The notes below the pieces were generated by a model. The model was not told where the DNA came from. It was given only the letters and a program-made list of their open reading frames with translations, and made no database searches. DNA of 51,059 bases. It comes from Prosthecobacter debontii (GTDB taxonomy: Bacteria > Verrucomicrobiota > Verrucomicrobiia > Verrucomicrobiales > Akkermansiaceae). A program made the translations under genes and the position numbers. Below are positions 1 through 51,059 of this stretch, piece after piece (the first letter of the stretch is position 1; each line of letters opens with the position of its first letter). The DNA is taken from positions 1 to 51,059 of the forward strand of contig CAMBQC010000002.1 in NCBI GenBank assembly GCA_945869855.1, in the 5' to 3' direction.

Positions 1-2
1 GA

Positions 3-590
3 GAGCGGCGTGAGCGGCTGGAGGAAATTCCGCTGGAGGGCATGTTCGGACGCATCGAGGTGTTCCATGCGGAAAATGCGGGAGAGGTGGAGTCGCTTTT
101 CAAATCCGCCCTCCAACAGGATCACGAGGGACTGATCGCCAAGGATCGAGCAAGCTTTTACTCGCCCGGCAAGCGCGGGAAATCATGGATCAAGCTCAAG
201 GGCGTGATGCCGACCCTGGATTGCGTGGTGACATTCGCCGAGCAAGGCCACGGTCGGCGGTCGGATGTACTTTCCGATTACACCTTTTCCGTGCGCGATG
301 AGGCGAGCGGCGAGCTGAAAGTTTTGGGCAAAGCCTACTCCGGCCTCACCGATGCGGAGATCGAGGAACTGACCGACCATTTCCGCAAGCACACGCTAGA
401 AAAGGAACGGCGCAAGCACCGCGTGGAGCCTAACGTGGTGCTTGAAATCGCTTTCGACTCGATCCGCCGTTCGTCCCGCCACGACTCTGGTCTCGCGCTG
501 CGCTTCCCCCGAATCAAGACGATCCGCCGCGATAAGACCCTCGCAGACATTGATACGCTCCAAACGGCGGAGAACCTTCTGAAACTTTAA
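3..590 (+). CDS. ATP-dependent DNA ligase, C-terminal part (5' end outside window)
   Basis: The last 195 residues of an ATP-dependent DNA ligase, which seals nicks in duplex DNA through a lysyl-AMP intermediate. Nucleotidyltransferase motif IV reads EGLIAKD and motif V reads SWIKLK. The OB-fold domain follows, with ALRFPRIKTIRRDK near the end, as in bacterial and archaeal ligases of the LigB type. The catalytic lysine motif lies upstream of the window. The frame is open to the first bases (reading ERRERLEEIPLEG before the first ATG at 42), so that ATG is internal and the gene is cut by the window edge. No partner genes for end-joining (Ku, LigD polymerase) are visible. The family assignment is secure; the subtype is not. 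Confidence 0.92.
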   Translation, partial: ERRERLEEIPLEGMFGRIEVFHAENAGEVESLFKSALQQDHEGLIAKDRASFYSPGKRGKSWIKLKGVMPTLDCVVTFAEQGHGRRSDVLSDYTFSVRDEASGELKVLGKAYSGLTDAEIEELTDHFRKHTLEKERRKHRVEPNVVLEIAFDSIRRSSRHDSGLALRFPRIKTIRRDKTLADIDTLQTAENLLKL

Positions 591-675
591 TCAGCGGGTG
601 CCACCTTAATCATCCTCGGGCTACGGCTGCGGTATCAAATTGCTAACCGTCGGTCAAAAGTCCTTCGTATTAAAA

Positions 676-724
676 CGTGGCTGGGATTCCAGTCCCGGGC
701 CGTCATTGGGGAATTTTGCCCCAA
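676..724. repeat. REP-like palindromic intergenic repeat, copy A
   Basis: Begins CGTGGCTGGGATTCCAG, continues through CCCGGGCCGTC and ends in the hairpin TTGGGG-AATTTTG-CCCCAA (705-723). A related copy lies at 44450-44496. The first half can also fold (CTGG-GATT-CCAG). It has the two-stem layout of REP-type dispersed elements. A role as terminator or mRNA stabiliser for the ligase transcript is possible but not shown. Confidence 0.55.
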
Positions 725-800
725 CCTTCCAATCAAAAGCACAGCCTTTTGGAAACATGGTCTTGCTGATCTTGATCCCGTGAAAGGTAGGTGACAGGGG

Positions 801-1107
801 TCAAGGGTCAGCTATCCCCTCGTCGATGGCTTTCTGTAATTCCTTGGCCACTTTCAACGGGTCGTCACCATGGCATCCGCCATAGAAGAAGACCGGGCAG
901 CGCCCGACGTAGGACTAGCTTTCCTCCGATCATCCGTCCCAACGGTGATAGATGTCTGTTTTCCTTTTCATTGGCGTTTCGATATCCTGATGGCTCATTG
1001 CCGTCTTTTTCCTGATAAATCCTAGCATCGATTCCTTTTGGTCGGATAAAGTCAAATCCGCCCCACTTTCCGCGTGCAGGAAATTGCGATGGCAGCCTTT
1101 TTCGCAG
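801..1107 (-). pseudogene. Remnant of an unidentified gene, frameshifted
   Basis: On the minus strand two adjacent frames read like protein. From about 1107 to 920 one frame contains FPARGKWGGFDFIRPKGID and then YQEKDGNEPSGYRN, ending near GRMIGGK. Just downstream, in another frame, SYVGRCPVFFYGGCHGDD continues to LQKAIDEGIADP and a TGA at 801-803. One frameshift near 911-921 would join them. An in-frame TAG at 1108-1110 blocks the upstream end. I do not recognise the family. The two segments look like one decayed gene; the alternative is chance open frames. Confidence 0.45.
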
Positions 1108-1380
1108 CTATTGAGGAATACCGCGCTCTCAAGATATGAAATGCGCTGGCGGATTAAACGTGGCGCGAGGAAAATTCACTTGTGTGGATGAAATGGCGAG
1201 GCGGTGGGGGAATTTACGGTTTCGCCAGCAAGGCGTGCCGGTCATACCGGATTCGCTTTACCTCACGCAGAGGTGGCTACTTCTCTAATTATCCGTTGTG
1301 TTTTCGCAACGGCGTGTTACCTCTTTGATTACGTTCTTTTCTTGCGGAAATTTTCAGTAAGCCCACCGGTTAGAATCAAA

Positions 1381-2748
1381 ATGTCCACCAAAGAAACACC
1401 GCCCACCCGCTCTGCGAAACGCTGGCTCGGTGCTTGTTTGTTGCCGCTCTCGACCTTTCTAGGCTTCGTGCTGCTCTTCGCGCTACTTTTCCGGGACCGA
1501 TTGCTACCCGGAAAAGCCGTTGATGTCGTCCCGGCCATCGGAATTGAGGAAACGATAACCCGTTCCACCACCTCCGAACATCGCATGTCATCGGGAAAGC
1601 CTCTTTTCCAAGCTTCTGGCTGGGTAGAGCCCGATCCTCTGCCGATCAAGGCCACCGCACTCACCGACGGCATCGTCGATCAAGTCCATGTGTTGCAGGG
1701 CGCATTGGTGAAAAAGGGCGATCTGCTCGCCACCCTGATTGGAGATGACAATCGCCTCGAACGCGACGCGATGGCCGCGAAGCTGGCGGACATGAAGGCC
1801 TCCTTCGACGCGCATTGCGTCGGCACACAGATCGCGATCCGCCAGATAGATGCCGAGAAGGCGATGCTCGAAGTGGCCGAGGCGAACGTCGAGGAAGCCG
1901 CCGACAAGCTCCGCCGCTACGATAAGATGACAGAGGGTGCGATCACCGGAGACGAGCGCCTCGCCGTGCGGCTCGACCATCGCCGCAGGCTCGCCGAGGT
2001 GGATCTCGCCAAGGCGCGCATCGGCGAGATCGCCGAGGAATTGACAAAAATCGCTTACGAAATCCTCGCCATCCAGGCGCAGATCAAGGGTGCGGAGATC
2101 GATCTGGAGAAAGCGGAGCTTGCCTATAAACGCACACGTATCCACGCCCCGGTGGACGGACGGATCCTCGCTTTGAAAGCCGCGCCTGGCGCGAAAAAAA
2201 TGGTCGGCATGGACGAGGAGGATAGCTCTACGATCGCGATCCTCTATGACCCGGCGCACCTCCAGGTGCGCGTTGACGTGCCGCTCGCAGACGCCGCCGG
2301 ATTGAGCGTCGGCCAGGCTGCGAAGATCCGCTGTAACCTTTTGCCGGATGAGATTTTCGAAGGCATCGTCACGCGTATCGAGGGCGCGGCGGATCTCCAG
2401 CGCAACACCCTCCAGGCGAAAGTTCGCATCGCCGATCCTAGCGACAAGCTGCGCCCGGAAATGCTCTCCCGTGTGGAGTTTCTGGAAACCCTCCGCGAGG
2501 ATAAATCGGATCCTTCGGCCATCGGTGTCGCCGTTTATGTCTCGGCTTCCGCCCTCACGGAAGGAACGGTCTGGGTGTGCGATGCGGACACTCGCCGCGC
2601 CGAGCGCCGTCAGGTTGTTTCATCGGCCACCGCCGAAAACCTCGTCCGCATCGATTCCGGCCTGCGCCCCGGCGAGTGGGTCGTTTCCGATCCCGCCGGC
2701 CTCCGCGAAGGCGAGCGCCTCAAGCCTCTTTTCAACGAACGCCGATGA
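1381..2748 (+). CDS. Periplasmic adaptor / membrane fusion protein (HlyD-DevB type)
   Basis: A 455-residue adaptor linking an inner-membrane ABC exporter to the cell envelope. After a short basic N-terminus there is one membrane segment (about residues 15-37). A barrel-sandwich half-motif with GIVDQVHVLQGALVKKGD lies near residue 95, then a long charged coiled-coil hairpin (about 125-255), the second half-motif RIHAPVDGRILALKAAPGAKK, and a beta-barrel. I chose ATG 1381 because the longer frame from 1204 adds 59 residues that do not look like a leader and would put the membrane segment too far in. The stop overlaps the ATPase start (ATGA at 2745). Together with the next three genes this resembles DevBCA/MacAB-type exporters. 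No TolC-like partner is visible. Confidence 0.85.
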   Translation: MSTKETPPTRSAKRWLGACLLPLSTFLGFVLLFALLFRDRLLPGKAVDVVPAIGIEETITRSTTSEHRMSSGKPLFQASGWVEPDPLPIKATALTDGIVDQVHVLQGALVKKGDLLATLIGDDNRLERDAMAAKLADMKASFDAHCVGTQIAIRQIDAEKAMLEVAEANVEEAADKLRRYDKMTEGAITGDERLAVRLDHRRRLAEVDLAKARIGEIAEELTKIAYEILAIQAQIKGAEIDLEKAELAYKRTRIHAPVDGRILALKAAPGAKKMVGMDEEDSSTIAILYDPAHLQVRVDVPLADAAGLSVGQAAKIRCNLLPDEIFEGIVTRIEGAADLQRNTLQAKVRIADPSDKLRPEMLSRVEFLETLREDKSDPSAIGVAVYVSASALTEGTVWVCDADTRRAERRQVVSSATAENLVRIDSGLRPGEWVVSDPAGLREGERLKPLFNERR

Positions 2749-3434
2749 TCTCCTGCCAATCCATCAGCAAATCTTACCGCAAGGGCGCGAACACCGTGAC
2801 CCCGCTGGAAAACCTGAACCTCGAAGTGCCGCGCGGTGAGTTCCTCGCGCTCATGGGACCATCGGGTTCGGGAAAAACCACATTGCTCAACCTCATTTCC
2901 GGCATCGACTCGCCGACCATCGGCACGCTCGTAATCGATGGCGAGAACATCGCCGGCTTTTCGCGCAAGCAGCTCACGAAATGGCGCTCGCAGAAGGTGG
3001 GTTATATTTTCCAGATGTATCATCTCATCCCTGTTCTAACCGCTTTCGAAAACGTCGAGCTGCCTCTCCTGATCACGCCGCTAAGCCGAGACGAGCGACG
3101 AAAAAAAGTGGAGGAGGCGCTGGATCTTGTCGGCCTGATGGATCGCTCCCACCACACGCCCGCCGAGCTTTCCGGCGGGCAGGAGCAGCGCGTCGCTATT
3201 GCCCGCGCCTTGGTCGTTGATCCGCCGCTGCTTGTCGCTGACGAGCCGACCGGTGACCTCGACCGCGAATCCGCCAACGGCATCCTTGCGCTACTCCAGT
3301 CCTTTGCCCGCGAAAAGGGTAAGACCATCGTGATGGTTACCCACGACGCCCGTGCCGCCGCCGCCGCCCACCGCACGCTGCATCTTGAGAAAGGCGTGCT
3401 GCTTTCCGAAGACCCCAACCTGACAACGCCATGA
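2745..3434 (+). CDS. ABC transporter ATPase, LolD/MacB type
   Basis: A 229-residue ATPase that drives FtsX-type permeases. Walker A is GPSGSGKTT (residues 38-46), the signature is [15 protein letters not shown] (the Glu replaces the more common Gln), Walker B is [12 protein letters not shown], and the H-loop is MVTHD. The DEPTGDLD form is typical of LolD/MacB/FtsE-like proteins that act mechanically on lipoproteins, lipids or efflux substrates. The start overlaps the stop of the adaptor gene by ATGA, and its own stop overlaps the next permease, so translation is probably coupled. A longer frame from 2577 lies inside the adaptor gene and was rejected. Confidence 0.92.
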
Positions 3435-4570
3435 CCGCCCTGCTTACGCTCGCCATGAAACAGCTCCTGCGTCACCGGCTGCGGACCGCTCTGACCGTGC
3501 TCGGAGTCGCCTCCGGCATGTTCCTTTTCACCTCGGTGGAGACGCTGCAAAGCTCGCTAGGCGCCGCCACGGAGGAAACGGCGGCAGATACTACACTTGT
3601 AGTATATCGAGAGAACCGCTTCTGTCCCGCCGCCAGCAAGCTGCCCGAGCATTACGCCGATGAGATCCGCCGCATGCCCGGCGTGCGCGAAGTGATACCG
3701 ATCCAGATCGTCGTGAATAACTGCGGCGCGAGCCTAGATGTGATCACTTTCCGCGGCGTGCCCGAGGGGATGCTGCGGAAATTCGCGCCGGAGATCGAGA
3801 TCATCGCGGGCGATGAGGCGGAGTGGGTGAAACGTGACGACGGCGCGCTGCTCGGCGAGCAGTTCGCGAAACGCCGCGGCCTGAATCCGGGCGATAAGTT
3901 CGATGCCGTCGGCGTGACCGTCCATGTGGCGGGCATCATCCGCTCGCCGTTTCCTCAGGATAATAATGTCGCCTATGTGAAGCTGCCTTTCCTCCAGCAA
4001 GCCTCGCGCACCGGGCTGGGCGTGGTCACCCAGTTCAACGTCCGCGTTCACCGCTCCGCCGATCTCAAGCCCGTCGCCGCTGCCATCGACGCGCGTTTCA
4101 AATCCGACCAATCGCCCACCGATACGCGCCCGGAGAAAGCGTTCTTCGCGGAAACCGCCAGCCAGCTCATCGAACTCATCGGCTTTACGAGATGGCTTGG
4201 CCTCGGCGCGGTGATCGCGGTGATCGCACTGGTGGCGAACGCGATCCTGCTGATGGTGCGGGGTCGCGTGAAGGAAAATGCCGTGCTACGAACCCTCGGC
4301 TATCCGGCGCGCGCGATCATGTTCCTCGTGGTCAGCGAGGGTGGCTTGCTTGGCCTCGCGGGTGGTATCCTTGGGGCCGGCCTCGCGTGGGGTTTTCTGC
4401 GTTGGCAAAGCTTCACGATGGGCAGCGAGGGTCACACGCTTGCGATTCTCCCGGAAATTTCCACCGCGCTCTTCGCCTCGGTCGCAGCGCTTGTGCTTGG
4501 GGTGGTCGCTTCCATTCATCCGGCGCTCGTCGCCATTCGACAGCCGATCGTGAAGTCGCTGCGCTCTTAA
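3431..4570 (+). CDS. FtsX/MacB-type ABC permease 1
   Basis: A 379-residue permease. It has one N-terminal membrane segment, a large periplasmic domain (about residues 45-245, MacB_PCD-like), and three C-terminal membrane segments starting near [19 protein letters not shown]. The conserved cytoplasmic loop [19 protein letters not shown] precedes the third segment, as in FtsX-like proteins. The start codon overlaps the ATPase stop. A second permease of the same family follows, so the complex is probably a heterodimer, as in LolCE. The transported molecule cannot be told from sequence. Confidence 0.9.
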
Positions 4571-4603
4571 AATTCAAATCTCAAATTTCAAGGAAGACCA
4601 AAA

Positions 4604-4652
4604 CCTCTCCTCCGCGTCCCTCTGTGACCTCTGCGTCTCTGCGGTGAACCTC
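4604..4652. repeat. Dispersed CTCTGCG-type intergenic repeat
   Basis: The 90-bp gap between the two permease genes contains CCTCCGCGTCCCTCTGTGAC, CTCTGCGTCTCTGCGGTGAA and an A/T-rich tract AATTCAAATCTCAAATTTCA. A diverged relative occurs near 25732-25770 (CCCTTTGCGACTTGGCGGTT). Repeats of this look occur between genes in several bacterial phyla. Its position inside an operon suggests insertion without breaking transcription. Confidence 0.5.
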
Positions 4653-4660
4653 TTTCACTC

Positions 4661-5809
4661 ATGCTCCCTCTAACTTACGCTCTCCGGAACCTTTTCCGCG
4701 ACAAGCCCCGCCTCCTGCAGACGGTTGGCGGCTCTGCGCTGGTGGTGTTGCTGGTAATCGCGGCGACGGCGCTGAACGGCGGCATGAGCCAGGTGCTTTC
4801 CGCTTCGGGATCGGAGAAAAACGTGATCCTGCTTGGTGCGGGCAGCGAGGAAAGCATCCAGCGCAGTGAGGTCAGCGCGTTGCTCGGTGGGATCTCGGAG
4901 GCGGGCGTGCGCGGCGTTTCCAAGACCCTCGGCCGCCCCGCTGCTTCGGTGGAAATCCATTACATGACCTATCTGTTGGATAAGGACGGGCGGAAAGGGC
5001 AGGGGCTTTTCCGAGGCGTCACACCCCGCGCGCTGCTAGTGCATCCGGAGGTGCGTGTTCTCGAAGGCACGTTCCCGCGCTCCGGCGAAGTGATGGTGGG
5101 ACGGCTCGCGTGGCGGAAACTCGGAGTGCCCGAGTCCTCGCTGAAACTGGGTGCGGAAGTCACCATCGACGGCTCCGCGATGACCGTTTCCGGAACTTTC
5201 GCCGCGCCCGGCACGGTGATGGAATCGGAAGTCTGGGCCGCGTTGGGCGATCTTCACATGCTCGCCCAGCGCGAGACGGTTTCCTGCGTCGTGCTCCGTA
5301 TGGATGATCCCGCCGATTTTTCCGAAGCCGAGCTTTTCGCCCAGCAGCGGCTCGATCTGGAGCTCGCGGCGCTGCGGGAAAGCGATTACTACGCGGCGCT
5401 CAGTTCCTTTTTCAAACCGCTGCGCGTGATGACATGGATCACCGCCGGCCTCATCGCAGCGGGCGCGGTGTTCGGCGGATTCAATACGCTCTACGCCGCC
5501 TTCGCCTCCCGCATCCGCGAGCTCGCCACCCTCCAGGCGATCGGCTACGGACGTGGAGCGATTTTCCTGAGCCTCGTCCAGGAAAGCCTCATCGCTTGCC
5601 TCGCCGGGACGCTGCTTGCCTCTGTCACCGCCATTTTCCTGCTCGATGGCCGCACGATTCCGTTTTCCATCGGCGCCTTCACGGTGTCCGTTTCCCCGCA
5701 GGTCGCGCTCGCAGGACTGGCGACCGGGATTCTGTTAGGGATCCTCGGTGCGATCCCGCCCGCCATCCGCTGCCTGCGTCCGCCCCTTCCCACAGCCCTC
5801 AGATCCTGA
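4661..5809 (+). CDS. FtsX/MacB-type ABC permease 2
   Basis: A 382-residue permease related in layout to the gene before it. It has an N-terminal membrane segment near VVLLVIAATALNGGM, a periplasmic domain of about 200 residues, and three C-terminal membrane segments starting near TWITAGLIAAGAVFGGFNTL. The loop RIRELATLQAIGYGRGAIF is the FtsX-family hallmark. It is 90 bp downstream of permease 1 and separated from it by a dispersed repeat. The likely role is the second half of a heterodimeric permease, with the ATPase at 2745 and the adaptor at 1381. Confidence 0.9.
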   Translation: MLPLTYALRNLFRDKPRLLQTVGGSALVVLLVIAATALNGGMSQVLSASGSEKNVILLGAGSEESIQRSEVSALLGGISEAGVRGVSKTLGRPAASVEIHYMTYLLDKDGRKGQGLFRGVTPRALLVHPEVRVLEGTFPRSGEVMVGRLAWRKLGVPESSLKLGAEVTIDGSAMTVSGTFAAPGTVMESEVWAALGDLHMLAQRETVSCVVLRMDDPADFSEAELFAQQRLDLELAALRESDYYAALSSFFKPLRVMTWITAGLIAAGAVFGGFNTLYAAFASRIRELATLQAIGYGRGAIFLSLVQESLIACLAGTLLASVTAIFLLDGRTIPFSIGAFTVSVSPQVALAGLATGILLGILGAIPPAIRCLRPPLPTALRS

Positions 5810-5822
5810 TAGAAAAAACATT

Positions 5823-6353
5823 ATGAAAACCAGATACCTGCTCGCCATCGCCGTCCTCGCCCTCGTTTCCTGCGGGAAAAAGGAAACCGCCGATTCCGTC
5901 GATCCCGCCCCGCCCGCCGCCACGTTCGATTCCTATTTCTCCGCCCAACCCATCGCGGAACCAAAAGCGATCCACGTCGCCCGCACCACGGCAAAACCTG
6001 GCGACGCCATCGTCATCCTCGGCCTCATCATGGGCCGCGAAAAAGTCTTCGTCGATGGCCGCGCCTCCTTCCTGTTAGGTGACCGCGAAAAGCTCACCCC
6101 ATGCAATACCATAACCGGCGACGAATGCGAATCCCCATGGGATGCCTGCTGCGATTCCAAGGAAGCGAAGCTCGAAGGCATCGCCTCCATCCAGATCACC
6201 AATGCCGAAGGCCGCGTCCTTTCCTGCGGTCTTAAGGGTGTGAAAGGCCTCAAGGAACTGAGCGCCGTTACTGTAAGCGGGACGGTGGACCAAAGTTCCA
6301 CCCCGGAGAATCTCGTGGTCAACGCGAAGATGATTCATGTCACGAAGCCGTAA
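5823..6353 (+). CDS. Small lipoprotein in exporter operon
   Basis: A 176-residue predicted lipoprotein. The signal peptide ends in the lipobox LVSC (Cys about residue 17), followed by a Pro/Ala-rich stretch and a compact beta-rich domain with four clustered cysteines (TPCNTITGDECESPWDACC). I do not recognise the family; the cysteine cluster could bind a metal or form disulfides. It starts 13 bp after the second permease, so it is probably co-transcribed with the exporter and may be its periplasmic partner. I chose ATG 5823 because it gives an intact signal peptide; the longer frame from 5748 does not. Confidence 0.8.
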   Translation: MKTRYLLAIAVLALVSCGKKETADSVDPAPPAATFDSYFSAQPIAEPKAIHVARTTAKPGDAIVILGLIMGREKVFVDGRASFLLGDREKLTPCNTITGDECESPWDACCDSKEAKLEGIASIQITNAEGRVLSCGLKGVKGLKELSAVTVSGTVDQSSTPENLVVNAKMIHVTKP

Positions 6354-6478
6354 GGTGGTGTCAAGGCGTGTTGACCCAGCCTCATCCAGCGCTCTCCTCG
6401 AAGCAGGGACGGTTCTCAATAGAGACACCGTCAATCCCTCAGGAAGCGCCGGTGTTGGTGAACTCTGAATGAAGGGCA

Positions 6479-6497
6479 TGGCGGATGGAATCCGCCA
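6479..6497. terminator. Hairpin between convergent genes
   Basis: TGGCGGAT-GGA-ATCCGCCA forms a perfect 8-bp stem with a 3-nt loop, 4 bp beyond the stop of the minus-strand aldolase gene and downstream of the exporter operon. There is no T-run on either side, so it may be a weak bidirectional terminator or simply a palindrome. Confidence 0.4.
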
Positions 6498-6500
6498 CCA

Positions 6501-8693
6501 CTACCTCAAAAACGCCTCGTGCAGCCCGCCATCGACCGTGATGATCTGGCCGGTGGTTTTGCTGAGGCGCTTGGTGACGAGGAGGAAGTAGGCTTCTGCT
6601 TGGTCGGCCGGGGTGATCGGGGATTTGGTGAGCGTGCGATCGGCGTAGAATTGCGCGAGTTTGTTCACCAATGATTCCGTGGCCTCATCCTCGGTGTATG
6701 GGATGTCGTATTTCGCGAGGGAGCCGATGACGCGGTCGCGCGGAAACATGGCGGATCCGGAAACCACGGTGGCTGGGGCGACGCCGTTGACGCGGACGAG
6801 CGGGGCGAGTTCGACGGCGAGTTCGCGGACGAGGTGGTTCGCGGCCGCCTTCGAGGTGTCGTAGGCGAGGGAACCTTTTTTCGCAACCGCGGCGTTGGCC
6901 GAGGTGGTGAGGACGAGGTTGCCCTGGAGGCCTTGCTCTTTCCATGTCTTGTAAGCCTCGTCGGCCACGAAGTAGGAGCCGGAGACGTTGATCGCAAATG
7001 TAAGGCTCCACTTGTCATCCGGAATGTGGCCGGTGGTGTCGGAGGGGACGAAGATTCCCGCCGTGATGCAGATGTGGTCGAAACCGCCGTAGGCGAGCGC
7101 GACCTGATCGAGCATCGCGCGGATGCCAGCGCGGTCGGTGATGTTGCCTTGCAGCGCGACGGCCGGGCCGCAGTTGGAAATGCCTGTGCCGGCGACGCCG
7201 ATGCCGAGGCCGTATTTGTCGGTGATCTCTTTGGCGGTCGCTTGGGCGGCCTCAATGTTCATATCGACACAAACGATGTGCGCGCCTTCCTTGACGAGGC
7301 GGTGGGCGGTTTCCTTGCCGATGCCGGAGCCCGCGCCGATCACGATGACGACCTGGCGCTCGAGTTCTTTCTCAGCGGGCATGCGCTGGAGTTTCGCTTC
7401 TTCAAGCAGCCAGTATTCGATGTCGAAGGCTTCCTGTTGCGGGAGGGAAATGTAGGTATCGATGGCTTCGGCGCCGCGCATCACCTCGACCGCGCAGTTG
7501 TAGAATTCGGCGGTGACGCGGGATTCGGACTTATCCTTGCCCCATGCGATCATGCCTAGGCCTGGGATGAGCACGACGGTAGGGTTCGGGTCGCGCATCG
7601 CGGGGGAGTTCGCGTGTTTACAGGACTCGTAGTATTTCGCGTAATCTTCGCGGTAAGCGACGAGACCGGCGGCGAGTTTTTCCTTGAGCGCGGCGAGGTC
7701 TTCGTTCTGCGGATCCCATGCCACGTAGAGCGGCTTGATTTTGGTGCGGAGGAAATGGTCGGGGCAGGAAGTGCCAAGCTCGGCGAGGCGCGGGGCGTCG
7801 GCGGCGTTCACAAAGCGGAGGATTTTCTCGTCGTCTTGGATCGTGCCGATGAAGCGTTTCTGCTGGGAAACCTGGCCGCGCAGCCATGGAAGGATTTTTG
7901 CAAAGGTGTCGCGGCGTTGCTCTTCGGGAAGCGTCTGGTATTTCTGTCCGCCGAAAGCTTTCACGTCGCCGCCCTTGGCTGCGTATTTTTGCTCGATGTA
8001 TTGGGCTGCCTTGTCGATAAGACGGAGGGTGAGTTCGTAGCACTTCTTGTCATCGTTGTCCCACGAGATGAAACCGTGCTGGCCCATCATGATCGCCTGC
8101 GTGCGGGGATTTTGCTTTTCAATTTCCTGCATCGCGAGGCCGAGCTCGAAGCCGGGGCGCATCCATGGCACGTATCCCATTTCACCGCCGAAAATCTCCT
8201 TGGTCAGCGCCTCGCAGTTTTTCGAAGCGGCGATCGCGATGATCGCGTTCGGGTGCATGTGATCGACGTGTTTTCCGGATAGGAAACTGTGCAGCGGAGT
8301 GTCGATGGACGACGGCCGCGGGTTGAGGTTGAAGGTCGTGTGGAAATACATGCCGACCATTTCGTCTTCGGCGTGGGTTTTCAATCCGTTGCTTGGTTTC
8401 GCGGCGTAAACCGACTGGAGTCCGATGAGCTTGTCCTGATAGAGAGAGGAGAAGTTCTCGCGCTTCGAGGTGCGCAGGTCGCCGCCGGATCCTTTCACCC
8501 ACAGAACTTCGGTTTGCCCGCCCGTGAGCGGATCTGTCTCCATGATCTTGGAGGAAGTGTTGCCACCGCCGGTGTTGGTGATACGTTGGTCGGCACCGAG
8601 GATATTGGAACGATATACGAGGCGTGCTACGGGATCGATTGTTGCGGCATGGGCGTCGTCCCATGAGTAAGTGACATGTTTGAAATCGGGCAT
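6501..8693 (-). CDS. Bifunctional rhamnulose-1-phosphate aldolase / short-chain dehydrogenase
   Basis: A 730-residue fusion. The N-terminal part (about residues 1-420) is a class II aldolase/adducin domain with the zinc-binding HMHP motif and HTHAEDEM upstream. The C-terminal part (about 445-730) is an SDR with VIGAGSGIG for NAD binding and YDTSKAA as the catalytic Tyr/Lys. Known relatives cleave rhamnulose-1-phosphate to dihydroxyacetone phosphate and lactaldehyde and oxidise the lactaldehyde. The start was set at ATG 8693 (MPDFKHV) because the upstream extension to 9083 is antisense to the DeoR gene. The divergent DeoR regulator is the probable controller. Rhamnose isomerase and kinase genes are not in the window. 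Confidence 0.88.
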   Translation of the reverse strand: MPDFKHVTYSWDDAHAATIDPVARLVYRSNILGADQRITNTGGGNTSSKIMETDPLTGGQTEVLWVKGSGGDLRTSKRENFSSLYQDKLIGLQSVYAAKPSNGLKTHAEDEMVGMYFHTTFNLNPRPSSIDTPLHSFLSGKHVDHMHPNAIIAIAASKNCEALTKEIFGGEMGYVPWMRPGFELGLAMQEIEKQNPRTQAIMMGQHGFISWDNDDKKCYELTLRLIDKAAQYIEQKYAAKGGDVKAFGGQKYQTLPEEQRRDTFAKILPWLRGQVSQQKRFIGTIQDDEKILRFVNAADAPRLAELGTSCPDHFLRTKIKPLYVAWDPQNEDLAALKEKLAAGLVAYREDYAKYYESCKHANSPAMRDPNPTVVLIPGLGMIAWGKDKSESRVTAEFYNCAVEVMRGAEAIDTYISLPQQEAFDIEYWLLEEAKLQRMPAEKELERQVVIVIGAGSGIGKETAHRLVKEGAHIVCVDMNIEAAQATAKEITDKYGLGIGVAGTGISNCGPAVALQGNITDRAGIRAMLDQVALAYGGFDHICITAGIFVPSDTTGHIPDDKWSLTFAINVSGSYFVADEAYKTWKEQGLQGNLVLTTSANAAVAKKGSLAYDTSKAAANHLVRELAVELAPLVRVNGVAPATVVSGSAMFPRDRVIGSLAKYDIPYTEDEATESLVNKLAQFYADRTLTKSPITPADQAEAYFLLVTKRLSKTTGQIITVDGGLHEAFLR

Positions 8694-8713
8694 AAGGTTA
8701 GAATGATAATGAG

Positions 8714-8742
8714 TTGACGGAAACGGGATGCGGATAAAAACC
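8714..8742 (+). promoter_or_regulatory. Possible promoter in the divergent aldolase/DeoR region
   Basis: TTGACG at 8714-8719 is followed by the A-rich GATAAAAA around 8732-8740. This 80-bp region separates the divergent aldolase and regulator genes and is the natural place for the DeoR operator. The -10 is poorly defined. That the sequence overlaps the alternative start ATG 8728 supports the later start 8776. Confidence 0.3.
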
Positions 8743-8775
8743 CTCAAGAGCAAGCTTAAAAAAAGAAAAAACCAC

Positions 8776-9534
8776 ATGCTGGCACTCGAAAGACACAGGA
8801 AAATACTGGAAATCGCGAAGCGCGATGGGGCGGTGCGCACGCAGTCGCTGGCCTCGCTGTTGGAAGTCACTGAGGAAACCGTGAGGCGGGATCTCGATGG
8901 CCTTTCCCGCCAAGGACTGCTCCACCGCACACATGGTGGGGCGACGGAAAACTCCATGGTCATCCGCGAGCTTTCCCGCAGCGAAAGGGAGGGCAGGCAG
9001 GCGGCGGAAAAGGGAGCCATCGCGAAGGCCGCGGTCAGGCACATCGTCGAGAACGAGACCCTGATGCTTGACGCCAGCTCCACCGCACTTGAGTTAGCCC
9101 GGCACCTGCCGGAAAAGCTCGGCCTGCGTGTCGTTACCTACGCGATCGGGGTCGTCGAGAAGCTCGCCGTCCGTAATGACATCGAGGTCATCCTCCTTGG
9201 CGGGATCCACGATCCCAAGGCTGGTCGATTCCATGGCATGCTCACGGAAATGGGTGTCCGCGCCCTGCGCATCGACCGATTTTTTTTCTCCGGCGGTGGC
9301 TTTGATCCGTCCCTTGGCATCGGCGAGCCGAACCCTGAGGAGGCCCGCCTTAAAGCCACCATCATCGCCCATGCCGGATGGAAGTGCGCGATGCTCGACC
9401 ATACCAAACTAGGTGAAAAAACCGACCACTATTTTGTAAGGCCGGATCAGATCGATCTCCTTGTCACCGATGCTGGCGGAGCCGATTATTGCCGGAAAGG
9501 GAAGCTCAAGGGTATCCCGTGCGAGGTGGGGTGA
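8776..9534 (+). CDS. DeoR-family transcriptional regulator
   Basis: A 252-residue regulator of sugar catabolism. The N-terminal winged helix begins LALERHRKILEIAKRDG and contains the DeoR hallmark VTEETVRRDLDGLSRQG followed by RTHGGA. The C-terminal sugar-phosphate-sensing domain (ISOCOT fold) contains DASSTALELARHL and later FFSGGGFD. Proteins of this family usually begin MLxxERxxxIL, which fits ATG 8776; ATG 8728 would add 16 basic residues and sits in a putative promoter. It is divergent from the aldolase/dehydrogenase and probably controls that gene, perhaps sensing rhamnulose-1-phosphate or a similar ligand. Confidence 0.9.
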   Translation: MLALERHRKILEIAKRDGAVRTQSLASLLEVTEETVRRDLDGLSRQGLLHRTHGGATENSMVIRELSRSEREGRQAAEKGAIAKAAVRHIVENETLMLDASSTALELARHLPEKLGLRVVTYAIGVVEKLAVRNDIEVILLGGIHDPKAGRFHGMLTEMGVRALRIDRFFFSGGGFDPSLGIGEPNPEEARLKATIIAHAGWKCAMLDHTKLGEKTDHYFVRPDQIDLLVTDAGGADYCRKGKLKGIPCEVG

Positions 9535-9717
9535 GGCAATCAAGCTAGGGAAAAGCCCCGGGTTCCGCTTTGTTGCACTCCTCGGCTACGATCTGGCCGT
9601 CCCTGCCGGGACTCAAGAGGCGAGCGTTGTTTGGACTTTTCCGCAGCTTGATCACCTTCCGGTTTCCTGAAGACTTATTGGTTGTGACTGCGAAGCCCCT
9701 TGGTGTAGGATAAACCG

Positions 9718-10095
9718 ATGAAACCCAAGCGGATCGCCCTTGCCTTGCTCTCGTTGTTGCTCAGCGCCTGTGTCCCTTCGGGTGGGGGCGGGATCGCTGA
9801 TATGGACGGGGGTGACGACGGGGCGGTGGGCGGTATTTCCGAGGTGCCGAATCCCAGCGAGGCGATGGCGAAGAAGAGCGGGAAACCGCTGGCGCAGCTC
9901 CAGCGCGGGCATGAGGTCTACATGCTCAAATGCGGCGAGTGCCACGCCTACCAACTCCCCGAGAAAGTCGATATCATGGACTGGGAGGACGCGATGCCGA
10001 AGATGATCCGCCATGCCGGGCTGCCTTCGTCGGACGAAAAGGCCGTGCTCGATTACGTGCTCGCGGTGAAGAAGGAAAAAGGACAGGAATATTAG
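9718..10095 (+). CDS. Monohaem c-type cytochrome-like lipoprotein
   Basis: A 125-residue predicted lipoprotein. The signal peptide ends in LLSAC (Cys18), followed by a Gly/Asp-rich linker and a small domain with one haem c motif CGECH (residues 72-76). A Met for the distal ligand is available (DAMPKMIRHAGLP). Such proteins pass electrons or act as haem-bearing sensors in the envelope. It lies 63 bp upstream of the Yej-like operon on the same strand, but the gap and the different function leave co-transcription uncertain. Confidence 0.82.
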   Translation: MKPKRIALALLSLLLSACVPSGGGGIADMDGGDDGAVGGISEVPNPSEAMAKKSGKPLAQLQRGHEVYMLKCGECHAYQLPEKVDIMDWEDAMPKMIRHAGLPSSDEKAVLDYVLAVKKEKGQEY

Positions 10096-10158
10096 GCGGA
10101 TAGGTAGGACGGGGCTTGCCAACGGGGCGGGCACACCGAAACTCCCGCGATTCAAAGC

Positions 10159-11505
10159 GTGAAAAGTTATTTCCTTAGGCGTTTTCTGCTGATCCCCCCG
10201 ACCTTGTTGGGGATCACCTTTGTTGTTTTCGCGATCACAAGGTTCGTGCCTGGTGGGCCCATGGACCGGATGCTGCAGCAGGCGGCGGGCACCGCGGAGG
10301 GCGGCGGGGCGAAAAAGGCTTCGGGTGATGCAGGCGGCGGCCTGAGCCCGGAGCAGATGGAGGAGCTGGAAGAGCAGTTCGGTCTCGATAAGTCGATGCC
10401 GGTAGCCTATCTCCAGTGGGTGGGGCTGTTGCCGAAGGAAGTCAGGCTTTCCAAGGGTGAGTTCGGGGTCGTGGGCGATGGTATGATCGGCGGCGGTGGT
10501 GAAGATCCGGACAATACAGCGACGATTGTGCTGCGTGGCGACGGACGGCTGATAGAGGTCAAAAAGAAGGGTGAAACCATCGTCTCCGCGAAGTGCACGT
10601 TCGATAGTAACGATATCAGTGCGGAAGACTGGGAAATCCGCTACGAGAGCGTGAAGATGCGCGAGGAAAGGTTTAAACGCCGCAGCCCAGAAGGCGCGAA
10701 AGTCCCCGCCTATCTGCCGCGGGCGGTGGCCTACCGGACGAATTTCAGCGGCCTGCTGCAAGGCGATCTCGGACGCTCCACGGTTTACAATGACCCCGTC
10801 GGCCAGATGATCCTGGAGCGCGTGCCAGTGGCTGTTTACTTCGGGTTGCTGACGGCGGTCATCACCTACGCCGTCTGCCTGCCGCTCGGCGTGCTCAAGG
10901 CGCTGAAGCACCGGACTTTTATCGATAGCGCCAGTTCGGTGCTGATTTTTATCGGCTACTCGATCCCCGGTTTCGCCCTCGGCGCGATCCTGCTCGTCCA
11001 CCTCGGCGCACGGATGAACCTCTTCCCGCTGTTCGGGATGACGAGTCCCGGTTTCGCGGAAATGGCTCCGTGGGATCAGGTGAAAGATCTCGCTCATCAC
11101 ACGGCGTTGCCCTTGCTCTGCTATCTGGTCGGCTCGTTCGCGATGCTGACGATGATGACAAAAAACAATCTGATGGATCAGCTCTCCGCCGACTACGTCC
11201 GCACCGCTGTTGCAAAAGGTGTGGGTTTCCGCAAGGCAGTGTTCGGCCACGCGTTCCGTAACTCGATGATCCCTATCGCCACGAGCCTGGGCGGGCTCGT
11301 CGGGATTTTCATCGGTGGCTCCCTGCTTGTGGAGACGGTGTTCGACATTCAGGGCTTCGGGCTTTTACAGTATCAGGCGGTGATCGCGCGGGACGTGCCG
11401 GTCATCATGGGGACGCTGACCATCGCGGCGTTCCTGATGTTGTTGGGAAATGTGCTCTCCGACATGATCGTCGCAATGGTGGATCCGAGGATCAAATTCA
11501 AATGA
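10159..11505 (+). CDS. yejB: Peptide ABC importer permease, YejB-like
   Basis: A 448-residue permease of the DppB/OppB superfamily. The N-terminus (LRRFLLIPPTLLGITFVVFA, then RFVPGGPMD) closely matches my recollection of YejB. An inserted hydrophilic domain (about residues 45-200) precedes the core of five membrane segments. The ATPase-contacting loop is DYVRTAVAKGVGFRKAVFGHAFRN. The start is GTG 10159. The stop overlaps the next gene by ATGA. In E. coli, YejABEF imports peptides and the antibiotic microcin C. The family call is firm; the substrate is inferred. Confidence 0.88.
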   Translation: MKSYFLRRFLLIPPTLLGITFVVFAITRFVPGGPMDRMLQQAAGTAEGGGAKKASGDAGGGLSPEQMEELEEQFGLDKSMPVAYLQWVGLLPKEVRLSKGEFGVVGDGMIGGGGEDPDNTATIVLRGDGRLIEVKKKGETIVSAKCTFDSNDISAEDWEIRYESVKMREERFKRRSPEGAKVPAYLPRAVAYRTNFSGLLQGDLGRSTVYNDPVGQMILERVPVAVYFGLLTAVITYAVCLPLGVLKALKHRTFIDSASSVLIFIGYSIPGFALGAILLVHLGARMNLFPLFGMTSPGFAEMAPWDQVKDLAHHTALPLLCYLVGSFAMLTMMTKNNLMDQLSADYVRTAVAKGVGFRKAVFGHAFRNSMIPIATSLGGLVGIFIGGSLLVETVFDIQGFGLLQYQAVIARDVPVIMGTLTIAAFLMLLGNVLSDMIVAMVDPRIKFK

Positions 11506-13088
11506 GCCGCAGGACGATAGGAATTCTCACGCTGATCATGGGGCTGCTCGCGGCCTTCGGAGAACTGCGCGGCATCGACTTCCCGACGGCGCGCTGGTTC
11601 TTCGAAACGAGCCGCGAGGTCTTCGGGCTGAAGTGGAAATACGCGGGAGGTGAGTTCCTTTGGTTCGGATGGCTTAGCGTGCTGATCCTCGCAGCGGTCG
11701 GCATCTGGCTAATCGTCGCCTCGTTCACCGGCGGTCCACCGAATCCGGTGACCCTGCGGCGCTTGAAACGTTTTAAGGAAATCAAACGCGGCTACTACTC
11801 TCTTTTGATCCTGCTCGGCTTGGGGGCATTGGCCGCGCTCGATCAGGTGGTGGTCGGCAAGGAGGCTCTCGCTGTCCGCTACAACGGAAAGTGGGTTTAC
11901 CCCGCGTTCAGCCCGAAACAGTTCAAGGGCTCCAACTTCGGCATCACCGGCGAGGGTGCCGACGCACCGGTCAATTACAGGAAGCTCAAGCTCGATTTCC
12001 TAAGCGGTAAGACCGAAGCGCGAGGAAAAGTAATCATGCCCCTCGTTCCTTTCGGAGCGACGGATGATACCCTACAACCCCGCTCCAAGACCCTTGTCGA
12101 GCGGGAAGGGATTTATTGTGAATCCGGCGCGAGGAAGCCATACTTCGGGCTCGCGGCGAAATACCACGACACCGAGGAAGGTCGCCTCCATCTGCGCTTC
12201 ACTCTGCGCGGTGGCAAGCTCAACGGTCCGGTGGACGGCTGGGATTCGAACAACGTGAGGGTCTTTTCCGCCGAATACAAGGATGGCAAGATGCTCAAGA
12301 AAAACTATAGCGGTGCGGGCACGATCGAAGGCTTTTTGGCGATGGAAAGCAGCGAACTCCGCGCGATAAAATACCATCCCGCCCCGCCTTTGCCGAAGGA
12401 GAAAAACTGGCTGGGCACCACCTCGCAGGGCTACGACGTTCTCGCTTATCTCTACGGTGGCCTGCAGGTAAATTTTAAGGCAGCCCTGATTTTTCTGCCC
12501 ATTGTCTATACGATAGGAATCATCCTCGGGATGCTGATGGGATACCTCGGTGGCTGGTTCGACCTCGCGGTGGATCGCCTCATCGAGGTGTTCTCGAACA
12601 TTCCATTCCTTTTCGTGGTTATCATCTTCGCAAGCATGGTGCCGGAGCAGTTCAAGGGGCTGCCGATCATCCTCGCGATACTGATCCTCTTCGGCTGGAT
12701 GGGCATCACCTCGCTGATGCGAACGGCGGCTTATCGCGATAAGGAGCGCGACTACATTGCTTCCGCCCAGGTGCTGGGCGCGGGCACGCCCCGCATCATT
12801 CTCTGCCACCTCCTGCCCAACACCGTGGCAATCCTAGTTACGCTTGTTCCTTTCACTATGTCCAGTCTCGTGTCCTCGCTCACTGCCCTCGACTACCTCG
12901 GCTTCGGCCTCCCGCCGGAATACGCTACCTGGGGCCGCCTCCTCAACGACGGACTCTCGAACCTTTCCGCTCCTTGGCTGGTTTCCTCCACCTTCTTCGT
13001 ACTTGTCAGCCTTCTGGTGCTCATCACTTTCGTCGGGGAGGCCGTCCGAGAGGCTTTCGATCCGAAAAAACACAGTTACTACCGTTGA
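11502..13088 (+). CDS. yejE: Peptide ABC importer permease, YejE-like
   Basis: A 528-residue permease of the DppC/OppC superfamily. From about residue 85 (LRRLKRFKEIKRGYYSL) it follows the YejE plan: one membrane segment, a periplasmic insert containing AVRYNGKWVYPAF and NWLGTTSQGYDVLA, and then the permease core ending in GEAVREAFDPKKH. An N-terminal extension of about 85 residues with two extra membrane segments is not in the E. coli protein as I recall it. The ATPase-contact loop is DYIASAQVLGAGTPRIILCHLLPN. It overlaps both neighbouring genes by a few bases, indicating translational coupling. Confidence 0.88.
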   Translation: MSRRTIGILTLIMGLLAAFGELRGIDFPTARWFFETSREVFGLKWKYAGGEFLWFGWLSVLILAAVGIWLIVASFTGGPPNPVTLRRLKRFKEIKRGYYSLLILLGLGALAALDQVVVGKEALAVRYNGKWVYPAFSPKQFKGSNFGITGEGADAPVNYRKLKLDFLSGKTEARGKVIMPLVPFGATDDTLQPRSKTLVEREGIYCESGARKPYFGLAAKYHDTEEGRLHLRFTLRGGKLNGPVDGWDSNNVRVFSAEYKDGKMLKKNYSGAGTIEGFLAMESSELRAIKYHPAPPLPKEKNWLGTTSQGYDVLAYLYGGLQVNFKAALIFLPIVYTIGIILGMLMGYLGGWFDLAVDRLIEVFSNIPFLFVVIIFASMVPEQFKGLPIILAILILFGWMGITSLMRTAAYRDKERDYIASAQVLGAGTPRIILCHLLPNTVAILVTLVPFTMSSLVSSLTALDYLGFGLPPEYATWGRLLNDGLSNLSAPWLVSSTFFVLVSLLVLITFVGEAVREAFDPKKHSYYR

Positions 13089-15253
13089 TGCGAAACACCC
13101 TGAATATCTTCCTGCTGGCGGCGCTCTCCATCGCCCTTTACGGCTGCAGTCGTGAAGAGGCAAAGATCGCCCGCGGCTCGGGCTACGAGGATTTCTTGAA
13201 GCAATACAACCGCTACATCCTCAACTGGCTCAACGAGCAGAAAGCGGCGACGGAGAAGGCGCAGATTGAAACGGAGGCGAAACTACTCGCTGCCGAAGGC
13301 CAGGAGCGGGAAACGGCCGAGCGCCATCTCATCGCCCTGAAACGCGAGGAGGAGAAATGGAATTTCCGGCTCGGGCTGGGGGATTATTTCCGTTTCAGAA
13401 AACCGGAGGATATTCCGTCTGATCTAATCTGGGAGGACGGTATGGAACATGAGGAGATCGGCGACCCCCGCGCGATAAAAGGCGGCACTTTCCGCCAGTT
13501 TATGATGGCCTTCCCACCGACGCTCCGCCCCTTTGGCGACAACTCGAATAACGGCTTCCGTGGAACGCTCTACGACGAAATCGATATCCCGCTCGTGGGC
13601 CTTCATCCGAAAACGACAGCCATGATCCCCGGCCTTGCGAAACGCTGGGCGGTCTCGCCGGACGGGCGCACGGTTTACTTCGAGATAACCGAGGTGGCGC
13701 GCTATTCCGACGGCGTACCAGTGAGGGCAGGGGACTTCCTTTTCAATATCTATATCCGGATCTCCGACGACATCGTGAACCCCTACGCGAAGCAGTTCTT
13801 CCGTGAAAATGTGGCGAATATCACGGCCTATGGCGACCGCCTGCTATCCATCTCGCTGCCCGAGGCGCAGCTCTACGCCCCCGCGCTGGCCGGCGCTCTC
13901 ACGCCCTCGCCGCCCCATTTCTACGCGGGATACGGCCCGGACTACACCGAGCGCTACCAGTGGAAGTTCCCGCCGACCACAGGTGCCTACGAGGTGCTCC
14001 CGGAGGATGTCGTTAAAGGTGTCTCCATCACCCAGACCCGCGTGAAGGACTGGTGGGCGAAGGACAGGAAATACTACAAACACCGTTTCAATCCTGACCG
14101 TATCGTCTACACCACAGTCCGCGACGAACCGAAGGCCTTCGAGCTGTTCCGTGCCGGGGAACTGGATTCCTTTTATCTAACGCGCCCGGAGTATTGGTAT
14201 GAGAAATCAGAAATCGATCCAGTCTATCAAGGATACATTGAGCGCTACACCTTTTACAACCAATACCCGGCTATCCCTTATGGCCTCTATCTCAATGTCA
14301 CCAAGCCCTTGCTGGATGATAAACAAATTCGCATCGGTATCCAACATGCGATGAACTGGCAGAAGGTCATCGATGTAATCCATCGTAGTGACTACAAACG
14401 CCTAGACGCGTTTAATCAGGGCTACCTGCTATTCAGCGATCCTACGATCAAGGCGCGTCCCTTCTCCGTCTCAAAAGCCCGCGCCGCCTTCCGTGAGGCT
14501 GGTTTCACCGAGACAGACCGAGACGGCATCCTGCGTCGTCCGGACGGCACTAAACTTTCCATTTCCGTGTCCTACCGGGCCAATCCCAATTTCGACAAGA
14601 TGCTGACGATCCTCCGGGAGGAGGCGAAAGCCTGCGGGTTCGATCTCCGGCTTGATTCCAACGAGGCGACGGTGGATTACAAGAAGGTCATGCTCAAGCA
14701 GCACGAGATGAGTTTCACGGCATGGGTCATCACCCCCCCGATCCCAGACTTCCACCAATTTCTGCACTCCTCGAACGCATACGATGAGCGCGGCAATATC
14801 AAGCCGCAGACTAATAACATCCTCGCATGGGGACGGGCAGACACCGATATACTGTCTGAGACAGCACGTTCCGCCCGCACTGAGCAGGAGCTACGCGAGA
14901 CGTCCCACAAACTCCAGCGCATCATACACGACGAGGCGATCTTCGTGCCCGCCTACACCGTGGATTTCGTCCGCATGGGCAGCTGGCGCTGGGTGCGCTG
15001 GCCGGATTCCGAGCAGACCCGCTTCTGTGCACCCATCGTTTACGAACCCATGGAAGTCCACGTCCACTGGATCGATGATCAGATGAAAAAGGAGACGCTA
15101 GACGCGAAACGCGTGGGCCGTAGCTTCGGCGAGGTGAACCGCATCTTCGACGACTATCGTTTCCCTGAGCCCGCTGATGCGGAAACACCGGTGGAAGAAC
15201 CCAGCGGGGAAATCATCACACCGGAGCCAAAGGAAACGGAGGTCGGACCATGA
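13088..15253 (+). CDS. yejA: Extracellular peptide-binding lipoprotein, YejA-like (SBP family 5)
   Basis: A 721-residue binding protein that delivers substrate to the YejB/YejE permeases. The lipobox is LYGC (Cys about residue 20). A charged helical stretch (about 35-100) precedes the family 5 domain, which begins near GGTFRQFMMAFPPTLRPF and contains GLAKRWAVSPDGRTVYFEI. The tail is acidic and Pro-rich. I chose ATG 13088 because it overlaps the yejE-like stop and gives a clean signal peptide; the frame from 12974 lies inside the previous gene. Its N-terminal helical region is unusual for this family and could space the domain from the membrane. Confidence 0.88.
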   Translation: MRNTLNIFLLAALSIALYGCSREEAKIARGSGYEDFLKQYNRYILNWLNEQKAATEKAQIETEAKLLAAEGQERETAERHLIALKREEEKWNFRLGLGDYFRFRKPEDIPSDLIWEDGMEHEEIGDPRAIKGGTFRQFMMAFPPTLRPFGDNSNNGFRGTLYDEIDIPLVGLHPKTTAMIPGLAKRWAVSPDGRTVYFEITEVARYSDGVPVRAGDFLFNIYIRISDDIVNPYAKQFFRENVANITAYGDRLLSISLPEAQLYAPALAGALTPSPPHFYAGYGPDYTERYQWKFPPTTGAYEVLPEDVVKGVSITQTRVKDWWAKDRKYYKHRFNPDRIVYTTVRDEPKAFELFRAGELDSFYLTRPEYWYEKSEIDPVYQGYIERYTFYNQYPAIPYGLYLNVTKPLLDDKQIRIGIQHAMNWQKVIDVIHRSDYKRLDAFNQGYLLFSDPTIKARPFSVSKARAAFREAGFTETDRDGILRRPDGTKLSISVSYRANPNFDKMLTILREEAKACGFDLRLDSNEATVDYKKVMLKQHEMSFTAWVITPPIPDFHQFLHSSNAYDERGNIKPQTNNILAWGRADTDILSETARSARTEQELRETSHKLQRIIHDEAIFVPAYTVDFVRMGSWRWVRWPDSEQTRFCAPIVYEPMEVHVHWIDDQMKKETLDAKRVGRSFGEVNRIFDDYRFPEPADAETPVEEPSGEIITPEPKETEVGP

Positions 15254-16230
15254 GCGAAGTGAAGCTGCTGGAAGTGGACAAGCTCATCACCTCGTTCGAT
15301 ACAGAGCGTGGGATGCTGCGCGCCGTGGATCAGGTTTCCTTTTCCATCCCGCAGGGGAAAACAGTCGGCATCGTCGGTGAGTCGGGTTGCGGGAAAAGTG
15401 TCACTGCGATGTCCATCGTGCACCTGTTGCCGCAGCCGTCGGGGAAAATCCTCGGCGGCGAGATCCGCTTCAAGGGCGAGGATCTTATTCATGCCTCCGA
15501 CAAGCGCATGCGCCAGGTGCGCGGCGGCGAGATCGGCGTGATTTTCCAGGAGCCCATGTCCGCGCTCAACCCTGTCCACCGCATCGGTCGGCAAGTGGCG
15601 GAGGTTTTTCGCATCCACAAGGATATGTCGAAGAAGGACGCTTGGGACGCTGCCACGGAAATGCTAGCCCTACTCCGCATTCCCGCTCCGGAGAAGCGAA
15701 TGATGGATTACCCGCACCACCTTTCCGGCGGCATGAGGCAGCGCGTTGTGATCGCCATCGCACTTGCCTGCCACCCCTCACTGCTCATTGCTGATGAGCC
15801 AACCACTGCTCTCGACGTCACCGTCCAGGCGCAGATCCTCGGTCTTTTGGAAAGTCTCCAGAATGACATTGGCATGTCCGTCATGCTCATCACCCACGAT
15901 CTCGGCGTGATCGCGGAATCGTGTGACGAAGTCGTCGTCATGTATGCCGGTCGCGTGGTGGAGAGCGCGCCCGTGGATGAGCTTTTCGGAAATCCGCTCC
16001 ACGCCTACACTCAGGCATTGCTCCGCTCCATACCGACATTGGAAACGCCGCCGAAATCTGTCCTGCCCACCATTCCCGGTCTGGTCGCTGGCCTTGGCGA
16101 GCACACGCACGGCTGCCGTTTCTGCCAGCGCATGGACCGGAAGTCCTCAATGACCCGCGAGCGGCCCAAGTTCAAGGAAGTGCAGCCGGGACACTGGCTG
16201 GAAATCTGTAAGGAATGTTCGAACCTGTGA
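15250..16230 (+). CDS. Peptide ABC importer ATPase 1 (DppD / YejF N-half type)
   Basis: A 326-residue ATPase. Walker A is GESGCGKSV, the signature is [15 protein letters not shown], Walker B is [12 protein letters not shown] and the H-loop is LITHDLG. The C-terminal oligopeptide-transporter extension contains [11 protein letters not shown], a shortened version of the usual cysteine motif. The start overlaps the yejA-like stop by ATGA. In E. coli, YejF is one protein with two ATPase halves; here the halves are two genes, this one and the next. Confidence 0.92.
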
Positions 16231-17267
16231 GCGATACCCCGTTACTAACCGCCGAAGACCTGCGGGTGCATTTCCCCGTGCGCACCGGCTTGTTTATGAA
16301 ACAGACCGGCGCGGTGAAAGCTGTGGACGGTGTATCTCTCCGCCTCGGAGTGGGCGAAACGCTCGGCATCGTCGGTGAGTCCGGCTGCGGGAAATCCACC
16401 CTCGGCAAAGCCCTAGTCCGCCTCCTCACGCCGACCTCCGGAAAGATCCTTTTCGAAGGCCGCGATATCACCCACCTCGGCCAAGGTGCTCTCCGCCCGT
16501 TGCGCAGGGATTTCCAGATGATCTTCCAGGATCCTGCTGAGTCGCTTGATGCGCGGATGAGTGTCCGCTCCCTGATCGAGGAACCCTACCGCATTCACGG
16601 CATGGGCAATCGCGCCGAGCGGAAAAAATGGGTCGATGATCTCCTCGAAACCGTCGGCCTCTCCGCCTCCTCGGTAGAGAAATATCCCTTCGAGTTCTCC
16701 GGCGGCCAGCGCCAGCGCATCGGCATCGCCCGCGCTCTCGCCCTGAAGCCCAAGTGGCTGGTCTGCGACGAACCTGTCTCCGCTCTCGATGTCTCCGTCC
16801 AGTCCCAGATCCTCAACCTTCTCGTCGATCTCCAGAAAAACTTCGGCCTCTCCTACCTCTTCATCGCCCACGACCTCTCCGTGGTGAAGCACGTCAGCGA
16901 CCGCGTCGCCGTCATGTATCTCGGTAAAATCGTCGAGCTCGCCGATTCGGAAACGATCTACCGGAGTCCCAAACACGCCTACACCAAGGCACTCCTCTCC
17001 GCCGTCCCCATCGCCGATCCCAAGGTGAAGCGCAAAAAAATTCTCCTCGAAGGCGACGTCCCGTCTCCCATCGATCCCCCGGCGGGCAGCGCCTTTGGTC
17101 ATCGCATGAATCACCCGCGCTACGAGGAAACCATCGGCATGGATCTCTCGCTCCGCGAAATCCAACCGGGACACTGGGTAGCCGCCGACCCCACCTGCCT
17201 GTCGCCAGAGGATTGGGAGCAAATCTCCCATCGTGCCGCTGACACAGATCACATTCGTTTGTCTTGA
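16215..17267 (+). CDS. Peptide ABC importer ATPase 2 (OppF / YejF C-half type)
   Basis: A 350-residue ATPase with Walker [10 protein letters not shown], signature FSGGQRQRIGIARAL, Walker B LVCDEPVSALD and H-loop FIAHDLS. The C-terminal extension contains LLEGDVPSPIDPPAGSAFGHR, the OppF/DppF-type region, but the usual cysteine cluster is replaced (HRMNHPRYEE), so no Fe-S or zinc site is expected. It overlaps ATPase 1 by 16 bp. It is the last gene of the five-gene importer operon. Confidence 0.92.
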   Translation: MFEPVSDTPLLTAEDLRVHFPVRTGLFMKQTGAVKAVDGVSLRLGVGETLGIVGESGCGKSTLGKALVRLLTPTSGKILFEGRDITHLGQGALRPLRRDFQMIFQDPAESLDARMSVRSLIEEPYRIHGMGNRAERKKWVDDLLETVGLSASSVEKYPFEFSGGQRQRIGIARALALKPKWLVCDEPVSALDVSVQSQILNLLVDLQKNFGLSYLFIAHDLSVVKHVSDRVAVMYLGKIVELADSETIYRSPKHAYTKALLSAVPIADPKVKRKKILLEGDVPSPIDPPAGSAFGHRMNHPRYEETIGMDLSLREIQPGHWVAADPTCLSPEDWEQISHRAADTDHIRLS

Positions 17268-17465
17268 AGCCAAGGACGAGGGTCCTGAGGAAAGTAGGAA
17301 TTTTTGTGGCGCTAAACGTATTGTGAATTCCTCTCGTTCGGTTTCAGGGCCGGTTCGATGTGGGGGTAAAAGGTCTAATTTAGGTATAAGCACGCATGCC
17401 ATCGGTGTAGTACGATTGCCGAGCCTGTCGACTTTCCGCCGCAACCTTGCATCCCTCCGATCGCT

Positions 17466-18419
17466 TCAGTGCCCTGCCGATTCCATGGATACATCATCAT
17501 GTATCCAGTCGCGGGCGATCACTTTGCTGATCTTGAATTGCTTTGGTAGAAGTGTTTCGTTCCTCTGAATCTGAAGCGTAAGGCGCGGCGACTGCGGATC
17601 AGTCGCTAGGATATCCCTGATACGGATTTCCTCTTCGGAGCCGATTTCGGCGTAAGCATGGAGGGTTGTGTTCATGTCCGGGGAACTGATCTTGTAAGCA
17701 TGCCATTTCGTTTCGTCGCTGAATACCCCGTTGTGATAAGCGGATTCGGAAATCGTCACCCTTACGAGGCAAGTTTCCACATTGCCATCCACGATATCAT
17801 CCCATGGATGACTGGTTTTGCGTATGTAAGACGCGAAATCAACCTTGTGCGATCCGTCGGGCTGGCGCGTGATCTGTGCAAGACGAACAGAATTCGATTT
17901 TCCCGTGGAACAGATTGTTGCAACCTCCTCGATCACCCTGTCCCCTATGTAGCGAATTCCTAGCCATTTGAGTTCTTCCAAACCGCCTTCCTTCGTCCGA
18001 ATATCCTTCAGGATCTCATAAGCGGCGGTGGGCGACGTCTCCGTATCCAGCCTGAATTTACGGGCGATGTTATCGGAATTGGAATCAAGTGCATCGGATA
18101 CCAGTTTTTCGGCGGCGTGAGCTCCCAGCAGATCGTTGAGGTTGTTTTTGCTAAGTCCTTCCTCTTGCCCGGAGGAGACGGTGAATGACGATTCGTAACC
18201 CGGTGACTTCACGTTCTGTGGTTTTGATTGCCGACGCAGTCCTTCGAATACGAGAAATAAAAATACAGATAAACCGAATATTAAAAACACTCCTAGCTGT
18301 ATCCTTTTATCCAAAGACTCCCCATGGTTGGGACCAGGAGTGATTTGTGTGTCGAGCCGGCCAGCCTTTTGTAATTTAGGTAAGGGCGGGCGCGACTCTC
18401 TTAGGAAGGTCTTGGACAT
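17466..18419 (-). CDS. Unknown single-pass membrane protein
   Basis: A 317-residue protein that I do not recognise. A basic, Pro-rich N-terminus of about 40 residues precedes one membrane segment (LGVFLIFGLSVFLFLVFEGL). The rest is a hydrophilic, probably periplasmic domain with KWLGIRYIGDRVIEEVA and repeated beta-like segments. I chose ATG 18419 (MSKTFLRE); an upstream ATG at 18458 adds 13 residues. Codon use is more A/T-rich than in its neighbours, which may indicate more recent acquisition or weak expression. It is divergent from agmatine deiminase and convergent with the importer operon. Confidence 0.65.
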   Translation of the reverse strand: MSKTFLRESRPPLPKLQKAGRLDTQITPGPNHGESLDKRIQLGVFLIFGLSVFLFLVFEGLRRQSKPQNVKSPGYESSFTVSSGQEEGLSKNNLNDLLGAHAAEKLVSDALDSNSDNIARKFRLDTETSPTAAYEILKDIRTKEGGLEELKWLGIRYIGDRVIEEVATICSTGKSNSVRLAQITRQPDGSHKVDFASYIRKTSHPWDDIVDGNVETCLVRVTISESAYHNGVFSDETKWHAYKISSPDMNTTLHAYAEIGSEEEIRIRDILATDPQSPRLTLQIQRNETLLPKQFKISKVIARDWIHDDVSMESAGH

Positions 18420-18565
18420 GTGCTCAATTACCGTGGTCACAACTAGGGTGAAATCCACCGACTGTCAATATTTCGTCACTGAATCGTTTTTTCCGCCGAA
18501 AGTCAGCGACTTGTTGGTTGTCAGTTAGAATTGAATTCCGCCTCGGAAAGCGTGAAGCTGCCGAG

Positions 18566-19609
18566 ATGACTCCAACGCAATCTGGTTACGCCATGCCGCC
18601 CGAATGGTCGCCGCAAAGCGCCATCTGGCTTTCCTGGCCAGTGGACGATCCGCGTCATTGGGGCGGCGAGAAACGCGATATCATCTATGCCAAGTTCGCC
18701 GAAATCGTAGCGGCCATCTCGCATACGCAAACCGTCCGCATCAACGCCGCCGGCGCTTCCCATAAAAACATCGCCGCCGCCTGCAACCGCGCCAAGGCCG
18801 ATCCCGCGAACGTCGAACTTTTCGATCACCCCAACAATGACGTCTGGTGCCGCGACCACGGCCCGATCTTCGTGAAAAATGCCGCTGGCAAGATCGCCGT
18901 TACCGACTGGGAATTCAACGCATGGGGCGGAAAATTCGGCCCATGGGATCTCGACAATGCCATTCCGGAATGCATTGCCGCCGCCTTCGGCTTGCCGATT
19001 TTTAAAGGCGGTATGATCCTCGAAGGCGGCGCGATCGAGGTCAACGGACGCGGTCAGCTCCTCACCACCGAAGCCGTCCTGCTTAACCCGAACCGCAACC
19101 CCCACCTCTCCCGCGAGGAAACAGAACAAAAACTCCGCGACACACTAGGCGTCTCCGAAATCCTCTGGCTCCGCCAAGGTATCGTGGGCGATGATACAGA
19201 CGGCCATATCGACGACCTTGCTCGCTTCATCAACGAAGACACCATCCTCGCCTGCCATGAGCCGGACACTACCTCACCGAATCACGATCCCCTCGCCGAC
19301 AATACCCACCGCCTGAAAAACTTCCTCACCCCCGCCGGGCGTCCTTACCAGATTATCCCCATCCACCTCCCGCAGGCCTGTGAGATCCCCGGCTGGCGCC
19401 TGCCCATCCTCCCCGCCTCCTACGTGAATTTCCTCATCCTCAACCACGCCGTCCTCGTCCCCACCTTCCGCCAGCGGAAAAACGACGACCGCGCCCTCGG
19501 CATCATCGCCGAGCAATTCGCCGGCCGCGAGATCATCCCCATCGACTGCCTAGACCTCGTCCAAGAAGGCGGCACGCTGCACTGCATCTCGCAACAGCAG
19601 CCGGCGTGA
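18566..19609 (+). CDS. aguA: Agmatine deiminase
   Basis: A 347-residue enzyme of the peptidyl-arginine deiminase family, which hydrolyses agmatine to N-carbamoylputrescine and ammonia in putrescine synthesis. The N-terminus has the family pattern MPPEWSPQSAIWLSWP. Catalytic elements visible are NDVWCRDHGPIF, EGGAIEVNG, GDDTDGHIDD and the C-terminal nucleophile in GGTLHCISQQQ. ATG 18566 gives the usual length; the frame can extend to 18518 without added homology. N-carbamoylputrescine amidase is not in the window. Confidence 0.93.
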   Translation: MTPTQSGYAMPPEWSPQSAIWLSWPVDDPRHWGGEKRDIIYAKFAEIVAAISHTQTVRINAAGASHKNIAAACNRAKADPANVELFDHPNNDVWCRDHGPIFVKNAAGKIAVTDWEFNAWGGKFGPWDLDNAIPECIAAAFGLPIFKGGMILEGGAIEVNGRGQLLTTEAVLLNPNRNPHLSREETEQKLRDTLGVSEILWLRQGIVGDDTDGHIDDLARFINEDTILACHEPDTTSPNHDPLADNTHRLKNFLTPAGRPYQIIPIHLPQACEIPGWRLPILPASYVNFLILNHAVLVPTFRQRKNDDRALGIIAEQFAGREIIPIDCLDLVQEGGTLHCISQQQPA

Positions 19610-19652
19610 GGCCAAGTTTGACATTCGTGCCGCCTTCTCTTACCCCATCCGC

Positions 19653-21287
19653 GTGCTGACGATCAAGAAACTGACGAAGACCCTCGGCGGGCGGACTTTG
19701 CTGCGCGAGGCGGAGATGTCCATCAACTGGGGCGAGCGTGTCGCCCTCGTCGGGCCCAACGGCGCGGGTAAATCCACGCTTTTCCGCATGATCCTCGATG
19801 AAGATCAGCCCGACGAAGGCACCATCGACCGCGACGAATACGCCATCACCGGCTACCTCGCGCAGGAGGCGGGCGAGCCTACCGATGAAACCATCCTCGA
19901 GATCGCGATGGGCATCACCCCGGAAATGATCGGCCTGCTGCGAACGATCCGCGAGGGCGAGGCCACGGGGAACCTCGGCACGCCCGAGTTCGCGAAGGCG
20001 CAGGATCAGTTCACCGCACTCAACGGCTACCAGCTCGAACCGAAGGCGAAGAAGATCCTCTCCGGTCTCGGCTTCAAGCAGGAGGATTTTTCCAAACCCG
20101 CCCGCGAATACTCCGGAGGCTGGGTCATGCGCGCCCACCTCGCCCAGCTCCTCGTGATGGAGCCGGATCTGCTGATGCTCGACGAGCCTACCAACCACCT
20201 CGACCTCCTCTCCCTGCTGTGGCTCCAGCGCTACCTGCTCAATTACTCCGGCGCGATCCTGATGATCTCCCACGACCGCGATTTCATGGACACCATGATC
20301 GAGACCGTGATCGAGATCGATCCCGACGCCGCGCAGCTCATTTCCTACACAGGAAACTACACCGCCTACCTCGACCAGCGCGAGAAACGCTTTGACCTGC
20401 AGGTGCAGGCCTACCGCAACCAGAACAAGGAGATCGAGGCGCACATGGAATTCATCGAGCGCTTCCGACAGGTCGGTTCGAAGGCCGCGCAGGTGCAATC
20501 CCGCATCAAGCTGGTCGATAAAATCGAGCGTATCGAAAAACCTCGCGCGCCGCGCAAACCGTTCAAGTTCGCCTTCCCCCAGCCGCCCCGCTCGAACCAG
20601 AAGGTCGTTGAGCTGATCAAGGCCGGCCAATCCTACCCCGGCAAACGCATCTACAAGGATCTCGACCTCACCATCGAGCGCGGCGACAAGATCGTCCTCG
20701 TCGGCCCCAACGGCGCGGGAAAAACCACCCTGCTTAAACTGCTCGCCGGAGAGCTTGAGATCGACTCCGGGAAAAAGGAAACCGGCTACCTCACCAAGAT
20801 CGGCTACTACTCGCAGCACCGCGCCGAGGCGCTCAACGAATTCAACTCCGTCCTCGATGAGGTTATGGGAGCCTGCCCCACCCTCCGCGAGGAGGACGCG
20901 CGCGCCATCCTTGGCACCTTCCTTTTTCGTAGGTCGGATGTGGAGAAAAAATGCGGCATCCTTTCCGGCGGTGAGAAATCCCGGCTCAACCTCGTCAAGT
21001 TCCTCGTCGATCCGCCGAACCTCCTGCTCATGGATGAGCCGACCACCCACCTCGACATCCTCTCCATCGACTCCCTCGTCAACGCGCTCAAAGCCTATGA
21101 AGGCACGCTCGTTTTCATCTCCCATGATGTGCACTTCATCCGCACATTGGCAGAAACGACCCTGCACGTGACCCGCAACGAAAAGGATCCGCAGGGCGGC
21201 GCAATGGTCACCCGCTACACTGGCGGCTACGATTATTTCCTGGAAAAATCCGGCCTCAGCGACGACCGCTCGGCGGTGACCTCGTAA
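19653..21287 (+). CDS. ABC-F family ATPase
   Basis: A 544-residue protein with two ABC domains and no membrane segments, typical of ABC-F translation factors that act on the ribosomal E-site. Domain 1 has GPNGAGKST, the degenerate signature YSGGWVMRAHLAQ and LDEPTNHLD. A charged linker (about residues 240-320) follows. Domain 2 has GPNGAGKTT, LSGGEKSRLNLVKFL and MDEPTTHLD. The start is GTG 19653. It ends 7 bp before the stop of the convergent glutaminyl cyclase gene. The subfamily (Uup, EttA, YheS or other) cannot be fixed by eye. Confidence 0.9.
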   Translation: MLTIKKLTKTLGGRTLLREAEMSINWGERVALVGPNGAGKSTLFRMILDEDQPDEGTIDRDEYAITGYLAQEAGEPTDETILEIAMGITPEMIGLLRTIREGEATGNLGTPEFAKAQDQFTALNGYQLEPKAKKILSGLGFKQEDFSKPAREYSGGWVMRAHLAQLLVMEPDLLMLDEPTNHLDLLSLLWLQRYLLNYSGAILMISHDRDFMDTMIETVIEIDPDAAQLISYTGNYTAYLDQREKRFDLQVQAYRNQNKEIEAHMEFIERFRQVGSKAAQVQSRIKLVDKIERIEKPRAPRKPFKFAFPQPPRSNQKVVELIKAGQSYPGKRIYKDLDLTIERGDKIVLVGPNGAGKTTLLKLLAGELEIDSGKKETGYLTKIGYYSQHRAEALNEFNSVLDEVMGACPTLREEDARAILGTFLFRRSDVEKKCGILSGGEKSRLNLVKFLVDPPNLLLMDEPTTHLDILSIDSLVNALKAYEGTLVFISHDVHFIRTLAETTLHVTRNEKDPQGGAMVTRYTGGYDYFLEKSGLSDDRSAVTS

Positions 21288-21294
21288 ACGCGGA

Positions 21295-22119
21295 TCACTT
21301 TTTCGGCACCAGCCGGATCTGATAGATCTTCGGCCAGCATTTCCCCGTGACGAACATTTCCCCGGTCTTTGGGTCGTAGGCGATGCCGTTGAGAACATGC
21401 TGGGGATCGCGCCGTTTCTCCTTCGCGTCGATCCCGGTGAGATCGATCACACCGATCACATTCCCATCCTTCGGATTGATCCGCACGATTTTCTCCGTGT
21501 GCCAGACATTCGCGAAAATCTCGCCCTCGATGAACTCCAGCTCATTGAGGAGATTCACCGGCTCGCCATGGACGCGCACGGGCAGTTCCCGCCAAACATG
21601 GAAGGTCTTCGGATCGAGGTAACGAAGCCGGTCGCTGCCGTTGCTCATGATCAGCGAACTCGCATCGTTCGTCAGCCCCCAGCCTTCGCCCTGGTATTTG
21701 AAATCGCCCAGCTTCTGCAAAGTCTTCACATCATAAACGAATCCCCGCTGGCTCCGCCAGGTGAGTTGATAGATTTTCCCGTCCATCTCCGCCGCTCCTT
21801 CCCCGAAAAAATCCGCAGCCAGCTCCGTTTTTACCAGCAGCTTGCCCGTCTCCTTTTCCACACGCCGGATGCCCGAAGTCCCGTAACCGCCGGTGCTCTC
21901 GATCCACTGCCCCTGCGACACCAGCAAGCCCTGCGTGAAAGCCTCCGTGTCATGCGGAAATTCCCGGATCACCTCATAGTCCAGCATCGGATGAGCCTGC
22001 CAATCCGGAACTTTTGCAACCTCCACCACATCCGCCTGCCGCTCCACTTCCCGAGGCTTTTCCTGACAAGCCGTCTGGCAGAGCGTGAAGATGGCAACGC
22101 TGAAGAGGCTTCTTATCAT
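21295..22119 (-). CDS. Glutaminyl-peptide cyclotransferase (bacterial/plant type)
   Basis: A 274-residue secreted enzyme that forms N-terminal pyroglutamate. The signal peptide ends near FTLCQTACQE; the Cys could be lipidated, though the lipobox is not ideal. The five-bladed propeller domain begins DYEVIREFPHDTEAFTQGLL and contains GYGTSGIRRVE, the conserved GEGWGLT, LNELEFI and NGIAYDP. It is the last of a minus-strand run (23534-24088, then 22148-23506, then this gene). Confidence 0.88.
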   Translation of the reverse strand: MIRSLFSVAIFTLCQTACQEKPREVERQADVVEVAKVPDWQAHPMLDYEVIREFPHDTEAFTQGLLVSQGQWIESTGGYGTSGIRRVEKETGKLLVKTELAADFFGEGAAEMDGKIYQLTWRSQRGFVYDVKTLQKLGDFKYQGEGWGLTNDASSLIMSNGSDRLRYLDPKTFHVWRELPVRVHGEPVNLLNELEFIEGEIFANVWHTEKIVRINPKDGNVIGVIDLTGIDAKEKRRDPQHVLNGIAYDPKTGEMFVTGKCWPKIYQIRLVPKK

Positions 22120-22147
22120 GGCAGCAAGGAAATGGATCGCAGGACTA

Positions 22148-23506
22148 TCACAAACCCGCCCCGGAGAAAATCAACCGAAACGCGGGTGAGAAATCCTCAG
22201 GGCTGGCCGCCATCCATACTTTGATCTCCGGGATGGGGAAAGGCATCATGGATTCGATTTCCGCGGCGGGGAAATTCACCGCGCCGCTGTGGCGGGTGAG
22301 GAAAACATGGATGTGCTCCCAGCCGGTTTCGACGGACGGTTTCACTGCGGCGATGTGTTCCAGATCCTTCGCGTTCGCGTCGATCCCGATTTCCTCGCCG
22401 AGCTCGCGGACAGCGGCCTGGAGATAGTCCTCACCCGCATCGAGGTGGCCGGAAACGCTGGAGTCCCAGACACCCGGATTCATGTCTTTAAGGCGCGAGC
22501 GTTTCTGGAGATACAGGTCGCCGTTGCGGTTCAGTACGTAGACGTGCACCGCGCGGTGGACGAGTTTTTTCGCATGAACCTCGGCTCGTGTGGCGGTGCC
22601 GACGGGAACATCGTTTTCGTCGACGACATCGAAGATTTCTTCACTTTTCTGCGGCTTGTCCTTGAGCGGATGGGTGTCGTATTCGCGGGTCAGCTCGATC
22701 CATTTCGCAAGATCCAGCTCCTCGCCGCGCGTGGTCGGAGGCCAGCCGAGTTTCTCCGCAACCTCACGCCACGGCGGCGAGTCCGGAAGCTGCTTTCCGA
22801 GTTGCTTTCTCCTCTGGGAAAATCCCCGGCGCACGAGTTCGTCGAACAGCCGGAGGTCGAAGGTCGGCTCGCCAACCTCGTTGCGCGGGGTCAGCACAGC
22901 GACGGCGGAGTCGATGCTAGGGCGCGGATAGAAGGCCTCCGGCGGCACCACACGCAGCGGCGTGATTTCCCAATCCACCTGCATGCGCAGGCTGAGGATG
23001 CCGTAATCCTTCACGCCGGGCTGAGCGGAAAGGCGGTCGATCACTTCTTTCTGCAACATGATCACGGCCCGTGAAAACGGATGCGGGCGGCAAAGCATGT
23101 TTTTCATGATCGCGCCTCCGGAGGAATAGGGCAGGTTGCCGAGAAATTTGACCGGGCGGTGCTTGAAAAGGGCGCGGCGGTCGAACTTCGCGCCGTCGGC
23201 GTGGTGCACTTCCACATCGTCGCGGTCGCGGAAACGTTCCCTCAGCTCGGCCGCGAGGCGGGTGTCGAACTCTACGAGGATTACACGCTTCGCTTTTCCG
23301 AGCACATGCTCCGTGAGCGATCCCGTGCCGGGGCCGACCTCTACGACCGTGTCTTCGGCGGAAATCTCGAGTTGGGAAACGATCCAGCGCGCCATGTTCG
23401 GATCGGTCAGAAAATTCTGGCCGAGCTGCTTGCTGGGGAGCACCCTGGCGCGGTCGAGTGCATCGCGTATTTCCTGTCCGTTCACGGCGGGATGCTGCGT
23501 GTGCAT
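22148..23506 (-). CDS. rsmA: 16S rRNA dimethyladenosine transferase RsmA fused to a Nudix domain
   Basis: A 452-residue two-domain protein. Residues 1 to about 265 are RsmA/KsgA, which dimethylates two adjacent adenines in helix 45 of 16S rRNA: LGQNFLTDPN, SAM motif VVEVGPGTGSLTEHVL, motif IV NLPYSSGG, and FSQRRKQLGKQL. After a short linker, residues from about 285 form an IDI/YfcD-like Nudix domain with EIFDVVDENDVPVGTATRAE and a complete Nudix box, GHLDAGEDYL to RELGEEIGI (353-375). RsmA alone is about 270 residues. There is no stop or frameshift between the halves. It follows the secreted unknown gene by 27 bp. Confidence 0.92.
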   Translation of the reverse strand: MHTQHPAVNGQEIRDALDRARVLPSKQLGQNFLTDPNMARWIVSQLEISAEDTVVEVGPGTGSLTEHVLGKAKRVILVEFDTRLAAELRERFRDRDDVEVHHADGAKFDRRALFKHRPVKFLGNLPYSSGGAIMKNMLCRPHPFSRAVIMLQKEVIDRLSAQPGVKDYGILSLRMQVDWEITPLRVVPPEAFYPRPSIDSAVAVLTPRNEVGEPTFDLRLFDELVRRGFSQRRKQLGKQLPDSPPWREVAEKLGWPPTTRGEELDLAKWIELTREYDTHPLKDKPQKSEEIFDVVDENDVPVGTATRAEVHAKKLVHRAVHVYVLNRNGDLYLQKRSRLKDMNPGVWDSSVSGHLDAGEDYLQAAVRELGEEIGIDANAKDLEHIAAVKPSVETGWEHIHVFLTRHSGAVNFPAAEIESMMPFPIPEIKVWMAASPEDFSPAFRLIFSGAGL

Positions 23507-23533
23507 GATCCGCTTGGCGAGCGCGGAGATTTC

Positions 23534-24088
23534 TCAGCGGCCGGTGAACACCCTGCCCTTGCCGGTGACCCATGCGGTCTTAGCGCTCCCATAAAGCGCA
23601 CCGAGCTGTTGTTCGGAAAGCAGGCGGTATTCGATCGTCTTGGAGTGTGTGGTGAGCGGATATTTTTTGACTACCATGTCTTGGACATCCACACCTGCCC
23701 GCCGCACCGCGCCATCGAGTAGCGCCGCCGCCCTTTCCACCGCATCCGCCGCTGCCGCGCCAGTGCCTCCCACCTCGATCGGTGAGATGAAATAGAACCT
23801 AGCCAGCGCCTGGCCCTCGGTGTCGATCGTCACCTCATCGACGATGACCGAACCGTCTAGCACATACTTGTGGCGGCTCACTGATGAGATTCGTCCCAAG
23901 GCGACCATATAGTTTCCGCCCACAAGATTAGCTTCCCAAAAGCCGTTTCGGGTTTCCTTGTCGTTGTCTTTGTCCTTTTCTTGCTGAGATACTTCAGAGT
24001 CCGGATTCGGTCTAGGGTTGTTGTTTTGAGCAAAAGCAAGCGGTGAAAAGGCCACAAAACCCATAAAGATAAATGACAGATTATTCAT
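23534..24088 (-). CDS. Secreted protein of unknown function
   Basis: A 184-residue protein with a signal peptide (LSFIFMGFVAFSPLAFAQ). A low-complexity Asn/Asp/Lys-rich segment follows, and then an alpha/beta domain containing HKYVLDGSVIVDEVTIDTEG and a helix rich in alanine (GTGAAAADAVERAAALLDGA). I do not recognise the family. ATG 24088 was chosen because the longer frame to 24220 puts 44 polar residues before the signal peptide. It is the first gene of a minus-strand run with rsmA and the cyclase, and divergent from the RppH-like gene. Confidence 0.72.
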   Translation of the reverse strand: MNNLSFIFMGFVAFSPLAFAQNNNPRPNPDSEVSQQEKDKDNDKETRNGFWEANLVGGNYMVALGRISSVSRHKYVLDGSVIVDEVTIDTEGQALARFYFISPIEVGGTGAAAADAVERAAALLDGAVRRAGVDVQDMVVKKYPLTTHSKTIEYRLLSEQQLGALYGSAKTAWVTGKGRVFTGR

Positions 24089-24189
24089 AGCTTTGTTTAA
24101 TGCCACCGAGATACGGTTTTGACCAGCCTGTAGATGCATTAGAAAAGTTAAATATTGATCGGACTTTGAGAATTTGTCAGGCTTTTTAC

Positions 24190-24681
24190 ATGGTTCATTA
24201 TCGCCCGAACGTTGCGGCACTCATTGTGAATGCTAGTGGCAGTCTTTTAGTTTGTGAGCGCTTCAATCTGCCGGGTGCGTGGCAGTTCCCACAAGGTGGT
24301 GTCGATGACGGAGAAAGTATGGAGCAGGCATTGATCCGTGAGGTTCGCGAGGAGGTGGGGCTCGGGAAAAATGACTACGAGATCCTCGAGCGCCGTGATG
24401 GCTACCGCTACCTATACCCGCCCGAAGTCCGTGTAAAAAAAATTCGAAAGCACGGCAACCATGGCCAGGAGCAAACCTATTTCCTCTGCAAGCTGAAGGA
24501 CACCGCCCCGCCCATCGACGTGAAACAGACGCCACAGGAATTTGGCGCTTACCGCTGGATCTTGCCCGAAGAATTCGATCTCGACTGGATACCCTCCTTC
24601 AAGCGTGAGGTTTATCGCGCCGTGATGGAGGATTTTTTCAACGTCAACCTAGAGTCCGCACCGATTGCGCGGCCTTCATGA
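24190..24681 (+). CDS. RppH-like Nudix hydrolase
   Basis: A 163-residue Nudix protein. It begins VHYRPNVAALIVN, matching the YRPNV start of RppH/Ap4A hydrolases. It contains WQFPQGGVDDGE, then the Nudix box GGVDDGESMEQALIREVREE ending in VGL. RppH removes pyrophosphate from mRNA 5' ends; relatives hydrolyse diadenosine polyphosphates. ATG 24190 is preferred to ATG 24100 because family members have no N-terminal extension before YRPNV. Two Nudix proteins thus lie within about 2 kb, counting the RsmA fusion. Confidence 0.88.
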   Translation: MVHYRPNVAALIVNASGSLLVCERFNLPGAWQFPQGGVDDGESMEQALIREVREEVGLGKNDYEILERRDGYRYLYPPEVRVKKIRKHGNHGQEQTYFLCKLKDTAPPIDVKQTPQEFGAYRWILPEEFDLDWIPSFKREVYRAVMEDFFNVNLESAPIARPS

Positions 24682-24717
24682 AAGAGAATGGGTTTCCCTG
24701 CCCGCGCGCGATCCTGT

Positions 24718-25611
24718 TCAGCCCACCAGTGGATCAGGGTATTCGCCTGCCGCAATGAGTGCCCGTATCGACTGCATCACAGGTTGCTTGTCTTCCGGGT
24801 AAGTCACGCCGAACCATGAGGCATCCGTCTCGATCACATGGCAGATCGTCTTGTCTTGGCGGATGAGGGAATCGACCGCTGACGGAATGTAAAATTCTCC
24901 GAAAACACCAGTCCCAGCGGTGAGGAATTTCACGAATTCCGCTTGGAGGGCGACCATAAACTCGGCGGGAAAGACCCAGAAGTTCATGGAAACGGGAGAT
25001 TCGGGAGTGATATCCCGGCGTTGGCCGTCCAGCCACTCACCAGTAATGCTTCCGTCCGCTTCATGGCTGATTCTGAGAACCTCTTCGACGCTTTTTAGCA
25101 ACCCGCTAGCGACCTCGCAGATACCACGGTTCACTTGGCCGTGATCGGAAAGCGTGTTGCTGAGAGGATAAGCCACAAGTCCGCAATGATGGGATGTGAT
25201 CGTGCCAAGAAACTTAGCGGCACGCGCGTAGGCGTCGCGACCATAGAAATCATCGGCATTAATCACAGCGAAGGGAGAATCAACCAGATGGCGTGCTGCG
25301 AGGATCGCATGGGATGTGCCCCAGGGCTTGGTGCGTCCAGCGGGTGGCATGAATGGCTCCGGTAGGTCGTCGAGGTATTGGAAAGCATAGTCCACCCGGA
25401 TCCGGTCTGCGAAGCGCGCGCCGATTCCCGCACGAAATAGCTCGGCAAAATCCTCTCGGATCACAAAGATCACGCGGTCGAATCCGGCGCGTATCGCATC
25501 AAAAACAGAATAATCGAGCACTGTTTCACCTGCAGGACCCATCGGATCGAGCTGTTTCAATCCGCCGTAACGGCTACCCATTCCGGCTGCGAGGACGATA
25601 AGTGTTGGCAT
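24718..25611 (-). CDS. Sugar-phosphate nucleotidyltransferase
   Basis: A 297-residue NDP-sugar pyrophosphorylase-like enzyme that would activate a sugar-1-phosphate with an NTP. The N-terminal nucleotide-binding loop is LAAGMGSRYGGLKQLDPMGP. The metal and sugar site contains VINADDFYGRDAYA, and KPWGTSHAILAARHL precedes it. The nearest known enzymes are UTP-glucose-1-phosphate uridylyltransferase-like proteins; the sugar cannot be assigned. It stands alone on the minus strand with no sugar pathway genes next to it. Confidence 0.85.
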   Translation of the reverse strand: MPTLIVLAAGMGSRYGGLKQLDPMGPAGETVLDYSVFDAIRAGFDRVIFVIREDFAELFRAGIGARFADRIRVDYAFQYLDDLPEPFMPPAGRTKPWGTSHAILAARHLVDSPFAVINADDFYGRDAYARAAKFLGTITSHHCGLVAYPLSNTLSDHGQVNRGICEVASGLLKSVEEVLRISHEADGSITGEWLDGQRRDITPESPVSMNFWVFPAEFMVALQAEFVKFLTAGTGVFGEFYIPSAVDSLIRQDKTICHVIETDASWFGVTYPEDKQPVMQSIRALIAAGEYPDPLVG

Positions 25612-25731
25612 TCAGAACGAATGGCGGAACGGATCCGCTCTGGCAAGCCCAAGACATGGACTCTGAAAACTTTCGGGGTGCTCCGTTGATCCCGAGAACT
25701 GAAAACCGAAATCGAACCACGGATTACGAAT

Positions 25732-25770
25732 CTTCCTTGGCGCCCTTTGCGACTTGGCGGTTCAAATTCT
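25732..25770. repeat. Dispersed intergenic repeat (second copy type)
   Basis: The 227-bp gap between the nucleotidyltransferase and cysteine desulfurase genes contains CTTCCTTGGCGCCCTTTGCG then ACTTGGCGGTTCAAATTC, preceded by AACCACGGATTACGAAT. It resembles the repeat at 4604-4652 in its CTTTGCG/TTGGCGG phrasing. No other feature was seen in this gap. Confidence 0.4.
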
Positions 25771-25838
25771 TCTTGGAGTTGGTTGCAGAGTGGTTTGGGA
25801 ACTCAAAATTCCCATGAATTACCCTGCCACTTCGGAGT

Positions 25839-27005
25839 TCAGGATGATCCGTGGTGGATCGCCACAGGGCCGATTCCAGTGCCCTGAACCCGCCTTAATT
25901 TCTCTACGGCGCGAATCGTTATCTCAGCAGCTTTCTCGACCTCATCGCGGGTGTTTAGTCGGGAAAAGGAGAAACGCAGGCTGGTTTTGGCGCGCACTTC
26001 GGAGATGCCCATTGCCAGTTGGACATGAGAAGGTTGCCGCTTGCCGGTCATACAGGCGGAACCCGCCGAGCATGCGACCCCCGCTTCATCGAGAAGGATC
26101 AGCAGACCCGCTGCGTCGCAGGATTCGAAGGATAAGTGGGAAGTGTTAGGAAGGCGGAACGCGATGTCTCCGTTCCTCATACAGCCGGATACGCCGCCCA
26201 TGACAAGGTTCTCGAAGGCGTCCCGCATTTCCCGGATGCGTTCCGCCTCGCCGGTTTCCAAAGCGATTTTCGCCCGTCTCGCGGCCTCACCCATCGCGAC
26301 GATGCCCGCCACGTTCTCCGTCCCACTGCGCCTGCCGTTTTCCTGTCCACCGCCGTGAATCATGGCGTGAAAATCGAGACCACTCCGAACATAGAGTGCG
26401 CCAACCCCTTTGGGACCATGGAACTTGTGGCCGGAAATCGACAGCAGATCCACGGCTTCCCGCCGAACGTCAACCGGGATTTTCCCCACCGCCTGCACCG
26501 CGTCGCTATGGATGGGCAGACCATGTTCACGTGCGATGGCGATTAGCTCCGCGAGGGGCTGGATCACACCTGTTTCATTGTTGGCGGACATCACGGAAAC
26601 ATACGCCGCAGTCGCACACGCGGACTCGAAGGCATCGAGATCGACTCGTCCGTCGGCGTGAACCGGAATTTTGGATACCTTTCGCTTACAGTTTTCCACG
26701 AAGCGAAGCACCGCGCTGTGCTCGATGGCGGAGACAATGGCGCTCCCTTCGCCCGCCAGTTCATCGAGCGATCGCAGCGCCGTGTTTACGCTCTCCGTTC
26801 CTGTTCCGGTGAAAACGATCTCGCCCACATCCGCACCGATCAACTCCGCGACGTGTCCGCGCGCCTCGTCCATGGCCTTGCGCGCAAGCTTGGCGGCGCG
26901 GTACACGCCGGACGGGTTCGCATGGTTTCCATGCAGCCATGGGAGCATCGCTTCCAAGACTTCAGGCAACATCGCCGATGTGGCATTGGCATCAAGGTAG
27001 ATCAC
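25839..27005 (-). CDS. Cysteine desulfurase (NifS/IscS family)
   Basis: A 388-residue PLP enzyme that removes sulfur from cysteine for Fe-S clusters or thiolated tRNA. It begins MIYLDANATSAMLPEVLEAM. The PLP lysine lies in SISGHKFHGPKG, the persulfide cysteine in GVACSAGSACMTGKRQPSHV, and HSDAVQAVGK binds the cofactor. The long Cys loop and the length match class I (IscS/NifS) enzymes. No scaffold gene (IscU/NifU) is adjacent. It is minus strand, 41 bp beyond the stop of the membrane metalloprotease gene. Confidence 0.93.
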   Translation of the reverse strand: MIYLDANATSAMLPEVLEAMLPWLHGNHANPSGVYRAAKLARKAMDEARGHVAELIGADVGEIVFTGTGTESVNTALRSLDELAGEGSAIVSAIEHSAVLRFVENCKRKVSKIPVHADGRVDLDAFESACATAAYVSVMSANNETGVIQPLAELIAIAREHGLPIHSDAVQAVGKIPVDVRREAVDLLSISGHKFHGPKGVGALYVRSGLDFHAMIHGGGQENGRRSGTENVAGIVAMGEAARRAKIALETGEAERIREMRDAFENLVMGGVSGCMRNGDIAFRLPNTSHLSFESCDAAGLLILLDEAGVACSAGSACMTGKRQPSHVQLAMGISEVRAKTSLRFSFSRLNTRDEVEKAAEITIRAVEKLRRVQGTGIGPVAIHHGSS

Positions 27006-27046
27006 AACCCCAGCTTCGGCCTACCACGCGGAAAAACAATGCCGAA

Positions 27047-27970
27047 TCATAGCCGGATTATCCCCGGGATACTTTCGGCATGACTTGCCAACCAGCGCAG
27101 CGCGGCATCGCCCCATGTCATGGCGGTGGACAACCACGATTGACCGAAATCGCGAAGACTCTCCAAAGGCACAGGCGAGGCCAGGCAGAGCAACACGATC
27201 AGCACCAACAGGTTTCCGAAATAAATCAGCGTCAGCGAAAGGAAGGTGCCGTTATCCTTTAGATCCGGCTGATCCCGCGGGATCATCCATAGGGTCCATG
27301 CGAGGTGGAACGACCATGTCGCCCCTATCACGCCGTAAAAAATCTGATTTCCCAGCGTGCCGATCTCATGAAACACGCCCACCGAGACATAAATCACCAC
27401 CGCGATCACGCTCCAGAACGGAACGAAATAGGGAGAAAGTGCGATTACCCAGTTGGTCTTGTCGGTTGTCACGTAGCCGCCGCTCGTCCCCCATTCCATC
27501 TCCAGGATCTTGCCTCCGTAGCATTTCACGAAGGCGGCATGCGTAAGTTCATGACCGAAAACATAACAGTAGAGGAACGCGGGCTGTGCGATCCCCGACC
27601 AGAACCAACCCAGCATCAAAAGCACGCCAATGGCAAAAAACCAGAACGGCTGCGATTGCCAGATTCCTTGCTCGACGGTTGCATGCGAAAATTGCGTGAG
27701 GAAAACCCATGTCGTGACCCAGCATAGAGGGAGCAGCAAACACCCTACGACCACCCTGACAAGTTGCGTGATAAATCCCGCGCCGCCCTCCTCCTCAAGA
27801 AAATCTTCGGAGGCCACAGAGGCCCAGATCGGTTTGCCGCGGCTATGAAGGCGGCGGTTCGTCTTCTCGTGGCAGCGCTTCTTCACCGAGGAAATGAAGC
27901 TGCTTCCGTCATGCGGCCTCTTCCTGTTTTCCGGGCTTTTCCCGTGGATCTTTTTCCTTTTCTGCTTCAT
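27047..27970 (-). CDS. Membrane protein with zinc metalloprotease motif
   Basis: A 307-residue protein with about five or six membrane segments. A long basic N-terminus (about 65 residues) precedes the first segment (RVVVGCLLLPLCWVTTWVFL). The motif FGHELTHAAFVKCYGG contains HExxH within a membrane-proximal helix, as in site-2-type (M50-like) proteases. A second segment pair contains NWVIALSPYFVPFWSVIAVV, where M50 proteins place a metal-ligand region, though the usual Asp is not evident. Function is inferred from the motif only. The start may be downstream of 27970. Confidence 0.7.
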   Translation of the reverse strand: MKQKRKKIHGKSPENRKRPHDGSSFISSVKKRCHEKTNRRLHSRGKPIWASVASEDFLEEEGGAGFITQLVRVVVGCLLLPLCWVTTWVFLTQFSHATVEQGIWQSQPFWFFAIGVLLMLGWFWSGIAQPAFLYCYVFGHELTHAAFVKCYGGKILEMEWGTSGGYVTTDKTNWVIALSPYFVPFWSVIAVVIYVSVGVFHEIGTLGNQIFYGVIGATWSFHLAWTLWMIPRDQPDLKDNGTFLSLTLIYFGNLLVLIVLLCLASPVPLESLRDFGQSWLSTAMTWGDAALRWLASHAESIPGIIRL

Positions 27971-27985
27971 GCGCTGAACGAAAAG

Positions 27986-28014
27986 AAAATATTACGGAAA
28001 AATTAACGAATCAA
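27986..28014 (-). promoter_or_regulatory. Candidate promoter for membrane metalloprotease gene
   Basis: Minus strand TTGATT, 17 bp, TATTTT. It lies between the rpsU terminator and the gene start at 27970, leaving a leader of about 10 nt. The match is moderate. Confidence 0.4.
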
Positions 28015-28037
28015 GCTCAGGGTTTTTCCGATCGCAC

Positions 28038-28066
28038 AAAAAAAGCGGAGCCTTTCGGCGTCCGCT
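28038..28066 (-). terminator. Intrinsic terminator of rpsU
   Basis: On the minus strand, AGCGGA-C-GCC, loop GAAA, GGC-TCCGCT, then a run of seven T. A strong rho-independent terminator 37 bp past the rpsU stop codon. Confidence 0.85.
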
Positions 28067-28102
28067 TCTTGTAGAGGGGGCAGTTAGCTCCGCCTTGGGG
28101 GA

Positions 28103-28336
28103 TCAATCGTTTGTGAGATCAACGGTCTCTGCAGGTGTGGCTCCCACGCTGAAGCGCCAGCGGATCTTGTTGCGCTTGGAAGCGGTGCGGAGCTTGCGCT
28201 TCGAGCGCTCGGTCGGCGTTTCGAAAGCGCGACGGCGGCGGATTTCCTCGAGGATACCCTCGCCGTCCAGTTTGGTTTTTAGGCGTTTGAGGGCGCGGTC
28301 AACCGGCTCCCCTTTTTTTACGTTCACTCCACGCAT
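28103..28336 (-). CDS. rpsU: 30S ribosomal protein S21 (bS21)
   Basis: A 77-residue basic protein of the small subunit that helps initiation. It begins RGVNVKKGEPVDRALKRLK and contains GILEEIRRRRAFETPTERSKRK, the S21 hallmark. The C-terminal tail is a little longer than in E. coli. It has its own promoter (28386-28414) and terminator. Confidence 0.95.
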   Translation of the reverse strand: MRGVNVKKGEPVDRALKRLKTKLDGEGILEEIRRRRAFETPTERSKRKLRTASKRNKIRWRFSVGATPAETVDLTND

Positions 28337-28385
28337 GCTGATGATTTTCGTTGGTTGTATTCTTGGAAGTTTGTTTGGGGCGCGG

Positions 28386-28414
28386 TGTATGGGCTAGTCG
28401 GTGTGATCCGTCAA
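28386..28414 (-). promoter_or_regulatory. Promoter of rpsU
   Basis: Minus strand TTGACG, 17 bp, CATACA, giving a leader of roughly 45 nt. The -35 is near consensus. It sits in the gap after tsf, allowing rpsU expression separately from rpsB-tsf. Confidence 0.5.
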
Positions 28415-28434
28415 GCTTGAAACCGCGCGGGGTG

Positions 28435-29301
28435 TCACTCTCCGAGTCCGAAGCGGACGAAGCGGGTAACGGTGAGGGTGTCGCCGAGTTCCTTGCCTTT
28501 GAGTTCGAGGAGCTGATTGATGGTGATGTCCGGGTCTTTCACGAAGCCCTGCTCCAGGAAGCAGGATTCTGCAAAAAACTTGGCGAGCTGACCCTTGAGG
28601 ATGTTCTCGATGATGTTCTCCGGCTTGCCCTGTTCGAGCAGTCGGACGCGGTAGATATCCTTTTCCGTCTCGACGATGTCGGAGGGGATGTCGTCGCGGG
28701 AAAGGCCTTTCGGCGCGGAGGCGGCGATGTGGAGGGTGAGATCCTTGACGAGTTCCTGAAAGCCGGGCTTCGCGGAGGTGGCGGCGTCGGTGGCATTGAC
28801 CTCGAGAAGCACGCCGACCTTGCCACCGAGGTGGATGTAGGAGGCGATGTAACCGCCGGGGGCGGCGTCGAAGCGGACATACTTGCGGAGCTGGAGGTTC
28901 TCGCCGAGCTCGACGACCTTTTCCTTCACGAAGTTTTCCATGGTGCTCTCACCGTGCGGGAGGGCGAGGGCGGCGGGCTGGTCGTGCGCGTCGGAACCCG
29001 CCAGTTTCCCGGCGATTTCGGCCACAAAAGCCTGGAAGTTCTCGTTGCGGGAAACGAAGTCAGTCTCGCAGTTCACCTCAAGCAGGAAGCCGGAGGTGGC
29101 GCCATCGTTGACGCGGGCGGTGATGATGCCCTCAGTGGCGGCGCGGTCGGCCTTGGTGCCGGCCTTCATGATGCCGCGCTCACGGAGGAGCTTGATGGAG
29201 GCTTCGAGGTCGCCGTTGGTTTCGGTGAGGACTTTCTTGCAGTCCATCATGCCGGCGTTGGTCTTGTCGCGGAGTTCCTTGACGATTGATGCTGTGATCA
29301 T
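28435..29301 (-). CDS. tsf: Translation elongation factor Ts
   Basis: A 288-residue nucleotide-exchange factor for EF-Tu. The N-terminal helical domain begins ITASIVKELRDKTNAGMMDC with the conserved KKVLTETNGDLEASI and LRERGI. The core contains VNCETDFVSRNENFQ. The length matches the family. It follows rpsB by 45 bp in the usual bacterial rpsB-tsf order. Confidence 0.97.
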   Translation of the reverse strand: MITASIVKELRDKTNAGMMDCKKVLTETNGDLEASIKLLRERGIMKAGTKADRAATEGIITARVNDGATSGFLLEVNCETDFVSRNENFQAFVAEIAGKLAGSDAHDQPAALALPHGESTMENFVKEKVVELGENLQLRKYVRFDAAPGGYIASYIHLGGKVGVLLEVNATDAATSAKPGFQELVKDLTLHIAASAPKGLSRDDIPSDIVETEKDIYRVRLLEQGKPENIIENILKGQLAKFFAESCFLEQGFVKDPDITINQLLELKGKELGDTLTVTRFVRFGLGE

Positions 29302-29346
29302 GCGGTATGGGTAAAAGTGATACGTTAGAAGTTAGAAGGCAGCGGC

Positions 29347-30030
29347 TCAGTTCCTTTTGGCGGCGACCATGGCATTGACCAGATTCTGGAGGATGATGCG
29401 GATCGAGCGGATGGCGTCGTCGTTGCCGGGGATGGGGAATTGCACCTTGGCCGGGTCGGCGTTGGTATCGACGATGGCGATGATCGGGATGTTGAGGCGG
29501 TGTGCCTCGGCGACGGCGATGGTCTCGCGGGCGGAATCGACGATGACGATGGCATCCGGCTTCTTGTCGAGGTTGCGGACGCCGCGAAGGTTGCGGAGAA
29601 GTTTTTCGCGCTCACGGCCGAGGGCGGCGAGTTCCTTCTTGGACATGGCCTTGAACTCGGGCTGTTTCTCGATGTTCTCAAGGTAGCGGAGGCGCTCCAC
29701 GGATTTGCGGACGGTGGTGGCGTTGGTGAGCATGCCGCCAAGCCAGCGGTGGTTCACGTAGTGTTGTCCGGTGGCCTCTGCGGCTTCACGGATGGCATCC
29801 TGTGCCTGGCGCTTGCAGCCGACGAAAAGGACACTCTTGTTCTTGCCAGCGAGATCCGCGAGGAAGTCGGCGGCCTTGTCGAGTTGCTGGACGGTTTTTT
29901 CGAGGTTGATGATGTAGATGCCGCCTTTGTCCTTCATGAGGAAGGGCTTCATGCGGGGATTCCACTTTTTCGTTTGGTGACCGTAGTGGACGCCTGCGTC
30001 CACCATTTCGGCGATGAGTTCGTTGACCAT
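29347..30030 (-). CDS. rpsB: 30S ribosomal protein S2 (uS2)
   Basis: A 227-residue small-subunit protein. Hallmarks are DAGVHYGHQTKKWNPRMKPF, KDKGGIYIINLEKTVQQL, YVNHRWLGGMLTN, and the C-terminal IAIVDTNADPAKVQFPIPGN with DAIRSI. The length is slightly short of the E. coli protein (241). It is the first gene of the rpsB-tsf operon, with a candidate promoter at 30142-30170. Confidence 0.97.
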   Translation of the reverse strand: MVNELIAEMVDAGVHYGHQTKKWNPRMKPFLMKDKGGIYIINLEKTVQQLDKAADFLADLAGKNKSVLFVGCKRQAQDAIREAAEATGQHYVNHRWLGGMLTNATTVRKSVERLRYLENIEKQPEFKAMSKKELAALGREREKLLRNLRGVRNLDKKPDAIVIVDSARETIAVAEAHRLNIPIIAIVDTNADPAKVQFPIPGNDDAIRSIRIILQNLVNAMVAAKRN

Positions 30031-30141
30031 AATGTTTGTTCTTTTTGTCCCTTCTTAAATCAGATCGGGCAATTTTGGAGACCTGCCGCTTTGCTTTTCC
30101 CTTGGGTCTCCGATTGTTCTGAGGCGGCTAAAGAGGCGCTG

Positions 30142-30170
30142 GACATAGGGTTTGCACCGGAGTGTGGCAA
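30142..30170 (-). promoter_or_regulatory. Candidate promoter of rpsB-tsf
   Basis: Minus strand TTGCCA, 17 bp, TATGTC. The leader of about 105 nt would leave room for an S2 autoregulatory structure; none was identified with confidence. Confidence 0.45.
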
Positions 30171-30210
30171 GCATTTTTCCGATATATAGAGTAAAAAAAT
30201 GATGCATGGC

Positions 30211-30474
30211 TCATTTCTTGCCAGTCACACTAAATTCTCTGTGAAATTCTTTGTCGCTGATGCCTTTGTAAGGATACGTTTCTTTGGTTTCCCCATCCCA
30301 AATGGCGCTGAAAAATGCGGAATCTCAGTCCACTCCCGGCATCAAGACATTAAAGCAGAGTTTCTTAGCTCCCTCCGCTTGCCGACTGTCGTGGGTTGGA
30401 AAGCGCGCTAATACCAACGAGTGCGCGTCCTTGATCAACAGCCTGAGCAGGCTGCTTGTTTCGATGTAAATCAT
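30211..30474 (-). pseudogene. Interrupted 88-codon frame, unidentified
   Basis: From an ATG at 30474 the minus strand reads IYIETSSLLRLLIKDAHSLV and later GAKKLCFNVLMPGVD. An in-frame TGA (30325-30327, codon 50) then interrupts, and the frame continues DSAFFSAIWDGETKETYPYK to HREFSVTGKK and a TGA at 30211. The second half in particular has protein-like composition. A single TGG-to-TGA change would explain the break. I do not recognise the family; chance is possible. Confidence 0.35.
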
Positions 30475-30635
30475 CGAATTTTGCGGTCTTTACGGTCTTC
30501 GAGAAGTGCGTTGAGGGTCGCCCTCTTTCGCTAGCAAACGCTCGGCTTCCGTTCAACGTTGGCGGACTTTCCTCACGATGATTGTTTTCATGGTTTGTGC
30601 GTAAGATGTTTCACGTTCATGCCAACGCCACCGGC

Positions 30636-31739
30636 TCATTCCTTGACCGGCAGGAATTCCGGCAAGGCGCCGGGGATTCCGGCGAGGCGGGGGGTCGCTT
30701 CCCAGCCGTCGCGAGTGAAGATGCGGCGGGCGATGCGATTCAGGGAATCTTTGGCGATGCGGACATCGGGGCGTTCGGTGCGGAGGCGGTCGCCTTCGGC
30801 TTTGGGTAGGAAAGACCAGGAGAAAATCATTCGGGAATCGACCATGCCGGGTTTTTCCTCGTAGGTGCGCGTCTCGCCGAAGCGCATATCGGCGATCCAG
30901 ACGCCCTCGGTGTGGGGGCGGGCGATCCACCATCCGCGCGAGAACCATTTCACGGTCTCAACCTCACGTTCCGTTTCCATGCCTGTGAGTGTCTCGGCAC
31001 GACGCGGGTAGATCGTCCAGCGGATGGGAGCGGAGGGATTTTCGAAAACGGAGCGGTATCCGACCCAGAGTTCGTCGCCGCGATCCACAACCGAGCGCCA
31101 TAGGAGTGTGTTGAAAGCGGAGGGCGCTTCCATGCGGCGTTCGTAGGTAATTTCGCGGCGGGCGAGGTCGCTGTCAAAAGCGGAAGAGATCAGGAACTTC
31201 AGTCCGAAGGTGACGGCTACGTAAGCGGTGCTGATCCCGATGCCCCATTTTAGCAAGCGGGCGCGTTTTTTCTGGAGCTGCTTCGTGCGGCAGAAGCACA
31301 GCCACAACAGTGAAACGAGCAGCGGCAAGGTGTAGAGCGGATCTATGATGAAGAGGTTGTTGAAGGCGACGCGGGTTTCGGAAAACGGCCAGAGGACGGA
31401 GGTGCCATAGACGGTGAAGCAGTCCAGCAATACATGGGTGGACCAAGCGAGGAATACGAACCAGCCCGCTCGCGTGGGGGAGATCTTTTCCTTTTTCCAG
31501 AGCTTCGCGAGGGGCTTGGCTATTACGAATGAGGCGATGACCATGATAAGCAGCGAGTGGCTTGCACCGCGGTGGAATTCGAGCTGCCGGGCGCTGTCGA
31601 GTAAAGGGGACAAGATGACGTCAAGGTCTGGTAGCGTGCCGAAAAGCAGGCCCCATGCGACCGCGCGGTTGCCGAGCTTTTTCCCGAGGAGTGCCTCGCC
31701 AACGGCGGCACCGAGTGTGGCTTGGGTAATGGAATCCAC
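30636..31739 (-). CDS. YdjM-like membrane-bound metal-dependent hydrolase
   Basis: A 367-residue protein of the YdjM/YfhO-like family (LexA-binding, inner-membrane-associated putative hydrolases). It begins MDSITQATLGAAVGEALLG, then has FGTLPDLDV, HRGASHSLLIMV and WSTHVLLDCFTVYGTSVLWP, which carry the conserved His/Asp residues. Four or five membrane segments occupy the first 180 residues; a soluble C-terminal domain of about 170 residues follows. The substrate is unknown for the family. It begins 18 bp after the stop of the next upstream gene (31758-32675), so the two are probably co-transcribed. Confidence 0.82.
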   Translation of the reverse strand: MDSITQATLGAAVGEALLGKKLGNRAVAWGLLFGTLPDLDVILSPLLDSARQLEFHRGASHSLLIMVIASFVIAKPLAKLWKKEKISPTRAGWFVFLAWSTHVLLDCFTVYGTSVLWPFSETRVAFNNLFIIDPLYTLPLLVSLLWLCFCRTKQLQKKRARLLKWGIGISTAYVAVTFGLKFLISSAFDSDLARREITYERRMEAPSAFNTLLWRSVVDRGDELWVGYRSVFENPSAPIRWTIYPRRAETLTGMETEREVETVKWFSRGWWIARPHTEGVWIADMRFGETRTYEEKPGMVDSRMIFSWSFLPKAEGDRLRTERPDVRIAKDSLNRIARRIFTRDGWEATPRLAGIPGALPEFLPVKE

Positions 31740-31757
31740 GTTGCGCGTTGGTTTCGT

Positions 31758-32675
31758 CTAAGGTTCTGGGCTCAGCGTCTTGCCGAACTCGTTCCAAAGG
31801 AGGCGGGTGATGTGGGACTCCAGCGCGGCCAGTGGATCGTTCAGTGACTCAGGGGCGGGGTTGTAGGAGGCGGATTTTGCAAGGTGGGCACGAACCAGGT
31901 TGAAGGCGGTTTTCAGGAGATCGTTACGCAGTGTTTCCTTGTTTTCCGTCGTGAAAGAAAGGACATCCGTGGAAATCGCGTCATCTCCGGGACCAGTGAT
32001 CCACAGCGCGACGGGTGTCGGTGCATCGGTTGTCTGGATGGTTCGGCCGATGTGGAGTTCATGGGAAAATTTCACGATACCTGAGGATGCTGTATTCAGG
32101 TCGCGGATGATTTCCGTGAGTATACCGGGCATGAAATCCGCGAACTTAACGCCCGTGCCGATATGGATGATAGCTTGTTTGGAGGTCTCGGGATCGGGGT
32201 TCCAATCAGCTAGGGTGGGCTTGAGGCGGCGGATCGCGTAGACGGCGGATTGGATTTGCTCGGGATCAGATTCCGCAAGATCGAGGACCCGTTCATAAGC
32301 GAGGAGCGCGCGCTGAAAGGCGGCAGCCTGTTCGAGCGCGGCAGCGAGAGCGATGAGTTTATCGGTTCCTTCCGGAGCTCGCTCCGCGTAGGCATCGAGC
32401 GTAGGCGGCGATTTGATGTCGCCGAGATCGGTGGGATCAACTGGGACGGTGGAATCTGGGACGTTAGAATCTTCGGCGGGCGGAGGGTCTTTCATGGGGA
32501 TCGCATTATTCTCCATGCGGGAAACCTGTAAGGAGGCGAGGGCTGCGGCACGGATTTGGCTGAGCTTTGCTTCGGTGGGCGGGGTAAGGAAGTCCATGTC
32601 GCGGGTGCCCAGCCACCATATCAGAACGATGGTAAGTAGGCAGATCGGGATCGCGGCGAGGAGCGGGATACGCAT
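31758..32675 (-). CDS. Unknown membrane-anchored protein
   Basis: A 305-residue protein with an N-terminal membrane anchor (LLAAIPICLLTIVLIWWLG), a Pro/Asp-rich linker (about residues 55-90), a helical segment resembling a TPR pair (LAAALEQAAAFQRALLAYER), and a C-terminal alpha/beta domain containing DFMPGILTEIIRDLNTASSG. I do not recognise the family. It follows rplS after a terminator and precedes the YdjM-like gene by 18 bp. Confidence 0.7.
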   Translation of the reverse strand: MRIPLLAAIPICLLTIVLIWWLGTRDMDFLTPPTEAKLSQIRAAALASLQVSRMENNAIPMKDPPPAEDSNVPDSTVPVDPTDLGDIKSPPTLDAYAERAPEGTDKLIALAAALEQAAAFQRALLAYERVLDLAESDPEQIQSAVYAIRRLKPTLADWNPDPETSKQAIIHIGTGVKFADFMPGILTEIIRDLNTASSGIVKFSHELHIGRTIQTTDAPTPVALWITGPGDDAISTDVLSFTTENKETLRNDLLKTAFNLVRAHLAKSASYNPAPESLNDPLAALESHITRLLWNEFGKTLSPEP

Positions 32676-32727
32676 GGTTGGTCGTGAGCGAATTTAGGGT
32701 GTTGCGGCGAACGGGCAAGGGACAAAG

Positions 32728-32762
32728 AAAAAACCCCGCCGGATACTTGCCGGTGGGGTTTT
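32728..32762 (-). terminator. Intrinsic terminator of rplS
   Basis: AAAACCCC-G-CCGG, loop ATACTTG, CCGG-T-GGGGTTTT, flanked by A and T runs so it could work on both strands. It lies 24 bp past the rplS stop. Confidence 0.85.
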
Positions 32763-32786
32763 AGGAAACGGTTGTGCGCCTAAGGA

Positions 32787-33131
32787 TCAGTTGGCGCTCT
32801 TGACAAGAAGGGCGCGCTTGCCGACCCGGTCGCGTAGGTAGTGAAGCTTGGCGCGGCGGACTTTGCCTTGGTTTGAGACCTCGATTTTAGCAATACGTGG
32901 GGTGTGGAGAGGGAAAACGCGCTCAACACCTTCGCCGTATGAGATTTTGCGGACGGTGAAAGCAGAGTTGATGCCGGAACCTCCTTTGGCAATCACGAGA
33001 CCTGCGAAGATCTGGACGCGCTCCTTACCGCCCTCGACCACCCGGCAATGCACCTTGACGGTGTCTCCGACGTTGAATGAGGCAACATCCTCCTTGAGTT
33101 GCTCCTGCTCGATTTTCTTGATAATGTCCAT
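32787..33131 (-). CDS. rplS: 50S ribosomal protein L19 (bL19)
   Basis: A 114-residue large-subunit protein at the 30S-50S interface. It begins [19 protein letters not shown] and contains [32 protein letters not shown], the conserved [17 protein letters not shown] and the C-terminal [16 protein letters not shown]. The length is normal. It stands without the usual rpsP-rimM-trmD neighbours, and has its own promoter and terminator. Confidence 0.97.
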
Positions 33132-33197
33132 GGTCGTGGTGGTGAAAATTGTGTGGATAAATGCCGCGAGAGCCTAATCGAGACGTGCGGGGCGAGA

Positions 33198-33226
33198 TGC
33201 CTAGCGGATACCCACGCCTTTTGCAA
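33198..33226 (-). promoter_or_regulatory. Candidate promoter of rplS
   Basis: Minus strand TTGCAA, 17 bp, TAGGCA, about 65 bp before the rplS start. Same -35 style and spacing as the rpsU and rpsB promoters. Confidence 0.45.
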
Positions 33227-33293
33227 GGGTGAAAATGTTAAATTAAACGATGAACAACCGAAAAGCTGAAATACTGAGATTTTCCGAGGGTGT

Positions 33294-33749
33294 TTACGTG
33301 GTCTTTTTCCCATACACGGCGGAGGGATCGAAGGTCAGGTCCGACTGGATGAAGGCGAGTGCGGCGGGAGTTCCGGGGATGACTTTGCGGTAGAAACAGG
33401 AGTTGCGGCCGGTGTGGCAGGCGCCAGCGCCAATCTGCTCGACCAACAGGATTAGCGCGTCTTGGTCGCAGTCGGTGCGGATCTCGACGATTTTCTGGGT
33501 GTGGCCAGAAGTTTGCCCCTTGTGCCAGATTTCCGAACGCGAACGCGACCAATAGACCGCCTCGCCGTATTCCAAGGACAGCCGCAGCGATTCGGCGTTC
33601 ATGTAGGCGAGCATCAGCGGCTCACTGGTGACGGAATCGATGGCCATCGCGGGGATCAGTCCGTCGGCGTCGAACTTCGGCGCGAACTCGCCGGACTCCT
33701 CGATCTGGGCTTTGTCTTTGCGGGCGGAAAAAGGGCTGGGTGAAGACAT
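33294..33749 (-). CDS. hisI: Phosphoribosyl-AMP cyclohydrolase
   Basis: A 151-residue enzyme of histidine synthesis that opens the adenine ring of phosphoribosyl-AMP. Hallmarks are [19 protein letters not shown], the metal-binding [15 protein letters not shown] and [14 protein letters not shown]. It is a stand-alone HisI without a HisE (phosphoribosyl-ATP pyrophosphatase) domain. Other his genes are not nearby. Confidence 0.95.
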
Positions 33750-33920
33750 GGCAGGAAGAAAGTGGAAGCGTGTAGGCCATGCTGTCGAGGGCGGATTTTA
33801 GTGCGCCTAAGTAATGTGGACGATGCGCCCGAAGCCGTCAAGAGAGCCGAGGGTGGTAACAATACAATCCAGAATTCATACGCCGGTAATCCTCTCGCGC
33901 AGGCTGCTCTTTGTGCTTCG

Positions 33921-33935
33921 GAGCAGATACTGCTC
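33921..33935. terminator. Hairpin downstream of sulfatase gene
   Basis: GAGCAG-ATA-CTGCTC, a perfect 6-bp stem 11 bp beyond the sulfatase stop on the minus strand. An alternative pairing with CTGCTC at 33904-33909 exists. No T-run follows, so terminator function is uncertain. Confidence 0.35.
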
Positions 33936-33945
33936 TAACAGCTCC

Positions 33946-36120
33946 TCACTTCACTCCGATCAGTTTGAGTTTCGCAGCCAGTGCTTCTGCCCAGATCTCG
34001 TAGGCAGCAGGAGATAGGTGGAGTTGGTCGGGAAACAGCTCCGTGTTGAGAGTGCCGGAGGTGTCCATGAATTCAGTATTGATGTCGAGGAGGTGGACGC
34101 GCTTGTTATCGACAAGGGCTTTCAGCTGTTCGTTGATCTCGTCGTTAATTTTGCGCAGCGGGTTTCCGGCATTCTCTGCGCGGGGAAAAACGGACATGAG
34201 AACGATCCGGGTGTCCGGCCATTTCCATGCTAGGTCATCGAGGGTGTGGCGGATGGCGGCGACGGTTTCGGTAGCCGGGCGCTTGCTTTGGCCGGTGTTG
34301 TTGGTGCCGATGAGGATGACGGCAGCCTTTGGGTTGAGGCGCTGGATGTTGCCGTTCTGCAAGCGCCAGATGAGGTGCTCGGTTCGGTCGCCGGAATAGC
34401 CCCAGTTGACCGCGCCTAGGGGGGCGAAGTATTTGTCCCATGCCGGCTTACCCTCGTCTTCCCATGCCTGGGTGATGGAATCGCCGAGGAAGACTACCTT
34501 GGCCTCCCTGGAGTTGCGTATTTCGGAATCCTTCACGAGCCAGCGTTCCTTCCACCAATCTTCCTTGTTACGGTGCATGGGGAAGATGGAGTCGCTTGCT
34601 GCGTATTGGGCTTTGAGATTCGTGTAGAGGATTTTCATTCTCCCGAGGACGGCGCTGTAGGCGGGATCTGCGGATACGTTGTTCATTTCCTGCGGGTCTT
34701 TGTTGAGGTCGAAGAGCATCCACTCGTCGGTGTCAGGAAAGCGCATGAGCTTGTAGCGGGAATTGCGGACGCCATCGTGGCGGGCCACGCGGTGAGTGTT
34801 CTCGCCGGAATACTGGTAAAAGACGGCGTCGCGCCAGCCTTCCGGGGTTCTGCCCTCGCCCTTAAGAATGGATAGAATACTCTTGCCCTGCATATCGGCA
34901 GGGATGGGCGCGCCGGCCATTTCGAGGAAAGTGGGAGCGTAATCGATATTTTGGATCATCGCGTCGGGTTCGATGCCCGGCTTGACGACGCCTGGCCAGC
35001 GGATCACGAAAGGCATTTTGAACGATTCCTCGAACATCCAGCGCTTGTCATACCAGCCGTGCTCGCCAAGGTAAAAGCCCTGATCCGAAGAGTAGATGAC
35101 AACGGTATTTTCTGCGAGACCTGATTCCTCGAGATACTCGAGGGTGCGACCGATGTTCTCGTCCACGGCACGAACGGTGCGGAGGTAGTTCTTTACGTAG
35201 CGTTGGTATTTCCAAAGGGTGAGATCGTCATCGCTCATGGTTGGTAGCGCGGCATTGAGTTTTTCGTTTTCCGGGCCGTAAGCTGCGTCAAACTCGGCCT
35301 TCTGTGCGGCGTTCATACGATTGTATTCCCCGAAGGCCAGTTCGCCCCCGAAGCGGGGGTCCGTGGGTTTGCCATGCATCAGCATGTCATTTCCCCACTC
35401 GAAGTCTTTCGCGATGCTCATCCGCTGCTTTTTCAGGGACTCGATGCGTTGCGAGTAGTCGTCGAAAAGGGTCGGTGGCTGCGGCATCTCAATGCCATCG
35501 AAGAGCTTGTAGTGGCGCGGCGCGGGAACCCAATTCCGGTGCGGTGCTTTTTGTTGAGTCATGAGAACGAAGGGCTTTGACTTATCCTTGCGATTTTTGA
35601 GCCAATCGAGGGTCTTGTCGGTGACAATGTCGGTGACGTAGCCCTCGAAGCGTTTCATAGAGCCGTCCATCTGAATAAAATCGGGATTCACGTAGTTACC
35701 TTGGCTGGGGAGGATTTCCCAGTGGTCGAAGCCGGTGGGCTGGGAAACAAGGTGCCATTTTCCGATGAGTGCGGTCTCGTATCCGACTTTTTGGAGGAGC
35801 TTGGGAAAGGTCTGCTGGCCGCCGTCGAAGCGTCCGGAATCGTTGTCCATGTAGCCGTTGAGGTGGCTGTGCTTGCCAGTGAGGATGGAGGCGCGGGAGG
35901 GACCGCAGATCGAGTTTCCACAGAAGGAATTTCGGAAAAGCATGCCCTCCTTGGCTAGGCGGTCGATGTTTGGGGTCGGCGCGATTTTTTGGAAACGCCC
36001 GCCATAGGCTGAGATGGCCTGCAGGGCGTGATCATCGGTGAAGATGAAAAGGATGTTCGGTCGCTCGGCGGAGAAGGCCGTGAGGGTGAGGGCAAAAATA
36101 ACGGTTGCGAGGTTTTTCAT
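33946..36120 (-). CDS. Sulfatase fused to SGNH/GDSL hydrolase
   Basis: A 724-residue secreted protein with a signal peptide (LATVIFALTLTAFSA). Residues 20 to about 515 are a type I sulfatase: PNILFIFTDDH binds calcium, and the formylglycine site is Cys72 in SICGPSRASILTGKH. The active-site histidine and lysine regions are also present. Residues from about 536 are an SGNH/GDSL hydrolase: block I FLGDSIT (near 546), GYSGDRTEHLIWRL, block III GTNN, and the catalytic Asp/His in DQLHLSP. One chain could thus remove sulfate and ester groups from the same polysaccharide. It is divergent from a SufR-like regulator. Confidence 0.92.
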   Translation of the reverse strand: MKNLATVIFALTLTAFSAERPNILFIFTDDHALQAISAYGGRFQKIAPTPNIDRLAKEGMLFRNSFCGNSICGPSRASILTGKHSHLNGYMDNDSGRFDGGQQTFPKLLQKVGYETALIGKWHLVSQPTGFDHWEILPSQGNYVNPDFIQMDGSMKRFEGYVTDIVTDKTLDWLKNRKDKSKPFVLMTQQKAPHRNWVPAPRHYKLFDGIEMPQPPTLFDDYSQRIESLKKQRMSIAKDFEWGNDMLMHGKPTDPRFGGELAFGEYNRMNAAQKAEFDAAYGPENEKLNAALPTMSDDDLTLWKYQRYVKNYLRTVRAVDENIGRTLEYLEESGLAENTVVIYSSDQGFYLGEHGWYDKRWMFEESFKMPFVIRWPGVVKPGIEPDAMIQNIDYAPTFLEMAGAPIPADMQGKSILSILKGEGRTPEGWRDAVFYQYSGENTHRVARHDGVRNSRYKLMRFPDTDEWMLFDLNKDPQEMNNVSADPAYSAVLGRMKILYTNLKAQYAASDSIFPMHRNKEDWWKERWLVKDSEIRNSREAKVVFLGDSITQAWEDEGKPAWDKYFAPLGAVNWGYSGDRTEHLIWRLQNGNIQRLNPKAAVILIGTNNTGQSKRPATETVAAIRHTLDDLAWKWPDTRIVLMSVFPRAENAGNPLRKINDEINEQLKALVDNKRVHLLDINTEFMDTSGTLNTELFPDQLHLSPAAYEIWAEALAAKLKLIGVK

Positions 36121-36204
36121 GTGAGAAAGATAACCCGTCCGATGTGCCCTCTCGACAAGAAAAAACCTCCAGCTAGGGTAGGGGACTTGCCGCTAAACTA
36201 ACCC

Positions 36205-36861
36205 ATGTTTCACCCTGCTTTCCATAATCTGCTCAAGCCGCAATGGCTCGATACGCTTGCTGAGCTGAAGGTATCCGGGGGGCTGGCGGTGAGTGAGCTA
36301 GCGCGTCGGCTGGACTCCAGCTACATGACGGTGAAGCAGCATTGCGAGGATCTCACCAAGCTCGGCTACCTGAGTCGATCGCGCATCCCCCGTACGGAAA
36401 TCGGTAGGCCGGAAATTTTCTATCGGCTTTCGGAAAAGGCAGAGGGCATTTTTCCTAGTATCCCAGAAAGTTTCACTCTGGATATCCTCGAACAGATCCA
36501 ACGTGCCTTCGGCGAGACCGCCCCTGATCGTTTGCTTTTTCAACATTTTAAGGAGCGAGAGGAGGAGTGGAAAACCAAGCTCAGCAAGGGCACGACCCTA
36601 CTCTACAAGGCACAGCTATTTGCTAAGATTCGCACGCAGGAAGGGCTTTTTATCAGCTGTCTGCATGATCCTGAGACGCGTGTCATCACTCTCCGCGAGT
36701 TTCACCATCCGTTGGCTCGAGTGTATGCAAAGCATCCTCGTGCGATCGAAATGGAGCGCCGCGCGATCGAGGGGGCCTTTGGCGTGAAAGTCTCCCGCAA
36801 GCCCGCTGCTGGTGCGGAAGGAGCGCCAGCGCATATCGACTTTTTGATCGATGTGCGGTAG
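36205..36861 (+). CDS. Winged-helix regulator, SufR-like without Fe-S cysteines
   Basis: A 218-residue predicted transcription factor. The N-terminal winged helix contains AELKVSGGLAVSELARRLDS and YMTVKQHCEDLTKLGYLSR, followed by a wing (RSRIPRTEIGRPEIFYRLSEK). The C-terminal domain resembles the SufR/DeoR-like sensor, with LREFHHPLARVYAKHPRAIE, but the cysteines that hold the Fe-S cluster in SufR are absent (His and Ala in their places). It would therefore sense something else. Only 84 bp separates it from the divergent sulfatase gene, a likely target. Confidence 0.75.
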   Translation: MFHPAFHNLLKPQWLDTLAELKVSGGLAVSELARRLDSSYMTVKQHCEDLTKLGYLSRSRIPRTEIGRPEIFYRLSEKAEGIFPSIPESFTLDILEQIQRAFGETAPDRLLFQHFKEREEEWKTKLSKGTTLLYKAQLFAKIRTQEGLFISCLHDPETRVITLREFHHPLARVYAKHPRAIEMERRAIEGAFGVKVSRKPAAGAEGAPAHIDFLIDVR

Positions 36862-36940
36862 GGAGAATTTTCACAAAAGGATTTTGAATCAGAACCGCCT
36901 AAACTTTGTCAAAGACCCCAGCCACCAGATCGGCACACTT

Positions 36941-39274
36941 ATGAAAATCCACATATTTCCGTTATTCGTCGCGACTTCATCGCTCTTCCTCATTTCCTGC
37001 GACAAGCCCATCAACGAAGAGGGCTCGAAGCTTAGCCAGCTTGAAAAGAAAGCGGCGGAGGCAGAGGAGCGGCAGCGGCAGCTTGAGACGGAGCTCGCTG
37101 AGCAGAAACTTCTCACAGAGAGAGATGCAATCGAGCGGGAGCGGACGCTGATCGAGCAGGATCGCATGGCGATGGAGGAGGCGAGGAACGCGGATAAGGC
37201 TGCGCTGGATGCGGATCTGGAGAAGCGGAGCGCGGAGCTCGCGGAGCGGGAACGCAGGATGTCCGAAGCGCAGGGATCTCTCGATCAGAAGGAGCGGCAA
37301 CTGACGGGCCTTGAGGGAAAGCTCAGCCAGCGCGAGTTGGACTTGGCCGGACGGCAGCCGCTCAAGGCGCTGCCCGTTACCCAGAAGGATTTCGTCAGCG
37401 GGCCGACGGGAGATTTCCGGAATTTCTATGAGCCTCTGGGAGCTTATGGATCGTGGTTTAAAACTAGGAATTACGGCTATGTGTATCAGCCCACCGTCGT
37501 GCGGGATTTTTCATGGAGGCCATACACACGCGGGCGCTGGGCGTTCACGAATCAGGGCTGGACTTGGGTTTCCAGTGAGCCTTTCGGCTGGGCCTGCTAT
37601 CACTACGGGCGTTGGGCGCAGTTGCGCGGTGTTGGCTGGGTGTGGGTGCCCGGCAGTGAGTGGGCTCCGGCCTGGGTGACATGGCGTGAAAGCCGCGGAC
37701 ACATTGGCTGGGCGCCTTTGCCGCCCGAAACGCTCGCATGGCGCGGCCGCGCGTGGGATTCCTCGGTAGAGGTAAGCTTCGGGATCAGTAGCTCGAATTT
37801 CTCCTTCGTAAGCTACCGGAATTTTGGAAACAACATCCAACCCTACTGCCTGCCTCCCGCGCAGACTACGGTGATTTACAGCAACACCACGAACATCACC
37901 TATTACCAAGTCACTGGCAACCGGGTCTTCGTCGGTGGTCCGGGATATCGCAATGTATGTGATCGGATCGGTAGGCCGTTTCCCATCCATCATCTCCGCA
38001 CCGACCTGAACCCGGACTTCGGACGCGGTGGCCGCCAGCTTGGCTCGCATTTCCGTGGCAACGATCTGCAGGTCATAGCGCCGCGCATGGATGCAAGCTG
38101 GAACCAGGCCTTGCGTCCTGCCAACGTCAATCGGGATCTCGGTGATGTCACCATCGATAGGCCGAACGAACTTCCTGCGGAGGTGCGCGATGAATTTCGT
38201 GACCGTCGCGCCGAGGAAATCCGCCAAGCAGAGCAGGTTGTTGTGGATGCGGGGGGGCGAGAAAACTTCGAGAGAGAGCGGATAGATCAGATCGAACAGA
38301 GCCGTGGGGAGGCAGTGGAAGCGGAGAAAGCAGCGGAAGTTGAGCGCAACCCTATGCCTGAGCCGCAGCCGGAGACGATCCTAGGCACGATTCCCGAGTT
38401 GCCGCTGGAGCAGCCCGTGGCGGAAATTCCGGACAGGCCTACCGACCGCCCCGATCGTCCGGGTCACCCCGGAAGACCTGATGGTAGAGATCCGATCCCG
38501 ACCCTTCCCGAACCGCCCACCATTCCGGGTGATAACCAAGGTTCCGTAGCGGAGATTCCCACTTTGCCAGCTCCGATAACTGACCCAGAGCGTCCTGAGC
38601 GTCCCGGCATACCTGAGCGTCCTGAACGTCCTGATCCTACACTACCTCCTGGTGTTGATAAGCCTGTCGTAGAGCCGCCCGCGATCGAACCGCCCGCCCA
38701 GCCACCGTCCGTTCCCGTGCCACCTGTTGAACCAGAAATACCAGAACGCCCGGTGCAACCGGAAATTCCAGTCACCCCCGAGCCTCCAGTGCCGGAGCAG
38801 CCCTTACAGCCTGTTGCACCAGAATTGCCAGAACGTCCGGTGCAGCCTGAAGTCCCGGTAGCCCCGGAGCCTCCCGCGCCGGATCAGCCCCAACAACCTG
38901 AGCCAGCACGCCCAGTGATACCGGAGCGTGATCAGGCTGAAGAAGCGCGTCGCCAGCAACAGGAGCAGCAGGAACGTGCCCGCCAGCAACAGGAGGAAAT
39001 CCGCCAGCAACAGGAGCAGCAGGAACGTGCCCGCCAGCAGCAGGAGGAAATGCGCCAGCAACAGGAGCAGCAGGAACGTGCCCGCCAGCAACAGGAGGAA
39101 ATGCGCCAGCAGCAGGAGCAGCAGGAACGTGCCCGCCAGCAGCAGGAGGAAATGCGCCAGCAACATGAGCAGCAGGAACGTGCCCGCCAGCAGCAGGAGG
39201 AAATGCGCCGCCAACAACAGGAAGAACAAATGCGACGTCAGCAAGAGGAACAGCAACGACAGCAACAGCAGTGA
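36941..39274 (+). CDS. DUF6600-type lipoprotein with coiled coil and Gln-rich tandem repeats
   Basis: A 777-residue predicted lipoprotein. The lipobox is LISC (Cys about residue 20). A Glu/Arg-rich coiled coil (about 30-140) is followed by a Trp/Tyr-rich DUF6600-like domain (about 160-300) with GAYGSWFKTRNYGYVYQP, repeated W-x(5-9)-W motifs and GWAPLPPE. A Pro/Glu-rich region (about 485-665) comes next. The C-terminus has five 17-residue repeats of the form RQQQEQQERARQQQEEM, then a Gln-rich tail. I chose ATG 36941 because it gives a complete lipoprotein signal. Its role is unknown; the architecture suggests a long envelope spacer or wall-binding protein. Confidence 0.8.
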   Translation: MKIHIFPLFVATSSLFLISCDKPINEEGSKLSQLEKKAAEAEERQRQLETELAEQKLLTERDAIERERTLIEQDRMAMEEARNADKAALDADLEKRSAELAERERRMSEAQGSLDQKERQLTGLEGKLSQRELDLAGRQPLKALPVTQKDFVSGPTGDFRNFYEPLGAYGSWFKTRNYGYVYQPTVVRDFSWRPYTRGRWAFTNQGWTWVSSEPFGWACYHYGRWAQLRGVGWVWVPGSEWAPAWVTWRESRGHIGWAPLPPETLAWRGRAWDSSVEVSFGISSSNFSFVSYRNFGNNIQPYCLPPAQTTVIYSNTTNITYYQVTGNRVFVGGPGYRNVCDRIGRPFPIHHLRTDLNPDFGRGGRQLGSHFRGNDLQVIAPRMDASWNQALRPANVNRDLGDVTIDRPNELPAEVRDEFRDRRAEEIRQAEQVVVDAGGRENFERERIDQIEQSRGEAVEAEKAAEVERNPMPEPQPETILGTIPELPLEQPVAEIPDRPTDRPDRPGHPGRPDGRDPIPTLPEPPTIPGDNQGSVAEIPTLPAPITDPERPERPGIPERPERPDPTLPPGVDKPVVEPPAIEPPAQPPSVPVPPVEPEIPERPVQPEIPVTPEPPVPEQPLQPVAPELPERPVQPEVPVAPEPPAPDQPQQPEPARPVIPERDQAEEARRQQQEQQERARQQQEEIRQQQEQQERARQQQEEMRQQQEQQERARQQQEEMRQQQEQQERARQQQEEMRQQHEQQERARQQQEEMRRQQQEEQMRRQQEEQQRQQQQ
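38951..39205 (+). repeat. Five 51-bp tandem repeats inside lipoprotein gene
   Basis: Units start at 38951, 39002, 39053, 39104 and 39155. Each encodes 17 residues beginning RQQQ or RQQH. The units differ mainly in CAA/CAG use, one Ile/Met change and one Gln/His change, so they are recent duplications and may vary in number between strains. Confidence 0.92.
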
Positions 39275-39374
39275 TTTTCGTAGTCGCCTCTTTCCGCTAG
39301 CAGCTTAGATGTTACTTGAAAGTTTGCCCAAGGAGGGGATTGCCACGCTTGATGCCTTTACGAAAAGATGATGG

Positions 39375-40517
39375 TCAATTCACCAAGTCTGGGTATTTTT
39401 CGCGAAGGCGCATCCAGTAGGAACTCCAATATCCGTCGTAGTAATCTTGGGCGGCGTTGTCGATGAAATCGGATTTTGCCACGGCCGGAGCTACATCGGG
39501 GTCGTATCCCGCGAGGTGATCCTTGCCCGCCCGCAGCCGCGGGGAAACGAAGCGCCATTCCGTCTCGCCGAGGATCTCCGCACAAAGCTCCGCGAGTCCG
39601 GGGTCGTATCCCTTGAGCTGGGCGCGGGTATGGATGTGGTTGTGGTCGTGATCCATCGTCCGGTTCGTGTCGAACCACGCCTGCACGCCCTCGGCGAAAT
39701 ACTCCGCCTTGTTCTTGATTGCGTAACATTCTTTCGGGCCGCCGAACATGATCAGGACCTCGTCTTTTCCCGTGACCATCGCGTCGGCTTTCACTGCTTG
39801 GCCGTTCACGAGGATATCGCCGCCATCCAGGCAGCTCCGCAGCAGGGCGGGAGATTCCTTCGGGAATGACTTCACCAGTGCGTCGAGCAGGTTTACGGGA
39901 TCATCGCCCTTGACGCGGCGGAAGCGCTGGGCGGCGCGGCCGTCGTTCCAGATTCCCTTGGCTTTCGCGGCCTCGTAGGTTGCCGTGAGGCGTTTTTCCA
40001 GCGCCTCATCGAATCCCGCGAACTGGATCACATGCCCGAACTCATGGATCAGGATGCTTTCGATCTGCATCCCGCCTTCGTACTCCATGACGTCCTCTTC
40101 GGCGAAAAAAACCACGCGCCGTTCATCGATCTTGGTGAGAAATCCGCGCTGACGCCAGTTGTAGAAGGCCAGTTCCTGTCCTGTCTTGTCGCTCTTGAAT
40201 TGGGGGATGTCGGAGGTCAGTTCGTCGTGGGCGACGAGGATGCAGAGCACCTTGTCCTCGCGGATGCGTTGCGCGACCTCCGGTTTCAAGGTGCCCATGA
40301 CCCTGTCGAAAAGGTAAGCCGCCTCTTGGTGAGCCACATTCGCAACGCGCTCCGAAGTGGCGATCAGGATGCCCTGCGTCACGGTTCCTTTACTGAAAAA
40401 GGCGGGGTCGAGCTTGTATTCGGCGGCCAGTTCCCGGTTGATGGCTTTGACCTCATAGGCGGAAGCGGAAGCGGCGAGTGAGGCGCAGAGCGCCACATGG
40501 AAAAGTGATTTTAGCAT
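39375..40517 (-). CDS. Secreted zinc metallopeptidase-like protein 1
   Basis: A 380-residue secreted protein. The signal peptide is LKSLFHVALCASLAASASA. The zinc motif is HEFGH in ESILIHEFGHVIQFAG (about residues 155-170), and EYFAEGVQAWFDTN some 130 residues later probably supplies the third ligand Glu, as in gluzincins. Substrate and role are unknown. ATG 40517 was chosen over 40541 to give a clean signal peptide. The gene at 41744-42466 shares the HExxH plus EYFAEG layout and appears paralogous. Confidence 0.78.
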   Translation of the reverse strand: MLKSLFHVALCASLAASASAYEVKAINRELAAEYKLDPAFFSKGTVTQGILIATSERVANVAHQEAAYLFDRVMGTLKPEVAQRIREDKVLCILVAHDELTSDIPQFKSDKTGQELAFYNWRQRGFLTKIDERRVVFFAEEDVMEYEGGMQIESILIHEFGHVIQFAGFDEALEKRLTATYEAAKAKGIWNDGRAAQRFRRVKGDDPVNLLDALVKSFPKESPALLRSCLDGGDILVNGQAVKADAMVTGKDEVLIMFGGPKECYAIKNKAEYFAEGVQAWFDTNRTMDHDHNHIHTRAQLKGYDPGLAELCAEILGETEWRFVSPRLRAGKDHLAGYDPDVAPAVAKSDFIDNAAQDYYDGYWSSYWMRLREKYPDLVN

Positions 40518-40559
40518 GTCGGTAGGCGGATACGTTGGCAAAACCGGTCTGCTATCGGA

Positions 40560-41153
40560 TTATCCTGCGATCACGCCGTCCATGCGGATGTCGTGGCTTT
40601 CCATGGCCACCTCGTCCACCAGTTGATATCCGAAGCAAATCCCGAGGCGGATGGCTCCCTTCCTGGCCTCGGCGAGCGCCTTGTCGTAATATCCTTTCCC
40701 GCGCCCGATCCTGCCGCCGCGCGTATCAAAGCCGAGTCCCGGGCACAGAAAGAGGTCGATCTCGTCGGTGAAAACGAGAGGCAAGCGTTTGCTTGGTTCA
40801 AGGATTCCGTAGGCTCCGCGCTGCAGATCCTTGTTCAGATTCCTGACATGGTGGAAAGTGAGGCGGTCTCCCGTCACTTTGGGGAATACCCAGACCCTCT
40901 TCGCATCGCCCACCAGCGCGAGTAGATCCACCTCGCCGGGCATGGGTGCGAAGAGCGCCACCACACGGATCTGCGGATGATCTTCCAGGTATTCCACCAC
41001 TTGCCTCACCACAGCGGCCGAATCCCCTGATCTCCCCTCGATCCTTTGCCTCAGCTTCTCGCGCAGCGCCTCTTTCCTGAACGGAATGTTCATTTCGCCC
41101 GCAAGGTGGGTCGCGAGAAGATCATCGGGATTTGTCCCTTGCCAGTCGGTCAT
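40560..41153 (-). CDS. 5-formyltetrahydrofolate cyclo-ligase
   Basis: A 197-residue enzyme that converts 5-formyl-THF to 5,10-methenyl-THF using ATP. Hallmarks are ALFAPMPGEVDL and the C-terminal GLGFDTRGGRIGRGKGYYD that binds ATP. It resembles YgfA/Fau. The start could also be ATG 41093 (NIPFRKEALREKLRQ), which fits the family N-terminus well. Upstream it is divergent from the secreted helical protein gene starting near 41175. Confidence 0.9.
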   Translation of the reverse strand: MTDWQGTNPDDLLATHLAGEMNIPFRKEALREKLRQRIEGRSGDSAAVVRQVVEYLEDHPQIRVVALFAPMPGEVDLLALVGDAKRVWVFPKVTGDRLTFHHVRNLNKDLQRGAYGILEPSKRLPLVFTDEIDLFLCPGLGFDTRGGRIGRGKGYYDKALAEARKGAIRLGICFGYQLVDEVAMESHDIRMDGVIAG

Positions 41154-41174
41154 CTTTTCCCGTCTTCTAGTCGC

Positions 41175-41747
41175 GTGTTGAAATTTTTGCAATTACCGAT
41201 GTTCGCGCAGCTTGCGCTAGCCCCGCTGTGCATGGCGGTAGAGCCAAAATTCGCGTGGGAGCCGCTGCAGATTAATTCCAGCGCGTTCACCCGTGATCTG
41301 GTAATGCTTGATGCCGAGCGTGACGAGTATGCGACGAATATCGCCGCCTATGCCGCCAACACGATCGTTACGGACGGTGCGTCGATGGCCTCGGTGAAAC
41401 AGGGACGGCGCATCCTAGCTCTCGCCCTTCATCTTTCCCCCCGTAACAAACAAGCGATTGTCATTCAGTTCCAGCTGGCGAAAGGTATCGTTCCGGAAAA
41501 GGTGAACAGCGAATACAGCCCCCAAGTTCTCGCCCGCCTGCTGCTGACGCGTGGACAAATCCTACTACAGCAGGTGGAGGGGGAAAACCGCATGCTTGCC
41601 CGATACCTCATTCAGCTCGCTGCCGAGATCGATCCGCGCAACGAGGACGCCGTTTACGCCAGCGAAATGATCCGTATCGATATGGGTGCGCCCGATTGGA
41701 CCTTACTCACCGATCCAGGGAAGGGGAAGGAAGACGAGCTGCCTTAG
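41175..41747 (+). CDS. Secreted helical protein of unknown function
   Basis: A protein of about 190 residues with a short signal peptide (LKFLQLPMFAQLALAPLCMA), then paired helices resembling TPR units (VKQGRRILALALHLSPRNKQ and YLIQLAAEIDPRNEDAVYAS). I do not recognise the family. The start is uncertain: GTG 41175, TTG 41178 or ATG 41199; the first two give a more complete signal peptide. Its stop overlaps by 3 bp the stop of the convergent metallopeptidase gene. Confidence 0.65.
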   Translation: MLKFLQLPMFAQLALAPLCMAVEPKFAWEPLQINSSAFTRDLVMLDAERDEYATNIAAYAANTIVTDGASMASVKQGRRILALALHLSPRNKQAIVIQFQLAKGIVPEKVNSEYSPQVLARLLLTRGQILLQQVEGENRMLARYLIQLAAEIDPRNEDAVYASEMIRIDMGAPDWTLLTDPGKGKEDELP

Positions 41748-42466
41748 CTTCTCGGCTCGCCCCATACTTCGACGAGCAGGTCGTGCAATACCGGATCGTG
41801 CAGCTTCAGCTCCGCACGCACGAAGGGATAGAAATCATTGCGGTTGAAAAAAGCCTCCGTGCCCTCGGCGAAGTATTCCTTGTGATTTGTCAGTGCGTAG
41901 TGGCTCACGGTCGCGCCGTTGTAGAGCATTACCTTTTCATAGGAACCTGAAGCCTTGGCTTTCTCGTAAGCGGCGATGATGCGCGGCTCGTCGAAACTGA
42001 GCACTTGGTCGTGGTAGGCGTGCGCCAACTCATGGAGCACGACCATCGGGTGCTTGGCGAGTTGGGCAGAGGAAATCAAGTTTCGTGCCACCGGAACGTG
42101 GTATTTTTTTGCAAGCCTCGGATCATGACCGTTGTCACGCAGCCACTGCTCGCTGGGGTGGTATTGCATGGACTCGAGGGTCGGGTGATCGCGCTCCACC
42201 CAGATCTCCAGTTTTCTTAGTTTCTCTACACGGTCGGCGGGAACCATCGCGGAGATGATTCGTAGATGCGCCTCCAGCATCGCTAGCGAGCGGGCGTCCT
42301 CTGAGCCGAGCGCGGAATCCAACATCGTGGGCTCGATGTGAACTGTCCACCCCTCGATCTTTTTCTTCACTGGATCGAAGCGCGGCTTTGTGGTCTCCGC
42401 AGCAAAGGCGACAACGACCAGTGCGGAGACGATGGCGACAGTCTTGGGAATGTTCATGGATGTCAT
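41744..42466 (-). CDS. Secreted zinc metallopeptidase-like protein 2
   Basis: A 240-residue protein with a signal peptide (IPKTVAIVSALVVVAFAAE). HELAHAYH forms the zinc-binding HExxH motif and NHKEYFAEGTEAFFNRNDF probably supplies the third ligand Glu. The distance and phrasing match the larger protein at 39375-40517, so the two look like paralogs. An alternative start is ATG 42457; the longer frame to 42661 overlaps the divergent methyltransferase gene and was rejected. Confidence 0.78.
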   Translation of the reverse strand: MTSMNIPKTVAIVSALVVVAFAAETTKPRFDPVKKKIEGWTVHIEPTMLDSALGSEDARSLAMLEAHLRIISAMVPADRVEKLRKLEIWVERDHPTLESMQYHPSEQWLRDNGHDPRLAKKYHVPVARNLISSAQLAKHPMVVLHELAHAYHDQVLSFDEPRIIAAYEKAKASGSYEKVMLYNGATVSHYALTNHKEYFAEGTEAFFNRNDFYPFVRAELKLHDPVLHDLLVEVWGEPRS

Positions 42467-42548
42467 GTGAGGTGAAACCAGCGAATACGCCATCATTCTT
42501 TGGGAAATTTCATCGCCATGAGGCGGGTTGTCCACGATAGCATCCGGT

Positions 42549-43379
42549 ATGGAAAGCAAATATGGAACAGGCGGATTTTTCCCTAAGAAACGGGTATCGC
42601 GAAGTGGTGTTGGGAAGTCGGAGGAAAAAGGCTGGGATGGCGTTGCGGGCTGGTATGACAAGCTCGTGGGTGCGGATGGCTCGGACTACCACCGGAATGT
42701 GATTCTGCCTGCCGCAATGGATTTGCTCGCCGTGCGCGAGGGCGAGGCGGTGCTCGACCTGTGTTGCGGGCAAGGCGTGCTTGTACGCCATCTTCTTGCC
42801 GCCGGCGCGGAGCGTGTGCTAGGCGTTGATGCCAGCGGAAAACTCATCGGTGCCGCACGCCAGCGCTACGGCGGTGAAAAAAAAGCGGTTTTCCTTCGTG
42901 CCGACGCCTGTGCCAACGGTGATTGGGCGGACGGTTCTTACACCGCCGCTGCCTGTGTAATGGCCGTCCATGATGTGCCGGATTTGAACGGATTGATTTG
43001 TAATATAGTGGCCGCGCTTAAACCCGGCGGGCGAGCGGCTATCGTAATGATGCACCCGTGTTTCCGCATCCCTAAAGAAAGCCACTGGGGCTGGGACGCA
43101 GATCAGAAAGTCCAATACCGTCGACTTGACCGCTACGGGAAAGCCCTAGAGATCGGCATCCAGACAAGGCCGGGACTCGGCACTGCCGAGGGCACCGTTT
43201 TCTACCACAGACCCCTCGCCGAACTTATCAGCACCATGGGAAAGGCCGGACTCGGCATAACAAATTGCACAGAGCTTTTCTCGCACCGCCGTTCACAAAT
43301 CGGCCCCTTCAGCAAGGCCGAGCACCGCGCCGCCGAGGAGTTTCCTCTTTTTCTAGGTCTCGCCGCAGTAAAGCTGTGA
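42549..43379 (+). CDS. SAM-dependent methyltransferase (class I)
   Basis: A 276-residue protein. Motif I is VLDLCCGQGVLVRHLL, with LGVDASGKLIGAARQR for the adenosine ribose site and AVHDVPDLNGLICNIVAALKPGG for the later motifs. The C-terminal region contains YHRPLAELISTMGKAGLGI, a pattern common in small-molecule or quinone-type methyltransferases. The substrate cannot be given. ATG 42549 was chosen; a TTG at 42528 would add seven residues. Confidence 0.85.
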   Translation: MESKYGTGGFFPKKRVSRSGVGKSEEKGWDGVAGWYDKLVGADGSDYHRNVILPAAMDLLAVREGEAVLDLCCGQGVLVRHLLAAGAERVLGVDASGKLIGAARQRYGGEKKAVFLRADACANGDWADGSYTAAACVMAVHDVPDLNGLICNIVAALKPGGRAAIVMMHPCFRIPKESHWGWDADQKVQYRRLDRYGKALEIGIQTRPGLGTAEGTVFYHRPLAELISTMGKAGLGITNCTELFSHRRSQIGPFSKAEHRAAEEFPLFLGLAAVKL

Positions 43380-43440
43380 CTAAATCACGGCGGAATTTCG
43401 CGCTTGTGAGGCATGTCATGGGATTTCAGAGTCAGTTCAC

Positions 43441-44442
43441 ATGAGAGGAGCGGCTACGAATTACGGGGTGTGCATTGCGGGAACCGGCAGCTACGTGCCT
43501 GAAAGGGTGCTTTCAAACGAGGATCTGGCGAAACGCGTGGATACCAGCGACGAGTGGATTTTCTCCCGCACCGGCATCCGCGAGCGGCGGATTGCGGCGG
43601 AGGGCGAGTTCACATCGCACATGGCCACCAACGCCGCGCGCAAGGCTCTGGAACAGGCGGGACTTGAGGCTTCTGAGGTCAAGCTGATCATCGTCGCCAC
43701 GATCACACCCGATACCCTTACTCCCGCCACCGCCTGTTATGTTCAGCAGCAGCTCGGAGCCGTGAACGCGGTTGCTTTCGATATCTCCGCCGCCTGCTCT
43801 GGCTTCCTTTACGCTCTGAAAATCTGCAAGCGCCTTGTCGCCGACGGTGCGTTTGAGAACGCGTTGATCATCGGCGCGGAAAAGCTCTCCGCATTTGTGA
43901 ACTGGGAGGATCGCTCCACCTGTGTGCTCTTCGGCGATGGGGCGGGAGCCGCTGTGCTCCGACGTGCGAAAGCGGGCGAGGGCGAGATTCTCGCAACGGA
44001 GATGGGCACCGACGGCAACCTCACCCACCTTCTGAACATCCCCGGCGGCGGCTCCGCCTGCCCGATCACATCGGAAAACGTTAATACGCACCTCGCAACC
44101 CTCGCCATGCAGGGTAAGGAGGTTTTCAAGCATGCCGTGAATCGTATGAAGGAGGCTGCGGAAACCGTCATCTGCCGCGCGAACCTGCGGGCCGAGGACA
44201 TCGCCTGCGTCATTCCCCACCAAGCTAACCTCCGCATTATCGATGCCATCGCCGAGCGACTCTCCGTGCCCGAAGGCCGAGTTTTCGTGAACCTCGACAA
44301 ATACGGAAATACATCCGCCGCCGCTGTTGCTATCGCCCTCGACGAGGCAGCCCGCTCCGGTGCCTTCAAGCGTGGCGACCACATCGTCCTCGTGGTATTC
44401 GGCGCTGGTCTAACTTGGGCCGCCGCCGCCGTTAGGTGGTGA
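43441..44442 (+). CDS. fabH: Beta-ketoacyl-ACP synthase III
   Basis: A 333-residue condensing enzyme that starts fatty acid synthesis from acyl-CoA and malonyl-ACP. The catalytic cysteine lies in DISAACSGFLYAL, the histidine in VIPHQANLRIIDA and the asparagine in DKYGNTSAAAVAI. The N-terminus has IAGTGSYVPERVLSNEDLA and DEWIFSRTGI. The length is normal. The usual plsX and rpmF neighbours are missing, so it stands alone. Confidence 0.96.
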   Translation: MRGAATNYGVCIAGTGSYVPERVLSNEDLAKRVDTSDEWIFSRTGIRERRIAAEGEFTSHMATNAARKALEQAGLEASEVKLIIVATITPDTLTPATACYVQQQLGAVNAVAFDISAACSGFLYALKICKRLVADGAFENALIIGAEKLSAFVNWEDRSTCVLFGDGAGAAVLRRAKAGEGEILATEMGTDGNLTHLLNIPGGGSACPITSENVNTHLATLAMQGKEVFKHAVNRMKEAAETVICRANLRAEDIACVIPHQANLRIIDAIAERLSVPEGRVFVNLDKYGNTSAAAVAIALDEAARSGAFKRGDHIVLVVFGAGLTWAAAAVRW

Positions 44443-44449
44443 TCGCGAC

Positions 44450-44496
44450 CGTGGCTGGGACTTTCCGCCCCGGGCCGTCGTGGGGACATTCTGTCC
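44450..44496. repeat. REP-like palindromic intergenic repeat, copy B
   Basis: CGTGGCTGGGACTTTCC, then CCCCGGGCCGTCGTGGGGAC, with the hairpin GGACA-TTC-TGTCC (483-495 of the 44 kb block). It aligns with copy A at 676-724. The terminal hairpin differs in sequence in the two copies but pairs in both. It sits 8 bp past the fabH stop. Confidence 0.55.
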
Positions 44497-44533
44497 TACT
44501 CTGAACTTTTTCGTTTTTTCTTCAAAAATCCGT

Positions 44534-44562
44534 TTGACGGTAATTTCTTTCTGTGGTTAGCT
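44534..44562 (+). promoter_or_regulatory. Possible promoter upstream of hairpin RNA
   Basis: TTGACG, 17 bp, TTAGCT. The -35 is good and the -10 poor. Transcription would begin near 44569, just before the long hairpin at 44581. Confidence 0.3.
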
Positions 44563-44580
44563 TTTGTGTCGCAAGACAAG

Positions 44581-44651
44581 GCGGCTCGACTGAACGTCCC
44601 TTTGGGTTTTTGGGTTTTTCCCGGGGACAATCGGTCGGGTCGCTTTTTTTT
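44581..44651 (+). terminator. Long hairpin with T8 tail (terminator, attenuator or small RNA end)
   Basis: The 5' arm GCGGCTCGACTG (44581-44592) pairs with CGGTCGGGTCGC (44632-44643) over 12 bp, three of them wobbles. A small internal loop and a second stem GTCCC/GGGAC (44596-44600 with 44624-44628) follow, and then a T-rich loop. Eight T residues (44644-44651) come directly after. It has the form of an intrinsic terminator on the plus strand, 139 bp past fabH and 68 bp before the aminotransferase start. Confidence 0.7.
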
Positions 44652-44718
44652 CCCCTTCGGGAACTGATCCGTCTGCCTCAGCGCTTGCCACGGCCGCCGA
44701 CCCGCCCCTTACTCCCGT

Positions 44719-45558
44719 ATGAGTTTTGTATGGTGCGACGGTGATTTCCTCCCGATCAATGAGTTTAGGGTTTCGCCCTTTGATCGTGGTCTTTGTCATG
44801 GCATGAGCGTGTTCGAAACACTGTTGGCGATCGATGGTGAGCCTCGCCTACTTACCGCACACCTTGACCGTTTACGCGGTGGATTGAACAGGCTGGCGGT
44901 GTCCAACGTGGAAATTTCCGAGGATGGGCTTCGGCGGGCGATGCGGCTGCTGCTGGAAAAAAATGGACTCGGCCGCGGCATGGCGCGCATTCGGTTGGCG
45001 GTGAGTTTCGGTGCGGGACCGCTGAACTACATCGACAGCGGAGCGGCATGGGCATGGATGACGGCCACGCCTGTCGACGAATTACCCGCCGGCATAAGCG
45101 TCACCACAGCTCCGTGGCGCCGTGACCGTGAAAACGTTCTGCGCGGCCTCAAGGTCGGCAACTACGCCGAGCACCTCATCGCCATGGATATGGCGCGCCG
45201 CGAGGGCCACGGGGAAATGCTATTTTTCAACAACGACGACGAACTTTGCGAAGCCGCGATGGCCAATGTTTTCCTAATCCGTTCCGGCTCCCTTCTCACT
45301 CCCGGGCTGGATAGTGGTTGCCTCGCAGGGGTTACCCGCGGTCTCCTCATCCGCCTTGTGGCTGCCCATGGTATCCCATGCCGGGAGAAAACCCTAAAGC
45401 GTTCCGATGTGAGCAAGTGCGAGGGTATGTTCCTCACCTCCTCGATCCGCGGCCCCGTCCGCGTCTCTAGCTACGAAACGCGGCTTTTCGATAAGCATCC
45501 GCTTTTCGACACCGTCCGTGCGATCTGGCTAGAGGAAATGGCGCAGGGCGCAGAGTGA
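44719..45558 (+). CDS. Class IV PLP aminotransferase / aminodeoxychorismate lyase
   Basis: A 279-residue PLP enzyme of fold type IV, the group of PabC, branched-chain and D-amino acid aminotransferases. It has FDRGLCHGMSVFETLLA near the N-terminus, the PLP lysine in LRGLKVGNYAEHL, and ELCEAAMANVFLI. The size and the single-domain form fit PabC, which makes p-aminobenzoate for folate, but specificity within the family cannot be read reliably. It is preceded by a long hairpin with T8, which may be an attenuator. Confidence 0.85.
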   Translation: MSFVWCDGDFLPINEFRVSPFDRGLCHGMSVFETLLAIDGEPRLLTAHLDRLRGGLNRLAVSNVEISEDGLRRAMRLLLEKNGLGRGMARIRLAVSFGAGPLNYIDSGAAWAWMTATPVDELPAGISVTTAPWRRDRENVLRGLKVGNYAEHLIAMDMARREGHGEMLFFNNDDELCEAAMANVFLIRSGSLLTPGLDSGCLAGVTRGLLIRLVAAHGIPCREKTLKRSDVSKCEGMFLTSSIRGPVRVSSYETRLFDKHPLFDTVRAIWLEEMAQGAE

Positions 45559-45583
45559 TACCGACACCCTATGGTATTTTGCT

Positions 45584-45612
45584 TTGACGAAATACTGGGT
45601 TTTCCGTAGTAA
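45584..45612 (+). promoter_or_regulatory. Candidate promoter for TPM-domain gene
   Basis: TTGACG, 17 bp, TAGTAA. The leader to ATG 45626 would be only about 7 nt. Same -35 and spacing as the ribosomal promoters in this window. Confidence 0.35.
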
Positions 45613-45625
45613 TGTCTCGAGAAAT

Positions 45626-46288
45626 ATGAAATGTCCGCGATGTGTGCAACTGATCTACCGGGCGGCGGTGGTCTGCCCTCACTGCGGATTCGGCATGGCG
45701 GACTCTGACCGGATGTTCGGGGATAGCGGAGTGAAGCTGCGTAGCCTGACGGATGCGGCGGGTATTTTCCGGCGCAATGACCGCGATCGACTGGAGGATG
45801 AGATGGAGCGGATCGGGAACGTTTTTCCACAGGTTTTCGTGGCGGTCTATACGGGCAGCGTCGGTGAAATGGCGAACCTGCGGCAGTTCGGGTTTTGGCT
45901 GCTGAACCGAGGTTTGTTCGAGGATGTGCCGGTGGAGAAACCGAACGAAGCGGGGATACTGATCGTAATCGATCCCGACTCCAAGGCGGCGGGTATTACT
46001 TTCGGTTACCTACTTGATCCTTTTCTGGAGGAACAGGATACTTTCGATTGCCTCTCGCGGGCTCACGCCTACTGGTTGGAGGGAAGGTATACGGAGGGCT
46101 TGCTGAAATGCCTTAGCCAACTCCAGAAACTTCTCAGGAAACGCTCCCGCCAGGCGCGGCGCGATCCGGAGAGGTATGAGCGTAAGGTCGCAATCCCGGT
46201 TGCGGTGGGCGATCTGGTCAGAAAAATCCGCGAAGGCAACCGCCCGACTGTGGTGCCATCCGAAAAGGTTAAGGAGGTGGCGAGATGA
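45626..46288 (+). CDS. Zinc-ribbon and TPM-domain protein
   Basis: A 220-residue protein. An N-terminal zinc ribbon (CPRC with CPHCG, about residues 3-23) precedes a TPM domain (about 45-185), recognised by DAAGIFRRNDRDRLEDEMER and NEAGILIVIDPDSKAAGI. TPM domains are found in thylakoid repair phosphatases and YgcG-like membrane proteins. There is no signal peptide or membrane segment, so it is probably cytoplasmic or held by its partner. ATG 45626 was preferred to a TTG at 45584, which is part of a possible promoter. Its stop overlaps the next gene by ATGA. Confidence 0.75.
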   Translation: MKCPRCVQLIYRAAVVCPHCGFGMADSDRMFGDSGVKLRSLTDAAGIFRRNDRDRLEDEMERIGNVFPQVFVAVYTGSVGEMANLRQFGFWLLNRGLFEDVPVEKPNEAGILIVIDPDSKAAGITFGYLLDPFLEEQDTFDCLSRAHAYWLEGRYTEGLLKCLSQLQKLLRKRSRQARRDPERYERKVAIPVAVGDLVRKIREGNRPTVVPSEKVKEVAR

Positions 46289-46569
46289 ATTCTTGCCTTG
46301 CGGTCATAATTTTATCGGTCGCATTGCCGGACTGGATCAAGCAGGGCGGTATGGTTGCCGTCGCGGTTTTCGGCGGATTGTTAGTGCTATGGTTCGCGGT
46401 CGCGTGGTGGCGGGGTAGGGCGAGGTTTCGTTTCCCGGAATTTGAGGTGGAACCGCGATTGGGCGGTAGCCACGCGGCAGGCATCGGGGCTGTGATTTCT
46501 TTTGGAAGTTCCGCTGTCCCGCCCGCGATGCAGCGGAATCGCGTGCCGGATTACATGCGCAGGGCGTGA
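46285..46569 (+). CDS. Small single-pass membrane protein
   Basis: A 94-residue protein. A membrane segment (MVAVAVFGGLLVLWFAVAWW) is followed by a basic stretch and a soluble tail. Coupled translation with the TPM gene (ATGA overlap) suggests it anchors or assists that protein. I do not recognise the family. Confidence 0.65.
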   Translation: MNSCLAVIILSVALPDWIKQGGMVAVAVFGGLLVLWFAVAWWRGRARFRFPEFEVEPRLGGSHAAGIGAVISFGSSAVPPAMQRNRVPDYMRRA

Positions 46570-46627
46570 TGACGGAATTCGCGGCTTGGAATCCGGCGTC
46601 GCGCGAGATACGTTTAACTAGTTTCCG

Positions 46628-46906
46628 ATGACAAATCCCCACGACCATCCCACCGCTCTCAAAGATCTACAGGACTCCATTTACCGGGAGAAAGTCCTGC
46701 GGGCGCGGGCAATGACGAGGGAGGAAAGAATATCCGCTGTCTTTGAGCAGTCCGGATTTCAATTCGGAATGATGCTCGCTGGAGCCATGGCTCGTATTGA
46801 GACCGATGATGAGAGCCTCGGTTGGCAGGAAGTGAGAAAAGGCTTGGATCGTCTCGATCGCGTCCGAGAGCACGGCTTCTATTCCAAAACAAAGCCCGCC
46901 GCCTGA
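46628..46906 (+). CDS. Small protein upstream of nucleotidyltransferase (possible antitoxin-like partner)
   Basis: A 92-residue helical protein. The phrase SIYREKVLRARAMTREERIS resembles small proteins I recall preceding nucleotidyltransferase genes in Planctomycetes and Verrucomicrobia. Its stop overlaps the next start (TGATG), showing coupling. The toxin-antitoxin idea is inference from layout and size only. Confidence 0.65.
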   Translation: MTNPHDHPTALKDLQDSIYREKVLRARAMTREERISAVFEQSGFQFGMMLAGAMARIETDDESLGWQEVRKGLDRLDRVREHGFYSKTKPAA

Positions 46907-47469
46907 TGGAAATTACAACTATCGCAACACAGGTTCTTGATCGAATCGAAAGCACCGGAGTACCCTACATGCTTGTCGGGGCTATTGCCGCCGGTGCCCA
47001 TGGGATACCGAGATCCACGCGAGATGTCGATTTTCTCGTCCCTGTGACATTCGGTGGCGGGGTTAACGCTATCATAAACGCTCTTGAGGATATCGTCTTA
47101 TTCGAGCAACAGGCCGTCTTCGACACACTCACATGGGGGAAACGACACGTCGGCCAAACCATCTCACCACCGCCCATAAAAATCGAACTTTTCGAACTTT
47201 TCGATGATGCATTCGTCATGGAGGAGTTCGAGCGCAGGCAGCAAATTTTCATACCTATTCTCAAACGGAAAGCTTGGGTTCCAAAGGCGGAAGATGTCAT
47301 CGTTCAAAAACTCCGATGGGGTCGCGATAAGGATCTGGCCGATGTCATCGACATACTAGCCGTGCAGGGCACGGATCGGCTCGACATGCCCTACATCAGG
47401 AACTGGTGCGCTATCCACAAGACCACCGCCCGCCTCGAAGCTGCGCTCGCCCAAATCCCACCCTTTTGA
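46906..47469 (+). CDS. Nucleotidyltransferase-fold protein (AbiEii / DUF6036-like)
   Basis: A 187-residue protein. The N-terminal nucleotidyltransferase motif reads YMLVGAIAAGAHGIPRSTRD followed by VDFLV, with the metal-binding Asp pair (DVD). A C-terminal helical part contains KAEDVIVQKLRWGRDKDLAD, as in AbiEii/MNT-type proteins where it follows the fold. The chain begins at ATG 46906, overlapping the stop of the small upstream gene; the frame from 46822 lies in that gene. Such proteins are toxins in some systems, house-cleaning enzymes in others. Confidence 0.8.
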   Translation: MEITTIATQVLDRIESTGVPYMLVGAIAAGAHGIPRSTRDVDFLVPVTFGGGVNAIINALEDIVLFEQQAVFDTLTWGKRHVGQTISPPPIKIELFELFDDAFVMEEFERRQQIFIPILKRKAWVPKAEDVIVQKLRWGRDKDLADVIDILAVQGTDRLDMPYIRNWCAIHKTTARLEAALAQIPPF

Positions 47470-47531
47470 GTCGCTTCCGGCCGTACTTAATACTGGCAAA
47501 GCCGCGCCTGAGGCGTTAATCCATCTGCCCC

Positions 47532-48596
47532 GTGACCAAACACCGCACCGACGACCTCCGTATTTCAGGCATCAATCCGCTCATCTCCCCGGCGGTGCTC
47601 GCCTATTATTTACCGACAACCGGGCACGTCGCTTCCGTCGTCCACACCGCCCGCACCGAGGCGGATGCCATCCTCAATCACCAGGACGACCGCCTGCTCG
47701 CCATCGTCGGGCCGTGCTCGATCCATGACCCTGACGCCGCTCTCGAGTATGCGACACTCCTGAAAGCCGAGGCAGACCGGCATAGGGACGATCTCTGCAT
47801 CATCATGCGCGTCTATTTCGAGAAACCGCGCACCACCGTCGGCTGGAAAGGCCTGATCAACGATCCTCACCTGGACGATTCCTTCGACATCAACCAGGGT
47901 CTGCGCGTTGCCCGCAAACTCCTCATCGATCTGGCCAATATCGGAGTCTCCTCCGGGACGGAATTCCTCGATACGATCTCCCCGCAATACATCGCGGATC
48001 TGATCGCCTGGGGAGCCATCGGCGCACGCACCACCGAGTCCCAGATCCACCGCGAGCTCGCCTCCGGACTCTCCATGCCGGTCGGCTTCAAGAACGGCAC
48101 TGGCGGATCCATCCAGCTGGCACTCGACGCTATCCTCTCCGCCTCACGCCCCCACCACTTTCTCTCCGTCACCAAACAGGGAGTCTCCGCCATTGTCTCG
48201 ACCACCGGAAACCAATCCTGCCACCTGATCCTGCGCGGCGGGAAAACCGGAACCAACTTCGACGCGGAAAGTATCGCCGCCGTGGAAGCCATGCTCACCG
48301 AGCAGAACCTGCCGCTCTCCGTGATGGTCGATTGCTCACACGGCAACTCGAACAAGGACTTCCGCAACCAATCGCTCGTTGCTAAAGCCCTCGCCAACCA
48401 GATCGCCGCCGGATCACGCTCGATCACCTCGGTGATGATCGAGTCAAACCTCGTCGAGGGGAACCAGAAGCTGAACCCCGATCTAACAAAACTCACCCGC
48501 GGCCAATCCGTAACCGACGCCTGCATTAACTGGAACGACACCGTCGAGACTCTAGAAGTCCTCGCCGAAGCCGTCCGCAAGCGCCGTTCCGCGTAA
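47532..48596 (+). CDS. aroG: 3-deoxy-7-phosphoheptulonate synthase, class I
   Basis: A 354-residue enzyme joining phosphoenolpyruvate and erythrose-4-phosphate at the entry to aromatic amino acid synthesis. Hallmarks are LLAIVGPCSIHDPDAALEYA, RVYFEKPRTTVGWKGLINDP, GARTTESQIHRELASGLSMP, FKNGTGGS and MVDCSHGNSNKDFRNQ. This is the AroF/G/H type with an N-terminal feedback region. The start is GTG 47532. The isozyme-specific inhibitor (Phe, Tyr or Trp) cannot be read from sequence. Confidence 0.94.
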   Translation: MTKHRTDDLRISGINPLISPAVLAYYLPTTGHVASVVHTARTEADAILNHQDDRLLAIVGPCSIHDPDAALEYATLLKAEADRHRDDLCIIMRVYFEKPRTTVGWKGLINDPHLDDSFDINQGLRVARKLLIDLANIGVSSGTEFLDTISPQYIADLIAWGAIGARTTESQIHRELASGLSMPVGFKNGTGGSIQLALDAILSASRPHHFLSVTKQGVSAIVSTTGNQSCHLILRGGKTGTNFDAESIAAVEAMLTEQNLPLSVMVDCSHGNSNKDFRNQSLVAKALANQIAAGSRSITSVMIESNLVEGNQKLNPDLTKLTRGQSVTDACINWNDTVETLEVLAEAVRKRRSA

Positions 48597-48605
48597 GCTG
48601 CGCTT

Positions 48606-50339
48606 TCAGCGCTTCCCCTTCGGTGTTTTCAGAAAGGCCTCGATCTCTGGCGCAGTGCGCGTATTCAGAACGTCTTCCCGCCGCAGCCAACCTTTCCTCG
48701 CCACCGCCACGCCGGGCTTGATGTGGTGCAGCCTCGCCCGCGAATGAGCATCGGGATTGATTGAGCACAGCACGCCCTTGTCCCGCGCCCGTTTCCACCA
48801 GCGCCAATCCATATCGAAACGCATGGGGCTGCAGTTCAGCTCGATCACCGTCCGCGTCGCCGCCGCGCAGTCGATGATCCGCGCGTGATCGACCGCGTAG
48901 CCCTCGCGTTTCAGAAGCAACCTGCCGGTCAGGTGCCCGAGCATGGTCACATGCTCGTTTTCCATCGCGCGGCAGATGCGGTCTGTCATCGCCGCCTCAT
49001 CGAGCGAACCGAAGTTGTGAACGGAAGCCACCACGAAATCCAGTTGGGCCATGATCGAGTCCGCGAAATCCAGCGAGCCATCCATGAGGATATCCACCTC
49101 GTTGCCCGCGAAAATCCGGAACCCTCCGAGAGTCGGCTCCAGCTCGCGTATCGTCGCCACTTGTTTGAGTAGCCTTTCCTCATCCAGTCCGCCCGCGAAG
49201 GCGGTTGATTTCGAGTGATCGGAAATGCCGAGGTATTGCAGCCCCAGCTCCATCGCTTCCTCGACCATGCCTTCCAGCGTATCGTGACCATCGGATTCCG
49301 TGGTGTGGTTATGAAACGTCCCGCGCAGATTCATCAGCTCCACGAGGCGCGGCAACTTGTTCTCCGCCGCCGCCTCGATCTCGCCGCGATTCTCGCGCAG
49401 CTCCGGCTCGATGTACTGCAAGCCTAGTAGCCGGTAGATATCCTTTTCCTCGCAAACCTCCGGTCTCGCCGTCGAGTCATCGATCGGATTGAGGCCGTAT
49501 TCATTGAGCGACCAGCCCTTCTTCAGCGCCAACGAACGCAGCGCCACATTGTGCTCCTTCGAGCCGGTGAAATACTGCAACGCGAAGGGGAATTCCTCGT
49601 TTCTGACAGCACGTAGATCGCAATGCATTCCGTTTTTCAAACGCACGGAAGCCTTGGTATCCCCGCAGGCGATCACCGCATCCACCTGCGGCAGAGTGGT
49701 GAAATCCTCGCACACCAGCGCGCCCTCCTTGGTAGCCACGAGGAAATCCAAATCGCCGAGAGTCTCCTTCGCCCTGCGGTAGGAGCCCGCCACCTCCACC
49801 CGCGAAACCTCGGGATGTAACCGCAGAGTCTCCAGCATCCCCTCCACCAGATTGCCGATGCTGCCGTAGAGATAGCGGTCGGCAAACTTCTCATTCGCCG
49901 CCATCCCTTCGAGGATCTTTGCCTGGGTCTTCACGCCGAATCCCGTCAGCCCCGCGACTTTACCTTCCTCACACGCGGCTTTTAGCATCTCCAGGGAATT
50001 TACACCCAGTGCGTCATACAATACCTTGATCTTCTTCGGGCCGAGTCCTTGCACTTCGAAAAGATTAAAAATCGTCTCGGGGAATTCCTTTTTCAGGTTC
50101 TCGTAAAAGCCCAAGCTTCCGGTCTTCGCCATCTCCCCGAGCTTGTCGCGCAGCGCGTCGCCGATCCCCTTGATACCCTTCAGGTCGTCGTTTTTCGCCA
50201 GTTCCACCACATCGCCCTCCATCGCGAGCACGGTTTCCGCCCCCTGACGGTAAGCCCGCACCTTGAACGGATTCTCGCCTTTCAGCTCCAGCAATAGAGC
50301 AATCCTCTCCAATATTTCCGCCATCCCTTCCCGATTCAT
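48606..50339 (-). CDS. polX: DNA polymerase/3'-5' exonuclease PolX
   Basis: A 577-residue family X DNA polymerase for gap-filling repair. Domains in order: an HhH-like N-terminal region (FKVRAYRQGAETV, then LKGIKGIGDALRDKLGEM), a polymerase-beta nucleotidyltransferase core with GSYRRAKETLGDLDFLV (catalytic Asp pair), and a C-terminal PHP domain with GTFHNHTTESDGHDT and ISDHSKSTAFAGGL for exonuclease activity. The length fits bacterial PolX. The stop at 48606 is 10 bp from the convergent DAHP synthase gene. Confidence 0.95.
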   Translation of the reverse strand: MNREGMAEILERIALLLELKGENPFKVRAYRQGAETVLAMEGDVVELAKNDDLKGIKGIGDALRDKLGEMAKTGSLGFYENLKKEFPETIFNLFEVQGLGPKKIKVLYDALGVNSLEMLKAACEEGKVAGLTGFGVKTQAKILEGMAANEKFADRYLYGSIGNLVEGMLETLRLHPEVSRVEVAGSYRRAKETLGDLDFLVATKEGALVCEDFTTLPQVDAVIACGDTKASVRLKNGMHCDLRAVRNEEFPFALQYFTGSKEHNVALRSLALKKGWSLNEYGLNPIDDSTARPEVCEEKDIYRLLGLQYIEPELRENRGEIEAAAENKLPRLVELMNLRGTFHNHTTESDGHDTLEGMVEEAMELGLQYLGISDHSKSTAFAGGLDEERLLKQVATIRELEPTLGGFRIFAGNEVDILMDGSLDFADSIMAQLDFVVASVHNFGSLDEAAMTDRICRAMENEHVTMLGHLTGRLLLKREGYAVDHARIIDCAAATRTVIELNCSPMRFDMDWRWWKRARDKGVLCSINPDAHSRARLHHIKPGVAVARKGWLRREDVLNTRTAPEIEAFLKTPKGKR

Positions 50340-50692
50340 GTCGGCGGGAATATGTGCGTCGTGCTCCGCACGCGCAAGCGCAACGCGCTTTTGAGTGCGG
50401 CGAGCATCGCCGCTTTTTTATTCTTATGCCCGATCAACGGGCGGTGACTGGAAAGTTCGCAGCGCACAAGGCAAACGAGCCGGACGTGAATGAAAGCGGC
50501 GAAACATCGCCGCACTCAAAAGCCTCCGGTAGGGCTGATCCGGCTCGGTCGGCCCATTTCAAAAATAGAACGGCCATAGTCATCTGACGGGAGTAAAATC
50601 CCGGAAGAAAGCATTCCTCCGCGAGATTTCACGACCTTTCCGAGATTACGGCTCATGCGTTTTCGATCAGGGCCGACCGAGCCGGATCGGCC
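50340..50692. other. Gap of nested inverted repeats
   Basis: About 350 bp between two minus-strand genes, filled with palindromic repeats (listed separately). It also contains the short palindrome GCCCG-ATCAA-CGGGC near 50428-50442. No coding frame of note was seen. Confidence 0.65.
50387..50523. repeat. Inverted repeat pair 1
   Basis: Left arm 50387-50416 begins GCTTTTGAGTGCGGCGA; right arm 50493-50523 is its near-perfect reverse complement ending CGCCGCACTCAAAAGC. Each arm is itself palindromic (GCGGCGA with TCGCCGC). The arms are about 30 bp and separated by 76 bp. Confidence 0.8.
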
Positions 50693-50697
50693 CTACC
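50528..50697. repeat. Inverted repeat pair 2, overlapping a stop codon
   Basis: Left arm 50528-50555 begins GGTAGGGCTGATCCGGCTCG; right arm 50670-50697 is its reverse complement with one mismatch in 28 bp. The right arm contains the palindrome GGGCCGA/TCGGCCC and the TAG stop codon of the spermidine-synthase-like gene. Confidence 0.8.
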
Positions 50698-51059
50698 TGA
50701 TGGGTCGCTGCGCGACGTAAACCGTGCTCTCCGAAATTGTGTCGAGCAGTGGATTGGGAAACGGCACGACCACCGATTTTACATCCCGGAAAACCGCGCG
50801 CAGATCCGCCATAAAATCCGCGTCCGGTGCATCATCCGACCAGAGTGCGAAAACACCTTCCGGATGCAGCCGTGAGGCAAGTTTCCGTAAACCATCCGTT
50901 GTGTAAAACGCAGCGTTGCGTGGGGCGAGGAGGTTGCGCGGGGAGTGATCGATATCTAACAGAACGGCATGAAATTTCCGTTCGGAGGCATCGGGATCGA
51001 AATTTTTCCCGTCCTCCGTCGCCAGTGCAAAAAAATCTCCGAGCACATACCGGCAGCGT
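50693..51059 (-). CDS. Spermidine synthase-like protein, C-terminal part (5' end outside window)
   Basis: The last 120 or so residues of a Rossmann-fold protein. The sequence upstream of the first possible start reads CRYVLGDFF in frame to the window edge, so the gene continues outside. It contains KFHAVLLDIDHSP, LRKLASRLHPEGVFALWSDD and a final strand STVYVAQ, as in spermidine synthase-like proteins that lack an obvious polyamine partner. The TAG stop lies inside an inverted-repeat arm. Function beyond the fold is uncertain. Confidence 0.7.
   Translation of the reverse strand, partial: RCRYVLGDFFALATEDGKNFDPDASERKFHAVLLDIDHSPRNLLAPRNAAFYTTDGLRKLASRLHPEGVFALWSDDAPDADFMADLRAVFRDVKSVVVPFPNPLLDTISESTVYVAQRPIR

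Follow-up and report, generated by a model that had tools for sequence, protein, structure and literature searches.

RsmA (KsgA), the 16S rRNA dimethyladenosine transferase, is nearly universal and ranks among the best-studied ribosome assembly factors. It binds the platform of the pre-30S particle via its C-terminal domain, retains particles until methylation and monitors 17S rRNA maturation (PMC9032327). In Vibrio cholerae, ksgA forms an operon with apaH, the gene of an Ap4A hydrolase (PMC6606805). Among Nudix hydrolases, DR_0079 favours cytosine di- and triphosphates (2017 Nudix clan review), and plant NUDX3, which carries a canonical Nudix box (PMC9820243), hydrolyses IPP, DMAPP, GPP and FPP and converts IPP and DMAPP to their monophosphates (PMC11062433, PMC6412517).

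In this report, we analyse a gene of Prosthecobacter debontii in which RsmA and a Nudix domain are encoded as one protein. The window, i.e. the whole stretch of DNA analysed, is 51,059 nucleotides long (GenBank assembly GCA_945869855.1, contig CAMBQC010000002.1). Our literature searches combining RsmA, KsgA or dimethyladenosine transferase with Nudix found no relevant description. The 2017 Nudix clan review held no match for methyltransferase or RrnaAD, and rsmA is not mentioned in the main text of the V. spinosum essential-genome paper. The architecture is undescribed in the searched literature, yet it joins two known families and is not categorically new.

Results

The fusion gene lies at 22148..23506 on the minus strand, with its ATG at 23506 and its stop codon at 22148-22150, and encodes 452 amino acids. 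A sequence-only reading of this DNA had reported one continuous RsmA-Nudix frame at these positions with a complete Nudix domain and an intact catalytic box at residues 353-375. Our analysis agreed on each of these points, and the frame contains no stop or internal start. The RsmA/KsgA half (22679..23506, minus strand; residues 1-276) matched TIGR00755 with 224.2 bits (cutoff 171) over residues 24-274, which cover positions 3-254 of the 256 in the profile. Its SAM motif VEVGPGTG begins at residue 55 and NLPY at residue 124. A linker without a start codon (22640..22678, minus strand; residues 277-289) leads to the Nudix half (22151..22639, minus strand; residues 290-452). PF00293 matched the protein at residues 317-428 with 64.9 bits, above the gathering cutoff of 21.1. 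The Nudix box GHLDAGEDYLQAAVRELGEEIGI (22382..22450, minus strand; residues 353-375) has the form G353-x5-E359-x7-R367E368-x2-E371E372-x-G374 and fits the consensus GX5EX7REUXEEXGU. No ATG, GTG or TTG codon is present in residues 269-296; a separate start of the Nudix half there is thus impossible and the two halves are made as one polypeptide.

Both halves were predicted to be complete folds. The AF2 model of the full-length fusion had a pLDDT of 92.4 and a pTM of 0.89, and the Nudix half modelled alone had a pLDDT of 94.9. The RsmA half gave a complete KsgA fold, which aligned with B. subtilis KsgA (6ift) across 277 residues (Z score 29.9), and structural comparison of the model showed a complete Nudix fold in the other half. 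The first half thus resembles the known RsmA/KsgA proteins (TIGR00755; 6ift, 7o5h) in full family length, SAM and NLPY motifs and fold. The solved structures, however, align to the first ~280 residues only, whereas here a second enzyme follows. The stretch corresponding to residues 272-290 is exactly 19 residues long in 78 of 98 fused sequences. This short linker of near-constant length, together with the pTM, suggests that the two halves are packed and not loosely strung in the model, the pTM being the sole value that speaks to packing.

The window comes from a MAG of about 2 Mb, about 80% complete and in 136 contigs, in which an assembly or sequencing error might have removed a stop codon. 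The sequence-only reading had itself set this case against the fusion, with relatives keeping separate genes. The case fails because relatives share the fusion. When the full protein was used as query, co-linear matches extended across both halves in 89 of the 91 order relatives with a true rsmA hit. For one of the 89 (G025), the alignment carried a flag for a stop codon. In the other two relatives (G023 and G058), the matches ended at contig ends. Among the best 80 loci in named records, 78 contained the whole protein without a stop, one was cut at a contig end and one had one stop codon within the alignment. All 80 loci belong to Verrucomicrobiota, so that chromosomes of other phyla lie outside this sample, and the nearest named relatives among them are Akkermansiaceae. 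The isolates Akkermansia glycaniphila, A. muciniphila, Haloferula luteola and Rubritalea profundi carry the fusion. The chance of an error in the MAG is negligible, and this explanation is excluded because the same frame recurs in the 89 relatives from the order, in 78 named contigs and in four isolates. The fusion is genuine and not an assembly artefact.

We examined how far the fusion extends. Every Verrucomicrobiales member of the class sample was fused, and the fusion was also found in 55 class genomes outside the order, from 13 further families. Two 0.92-Mb single-contig genomes outside the order (L071 and L089) contain the fusion with both halves intact. Conservation across Verrucomicrobiota, a point raised with the original observation, therefore holds for Verrucomicrobiales and the 55 further class genomes and does not reach the rest of the phylum: neither fusion nor adjacency of the two genes was found in 74 phylum genomes outside the class. 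Plasmid and phage records (1,499 and 38 matched, 1,537 in total) gave no match covering 80% of the fusion. Several MAG contigs labelled Akkermansia muciniphila (L188, L192 and L196) encode proteins closest to the window's genus, not to Akkermansia isolates, and their species labels look wrong. Besides the fusion, the complete same-genus genome G004 has a separate 141-aa ORF (L269:1098-1523, plus strand) whose product closely matches the Nudix half alone (82% to the window) but lacks its first 30 residues. This ORF is possibly a recent partial duplication.

The catalytic motifs were compared in an alignment of 98 fused and 58 unfused sequences (156 sequences). The SAM motif is universal in the fused set (G58 and G60 in 98/98) and NLPY is kept in 96 of the 98 fused rows. 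In two Verrucomicrobiales sequences (L176 and L178, family f3) NLPY is changed to ALPY; the Asn is otherwise universal in the fused set. REXXEE is invariant in the fused (98/98) and unfused (58/58) sequences, and R367, E368, E371, E372 and E397 are universal in both sets. L078, L088 and L185 (family f45) carry Cys, Gln or Asp instead of the first Glu of the box (E359), with the rest of the box intact. For the Nudix half, eight of nine pairs gave dN/dS ratios of 0.08-0.19 and the remaining pair gave 0; the RsmA half gave 0.03-0.15 where computable. For the two 0.92-Mb genomes, the ratios were 0.19 (Nudix) and 0.15 (RsmA). These low values indicate that both halves are maintained by purifying selection.

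By sequence profiles, the solved proteins nearest to the Nudix half are YfcD, DR_0079 and type I IPP isomerase (IDI). Structural comparison gave the same three neighbours, with Z scores of 22.8 (YfcD, 2fkb), 22.3 (DR_0079, 2o5f) and 21.8 (IDI, 1nfs), while shorter IDI chains scored 17-18 and every other structure below 17. The IDI/YfcD likeness claimed from the sequence was thus recovered, and PF00293 and structure place the Nudix half in the IDI/YfcD/DR_0079 branch. YfcD and DR_0079 have the same fold and the same type of box but are single-domain proteins and lack residues matching the IDI metal site at H311 and H354. The score with the YfcD model NF011922 (71.4) is below its cutoff of 152. 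H311, H317, H354 and E397 are invariant (156/156) and align with His25, His32, His69 and Glu116 of E. coli IDI, which, together with Glu114, we take to be metal ligands of that enzyme. The position of Glu114 is Gly in most sequences.

With this fold and four putative metal-ligand positions matching IDI, the C-terminal half might be thought a type I IPP isomerase. We consider this identity very improbable and reject it on residues and cutoffs. The known enzymes (1nfs and 2pny; fold Z 20.5-21.8) share the aligned His25, His32, His69 and Glu116, but they also have the catalytic Cys, Trp161 and Glu114 and lack a canonical Nudix box, whereas the canonical REXXEE is invariant here. The position of isomerase Cys67 (residue 352) is Ala in 60 and Ser in 38 of the 98 fused rows, and Trp161 is not conserved in the aligned sequences. 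The scores with both IDI models are below their cutoffs (TIGR02150, 70.1 vs. 105.8; PRK03759, 82.4 vs. 127). In addition, IspH is encoded in the window's genome; the MEP route can thus supply IPP as well as DMAPP, and an isomerase is not strictly required. By these comparisons, a diphosphohydrolase with an IDI-like substrate pocket is the most economical reading of the Nudix half. A prenyl diphosphate and a nucleoside diphosphate appear about equally likely as its substrate. Plant NUDX3 resembles the fusion in that a Nudix domain with a canonical box, presumably IDI-like, is joined to another enzyme. It differs in that the partner is dipeptidyl peptidase III and the Nudix domain is N-terminal, while here it is C-terminal.

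The Nudix half could instead act on RNA 5' ends or caps in the manner of RppH, Dcp2 or ApaH, with RsmA delivering it to pre-rRNA or ribosome-bound RNA. The binding of RsmA to pre-30S particles with monitoring of 17S rRNA (PMC9032327) and the ksgA-apaH operon (PMC6606805) fit this possibility. It is nevertheless unlikely, because RppH (BdRppH) and Dcp2 structures reach a Z score of only about 14 to the Nudix half compared to about 22 for YfcD, DR_0079 and IDI. At 1e-10, the Nudix half hits four NCBIfam models, none of which is the RppH model (PRK00714), and an RppH-like gene is encoded separately in the genome. That gene (24190..24681, plus strand), noted earlier as a neighbour, lies outside the fusion about 680 bp from its start. 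Its ORF encodes 193 aa (24100-24681, plus strand), with similarity beginning at about residue 31 (about 24190), and it scores narrowly below the cutoffs of its best NCBIfam models, which describe RNA pyrophosphohydrolases (113.5 vs. 118). Its closeness to the fusion is not conserved in relatives and is incidental. A 228-aa ORF just upstream of the fusion (23537-24220, minus strand) has no Pfam or NCBIfam match and shares its 5' part with the RppH-like ORF of the opposite strand.

No conserved operon partners that name a pathway were found: the commonest neighbour cluster occurred in 9 of 58 loci, in a count that leaves out the fusion itself and ORFs antisense to it. In Vibrio as well, rsmA is beside the gene of a phosphate-bond hydrolase, a parallel that may be coincidence. 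In a Monoglobus pectinilyticus record (H8, NZ_OY725740.1:42030-42953), an annotated XTP/dITP diphosphatase gene directly follows rsmA. This is another house-cleaning pyrophosphatase adjoining rsmA, in a different phylum.

We searched 148 unfused class genomes individually for both halves. rsmA and the matching Nudix gene were same-strand neighbours within 3 kb in 37 of them, often overlapping or a few bases apart; they were unlinked or on different contigs in 95, and only one half was detected in 16. In three further genomes, the halves are in the same frame and parted by a single stop (TAG, TGA and TAA, respectively). In the linker of one fusion (L082), a Met remains at the position expected for the start of the Nudix gene, which fits an origin of the fusion by stop loss. 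The adjacent pairs, the single-stop genomes and this Met make a merger of adjacent genes, one of the origins proposed in the sequence-only reading, the best-supported origin.

Trees of the RsmA half and the Nudix half were built separately. The main fused clade had 35 rows with an SH-aLRT of 97 in the RsmA tree and 36 rows with 95 in the Nudix tree. Fused lineages f34, f22 and f7 fell outside this clade in both trees, and f51 in the RsmA tree only. By parsimony, each tree requires four changes; the well-supported branches demand a minimum of three in the RsmA tree and two in the Nudix tree. The supports stem from a rapid search, the deeper branching is often left open, and single MAGs make up some of the small lineages. 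One old main fusion and about three later ones are probable from these trees, and fission events are possible. The gene probably originated, several times, by fusion of neighbouring genes.

The same history might carry no functional meaning. Two housekeeping enzymes that were neighbours by chance may have lost a stop codon, and selection may not have opposed the joined state. A stop is easily lost between in-frame genes that lie a few bases from each other, the L082 linker holds an apparent old Nudix start, and most unfused class genomes have the two genes unlinked. We regard this explanation as a serious one but lean against it, because the fusion recurs in several lineages and is kept across the whole order and in the two 0.92-Mb genomes, and because the pair stays adjacent in many families where nothing else nearby is conserved.

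Discussion

The two halves are encoded in a single conserved frame with intact motifs and are under purifying selection. Judged from sequence comparison, the protein is fairly probably a bifunctional enzyme, consisting of a normal RsmA/KsgA and an active Nudix diphosphohydrolase of the IDI branch, not an isomerase, that came from repeated fusion of the rsmA-nudix pair. The N-terminal half would dimethylate A1518 and A1519 of 16S rRNA. The C-terminal half, attached to the C-terminal end of RsmA, would hydrolyse a small diphosphate in a metal-dependent manner, either a prenyl diphosphate such as IPP or DMAPP or a nucleoside di- or triphosphate, and is predicted not to isomerise IPP. Because RsmA docks on the pre-30S particle, the Nudix half may reach the maturing subunit with it, or at least be produced in a fixed ratio with RsmA. 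The Nudix activity may thereby be coupled to 30S maturation. Several data count against the bifunctional reading. The genes are apart in 95 of the 148 unfused class genomes, so the coupling is not obligatory; no wider operon is conserved; and family f45 departs at E359. The sequence-only reading suggested a functional tie to late ribosome assembly, which the repeated fusion and the adjacency make plausible, with many class members keeping the genes far apart.

A more specific proposal, which we put forward as doubtful, is that RsmA of Verrucomicrobiae, as a checkpoint enzyme of the 30S subunit, bears a diphosphohydrolase that senses or clears a metabolite. Late small-subunit maturation would then respond to how much of a small prenyl or nucleoside diphosphate the cell contains. 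If true, ribosome quality control would be physically tied to metabolism, a feature absent from other known RsmA proteins.

Verrucomicrobiales, including the gut bacterium Akkermansia, seem to make RsmA only as a two-enzyme protein. A knockout or annotation of "rsmA" in bacteria with the fusion therefore touches two enzymes. Genes that fuse repeatedly, and that are neighbours in related genomes, are a classic indication that their functions are linked, and this pattern thus offers a lead to the substrate of the YfcD/IDI-like Nudix branch. It also hints that 30S maturation may receive a metabolic input, and it allows a functional partner of a universal ribosome factor to be tested directly. These data suggest that ribosome maturation and metabolite clearance are linked in a way so far overlooked.
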